From positions 1 to 20,745 of the forward strand of contig JAUXWS010000070.1 of NCBI GenBank assembly GCA_030685015.1: DNA of 20,745 nt, written 5' to 3'. Both the position numbers and the translations under genes were made by a program. The notes beneath the pieces are model-generated. The model saw only the letters and a list, made by a program, of their open reading frames with translations, was not told the DNA's origin and made no database searches. This DNA comes from a bacterium (lineage in GTDB: Bacteria; CAIWAD01). Within the stretch, counting starts at the first letter, position 1, and each line of letters starts with the position of its first letter. This document shows, one piece after another, positions 1-20,745 of this stretch.

Positions 1-539
1 CCGAACCAGCCGTTGACGTGGATGGAGCTGATCTTGGCCGTGGCGCCGTGCTCCTCGAAGATGGCCTTGATCCGCTGCGCCTCCTCCAGCGGCAGGCGGG
101 GCACGTCCTCGCAGAAATCCACGGCCAGGTCGTACTCGCGGTAGGCTTGGTCGCTGGCGATGCCGGCGCCGGGCACGCGGCGCAGGATCTCCTCCCGCAC
201 CGCCTCCAGGCGGACGCGGAAGCGGGCGCGGGTCGCCCCGTCGTAGAGGAAGTGGCGGGCCATGCGCCCCTCCTCCAGGCGGAAAACCAGGCCGCCGTTC
301 TCCCCGATCACGCCGTCCACGGGCCACATGCGGGCGATGTGGTCGCACCAGCCGGCCGGGCGCCCCGTGACCGGCACCACGCGCAGGCCGGCCTCGCGTG
401 CCTTCCAGAGGGCGGCGTAGGCCTCCGCCGTGATGCGGCCCCCGCTCGAGATGGTGTCGTCGATGTCGGTGAAGAGCACGGCCAGGGCGCGGGCCGATTC
501 CCGCGGCCAAGCGGCCAGGGGCTTGAGCCGCTCCGTCAC
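1..539 (-). CDS. HAD-IIB family phosphatase (partial, C-terminus off the window)
   Basis: The gene runs off the left edge; 179 complete codons are visible. It starts with GTG at 539, overlapping the stop of the upstream pgsA-like gene in a GTGA arrangement, which indicates translational coupling. The HAD motif I nucleophile/acid pair is visible as TDIDDT (D25, D27), motif II as VTGR (T58), followed by a conserved block GWCDHIARMWPVDGVIGENG (about residues 63-82) and SSIHVNGWFG at the visible end. These blocks match the SPP/Cof-like HAD-IIB sugar-phosphate phosphatase type. The substrate cannot be read from the sequence; family members dephosphorylate small phosphorylated metabolites in the cytoplasm. 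Motif IV (the metal-binding acidic residues) lies beyond the edge. Pairing with a phospholipid synthase is suggestive, but I would not infer phosphatidylglycerophosphate as substrate. Confidence 0.85.
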   Translation of the reverse strand, partial: MTERLKPLAAWPRESARALAVLFTDIDDTISSGGRITAEAYAALWKAREAGLRVVPVTGRPAGWCDHIARMWPVDGVIGENGGLVFRLEEGRMARHFLYDGATRARFRVRLEAVREEILRRVPGAGIASDQAYREYDLAVDFCEDVPRLPLEEAQRIKAIFEEHGATAKISSIHVNGWF

Positions 540-1129
540 GCCGAGCGCGCTCCGGGCTGGGCGCGGCCCGCGCTGGAGACGATGGCCCAGTTGGCGGCCA
601 CGTACTCGTAGAGCGAGTAGAGGGTGTAGAGGGCGGCGACGAGGACCAGCCACCAGGCCACCTCGTTCAACAGGGCCGTGGGCAGCAGGGCGGGGAAGAG
701 GGCGCTGGCGATGCGCCCCGTCAGGATGGCGATGATCACCGTCGCCTGGATGATGGCCTTGAGCTTGCCGCTGGTGCGGGCCGCCACCACCTCGCCGCGA
801 TAGGCGCAGACGGTGCGCATGGTGCTGATCAGGCTGTCCCGGTAAACGAAGATGAGCACCATCCACCAGGGGATGAGGCCGGCGGCGAGGAAGGCGATGA
901 ACACGCTCATGCGGCTGATGGAGTCGGCCAGCGGATCGAGCAGCTTGCCGAAGTCCGTCACCTCGCCGCGGGAGCGGGCCAAGTGTCCGTCGAAGGCGTC
1001 CGTCAGCTCGGAGACGATGACGATGGCGAGGGCCGCCACCCGGGCGCCCAGCCCGTCCTGCATGAAGACCAGCACGAAGACGGGGCTGAGCAGCAGCCGT
1101 GCGAAGGTCAGCCAGTTGGCAAGCGTCAT
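536..1129 (-). CDS. pgsA: CDP-alcohol phosphatidyltransferase, PgsA-like
   Basis: A 197-residue integral membrane enzyme. The full CDP-alcohol phosphotransferase signature is present: D44, D47-G48, A51-R52, eight residues, G61, D65 and D69. The family condenses a CDP-activated lipid with an alcohol, releasing CMP. Length, the N-terminus MTLANWLTFARLLLSPVFV and the best family fit suggest glycerol-3-phosphate as acceptor, giving phosphatidylglycerophosphate in the inner membrane. Several hydrophobic helices follow the signature (about 73-96, 124-141 and 152-175). Its stop overlaps the GTG start of the downstream HAD phosphatase. It follows the aspartase gene by 103 bp, so it could be read from that promoter or its own. 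An alternative CDP-alcohol acceptor cannot be excluded. Confidence 0.85.
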   Translation of the reverse strand: MTLANWLTFARLLLSPVFVLVFMQDGLGARVAALAIVIVSELTDAFDGHLARSRGEVTDFGKLLDPLADSISRMSVFIAFLAAGLIPWWMVLIFVYRDSLISTMRTVCAYRGEVVAARTSGKLKAIIQATVIIAILTGRIASALFPALLPTALLNEVAWWLVLVAALYTLYSLYEYVAANWAIVSSAGRAQPGARSA

Positions 1130-1232
1130 GGGCGGATTCCTTGTGTGACGGCCGAAAAGTGGAACAATCGAGGTCCAGGCGCAACCGCGGAGCGGCCCGG
1201 CGGTAGGGAACCCGCTGTGGGTCGCCCGCCCC

Positions 1233-3107
<1,875 letters not shown>

Positions 3108-3197
3108 GCGATTGCCCCCACTTGTCCGGCGCCTCCTGCTCCCACCAGTGCGGAGGGGCGATCCCGGCCTTGGCGCTTGGCAGCTTTTCGGACCTGG

Positions 3198-3211
3198 GCA
3201 ATCTATCAAAG
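3198..3211 (-). promoter_or_regulatory. Candidate promoter element upstream of aspA
   Basis: On the minus strand this reads CTTTGATAGATTGC, about 91 bases upstream of the aspA start. A near-identical word, CTTTGATAGGATTGC, lies upstream of sodA. TAGATTG resembles the TAnnTTTG element of Bacteroidota-type primary sigma promoters. No convincing -33 TTTG is seen at the right distance here, so this is a weak call based on the shared word. Confidence 0.3.
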
Positions 3212-3280
3212 GCGACGCCGCCCGCCGGGCACCAGGCTCCCGGGACGGATGGGCGGTGGGGCGGCCTGTCCCGACCTTGG

Positions 3281-5662
3281 TCAGTAGAGGGCGGTCACCC
3301 GGTAGAAGAGCAGCGGGCCGGGCAGGGAGGTGCTCCAGGCCGGCGCCGCCGCTTCGCCCAGCAGGCTCCAGGCCTGCGGAAAGGGCAGGTCGGGGCGCGG
3401 GGCGCCGTAGATCCGATAGGCGGCGGGCGGACCCGGGGCGGGCGTCCAGCTGAGGTGGAGCTGCCCCGCGGCGGGCTGGTGCTGGATGGTCAGCCCGCTG
3501 AGGGCGGCCAAGTTGGTGGCGCCGGGACTGGGATGGGGAAAGGCGGTCCAGAGCGCGCCCCCGTCGGGCAGGCGGCCCTCGCTCTGGTCGGTCGTCTGGG
3601 GTCCGAAGACGCGGCTGTCGATCAAGCCGTTGCCCTGGTCCAGACGGCCGAAGAGGCCAATCTCCTCCCCGCTGGCGCCCAGCTTGAAGTTGGTGTGCAG
3701 CGGCCCGTCCTGGGGATCCTCGTCGCACCAGACGAGCAGGAAGGCGCCGCCGGGCAGCAGGGTGTCCGGCAGCATCCATTTGGTGCTGTTGGCCAGGTCG
3801 TCGGTCAGGAAGAGGCCGCCCAGATCCACGAGGGCGGGTCCCGGATTGAAGAGCTCCAGCCAGTCCTCCCGGGCTCCCGTCTCGTCTTGGAAACCGGTCT
3901 GGTTGCGGGCGACGAACTCGTTGATGAACAACACGGGCAACTCGGCTCCCGCGGGGTTCTGATTGGCTTCTCCCGGCGTGGCCAGGCTCAGCCTTTGCCA
4001 CGATCCGCCACCGTCCGGCCAGCGGCCCCAGGCCAGGTCGCGGGACAGGGCGATCCAGCTCGCTTCATCGATGATGCTGCCGCCCTGGACCAGGTAGAGA
4101 TCCTCCCCGTCGGCGTCCAGCTTGAAGCCAGCGTGTAAAGGCCCCTCCCCCGGCTCCTCGTCGGCCCAGACCAGCACCCGCCCACCCGGGGGCAGCACCA
4201 GGGCGGGGAAGACGAAGTCGGCCTCGCCCTCCCAATGGTCGCTCAGCCCCACACCGGCCAAATCCAGGGGAGTGTCGCCGCGGTTGAGGACCTCGATCCA
4301 GTCGTCGTAGTCGCCCGCCTCGTCGGCCACCGTGCTGGTGTTGGAGGCCATCAACTCGTTGATGACCAGGCCGGCGGGGGGAGTCCAGGCCCCGATCTGC
4401 TGGGTCAGCCAGCTGTGCCGGGCGTTGATGAAGGCGCGCAGGCCGGGGATGAGGCGTCCGGGCGGCGGCCCGCCGGGCGCGGTGAGGTCGGCGTCGAGGG
4501 CCGCCTCGAACTGGGCGGGGCTGAACATCATCAGGGTGTCGGCCAGGGCCCAGGGCCGGATCAGCTCGCGCAGGGCCTCCATCCGCCCCAGGAGGGTGTC
4601 GGGGTGCGCGGCGCCGGCCATCAACCGGCGCAGGTGCCCCAGGTAGGCCTGGTCCAGCTCCGGCACCTGCCAAAGGCGGGCGGCCAGGGGTCGCGGCTGG
4701 GCGGGCGGCAGCCAGTGGGGGTTCAGCTGGCGTAGCTGCTGCAGCGACAGGCCCATGTTGAAGACACCCCAGGCCTCATTCATGTCCCAGGTGGTGAAGA
4801 CGAAGCGGCCGTCCAGGTCCCGGTGGTAGAGGTAGTAGTTGTGCCCGCTGCCCGGATAGCTGTCCAGGTTGGCCGCCAGGTTGTCCACGGCCAGCATGGC
4901 CAACGCCGAGTTGAGATCGGCGCGGTTGTGCAGGCTGTCCCGCAGAGCGCCCGGGGGCGTGTTGTTGAGGGTGGCGGCCAGATCCACCAGGGCCGACCAG
5001 TCATTCTCCCCCTCGTTGGTCTTCAACTCGTAATGGGGGTGGTACGAGGTCTCATCGGGGCCCAGGTAGACCAGGCTGCCGCCGGGATCCCCCTTCCACA
5101 GGTTGCCGTCCTCGGATCCGCCCCAGCGGCTCTCGATGAATTCCTGGTCCACCTGCTCCACCAGCAGATAGAGGCCCCAGTACCGCCCGTTGATGAAGAG
5201 GGCGGCGTGGTTGGCGCGGGGGACGGCCAGGCCCGCCGCCCGGCACAGCTCGTAGGCGCTCTTCTCCCGCACGAAGCTGGGGTCGAGGTAGCAGTTGTTG
5301 AGGTTCAGCTTGTCCAGGCCGGCCAACTCCTGCCCGGCGACAAACTCGTCCAGATCCAGCTTGAAGGATTTCTTCTGCCCGTAGTAGCCCCAGTAGCTGC
5401 TGTTGCCCTTGAAGCGGACGCCGATGGAGTCCAGCGCCACGCCATTCCAGCTGAAGGCGGCGGCAAGATAGGGCGGATCGTCGAAGTCCTCGAAGTTGTG
5501 GGTGAGCTGCTCCCACCAGTCGGTCTGCGCAAAGTCGAGGTGGATCTCGTGCACGGCGTCGCCGGCGAAGAGGGGATGGTCGGCCGGGTGCAGGGCGCCC
5601 GCGGCGGGCAGCACGGCGGCCAGGATGGACATCCCGGCCAACAAGGCGTGGCAGACGATCAT
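3281..5662 (-). CDS. Secreted CotH-kinase family protein with two lamin-tail domains
   Basis: A 793-residue exported protein. Residues 1-23 form a signal peptide (hydrophobic run, ending AAGA). The CotH kinase domain spans about 35-420, with GVRFKGNSS (81-89), QKKSFKLDLDEF (96-107), LNLNN (119-123), INGRYWGLYLLVEQVD (157-172) and the metal-binding FTTWDMNEAWG (289-299). CotH proteins are atypical kinases that phosphorylate secreted proteins. Two lamin-tail (LTD) beta-domains follow, starting near 431 (LVINELMASN) and 577 (VLFINEFVARN), each with a DW(I/L)E motif. The last 75 residues resemble a fibronectin-III-like strand region. ATG at 5662 is chosen because GGGAG sits 7 bases upstream; an in-frame ATG at 5698 has a poorer site. 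The gene is separated from pyrC by 134 bp and stands alone. The substrate is unknown. No clear type IX secretion C-terminal signal is visible. Confidence 0.88.
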   Translation of the reverse strand: MIVCHALLAGMSILAAVLPAAGALHPADHPLFAGDAVHEIHLDFAQTDWWEQLTHNFEDFDDPPYLAAAFSWNGVALDSIGVRFKGNSSYWGYYGQKKSFKLDLDEFVAGQELAGLDKLNLNNCYLDPSFVREKSAYELCRAAGLAVPRANHAALFINGRYWGLYLLVEQVDQEFIESRWGGSEDGNLWKGDPGGSLVYLGPDETSYHPHYELKTNEGENDWSALVDLAATLNNTPPGALRDSLHNRADLNSALAMLAVDNLAANLDSYPGSGHNYYLYHRDLDGRFVFTTWDMNEAWGVFNMGLSLQQLRQLNPHWLPPAQPRPLAARLWQVPELDQAYLGHLRRLMAGAAHPDTLLGRMEALRELIRPWALADTLMMFSPAQFEAALDADLTAPGGPPPGRLIPGLRAFINARHSWLTQQIGAWTPPAGLVINELMASNTSTVADEAGDYDDWIEVLNRGDTPLDLAGVGLSDHWEGEADFVFPALVLPPGGRVLVWADEEPGEGPLHAGFKLDADGEDLYLVQGGSIIDEASWIALSRDLAWGRWPDGGGSWQRLSLATPGEANQNPAGAELPVLFINEFVARNQTGFQDETGAREDWLELFNPGPALVDLGGLFLTDDLANSTKWMLPDTLLPGGAFLLVWCDEDPQDGPLHTNFKLGASGEEIGLFGRLDQGNGLIDSRVFGPQTTDQSEGRLPDGGALWTAFPHPSPGATNLAALSGLTIQHQPAAGQLHLSWTPAPGPPAAYRIYGAPRPDLPFPQAWSLLGEAAAPAWSTSLPGPLLFYRVTALY

Positions 5663-5778
5663 GGAGAATCTCCCGCTGGTTGATCCCTCGCTCGGCATCC
5701 CGACGAGTCGTGTCAGCGCAGGGAGGACAGCGGGACGCGCCGAGCACAATCTGTAACGGGAAGACAGGGGGATTGTTT

Positions 5779-5794
5779 CCGGCCCGCGCGCCGG
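5779..5794 (-). terminator. Hairpin just after the pyrC stop
   Basis: A 5-bp perfect GC stem (CCGGC/GCCGG) with a 6-base loop begins three bases past the pyrC stop and is flanked by A/T runs (AAA before, AAA after on the minus strand). There is no U tract, so intrinsic termination would be weak. It is offered as the likely 3' boundary of pyrC only. Confidence 0.3.
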
Positions 5795-5796
5795 TT

Positions 5797-7158
5797 TCAG
5801 GTGCTGTGGGCGAAGGCCAGGGCCCGGCCCTGGGGCGGCCCCCGCAGGGCGCCCTCGGCGTAGACCAGCCGTCCCCTGATGATCGTGTGGGAGACGCGTC
5901 CGCGCAGCCGGCGGCCGTGGAAAGGGCTCCAGCCGCAGCGGCTCTGCAGGGTCGCCTCGTCCACCGTCCACTCCGTCAACGGATCGACCACGGTTAAATC
6001 GGCGCGCGCGCCCGGCGCGATCACGCCCTTCCCCTCGATGCCGAAGGCCCGCGCCGGCTCCTCGGCCAGGGCCGCCACCACCCGGGCCAGGGGCAGGCGG
6101 CCGGCCAGCACCTGGTCCACGAGCAGGGGCAGCATCGTCTCGGTGCCGGGCATGCCGCTGGGCGTGGCCGGATAGGCGCCCGCCTTCTGCCGGGCGGTGT
6201 GGGGGGCGTGGTCGGAGCCCAGCACCTGGATCACCCCGTCGAGGAAGGCCTGCCAGAGCGCGGCGCGATGTTCCTCGGCGCGGATGGGGGGATTCATCTG
6301 GGCGCGGCTGCCCAGCTCCTCGTAACAGGCGGGCGCCGCCAGCAGCAAGTGCTGGGGGGTGACCTCCGCCGTCACGCGCCCGCCCAGCACACCTGGCGGC
6401 AGGGCGCGCAGGAGGGCCATCTCCTCGGCGCAGTTGAGGTGCAGAAGGTGGACGGCGCGGCCGCTCTCCGCCGCCAGGGCCAGCAGACGCGCCGTGGCGC
6501 GACAGGCGGCCTCGACGTCGCGCAGGACAGGGTGCCAGCGCGGATGGTCGGCGCCGGCATGCGCCTGCTTCAGCTCCCGCAGGCGCTCCTCGTCCTCGGC
6601 GTGGACCGAGACCCGCGAGCGGCCGTTGGCCAGCGCCCGGCGCAGGCTGGCGTCGTCGGGCAGAAGCAGGGAGCCCGTCGAGGAGCCCATGAAGATCTTC
6701 ACGCCGCAGCAGCCGGGCAGGCGCTCCAGCTCCGCCAACTGCTCCAGGTTCTCCCGGGAGGCGCCCATGAAGAAGCCGAAATCACACCAGCAGCGGTCCG
6801 TGGCGCGGGCCACCTTGTCGGCCAGGGTCTCGGCCGTGGTGGTGAGGGGTCGCGTGTTGGGCATCTCGAGGAAGGCCGTCATCCCGCCCGCCACGGCGGC
6901 GCGGCTGCCGCTCTCCAGGTCCTCCTTGTCGGGAAAGCCCGGCTCCCGGAAGTGGACCTGGGTGTCGATCATGCCGGGCAGCACCCAGCGCTCGCCCAGG
7001 TCGAGCACGGCCGGGGCCGGCAGGGCCGGGCCGCCGCCCCACTCCCGCACGGCTTCGACACGTCCCTGCGCCACCTGGATCTCCAGGGGCCGCAGGCCGC
7101 CCTCGCACCACACCTGCCTGCTGCGCAGGACCCAGCACCCGCCGGCGTGGATGTCCAT
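5797..7158 (-). CDS. pyrC: Dihydroorotase (pyrimidine biosynthesis)
   Basis: A 453-residue cytoplasmic amidohydrolase that interconverts N-carbamoyl-L-aspartate and L-dihydroorotate, the third step of UMP synthesis. Visible motifs are DTQVHFREPG (65-74), LEMPNT (97-102), GVKIFMGSSTGSLL (152-165, K154 being the expected carboxylated metal-bridging lysine), SVHAEDEE, TPQHL and GSDHAPHT with the catalytic Asp. The first His of the usual HxH metal motif is Gln (Q67), as in the Bacteroidota-type enzymes I know (DDQVHFREPG), so this is a subfamily feature rather than damage. The C-terminal CGWSPFHG block also matches that subfamily. The chosen ATG at 7158 is preceded by GGGAGCAGG. Longer upstream reading through the 11-bp repeat is an artefact of the repeat being open in every frame. 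Upstream neighbours are the tandem repeat and the DUF486 gene. Confidence 0.93.
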   Translation of the reverse strand: MDIHAGGCWVLRSRQVWCEGGLRPLEIQVAQGRVEAVREWGGGPALPAPAVLDLGERWVLPGMIDTQVHFREPGFPDKEDLESGSRAAVAGGMTAFLEMPNTRPLTTTAETLADKVARATDRCWCDFGFFMGASRENLEQLAELERLPGCCGVKIFMGSSTGSLLLPDDASLRRALANGRSRVSVHAEDEERLRELKQAHAGADHPRWHPVLRDVEAACRATARLLALAAESGRAVHLLHLNCAEEMALLRALPPGVLGGRVTAEVTPQHLLLAAPACYEELGSRAQMNPPIRAEEHRAALWQAFLDGVIQVLGSDHAPHTARQKAGAYPATPSGMPGTETMLPLLVDQVLAGRLPLARVVAALAEEPARAFGIEGKGVIAPGARADLTVVDPLTEWTVDEATLQSRCGWSPFHGRRLRGRVSHTIIRGRLVYAEGALRGPPQGRALAFAHST

Positions 7159-7185
7159 TTTGCCTGCTCCCGGATGATTGATGGT

Positions 7186-7193
7186 CCAAGGTA
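7186..7193 (-). promoter_or_regulatory. Candidate promoter element of pyrC
   Basis: The minus strand reads TACCTTGG 28 bases upstream of the pyrC ATG. The identical octamer occurs upstream of the next gene (7906-7913). It resembles the TAnnTTTG element of Bacteroidota-type promoters. The call rests on recurrence and position only. Confidence 0.3.
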
Positions 7194-7242
7194 GGAATGA
7201 GGACAGGGCGGGAGCGGGAGACTCCCGGATGTGCCAGGACGG

Positions 7243-7440
7243 CACCGGGGGAGTACCAGGGCAACACCAGGGGAGCACCAGGGCAACGCCAGGGCAACAC
7301 CAGGGCAACACCAGGGCAACACCAGGGGAGCACCAGGGCAACACCAGGGCAACACCAGGGCAACACCAGGGCAACACCAGGGCAACACCAGGGCAACACC
7401 AGGGCAACACCAGGGCAACACCAGGGCAACACCAGGGCAA
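7243..7440. repeat. 11-bp tandem repeat array, about 18 copies
   Basis: The unit is CACCAGGGCAA on the plus strand, repeated head to tail without spacers. Eighteen units fit from 7243 to 7440, plus one decayed copy to 7451. Variant units are CACCGGGGGAG (first), TACCAGGGCAA (second), CACCAGGGGAG (third and eighth) and CGCCAGGGCAA (fifth); the distal ten are identical. Since 11 is not a multiple of 3, each frame reads the same 11-residue cycle, which explains the spurious open frames on both strands. The array occupies most of the 309-base gene-free stretch between pyrC (7158) and the DUF486 gene (7468), with its near edge about 85 bases upstream of pyrC. The rest of that stretch shows only the candidate pyrC promoter element. 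The period is close to one DNA helical turn. Confidence 0.95.
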
Positions 7441-7467
7441 CACCAAGCCCAATGCCGTCGAATTCCC

Positions 7468-7812
7468 TCACGCCATCAGTTTCTGGCGGAAGATGAAGAA
7501 GGTGGCGCCCAGGATGCAGAGGGCCGCCCACAGGTAATCCAGGCGCGGCTGCTCCTTCAGGTACCAGATTGAGAAGGGCACGAAGACGGCCAGGGTGATC
7601 ACTTCCTGCAGGATCTTGAGCTGGCCCACGTTGAACACCTGGTAGCCGATGCGGTTGGCTGGCACTTGCAGCAAATACTCGAAGAGGGCAATGCCCCAGC
7701 TGACCAGCGCCGCGATGATCCAGGGCCGGTGGCTGAGGGTCTTCAAATGGGCGTACCAGGCGAAGGTCATGAAGACGTTGCTCAGCCCCAGCAGTCCTAC
7801 GGTGCGCAGCAC
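7468..7812 (-). CDS. DUF486 / DMT-type small membrane protein
   Basis: A 114-residue protein with four predicted membrane helices (about 4-20, 30-48, 66-84 and 91-108) and no soluble domain. Blocks such as LSNVFMTFAWYAHLK (10-24) and LKILQEVITLAVFVPFSIWYLKE match the DUF486 (DMT_6) family of the drug/metabolite transporter superfamily. No substrate is established for the family that I know of. The start is taken as GTG at 7812 because a stop codon lies three codons upstream in frame and the family N-terminus aligns there; the ribosome-binding site is poor (a GGGGAG lies too far upstream), so expression may be low. Its stop is 17 bases from the decayed end of the 11-bp repeat. Confidence 0.8.
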   Translation of the reverse strand: MLRTVGLLGLSNVFMTFAWYAHLKTLSHRPWIIAALVSWGIALFEYLLQVPANRIGYQVFNVGQLKILQEVITLAVFVPFSIWYLKEQPRLDYLWAALCILGATFFIFRQKLMA

Positions 7813-7905
7813 ATGGTTCTAGGCGCGGTCCTGCTCCCCTGCTATCCTGGCCGTTCCGACACGCAGCCGGTCCCCGTCAGGGTCAACCGCCAGACAAGGA
7901 CGGGG

Positions 7906-7913
7906 CCAAGGTA
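7906..7913 (-). promoter_or_regulatory. Candidate promoter element of the DUF486 gene
   Basis: TACCTTGG on the minus strand, identical to the octamer upstream of pyrC, about 94 bases before the GTG start. It is preceded by a T-rich patch (TGTTTTC). The call is weak and rests on recurrence. Confidence 0.25.
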
Positions 7914-8003
7914 GAAAACAGGCCCGCTCGGTCGGCGCCCGTCGATCGTGCGCGAATGCCTGTGAGCTTTGGTCCGCTTGGACGTGCGCGTCCGGGATAC
8001 GTG

Positions 8004-8029
8004 AGCGGGCCGCCCGCAGGCGGCCCGCT
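8004..8029 (-). terminator. Strong GC hairpin downstream of sodA
   Basis: A perfect 11-bp inverted repeat AGCGGGCCGCC / GGCGGCCCGCT around the 4-base loop CGCA, 66 bases past the sodA stop. No T tract follows on either strand, so it may act as a transcript 3'-end stabiliser or a factor-dependent stop rather than a classic intrinsic terminator. It is the main feature of the 282-base gap 7813-8094, which otherwise holds only the candidate DUF486 promoter element. Confidence 0.5.
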
Positions 8030-8094
8030 CCGCACCAGCAAAGAGACAAGATGCGCGGACCGTCGCGACACGGCCCGCGCCAGACAGGAGGAAC

Positions 8095-8706
8095 CTAGAG
8101 GGTTGCCCGGTGGAGGCGCGACACCTCCGACCAGTCAACCACTTGCCACCAGTTTTCGATGTAGTCGGGACGCCGGTTCTGATAGTTCAGGTAGTAGGCG
8201 TGCTCCCAGACATCCAGGGCGAGCAGGGGCGTGCCGCTGCCGTCCATCAGGGGATTGTCCTGGTTGGGCGTGCTCAGCACCTTGAGCCGCCCACCCTGCG
8301 TCACCAGCCAGGCCCAGCCGCTCCCGAAGCGGGTGAGGCCCGCCTTGGTGAAGGCCTCGCGGAAGGCGGACATGCCGCCCAGGTCGCGCTCGAGGGCGGC
8401 CGCCAGCTCGGGGCTGACCGATCCGTCGCCGCCCTTTTTCATCAGCCGCCAGAAGAGGCTGTGGTTCCAATGACCGCCGCCGTTGTTGCGCACGGCCGCC
8501 CGCTGCGCTTCCGGCACCTGCTCCAATCCCCCCAGCAGGTCGTCCAGATTCCTGCCGGACACCGCCGCCCCCGCCGCCTCCAACGCGTTGTTCAGGTTGG
8601 TCACATAGGCGGCATGATGCTTGCCGTGATGGATCTCCATGGTCCGGCCGTCGATGGTCGGCTCCAGGGCGTTGAAATCATACGACAGATCAGGCAGGGT
8701 GAACAT
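8095..8706 (-). CDS. sodA: Superoxide dismutase, Mn-type (Fe/Mn family)
   Basis: A 203-residue cytoplasmic enzyme that converts superoxide to oxygen and hydrogen peroxide. Metal ligands are visible at H26 (MEIHHGKHH), H82 (GGGHWNHSLFW), D165 and H169 (DVWEHAYYLNY). Gln149 in TPNQDNPL corresponds to the Gln that typically marks Mn enzymes, and GGGH before the second ligand also fits Mn, so manganese (or cambialistic use) is favoured over iron. No signal peptide is seen. ATG at 8706 is chosen over an in-frame ATG at 8745 because AGGAG lies 7 bases upstream and the N-terminus MFTLPDLSYDFNALEP matches the family start. It stands alone between a strong hairpin and the flavin-reductase operon. Its presence implies at least occasional oxygen exposure. 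Confidence 0.95.
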   Translation of the reverse strand: MFTLPDLSYDFNALEPTIDGRTMEIHHGKHHAAYVTNLNNALEAAGAAVSGRNLDDLLGGLEQVPEAQRAAVRNNGGGHWNHSLFWRLMKKGGDGSVSPELAAALERDLGGMSAFREAFTKAGLTRFGSGWAWLVTQGGRLKVLSTPNQDNPLMDGSGTPLLALDVWEHAYYLNYQNRRPDYIENWWQVVDWSEVSRLHRATL

Positions 8707-8764
8707 GCAAGCGCTCCTGTTGATGGGTTGGCTACAGCGGCTCACGGGCGAGCCGTTTCGGTAG

Positions 8765-8796
8765 CAATCCTATCAAAGTTTGGCCGGAAGAACAAA
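8765..8796 (-). promoter_or_regulatory. Candidate sodA promoter
   Basis: The minus strand reads TTTG (8796-8793), 20 bases, then TAGGATTG (8772-8765), about 58 bases upstream of the sodA ATG. Word composition and spacing resemble Bacteroidota-type promoters (TTTG and TAnnTTTG). The region around it is locally AT-rich compared with its surroundings. The part CTTTGATAG(G)ATTGC is shared with the aspA upstream region. Confidence 0.4.
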
Positions 8797-8843
8797 TCAA
8801 ATGAGGGCAAATTGAGGGCGCCGGCTGGTCTCATCCGCCAACT

Positions 8844-9455
8844 TCAGCGGGAGGTCTTGAAGGAGGGGCCGAGGGTGGCGAAGTGGCCGGAAGACAGGCG
8901 GGCGAGGGGGCGGAGCGCCTCCGCCCGGGGGCGTCCCCGCTCGTCCAGGGCCTCCGTCAGGGTGTGGGCCTCGAGGATGCGGCCCAGAATGAGGTCGACC
9001 GGTCCCCGGCCCAGCTCCAGCCACTGCTCGACGCGGCATTCCAGCTGGGTGGGCGTGTCGGCCAGGCGGGGGGGCGCCACCAGTCGGGCGGGCAGGGTGG
9101 CCAGCCCCAGAGCGCTCAGCTCGCTTTCGCCGTAAGGGAGATCAGCGGCGGAAGCCTGGACGAGGTCCGCCTGATCGGCGGCGGGCAGGTTGACGACGAA
9201 GTCGGGCCGGGCGCGCAGGTTGCGCGCCGTGTCCTTGGGGACGCCCTCCCGCCGGCCGATGCTCACCATCATCATGGGCGGATCGGCGCACACCACGTTG
9301 AAGAAGGAGAAGGGCGCCAGGTTGACGCTCCCGTCCTCGTTCAGGGTGGTGATCCAGGCGATGGGGCGGGGCAGGACGAGGGCGGTCAGCAGATGGTAGG
9401 CCGCCGCCGGGGAGCAGGCGCCCAGGTCCAGCGCCCGGTGGCGCGGCTCAGGCAT
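8844..9455 (-). CDS. Flavin reductase-like FMN-binding split-barrel protein
   Basis: A 203-residue protein of the flavin reductase/DIM6-NTAB family. The typical opening pattern is present: RPIAWITTLNEDGSVNLAPF (about 30-49), SFFNVVCADPPMMMVSIG and KDTARNLRARPDFVVNL, which are the strands that bind FMN in this fold. Family members use NAD(P)H to reduce flavin or act as FMN-dependent oxidoreductases in the cytoplasm; the exact partner is unknown. It is the last gene of a five-gene overlapping set: its ATG at 9455 lies inside the end of the HMA gene (8-base overlap). No metal-binding motif is seen in it, so its link to the metal-related genes upstream is by co-transcription only. Confidence 0.85.
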   Translation of the reverse strand: MPEPRHRALDLGACSPAAAYHLLTALVLPRPIAWITTLNEDGSVNLAPFSFFNVVCADPPMMMVSIGRREGVPKDTARNLRARPDFVVNLPAADQADLVQASAADLPYGESELSALGLATLPARLVAPPRLADTPTQLECRVEQWLELGRGPVDLILGRILEAHTLTEALDERGRPRAEALRPLARLSSGHFATLGPSFKTSR

Positions 9456-9666
9456 CCATCCGCCCCTCGAACCGGAAGCCGGCCTGGGTGATGGCCCGGG
9501 CCAGGGTCGCCTCCTCCGGCAGGCGGGCGGCGCTCACCACGACCAGGCCCTGCTCCAGGTGGACCTTGGCCTGCAGCCCCTCCGCCAGGGCCTCCACGGC
9601 TCGTTGCACGTGTCCGGCGCAGTTGGGGCAGGTCATGCCGGCCACGCGCAGGGTCAGTTCCATCAT
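9448..9666 (-). CDS. Small heavy-metal-associated (HMA) domain protein
   Basis: A 72-residue stand-alone HMA domain with the metal-binding loop GMTCPNC (residues 10-16) and a ferredoxin-like fold length typical of CopZ/MerP-type carriers. It has no signal peptide, so it is probably a cytoplasmic metal carrier. The cysteine pair would coordinate Cu(I), Zn(II) or a similar soft metal; the loop alone does not decide which. Residue 67 in AGFRFEGR is Glu where copper chaperones often have Tyr or Lys nearby. The start ATG at 9666 overlaps the stop of the carbonic anhydrase gene (ATGA), with a second ATG directly after it. It is co-transcribed with a ZntB-like transporter, which makes zinc a reasonable guess. 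Confidence 0.88.
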   Translation of the reverse strand: MMELTLRVAGMTCPNCAGHVQRAVEALAEGLQAKVHLEQGLVVVSAARLPEEATLARAITQAGFRFEGRMDA

Positions 9667-10376
9667 GGGCCGCTCTCCTCCGCTTCCGCGCCCCGCACGG
9701 CCAGGCAGGCGCGCACGGCGCCTTGAAGAATCTCCCCGTGATCGCCGGTGGCGCCCAGGCTGGCTCCCAGGTCGCGCAGCAGGCCGTCCTCCAGATGATA
9801 GAAGAGGCCATGCACCTGGACCGGCCAGCTGCGTCCCCAGGCGCCGCGCAGGATCTTGGACTGGGCCAGGTGGGCCACTTGCTCCAGCACGTTCAGTTCG
9901 CAGAGGGCCTCCGTCTGCGCCTCCGGCGCCAAAGCGGCGAGGCCCTCCCGGTGGCGCTCGCGGGTCTGGCGGATGTCCCAGATCCAGTAATCGATAAGGC
10001 CGTGGGCCGTCTCCTCCAGCGCCGCCCGCACGCCGCCGCAGTTGCCGTGGCCGCAGACGATGATATGCTCGACCCGCAGCGCCTCCACCGCGTACTGGAG
10101 CGCGGCGAGGCAATTGAGATCCCCCATCTGCACCAGGTTGGCCACGTTGCGGTGGACGAAGACCTCCCCCGGGGCCAGGCCCATGATCTCGTTGGCGGGC
10201 ACCCGCGAGTCGCTGCAGCCGATCCACATCCAGCGCGGCGACTGCTGGTCCACCAGACGCTGGAAGAAGTCCGGGTCGCGGGATCGCAGGCGGGCGGCCC
10301 ACTGGCGGTTGCCAGCCAGGATGCCGGCCAAGCCCGGATGATCGGACCCGGCGCCAACAGCGGCTTGCCGGCTCAT
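9663..10376 (-). CDS. Beta-class carbonic anhydrase
   Basis: A 237-residue cytoplasmic zinc enzyme interconverting CO2 and bicarbonate. The zinc and catalytic residues are visible: C54, D56 and R58 in GCSDSRVP, and H110 and C113 in CGHGNCGG. Further family blocks are EVFVHRNVANLV (71-82) and LNCLAALQYAVE. Length fits the bacterial Can/CynT group. The start is ATG at 10376, which overlaps the upstream transporter stop (ATGA) and has GGAAAAGGGGG before it; a TTG six codons upstream is less likely. It lies in an operon with a metal transporter and an HMA protein, consistent with supply of zinc to this enzyme, though that is inference. Confidence 0.95.
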   Translation of the reverse strand: MSRQAAVGAGSDHPGLAGILAGNRQWAARLRSRDPDFFQRLVDQQSPRWMWIGCSDSRVPANEIMGLAPGEVFVHRNVANLVQMGDLNCLAALQYAVEALRVEHIIVCGHGNCGGVRAALEETAHGLIDYWIWDIRQTRERHREGLAALAPEAQTEALCELNVLEQVAHLAQSKILRGAWGRSWPVQVHGLFYHLEDGLLRDLGASLGATGDHGEILQGAVRACLAVRGAEAEESGP

Positions 10377-11386
10377 GCGCGCCCCCTTTTCCAATAGCGG
10401 ATGTAGAGAATGAGGCTGCCCAGGATGCCCAGGCCGGCCAGGACCAGGCAGACAGCGAGGAAGGCCCAGGGCTGCCCGGCCCAGGGGATGCCCGCCACAT
10501 TGATCCCCAGCAGGCTGGTGAGCAGGCTCAAGGGCAGGAAGATGGCGGCGATGAGGGAGAGGCGGTACATGGTCGTGTTGATCTGGTCGCCCAGGGCGGC
10601 TCCCAGCTCGTCATGGGTGACCGCGGCGCGGTCGCGCAGGGTGTCCAGATCCTCCACGATGCGGACGAGGCGGTCCGCCGATTCGTGCAGGTGCCGGCGG
10701 ACCGGCGGCGCCAGGGGAGCGTCGGCATCCAGGGCGAGGGCGGCCACCACCTCGCGCATGGGGGCCAGGTGCCGCCGCAGCTGGATGCATTGCCGGCGGT
10801 GCTGTCCCACCCGCTGGCGCAAGCCCGGTTTGGGCTGACGCAGCACGTCCTCCTCCAACTTGTCGCCCTCCTCCTCCAGCTCGTCCAGCACCGGATTCAT
10901 CCGATTCAGCAGCAGGCGGGTCACCGCGGCCAGGAAGTCCCCCGCATCCCGTGGTCCCCGTCCGTCCGCCAGGGCGGACCGCAGGTCGTCCACGGCCCGC
11001 ACCGGCCGGCCCTCCACGGTGATGACGCGCCGCGGCTCGATCCACAAGCGCAAGGCGACCATGTCCTCGGGCTCGGCCCCCGGATTGAGATTGACCCCGC
11101 GCAGCACGACCAGAAGGCCGGACTCCAGCACCAGCCAGCGCGGCCGGGTTTCGCCGGCCAGGAGCGCCTCGCGGGCGACAGGGTCGAGTCCCGCCGCGCC
11201 GAGGTAGCCGGCCGTGTCCGGGGCGCCGCGCTTCAGGTGCACCCAGAAGTAGCCGTCCGCCTCCTGGTCATCCGGGGCGGGAAGCCAGGGCAGATCCGGA
11301 CCACTGCCGCCACGGACACGTACATGGAAGGCACTCTGCGCCGCTTGGCCCTCGTCGGGGACGGCTGAGGCCGTCAGGTCAGTCAT
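10373..11386 (-). CDS. ZntB/CorA-type divalent metal transporter
   Basis: A 337-residue member of the CorA metal transporter superfamily. A long N-terminal cytoplasmic domain is followed by a charged helical stalk (about 160-250) and two C-terminal membrane helices (about 277-294 and 306-330). The loop after the first helix reads GINVAGIP (294-301), the ZntB-like form, instead of the GMNF of classic Mg-importing CorA, so zinc transport is favoured. The cytoplasmic C-terminal tail is basic (RYWKRGRA). The N-terminal blocks FWVHL and LVVLRGVNLNPG also fit the ZntB side of the family. ATG at 11386 overlaps the end of the LuxR-type gene by 8 bases, and its stop overlaps the carbonic anhydrase start. 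Direction of transport cannot be inferred. Confidence 0.87.
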   Translation of the reverse strand: MTDLTASAVPDEGQAAQSAFHVRVRGGSGPDLPWLPAPDDQEADGYFWVHLKRGAPDTAGYLGAAGLDPVAREALLAGETRPRWLVLESGLLVVLRGVNLNPGAEPEDMVALRLWIEPRRVITVEGRPVRAVDDLRSALADGRGPRDAGDFLAAVTRLLLNRMNPVLDELEEEGDKLEEDVLRQPKPGLRQRVGQHRRQCIQLRRHLAPMREVVAALALDADAPLAPPVRRHLHESADRLVRIVEDLDTLRDRAAVTHDELGAALGDQINTTMYRLSLIAAIFLPLSLLTSLLGINVAGIPWAGQPWAFLAVCLVLAGLGILGSLILYIRYWKRGRA

Positions 11387-11966
11387 GGCCGCCCCCGCCC
11401 GGGTCCTCCGGCACCGTCGGCTCTGCCAGCCGGTGCGCCTGGGCCGACTCCGGCAACAGGAGATCCTCAAGGAACCAGGCCGACAGTTCCGCCCGTCCCC
11501 CCACCTGGGCTTTGCGATACACCTCCCGGGCTTGCTGGCGCACGGTGCGCTCGCTCGTGTCCCGCACCTGGGCCACCTGTTTGTGGCTCAAGCCCTTGAG
11601 CAGCAGCACGCCCACATCCCGTTCGGCCGGGGTAAGGCCCCAACGCTGGAACTGGCGGTCGATGGCCTGGCCCAGTCCGGCGAGCAGGCCCTGGGCCTCG
11701 CTGCGCCAATGGGCCACGTCGCCGCGGGCGTCGCGCAGCCGCGTCTCCAGCTGCCACCGATGGCGGCGCTCCTGCCGCATGTCCCACAGGATGGCCAACA
11801 CGCCGGCCAGGGTGATGAGCGCCATCACCCCCTCGGTCAGCACATGGGTCAGGCCTTCGCCGCCGCGCAGATCGAGCAGGGGATCCACAATCAGGAAGAG
11901 GCTGACCAGGGCCAGATACCCGGCAAGCAGTCCTCTGCGCTCGGCCAGGTGAAACATGAGCTTCAT
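11379..11966 (-). CDS. Membrane-anchored LuxR-type transcription regulator
   Basis: A 195-residue protein. Two hydrophobic helices lie near the N-terminus (about 13-30 and 45-62), followed by a charged, probably coiled-coil linker (65-105) and a LuxR-type helix-turn-helix (about 108-172) with LTPAERDVGVLLLKGLSHKQVAQ and the recognition helix region SERTVRQQAREVYRKA. There is no receiver or ligand-binding domain, so the membrane segments are the probable sensing part. ATG at 11966 has AGGA 7 bases upstream. It is the first gene of the operon containing the ZntB-like transporter, carbonic anhydrase, HMA and flavin-reductase genes, and is divergent from the LAB_N operon. It may control either, from a 105-bp shared intergenic region. 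The targets are not shown by the sequence. Confidence 0.85.
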   Translation of the reverse strand: MKLMFHLAERRGLLAGYLALVSLFLIVDPLLDLRGGEGLTHVLTEGVMALITLAGVLAILWDMRQERRHRWQLETRLRDARGDVAHWRSEAQGLLAGLGQAIDRQFQRWGLTPAERDVGVLLLKGLSHKQVAQVRDTSERTVRQQAREVYRKAQVGGRAELSAWFLEDLLLPESAQAHRLAEPTVPEDPGGGGHD

Positions 11967-12071
11967 GCGATGTCCTGGATTGTCATGGGGAAAGTAGGGA
12001 AATCGCGCATATGACGCATTGCGCAGAGGGCCACTCCGCCATAGGTTGTCCGCCAGATTGACAGGAAGCGC
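11967..12071. promoter_or_regulatory. Divergent promoter region between the luxR-type operon and the LAB_N/cytochrome operon
   Basis: This 105-bp region separates two divergent operons, so it must carry both promoters. On the plus strand, TAGGTTG (12042-12048) lies 24 bases before the LAB_N start and resembles the element seen upstream of sodA; AGGAAG just before the ATG is the ribosome-binding site. On the minus strand, a TACTTTCC word is the best candidate for the luxR-type gene. No clear inverted-repeat operator was found. Confidence 0.4.
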
Positions 12072-12680
12072 ATGCACTGGATGTTCGCCATCGGCTGGTT
12101 CGGTCAGGGTGCCTATTTCGGGCGCTCCCTCTTGCAGTGGCTGAGGTCGGAGCGGGCGGGACGCAGCATCGTGCCCGATGGTTTCTGGATACTCTCCATC
12201 CTGGGGGCCATCGCGCTTCTTGCCTACGCGACCTTGCGGCATGATCCGGTCATCATCCTCGGGCAGGCTGTCAATCTGGCCATCTACCTGCGCAACCTCC
12301 ACCTGGCATCCCACAGGGAGAGGCCGCGCCTTGGTCCAAGGATCCTGGGCCTGGCCCTGACCGTCCTGACCATGGCCCACCTGACCGCGATGATGCAGTC
12401 CTTGCACCAGGACCACTCTCCCAGGATGCTGGTGGGATGGCTGGGGCAGTTCATCTTTCTAACCCGTTTTCCCCTGCAATGGTGGAGCGCCGAGCGCCAT
12501 GCCATCGTCGAGCTTCCTCCCCTGTTCTGGTGGACCAGCCTGGTGGGTTCCATCCTGTTGCTTGCATACGCCGCCTGGCGTCATGACCCTGTCATTGCCG
12601 CAGGGCAGGGCGTGGGTCTTATGACCTATGTCCGGAACATCAGTCTCCAGCACCGGGTCCGCGCCCTGGCCTCCAAATGA
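12072..12680 (+). CDS. Duplicated LAB_N (lipid A biosynthesis N-terminal) domain membrane protein
   Basis: A 202-residue membrane protein made of two copies of the LAB_N domain: residues 8-78 and 121-191. The copies align at GW(F/L)GQ, LQW, SER/AER, FW, LLAYA, RHDPVI and Y(L/V)RN. LAB_N domains are small three-helix membrane modules known from the N-terminus of some LpxB proteins and as stand-alone partners of ArnT/GT2 genes in lipid A and membrane-glycan modification; their precise role is not established. ATG at 12072 has AGGAAG upstream. The stop overlaps the start of the ArnT-like gene (ATGA), and the operon continues through the cytochromes. The second copy has lost part of the SERxxRSxVP consensus (reads AERHAIVELP), suggesting divergence after the duplication. 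Confidence 0.88.
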   Translation: MHWMFAIGWFGQGAYFGRSLLQWLRSERAGRSIVPDGFWILSILGAIALLAYATLRHDPVIILGQAVNLAIYLRNLHLASHRERPRLGPRILGLALTVLTMAHLTAMMQSLHQDHSPRMLVGWLGQFIFLTRFPLQWWSAERHAIVELPPLFWWTSLVGSILLLAYAAWRHDPVIAAGQGVGLMTYVRNISLQHRVRALASK

Positions 12681-14320
12681 TCAGACCCGGACAACACATC
12701 TGCATCAACCCAGCTTCCCGCATCTGGCTGCTCCTGCTGTTCCTGGCCCTGCTCGCCGTCTCCCTCAACAAGGGATTCTGGGGTGCCCACGGCGAGGCCC
12801 GGCGGGCCGAGGTGGCCCGGGAGACGCTCCAGGACGGCCATTGGCTGGTGCCAACCCTGCTGGGCGAACCCTTCGTCACCAAGCCGCCTCTCCTTTACTG
12901 GAGCAGCGCCGTGTCCATGGGCTTGTTCGGCGTCTCAGACTGGGCCGCCCGGCTGCCCGCCCTTGTGGCCACCCTGGGCAGCTGGCTGGCCATGCTTAGC
13001 CTGGGGCGCTCCTATGCGCGCGAGCTTCGCAAAGCCCGTGGACCTGGTCAGGCCGATGGGGATCTGGGGGCCGTGGCGCTCCTGGGCCTGCCCCTGGTCA
13101 TCGGGATGGGCCTCAACGCGGAGACAGAGCCTCTCCTGCTCTGTTTCGGCCTTGCCGCCGTCGCGGCGGTCCTGCGCTTGCCGCCCCGCGGCATGCCCCG
13201 GCCACGGGTGGTCCGTCTCCTGCCCGGCTTCTTCCTGGCGGCGGGTTTCCTGACGAAGGGGCCGCTGGGTTGGCTCTTCCCGCTCTTCGGCATCCTGGCC
13301 TTCGAGCGCGGGCTCCCTGTGGAGCGCCGACGCCTGGGCCGGAACGATGTGCTGGTGATCCTGCTCCTTCAGGCCATGCTGGTTTTGCCCTGGTTCATCC
13401 TGGTGATGGCCCGCCTGCCCGAAGCCTTGAATACGTGGGTGGGGAAAAGCGTGGCCCGCCTGGCGGATGCGGATTTCCAGGTGCATCGGGAGGCCTGGTG
13501 GTACTACTTGCCGCGGCTGGCCGCCTTGCTGCCCGCCCTGCTCTTCCTGGATCGCGGCGTGTGGCGGGACCGCATCGGACGCATCCCCCTCGTCTGGCTG
13601 GGCCTGGGCCTGCTCCTGCTCAGCCTGGCCGCCAGCAAGCGCACCCATTACCTGCTCTCCCTTGCCCCCGCCGCCGCCCTGCTCCCCGTGGCCGCCTCGG
13701 CGGCGGGACGCTGGGCGCGGGGGCGCGAAACCCTGCTGCGTGTCCTGGGCGCGGCCTTGCCTCTCCTGGCCGCGGCCGCCGCCCTGGTGCTATTGACGCG
13801 GGGTGGCCTGGAAGCCACGCCGCTGGTACTGGCTTCCGCGGCCTTGGGTGCCGTCGCCTCGGTCTGGCTCTGGCGGCAAAGTGGGGTCACCGGCCTGCAA
13901 CAGGTGGCGGCAGGTCTTTTGCTGGCCTTGGCCGCGGGAGCGGGGGGGCCGCTGCGCGCCGTGGACGCCTACCGCAGTCCCCGCCACTTCTATCAGTCCT
14001 GCGCCGAACTGACGGAGGAGCCGCTCCCCCTGATCAATTGGAGAAACGATCGCTACTCCACCTCCTTCTATCTGGGCCGCCCGGTCCCGCCCGCCCGTAG
14101 CGAAGAAGATCTGGATCGCCTGGCGCCCGGCGCGGCCTGGCTGCTCTGCCAGGCCGGGGATCTGGAGCCGCTGGCCCGACCGCATCGAGTCCGGCTGCGC
14201 CACGCCGTCCACGATCCCTTTCTGCCCTCACGGGTCCGCACCTGGCTGCTGGTGCGCTTGGAGCAGCCGGTCGCCACCCGCGAAACCGACAACTTGACAG
14301 GGAAAGGGACCACGCCATGA
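12677..14320 (+). CDS. ArnT/PMT-type membrane glycosyltransferase (GT39/GT83 superfamily)
   Basis: A 547-residue polytopic inner-membrane enzyme. The family hallmarks are visible at the N-terminus: GEARRAEVARETLQDGHWLVP (about 39-59, with E40 at the position of the catalytic acid), FVTKPPLLYWSSA and WAARLPAL. Downstream are LTKGPLGWLFPLFG and SKRTHYLLSLAP, followed by a soluble periplasmic C-terminal part. Such enzymes move a sugar from an undecaprenyl- or polyprenyl-phosphate carrier onto lipid A or a protein on the periplasmic side. The acceptor here is unknown. It overlaps by ATGA with both neighbours. The next gene would make the polyprenyl-phosphate sugar donor. Being in the same operon as exported multiheme cytochromes raises the possibility that those proteins or the outer membrane around them are modified. 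Confidence 0.88.
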   Translation: MIRPGQHICINPASRIWLLLLFLALLAVSLNKGFWGAHGEARRAEVARETLQDGHWLVPTLLGEPFVTKPPLLYWSSAVSMGLFGVSDWAARLPALVATLGSWLAMLSLGRSYARELRKARGPGQADGDLGAVALLGLPLVIGMGLNAETEPLLLCFGLAAVAAVLRLPPRGMPRPRVVRLLPGFFLAAGFLTKGPLGWLFPLFGILAFERGLPVERRRLGRNDVLVILLLQAMLVLPWFILVMARLPEALNTWVGKSVARLADADFQVHREAWWYYLPRLAALLPALLFLDRGVWRDRIGRIPLVWLGLGLLLLSLAASKRTHYLLSLAPAAALLPVAASAAGRWARGRETLLRVLGAALPLLAAAAALVLLTRGGLEATPLVLASAALGAVASVWLWRQSGVTGLQQVAAGLLLALAAGAGGPLRAVDAYRSPRHFYQSCAELTEEPLPLINWRNDRYSTSFYLGRPVPPARSEEDLDRLAPGAAWLLCQAGDLEPLARPHRVRLRHAVHDPFLPSRVRTWLLVRLEQPVATRETDNLTGKGTTP

Positions 14321-15219
14321 AGGTGCCCGAATACAGCCTGATTGTTCCGGTCTACAACGAGGAGGCCAGCGTGGGGCCGCTCGCCCTGGAGATCGAAGGG
14401 GCACTGGCCGGTCTGGAATGGGAGTGCATCTGGGTGGACGACGGTTCAACGGACGACACCCGCGATGCGCTGCGCGACCAGATTCGCCGTGAGGGACGGC
14501 ATCGCCTCATCGGCCTGGAGCGCAACGCCGGCCAGAGCGCCGCCCTGCTGGCGGGAATCCATGAAGCGCTGGGCTCCCTGCTGGGGACCCTGGATGGGGA
14601 CGGCCAGAACGACCCCGCCGACCTGCCACGCCTCATCGCCCATGGGCGGGAGTCCGGCGCGGACATGGTCAACGGCCGTCGCGCCGTGCGCCGCGGCACC
14701 TGGCGGCGTCGCCTCTCCTCGCGCATCGCCAACGGGTGGCGCAACGCCCTGACCGGCGAGCGGATAATGGATGTAGGCTGCTCGATCCGTGTCTTTCGTC
14801 GCGACTGCGTTCGTACCTTGCCGCCCTTCCGGGGCATGCACCGCTTCCTGCCGACCCTGGTGCGACTGGACGGTTGGCGCCTGGCGGAACTGGAGGTGGA
14901 ACATCGGCCCCGTCGTCAGGGCCTCTCCAAGTACGGGGTGGGCAACCGCCTGTGGGTGGGCATCCTCGACACCTTCGGCGTGATGTGGCTGAAGAGCCGA
15001 TTTGCCACGTGGCGGGTCGCCACAGACAGCCTGTCGGAGGTGGACCTGCGATGGCAGTCACGCCCATGTCGAGGGCCAGTCGGTGGGGATTTCGCGTCGC
15101 CCAATGGCATGTGCTCGCACGAAATCAGCGTCGAATGGGACCGGCAGGGGCGATGTCGACCGCGAGGTGGCCAAGTCCGACGGGCTGCTGAGAAAGGGGA
15201 GCGTGACCGGCAAAGCTGA
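14317..15219 (+). CDS. GT2 glycosyltransferase, DPM1/ArnC-like (odd C-terminal tail)
   Basis: A 300-residue product; the first about 232 residues are a GT-A fold family 2 transferase with VPVYNEE (10-16), DDGSTDDT (41-48), the metal-binding LDGDGQNDP (92-100) and HRPRRQGLSKYGVGNRLW (197-213). It most resembles polyprenyl-phosphate sugar synthases (DPM1, ArnC). The C-terminal membrane helices of GtrB/ArnC are absent, so it is probably membrane-associated from the cytoplasm. It is expected to charge a lipid carrier with sugar for the ArnT-like enzyme upstream. From about residue 244 to 300 the tail has no resemblance to the family, is rich in Arg/Gly, and third-position G+C drops sharply. A frameshift or recent stop-codon loss is likely, and the functional end may be near 15040-15060. 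The end overlaps the next start by 17 bases. Confidence 0.85.
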   Translation: MKVPEYSLIVPVYNEEASVGPLALEIEGALAGLEWECIWVDDGSTDDTRDALRDQIRREGRHRLIGLERNAGQSAALLAGIHEALGSLLGTLDGDGQNDPADLPRLIAHGRESGADMVNGRRAVRRGTWRRRLSSRIANGWRNALTGERIMDVGCSIRVFRRDCVRTLPPFRGMHRFLPTLVRLDGWRLAELEVEHRPRRQGLSKYGVGNRLWVGILDTFGVMWLKSRFATWRVATDSLSEVDLRWQSRPCRGPVGGDFASPNGMCSHEISVEWDRQGRCRPRGGQVRRAAEKGERDRQS

Positions 15220-16063
15220 TCATCGCCTGCGCCGGCCCCTGCTGGCCGTCCTTTACGCCATCACCCTGGCCGCGGTGGCCGGGTGGCTGGCCTCGGGCTG
15301 GGACTACTACCGGCTTGCGGCGACGGCCCGGCCGCGCCACCCCGACTATGCCCGCCTCACCTCCGGCGGCAGCCTGGGCCACCTCTTCGGCCTGGCCGGC
15401 TCCGCCCTCATCCTGATCCTTCTCCTCTACGTGGTGCGCAAGAGATGGAAGCGGCTGGCCCGCGCCGGATCCCTCCGCACCTGGTTGGACATCCACATCT
15501 GGATGGGCGTCACCGGGCCGCTCCTCATCGTCCTCCACTCCGCCTTCAAGGTGGGCGGACTGGTCGCCTTCTCCTACTGGTCGATGGTCCTGGTGGCCGT
15601 CTCGGGCGCGCTGGGCCGCTACCTCTACGGACAAATCCCGCGGGACGAGGAGGGCGTGGAACTGGATGCGGGCTCTCTCCAGACCCGCCAGGCGGCCCTG
15701 GAGGCGGATCTGGACGCCGCCGGCCTGCCCCTTGCGCTGCGCCGCGAAGTGGACCATCCGGCCGGGGGCCTCTCCTCCTGGTTGGCCCTGGACCTGGCCT
15801 GGCCCCTGAGGCGACGGCGCTGGCGGCGGGAGCTGGCGGCCGCCGGCCTGGCCGCTCCGACCCATGTCCTGGGCACCCTGCGCCGCCTGGAACTGCTGCG
15901 CCGCCGGCGGGTGGCCCTGGACCTGGCCCGCCGCCTGCTGCACCACTGGCATGTCTTCCACCGCCCCTTCGCCGCCATCATGATCCTCTTCATGATCATC
16001 CACGTGGTGGTCGCCCTGCTCTTCACCACCCAGCACGGCGCCCCGCCGCCGGTGGCGCCGTGA
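15203..16063 (+). CDS. Membrane cytochrome b-like subunit (two bis-His pairs)
   Basis: A 286-residue membrane protein. Helices lie at about 12-31, 60-78, 96-115, 120-142 and 253-275, with a basic cytoplasmic region between (about 145-250). H98 and H112 are 14 residues apart on one helix, and H253 and H267 are 14 apart on another, the classic spacing for two stacked b hemes as in cytochrome b-type quinone oxidoreductases. H60, H247, H248 and H250 are additional candidates. I do not recognise a named family; the role of a quinone-interacting electron-transfer subunit is inferred. GTG at 15203 is used (AAAGGGG just upstream, spacing short); an in-frame GTG at 15167 is the alternative. The stop overlaps the Fe-S/FAD gene by GTGA, so the two are probably one complex. 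Confidence 0.75.
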   Translation: MTGKADHRLRRPLLAVLYAITLAAVAGWLASGWDYYRLAATARPRHPDYARLTSGGSLGHLFGLAGSALILILLLYVVRKRWKRLARAGSLRTWLDIHIWMGVTGPLLIVLHSAFKVGGLVAFSYWSMVLVAVSGALGRYLYGQIPRDEEGVELDAGSLQTRQAALEADLDAAGLPLALRREVDHPAGGLSSWLALDLAWPLRRRRWRRELAAAGLAAPTHVLGTLRRLELLRRRRVALDLARRLLHHWHVFHRPFAAIMILFMIIHVVVALLFTTQHGAPPPVAP

Positions 16064-17412
16064 CCGGCGAACTTGCCCTCTACCTGGCCAGCGGCCTCCT
16101 CTGCGCGGCCGTCATCTTCTTCTATCTGCGGAGGGAGGAACGGCGCAACCGGGTGATGAGGACCCGCCTGGCGGAGGCCCAGGTCCGCGGCCTGACGGAG
16201 CCGGCCAGCCTCCATCCGCGCATCGATCCGGGGCGCTGTGTGGGAAGCGGCGCCTGCGTCCGGGCCTGCCCCGAGCACCACGTCATCGGGCTGGTGGACA
16301 ACAAGGCCGTCCTCATCAACGCCTCCGCCTGCGTGGGCCATGGGGCCTGCGAGGCCTCCTGCCCGGTGGAGGCGATCGACCTTGTCTTCGGCACGGCGCG
16401 GCGCGGCGTGGAACTGCCCCGGGTGCGCCCCACCTACGAGACCAACGTGCCCGGCCTTTACATCGCCGGCGAGCTGGGCGGCATGGGCCTCATCCGCAAC
16501 GCGGTGAATCAGGGGACGCAGGCTGCGACGGCCATCGCCGCCTCGCTGCGCGGCCAGCCCGCCACGGACCCGGAGCAGCATGATCTGCTCGTGGTGGGAG
16601 CCGGCCCGGCCGGTCTCGCCGCCGCGCTGCAGGCCCAGCTGGACGGACTGCGGGCGGTTGTGGTCGAGCAGGACTCGCCGGGCGGCACCATCCTGCACTA
16701 CCCTCGCCGCAAGCTGGTGATGACCCAGCCCATGTGTTTGCCCGGCGAGGAGCCTCTGCGGCGTCGGGAGATCGGCAAGGAGGAGCTGTTGGAACTCCTC
16801 GCCGCCACGCTGGACCGACGCCGCCCGACCCTGCATTGCGGTGAGCAGGTGGTCCAGGTGCGGGCGGAGGCGGACGGCTTCCATCTGGGGACGAGGCGGG
16901 CCGACGGCGGCACGGCGGTGTGGCGCGCCCGTCGTGTGCTGCTGGCCATCGGCCGCCGGGGGACCCCTCGTCGCCTGGGCGTGCCCGGTGAGGAGCAGGG
17001 CATCGTGCAGTACCAACTGCGCGATCCGGAGCAGTTCGCCGGCCTGGCTTGCGTGGTGGCGGGCGGCGGCGACTCGGCGATCGAGGGGGCGCTACGCCTG
17101 GCGGCGGCGGGAGCGGCCTCGGTGGACCTTGTGCACCGCGGCGGATCCTTCGTGCGGGCGCGGTTGCCCAACCAGGACGCCCTGCGCGAAGCCGCCGCCG
17201 CGGGCCGGATCCGCGTCCACCTGGACTCCCTGCCGGTGCGGGTCCAGGCCTCCGGGCTGGAGATCGCCGGTGGCGGCGCGACGACGCTCCTGCCCGCGGG
17301 CCTGGTCCTTGTGCAGATCGGCGGCGAGTTGCCCACCGGGCTCCTGCGGCAGGCGGGCGTGGTCATCGACACCCACTTCGGCCGTCAGGTGCGGCGGGGG
17401 GATGCCGCGTGA
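16060..17412 (+). CDS. Membrane-anchored Fe-S/FAD-dependent pyridine nucleotide-disulfide-type oxidoreductase, permuted
   Basis: A 450-residue protein. An N-terminal membrane helix (about 5-23) is followed by a two-motif ferredoxin region: CVGSGACVRACP (60-71) and CVGHGACEASCP (91-102). Each has three cysteines; the usual second Cys is Ser63 and His94. Residues 127-160 (ETNVPGLYIAGELGG and on) look like the C-terminal FAD-contacting cap of thioredoxin-reductase-like enzymes, placed before the FAD Rossmann motif VVGAGPAGLAAAL (178-190). The NAD(P) Rossmann motif is VVAGGGDSAIEGAL (332-345). The protein ends soon after LVLVQIGGELPTGLL without a second cap, so the order is permuted. There is no redox-active CxxC. 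Likely role: electron exchange between NAD(P)H or ferredoxin and the adjacent cytochrome b. GTG at 16060 overlaps the previous stop. Confidence 0.85.
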   Translation: MTGELALYLASGLLCAAVIFFYLRREERRNRVMRTRLAEAQVRGLTEPASLHPRIDPGRCVGSGACVRACPEHHVIGLVDNKAVLINASACVGHGACEASCPVEAIDLVFGTARRGVELPRVRPTYETNVPGLYIAGELGGMGLIRNAVNQGTQAATAIAASLRGQPATDPEQHDLLVVGAGPAGLAAALQAQLDGLRAVVVEQDSPGGTILHYPRRKLVMTQPMCLPGEEPLRRREIGKEELLELLAATLDRRRPTLHCGEQVVQVRAEADGFHLGTRRADGGTAVWRARRVLLAIGRRGTPRRLGVPGEEQGIVQYQLRDPEQFAGLACVVAGGGDSAIEGALRLAAAGAASVDLVHRGGSFVRARLPNQDALREAAAAGRIRVHLDSLPVRVQASGLEIAGGGATTLLPAGLVLVQIGGELPTGLLRQAGVVIDTHFGRQVRRGDAA

Positions 17413-19088
17413 AACCTTGCCCCTGGCTCTTCCTGCTTGCCTGGCTGCTGCCCCTGGCCGCCGCGGCGCAGCTCTCGCCGGGCAAGTTGGCCCTCCCCCA
17501 CCAGCAGTTGGAAGGCCTGGGCAAGTGCACATCCTGTCACGAACTGGGGAAGCCGGTGGACGGCGCCCGCTGCCTGGCCTGCCACACCACGCTGGCGGCG
17601 CGCATCCGGGAGGGCCGGGGTTTCCATGCCTCCCGCCGCGTGCGACAGGCCGCCTGCGTCTCCTGCCACAGCGACCACCATGGGCGGGACTTCCAGTTGA
17701 TCCACTGGGAGAAGGGCGAGGCGGGCTTCGACCACGCCGAGGCCGGTTGGAAGCTGGAGGGCGCCCATGCCGGGACGGACTGCCGCGCCTGCCATCGGTG
17801 GGAGTTGATGGATCCTGTCCTGGCCGCGGCCAGGGACCTCAATCCGGCGCGCAGCTACCTGGGTCAGGCGCGCGACTGCCTGGCCTGCCACCGGGACGAG
17901 CACCAGGGCCAGCTGGGCTCCGACTGCGCCACCTGCCACGACGCCCGCGCCTGGACTCCGGCGCGCTTCGACCACGATGCCACGCGCTTCCCCCTCACCG
18001 GCGCCCACGCCACGACGCGCTGCGCCGCCTGCCACAAGCCCGAGCTGCCGCGACCCGCCGAGGGCCGCTTCGTGGTCGATGATGCGCCTGCGGCCGGGGC
18101 GGCCCGCTTCAAGCCCCTGGCTTCTGCCCGCTGCACCGACTGCCACCGCGATCCTCACGAGGACCGGCTGGGTCCGGATTGCGGCGGCTGTCACAGCACC
18201 GAGTCCTTCCAGATCCGCAGCGGCAGCTTCGACCACGGGCGGACCCGCTATCCACTCACCGGCGCCCACCGCCAGGTGGCCTGCGCCGACTGTCACAAGG
18301 GCGCCGAGCCCGCCCGTCGGCGTCCGCCCTTCCCGGAGTGCTCCGCCTGCCACCAGGATCCGCACGGCGGCCAGTTCAGCCGGACAGGACGCGCACAGGC
18401 CTGTGCCGACTGCCACGACACGGAGCGATTCCGGCCCTCCCGTTTCGGCCTGGCCCGCCACCAGGAGAGTCGCGCCCCCCTCGAAGACGCTCATCTGGCC
18501 GTGGCCTGCGACGATTGCCACACCCGCCCGGCGGCGGCCGCTCCCGTCCGCTACGACCTGGGCGGACGCGCTTTCTCCGGGCAGGCCTGCGCCGACTGCC
18601 ACGGCGACCCGCACGGAGGGGAGGCCCGGCCCTGGATGGGGGAGGACGGGTGCCGCCACTGCCACGGACTGAAAGAATGGAGAGGCCGCTCCTTCGATCA
18701 TGAGCGGACGGAGTTCCGGCTGAGGGGCCGACATGCCGCGGTGGAGTGCGGCGCCTGCCACCGGGTGGGCGCGGTGACGGATCCCATCCGGGTTCCGCTC
18801 AAGGGGCTCAGCCGGGATTGCGCCGGCTGCCATGCCGACCCCCATCGCGCCCAGTTCGCGACGGCGGAGCGGGGCCCCGACTGCGCCTCCTGCCACCAGA
18901 GCACAGGGTGGCGGGAGACCCGCTTCTCCCACGACGAGAGCCGCTTCCCCCTCGACGGCCGCCACCGCGACCTGGCCTGCGCCGCCTGCCACCGCCCGGA
19001 GCAGGACGCCGAGGGACACTTCATCCGTTACCGGCCGCTGGGCATCCGCTGCGAGGATTGCCACGGCCCCGGCGCGGGAGGGAGTTGA
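17409..19088 (+). CDS. Exported multiheme c-type cytochrome, 20 CxxCH motifs
   Basis: A 559-residue protein with a signal peptide (residues 1 to about 20, KPCPWLFLLAWLLPLAAAA then Q) and 20 CxxCH heme-binding motifs, so one motif per about 27 residues. No transmembrane helix follows. A repeated pattern is visible: CxxCH with (R/Q/A)DPH or RDEH, then LGxDCxxCH, then FDH with TRFPLTGAH, then CxxCH, which is a three-heme module related to that of the next gene. The histidines in FDH, GAH and DPH are good candidates for distal heme ligands. GTG at 17409 overlaps the oxidoreductase stop (GTGA). Apocytochrome is exported and matured outside the inner membrane. It is likely to take electrons from the membrane module and pass them to the downstream cytochrome. 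Confidence 0.93.
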   Translation: MKPCPWLFLLAWLLPLAAAAQLSPGKLALPHQQLEGLGKCTSCHELGKPVDGARCLACHTTLAARIREGRGFHASRRVRQAACVSCHSDHHGRDFQLIHWEKGEAGFDHAEAGWKLEGAHAGTDCRACHRWELMDPVLAAARDLNPARSYLGQARDCLACHRDEHQGQLGSDCATCHDARAWTPARFDHDATRFPLTGAHATTRCAACHKPELPRPAEGRFVVDDAPAAGAARFKPLASARCTDCHRDPHEDRLGPDCGGCHSTESFQIRSGSFDHGRTRYPLTGAHRQVACADCHKGAEPARRRPPFPECSACHQDPHGGQFSRTGRAQACADCHDTERFRPSRFGLARHQESRAPLEDAHLAVACDDCHTRPAAAAPVRYDLGGRAFSGQACADCHGDPHGGEARPWMGEDGCRHCHGLKEWRGRSFDHERTEFRLRGRHAAVECGACHRVGAVTDPIRVPLKGLSRDCAGCHADPHRAQFATAERGPDCASCHQSTGWRETRFSHDESRFPLDGRHRDLACAACHRPEQDAEGHFIRYRPLGIRCEDCHGPGAGGS

Positions 19089-19089
19089 G

Positions 19090-20745
19090 ATGGGCAACTG
19101 GCTGATCCTGCTGACGCTGCTGCTGGCGCTGTGCGGCGGCCCGAGGCCGACCTGGGGCGCCCTCGTCAGCCCGCACGGACCTCTCACCATCGCCTGCGGG
19201 GCCTGTCACGCCACGACGGGCTGGTCCCTGCGGAGCGAGGCGGAGTTCAACCATGACCGCGACAGTTCCTGGCCGCTGGCGGGCCGCCATCGGGAGGTCG
19301 CCTGCGCCGCCTGCCATCTCGACCTGCGCTTCCGCGACACGCCGGGCGCCTGTGCCGACTGCCATCTGGATCTCCACCAGGGAGCGCTGGGCCCGGACTG
19401 CGGCGGGTGCCACAGCCCGGCCCGCTGGTTCGATCGCACCCTGCTGGAGCGGCGCCACGAGCGCAGCCTCTTCCCGCTCACGGGCGCCCACCGCGGCCTG
19501 GACTGCCGGGCCTGCCATCCCGGCAGCGGCGCCGGGCAGTTCGCCGGCGCCCCGCTGGAGTGCGCGGCCTGCCACGCGGGCGACTACCTCGCCACCGCGA
19601 GGCCGGTCCATGGGGAGGGCGGCCTGGGCACGAACTGCGCCCAGTGTCACAGCACGGCGCGCTGGGCCACCCCCGGTGGTTTCCAGCACGACGCCTTTCC
19701 CCTGCTGGGCCGGCACGCCGCCGCCAGCTGCGTCTCCTGCCACGAGGGCGGACGCTTCGACCTGGCGCCCGCCCACTGCGCCGGTTGCCATGCAGCGGCC
19801 TGGCAGGCTTCCGCCGATCCCCGCCACGTGGCGGCCGGCTTCAGCCAGGGTTGCGCCGTCTGCCACGACGAGCAGGGCTGGCGCCCATCCGCCTACAGCC
19901 ACGCCGCCGCCACCGGCTATGAGCTGGACGGCGCCCACGGGGCGCTCTCCTGTGCCCGGTGCCATGTCGGCCAGCAGTACGCGGGAACCAGCAGCCTCTG
20001 CGCGACCTGCCATCTGGCTGACTACCAGGCCGCCGGCGAACCTGCGCATCAGGCGCCGGGCTACCCGCTGGATTGCGCGCTGTGTCACACGAGGGAGTCC
20101 TGGCAGGGCGTCGGCTTCGACCACCAGGCGACGGACTTCCCTCTGCTGGATGCGCATGTCGCGGTCTTCTGCGTGGATTGCCACCTGGGCGGAAACTTCA
20201 CGATGACGCCCACGGACTGCTTCTCCTGCCATCAGGCAAGCTTCGTGGAGACAACCGATCCGGCCCACGAGGCCAACCTCTTTCCGCAGGACTGCACGGG
20301 TTGCCACAACCAGACGGCCTGGTCCCCCTCCACCCTGGATCACGACCTGACGGACTTCGCCCTGAGTGGGGCCCACCTCGCGGTCAACTGCGCGGACTGC
20401 CACACAAACGGACGCTTCGTCGACCTGCCGGCCGCCTGTTGGGCCTGCCACGAGCCGGACTACCAGCAGGCGACCCATCCCGACCACGCCGACAACCAGT
20501 TCTCCCAGGACTGCGCCACCTGCCACAGCACGGCCGCCTGGCAGCCGGCCACCTTCGACCACGACCTGACGGACTTCCCGCTCACCGGCGCCCACGTCGC
20601 CGTCAGCTGCGCGGCCTGCCACGTGGGCGGCCAGTACACGGAGCTCGACGGGGCCTGCTGGGCCTGCCACGAGCCGGACTACCAGCAGGCGACCAATCCC
20701 GACCACGCCGCCAACCAGTTCTCCCAGGACTGCGCCACCTGCCAC
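19090..20745 (+). CDS. Large exported multiheme c-type cytochrome, at least 22 CxxCH motifs (partial)
   Basis: The gene is open from ATG 19090 to the window edge: 552 codons with 22 CxxCH motifs, the last ending on the final base. The N-terminus MGNWLILLTLLLALCGGP and on is hydrophobic, a signal peptide with little positive charge; LALC is not a good lipobox. From heme 3 onward the protein is a run of three-heme modules of 70-74 residues beginning at 19351, 19561, 19777, 19999, 20218, 20437 and 20656. The module pattern is CxxCHxxDY, a short linker, CxxCHxxxxW, then FDHxxTDFPLTGAHVAVxCxxCHxGG. It starts one base after the previous stop, with GGAG upstream. Family knowledge suggests an extracellular or outer-surface electron carrier. 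The total size and any C-terminal anchor are unknown. Confidence 0.92.
   Translation, partial: MGNWLILLTLLLALCGGPRPTWGALVSPHGPLTIACGACHATTGWSLRSEAEFNHDRDSSWPLAGRHREVACAACHLDLRFRDTPGACADCHLDLHQGALGPDCGGCHSPARWFDRTLLERRHERSLFPLTGAHRGLDCRACHPGSGAGQFAGAPLECAACHAGDYLATARPVHGEGGLGTNCAQCHSTARWATPGGFQHDAFPLLGRHAAASCVSCHEGGRFDLAPAHCAGCHAAAWQASADPRHVAAGFSQGCAVCHDEQGWRPSAYSHAAATGYELDGAHGALSCARCHVGQQYAGTSSLCATCHLADYQAAGEPAHQAPGYPLDCALCHTRESWQGVGFDHQATDFPLLDAHVAVFCVDCHLGGNFTMTPTDCFSCHQASFVETTDPAHEANLFPQDCTGCHNQTAWSPSTLDHDLTDFALSGAHLAVNCADCHTNGRFVDLPAACWACHEPDYQQATHPDHADNQFSQDCATCHSTAAWQPATFDHDLTDFPLTGAHVAVSCAACHVGGQYTELDGACWACHEPDYQQATNPDHAANQFSQDCATCH
19351..20745 (+). repeat. Tandem three-heme coding modules, about 219 bp each
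   Basis: Seven module starts at spacings of 210, 216, 222, 219, 219 and 219 bases. The last two copies visible are almost identical at DNA level: 87 of 90 bases match between 20437-20526 and 20656-20745. Older copies keep the pattern but differ in sequence. This indicates internal tandem duplication, with the 3' side recent or homogenised. The array continues past the window. Confidence 0.9.

Follow-up and report, generated by a model that had tools for sequence, protein, structure and literature searches.

A PCC3 porin-cytochrome complex with a conserved FeS-flavoprotein as its probable cytoplasmic arm in a sparsely sampled bacterial lineage

The window, by which we mean the whole 20,745-nucleotide stretch of DNA analysed here, carries much of a PCC3 porin-cytochrome system from a thinly sampled lineage, together with a conserved oxidoreductase that is probably its cytoplasmic arm. 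Many iron-oxidising bacteria have PCC3 conduits, and the working model for them stops at the quinone pool; a conserved partner in the form of an NAD(P)-binding flavoprotein would define where PCC3 ends in the cytoplasm and allow its direction and purpose to be tested simply, and the partner's gene would serve as a second marker for PCC3. We estimate a probability of roughly 0.6 that the operon encodes a porin-cytochrome conduit with a cytoplasmic oxidoreductase arm, operating through the electron chain proposed below. ORF positions and translations confirm the four genes that a sequence-only reading had placed at 15203-20745, and the features of this region are as follows.

15203..16063, + strand: bis-heme cytochrome b, identified as the inner-membrane protein (IMP) of PCC3 from its 286-aa translation, motif patterns and homologue alignment
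16060..17412, + strand: membrane-anchored FeS-FAD-NAD(P) oxidoreductase of 450 aa (the FeS-FAD protein), from Pfam, model and PDB matches
16237..16362, + strand: two FeS-cluster motifs inside the FeS-FAD gene, from an alignment of 31 homologues
17409..19088, + strand: cytochrome 1, an exported 20-heme cytochrome of 559 aa, the PCC3 periplasmic cytochrome, from the CXXCH count, Cytochrome_C7 and homologous operons
19090..20745, + strand: N-terminal part of cytochrome 2, an exported repeat cytochrome with 22 hemes visible, the PCC3 extracellular cytochrome, from the CXXCH count, its continuation and synteny
20215..20745, + strand: direct repeats of 219 nt, each coding for 73 aa and three hemes, where the assembly is interrupted, from a repeat search with copies spaced 219 nt

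The genes are joined by GTGA overlaps at the first two junctions and separated by a 1-base gap at the third, matching the earlier description. The 42 CXXCH motifs reported there for the two exported cytochromes (20 + 22) were recovered by pattern count and are not due to chance, because about 0.5 would be expected in shuffled sequence; composition-matched shuffled proteins gave means of 0.24 for cytochrome 1 and 0.29 for the window part of cytochrome 2. Cytochrome 1 has 27.9 aa per heme, a signal-like N-terminus and a Pfam match to Cytochrome_C7, and its counterparts in homologous operons mostly carry 17-24 hemes. Cytochrome 2 consists of 73-aa repeats, whose 219-nt spacing is found both in the window and on a second contig of the same genome (C66, locus L009), and it has at least 34 hemes, 34 being the number in the simplest join of the two contigs. 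Two other candidate relationships were rejected: matches to the Ext selenite/tellurite operon (ExtN/ExtO) reached only about 25 bits, across a 44-residue stretch at heme motifs, and those of cytochrome 2 to cytochrome c nitrite reductases in a PDB sequence search were at chance level, again at heme motifs.

The window ends where its contig (C70) ends. The sequence-only reading had seen no porin-like gene, which is correct for the window itself; extension past 20745, the check it had proposed, nevertheless places a barrel beyond the contig end, on C66, along with the remainder of cytochrome 2 and a further cytochrome. The C66 genes, joined through ATGA overlaps, are as follows.

L009:2-982: C-terminal half of cytochrome 2
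L009:979-2532: predicted outer-membrane beta-barrel, 517 aa
L009:2529-3605: third cytochrome, 13-heme

C66 starts inside the same 219-bp heme repeat in which C70 ends, and its first 19 bases are identical to the last 19 of the window. A genome of the same genus (G001, locus L040) has the operon unbroken, in the order cytochrome b, FeS-FAD protein, 20-heme cytochrome, 43-heme cytochrome, barrel and 19-heme cytochrome; the genes flanking the operon are shared as well, and the C70 and C66 proteins map there in order. The join of the two contigs is well supported because of this combination of repeat, 19-base overlap and unbroken same-genus synteny, and the assembly may lack about three repeat units, which span 640 bp in the relative. 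The C-terminal half of cytochrome 2 consists of further heme repeats rather than the catalytic domain that would have spoken against a conduit. A fragment of C66 also matched Shiga toxin B, which we dismiss as a weak chance match over about 22 residues within a heme repeat.

The 517-aa protein had no Pfam or NCBIfam match. An iterative profile search connected it with a 48-member family from related loci, including proteins beside Gallionella and Sideroxydans cytochromes, and we modelled a 529-aa homologue from the same genus (pLDDT 72.4, pTM 0.58). The model has a small N-terminal domain followed mostly by long beta strands, and nearly all of its top PDB matches are outer-membrane barrels, porins first. 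From family and model, the protein is predicted to be an outer-membrane barrel, a prediction that is clear as to class and not as to strand number.

PCC3 was described in 2017 in Alpha-, Beta- and Gammaproteobacteria, and the PCC3 passages of that paper (He et al. 2017, PMC5566968) give as its signature an IMP of about 300 aa with five TM helices, SGxxG and two WX3HX13H motifs, beside a periplasmic cytochrome of about 21 hemes and an extracellular cytochrome with a median of 34. The window cytochrome b has five hydrophobic TM stretches in 286 aa, SGxxG as SGALG at residue 134, and two WX3HX13H motifs at 94-112 and 249-267 by pattern search. The latter supply candidate heme-b ligands (H98/H112 and H253/H267) within hydrophobic stretches, as anticipated by the bis-heme assignment made earlier; SGxxG and the four His are invariant among 24 aligned homologues. 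A PDB profile search with the cytochrome b family as query gave no real match. Cytochrome 1, with 20 CXXCH and its signal-like N-terminus, is predicted to be periplasmic, cytochrome 2, with 34 hemes in the simplest join, is predicted to lie at the surface, and the barrel (L009:979-2532) forms one family with those of Gallionella and Sideroxydans. On this sequence evidence the window operon and the C66 genes are a PCC3 porin-cytochrome complex. The earlier judgement that the set is not one of the well-known Mtr, Omc/Omb or Cbc systems stands insofar as the MtrA/MtoA model scores below its cut-off, and falls insofar as the system is of a known kind, PCC3.

In the PCC3 passages of PMC5566968 and, for Gallionellaceae, PMC10734462, published PCC3 share with the present system a porin, very heme-rich periplasmic and extracellular cytochromes, a five-TM IMP, a low residue-to-heme ratio and repeats in the cytochromes. 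The present operon differs from them in including the FeS-FAD gene and an extra 13-heme cytochrome, and in having a host outside the Alpha-, Beta- and Gammaproteobacteria, which extends the range of PCC3 well beyond Proteobacteria. MtrCAB/MtoAB likewise combine a periplasmic cytochrome, an outer-membrane barrel and a surface cytochrome, but cytochrome 1 has twenty hemes rather than ten, and the inner-membrane partner is a bis-heme b protein where Mtr has CymA; assignment of cytochrome 1 to Mtr/Mto (DmsE family) was rejected at 51.1 bits for TIGR03508, against a curated cut-off of 192.2. The PCC3 passages of the papers searched demonstrate a conducting trans-outer-membrane complex for no PCC3, and those of PMC12442390 describe PCC3 function as still untested.

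The FeS-FAD protein has a single N-terminal TM helix (residues 5-23), a di-cluster ferredoxin domain (52-110) and an FAD/NAD(P) domain (175-440), with Pfam matches to Pyr_redox_3, Pyr_redox_2 and Fer4 families, in agreement with the membrane-anchored NAD(P)- and FAD-binding Fe-S protein of the first description. Its structure was modelled with high scores (pLDDT 90.4, pTM 0.81), and its closest PDB matches are Bdr/YpdA and TrxR-like ferredoxin-NADP reductases. It shares with these the fold, the FAD and NAD(P) domains and the lack of the thioredoxin-reductase CxxC redox disulfide; unlike them, it also carries a membrane anchor and a di-cluster ferredoxin domain in the same chain, and has Ala where Cys is expected in the GAGPAG loop. 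TrxR-fold FAD and NAD(P) domains free of CxxC are what marks a TrxR-like ferredoxin-NADP reductase, whereas thioredoxin reductase and bacillithiol reductase are ruled out by the missing active-site cysteines. Cluster I reads C60-x5-C66-x3-C70P, with the second Cys replaced by Ser63, and cluster II reads C91-x2-H94-x2-C97-x3-C101P. Among 31 aligned homologues the six Cys and His94 are invariant and no other Cys is conserved; the second position is mostly Ser or another non-Cys residue in cluster I and His in 31/31 proteins, across phyla, in cluster II, and the cluster type is uncertain because of these second ligands. Fold and motif together suggest that the protein uses NAD(P)H.

A scan of species genomes returned at least 546 relatives of the FeS-FAD protein, the best 80 of which were used for a survey of loci. 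These best 80 came from Pseudomonadota, Nitrospirota, Nitrospinota, Bacteroidota, Myxococcota, Calditrichota, KSB1, Zixiibacteriota, Electryoneota, Krumholzibacteriota and Latescibacterota, and at least one PCC3 component lay near the FeS-FAD gene in 73 of the 80, in about ten phyla; seven loci had no visible PCC3 component, some of them on short contigs. The gene set is thus conserved together across about ten phyla, as a neighbourhood search suggested earlier would need to find and contrary to the outcome that would have counted against an operon. Since these loci had been picked by their FeS-FAD gene, we searched an independent set of 80 Gallionellaceae genomes, in which 32 had both the FeS-FAD protein and the IMP, one only the IMP, two only the FeS-FAD protein and 45 neither (Fisher p = 8e-19, a descriptive value because related genomes are not independent). 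Of the 35 FeS-FAD genes, 28 lay no more than 1.5 kb from the IMP gene. Among 60 relatives of the window genome, the IMP was present in all seven with a strong FeS-FAD match, and three (G037, G044 and G047) had weaker IMP matches and no FeS-FAD gene; within the window genus, PCC3 with the oxidoreductase arm is present in G001 and absent from G002 (about 91% complete). By these sequence comparisons, the FeS-FAD protein and the PCC3 IMP show near-obligate co-occurrence.

Relative to the literature searched, the FeS-FAD protein appears to be a new, fifth component of PCC3. No FeS-FAD-like protein is named in the PCC3 passages of that literature, supplements, preprints and most subscription papers aside, and searches for a TrxR-like reductase with a porin and for the gene numbers adjoining the ES-1 PCC3 clusters found no paper. 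An unplaced cluster under the name '4Fe-4S ferredoxin iron-sulfur binding domain protein' appears in the PCC3 passages of PMC10734462, for 41/87 genomes, and may or may not be the FeS-FAD protein. The FeS-FAD and cytochrome b genes overlap or adjoin on one strand in the window and in many non-proteobacterial loci, and are divergent in many proteobacterial loci, which may be why the protein was left out of PCC3. Variants of the locus were also seen: in L069, L075, L084, L099 and L103, of Myxococcota type, a shorter barrel (about 410 aa) and the FeS-FAD gene adjoin single cytochromes of 51-66 CXXCH, and a variant operon at L043:8441-16540 has two cytochrome b genes, a membrane-anchored cytochrome with 10 hemes and a TPR protein between the FeS-FAD protein and the 20-heme cytochrome.

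The idea first proposed, that the operon conducts electrons between the cytoplasmic side and the outside of the cell, is well supported by the barrel and third cytochrome on C66 and by conservation across phyla. The chain we propose is NAD(P)H <-> FAD <-> FeS <-> two hemes b <-> 20-heme wire <-> barrel <-> repeat cytochromes <-> outside. The TrxR-like domain would exchange two electrons with NAD(P)H through FAD, and the FeS clusters would hand single electrons to cytochrome b, giving the layout of NADPH oxidase with an added FeS relay; the 20-heme cytochrome would carry electrons over the periplasm to the barrel, and the repeat cytochromes would exchange them with an extracellular substrate or partner. 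The order from NAD(P)H through FAD to two stacked hemes b would be the one found in NADPH oxidases and ferric reductases, and cytochrome b matches PF01794 (Ferric_reduct) weakly, slightly under the cut-off; the window has instead of their ferredoxin-reductase-type domain a separate TrxR-like flavoprotein with FeS, and its electrons would continue into a cytochrome wire. The FeS-FAD protein probably links the heme wire to cellular NAD(P)H, against which stand several FeS-FAD loci that have no visible PCC3 set and the phage contigs, described below, that carry the FeS-FAD gene alone. A bolder generalisation, that PCC3 in about ten phyla wires the NAD(P)H pool directly, independently of quinone, to the cell outside, with the FeS-FAD protein as its overlooked near-obligate fifth component and a homologue on some large phages, is tentative, and we place it below even odds.

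Cytochrome b may use quinone instead or as well, as proposed in the PCC3 passages of He et al. 2017 (PMC5566968). The corresponding alternative, in which its redox partner is the quinone pool, electrons usually run inward from Fe(II) or minerals to a terminal oxidase, and the FeS-FAD protein sits on a side branch, follows that model and draws on the frequent quinone activity of bis-heme cytochromes b, on the occurrence of PCC3 in iron oxidisers and on the heme-copper oxidases of the host genomes. We regard it as less likely: it does not account for an NAD(P)-binding FeS flavoprotein that is adjacent and co-occurs almost perfectly, and both PCC3 clusters of Sideroxydans lithotrophicus ES-1 are downregulated on Fe(II), according to the PCC3 passages of PMC8788666. 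For the NAD(P)H-linked conduit, we lean weakly towards outward flow, to an extracellular acceptor, because the potential difference and the membrane voltage both favour it. Bioenergetically, outward flow is the less demanding; to run inward, the conduit would need a low-potential donor. Genome context does not settle the direction, since all seven PCC3-bearing genomes examined have heme-copper oxidases.

Inward flow all the way to NADP+, from extracellular electrons through cytochrome b, FeS and FAD, would give autotrophs reducing power independently of reverse electron transport, and both the resemblance of the flavin domain to ferredoxin-NADP reductases and the presence of PCC3 in autotrophic iron oxidisers speak for it. 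From Fe(II) at neutral pH such a path would run uphill and against the membrane voltage, requiring a low-potential donor or an unseen coupling, and PCC3 is also found in named Alphaproteobacteria isolates not known here as iron oxidisers; we therefore consider it improbable. Least credible is a role for the FeS-FAD protein outside the electron path, as a maturation or thiol-reducing factor for heme-rich cytochromes: its thioredoxin-reductase superfamily membership and its association with cytochromes bearing very many CXXCH sites would suit such a factor, but it lacks the CxxC, has Ala in the GAGPAG loop, and conserves cysteines solely as cluster ligands.

The FeS-FAD protein also has homologues on seven large phage contigs from IMG/VR (within L126-L139), up to 328 kb long, with L133:10001-11302 as an example gene. 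They are 44-46% identical to the window protein, keep the TM helix and the clusters, and branch within the Pseudomonadota part of the tree. Their neighbours are likely ribonucleotide reductase genes and tail, exonuclease and homing-endonuclease genes; no PCC3 cytochromes lie near them on the IMG/VR contigs, and no match was found among GenBank phages. Why large freshwater phages carry this homologue is a question that these contigs raise.

Elsewhere in the window, a family 2 glycosyltransferase (14317-15219) overlaps the start of cytochrome b by 17 bases, and alignment with its same-genus homologue fails over the final 66 residues, a possible frameshift. The minus strand at 3284-5671 encodes a CotH kinase protein that carries lamin-tail domains and has no connection with the conduit, and 17 tandem copies of the 11-mer ACCAGGGCAAC at 7255-7445 adjoin a dihydroorotase-like ORF.
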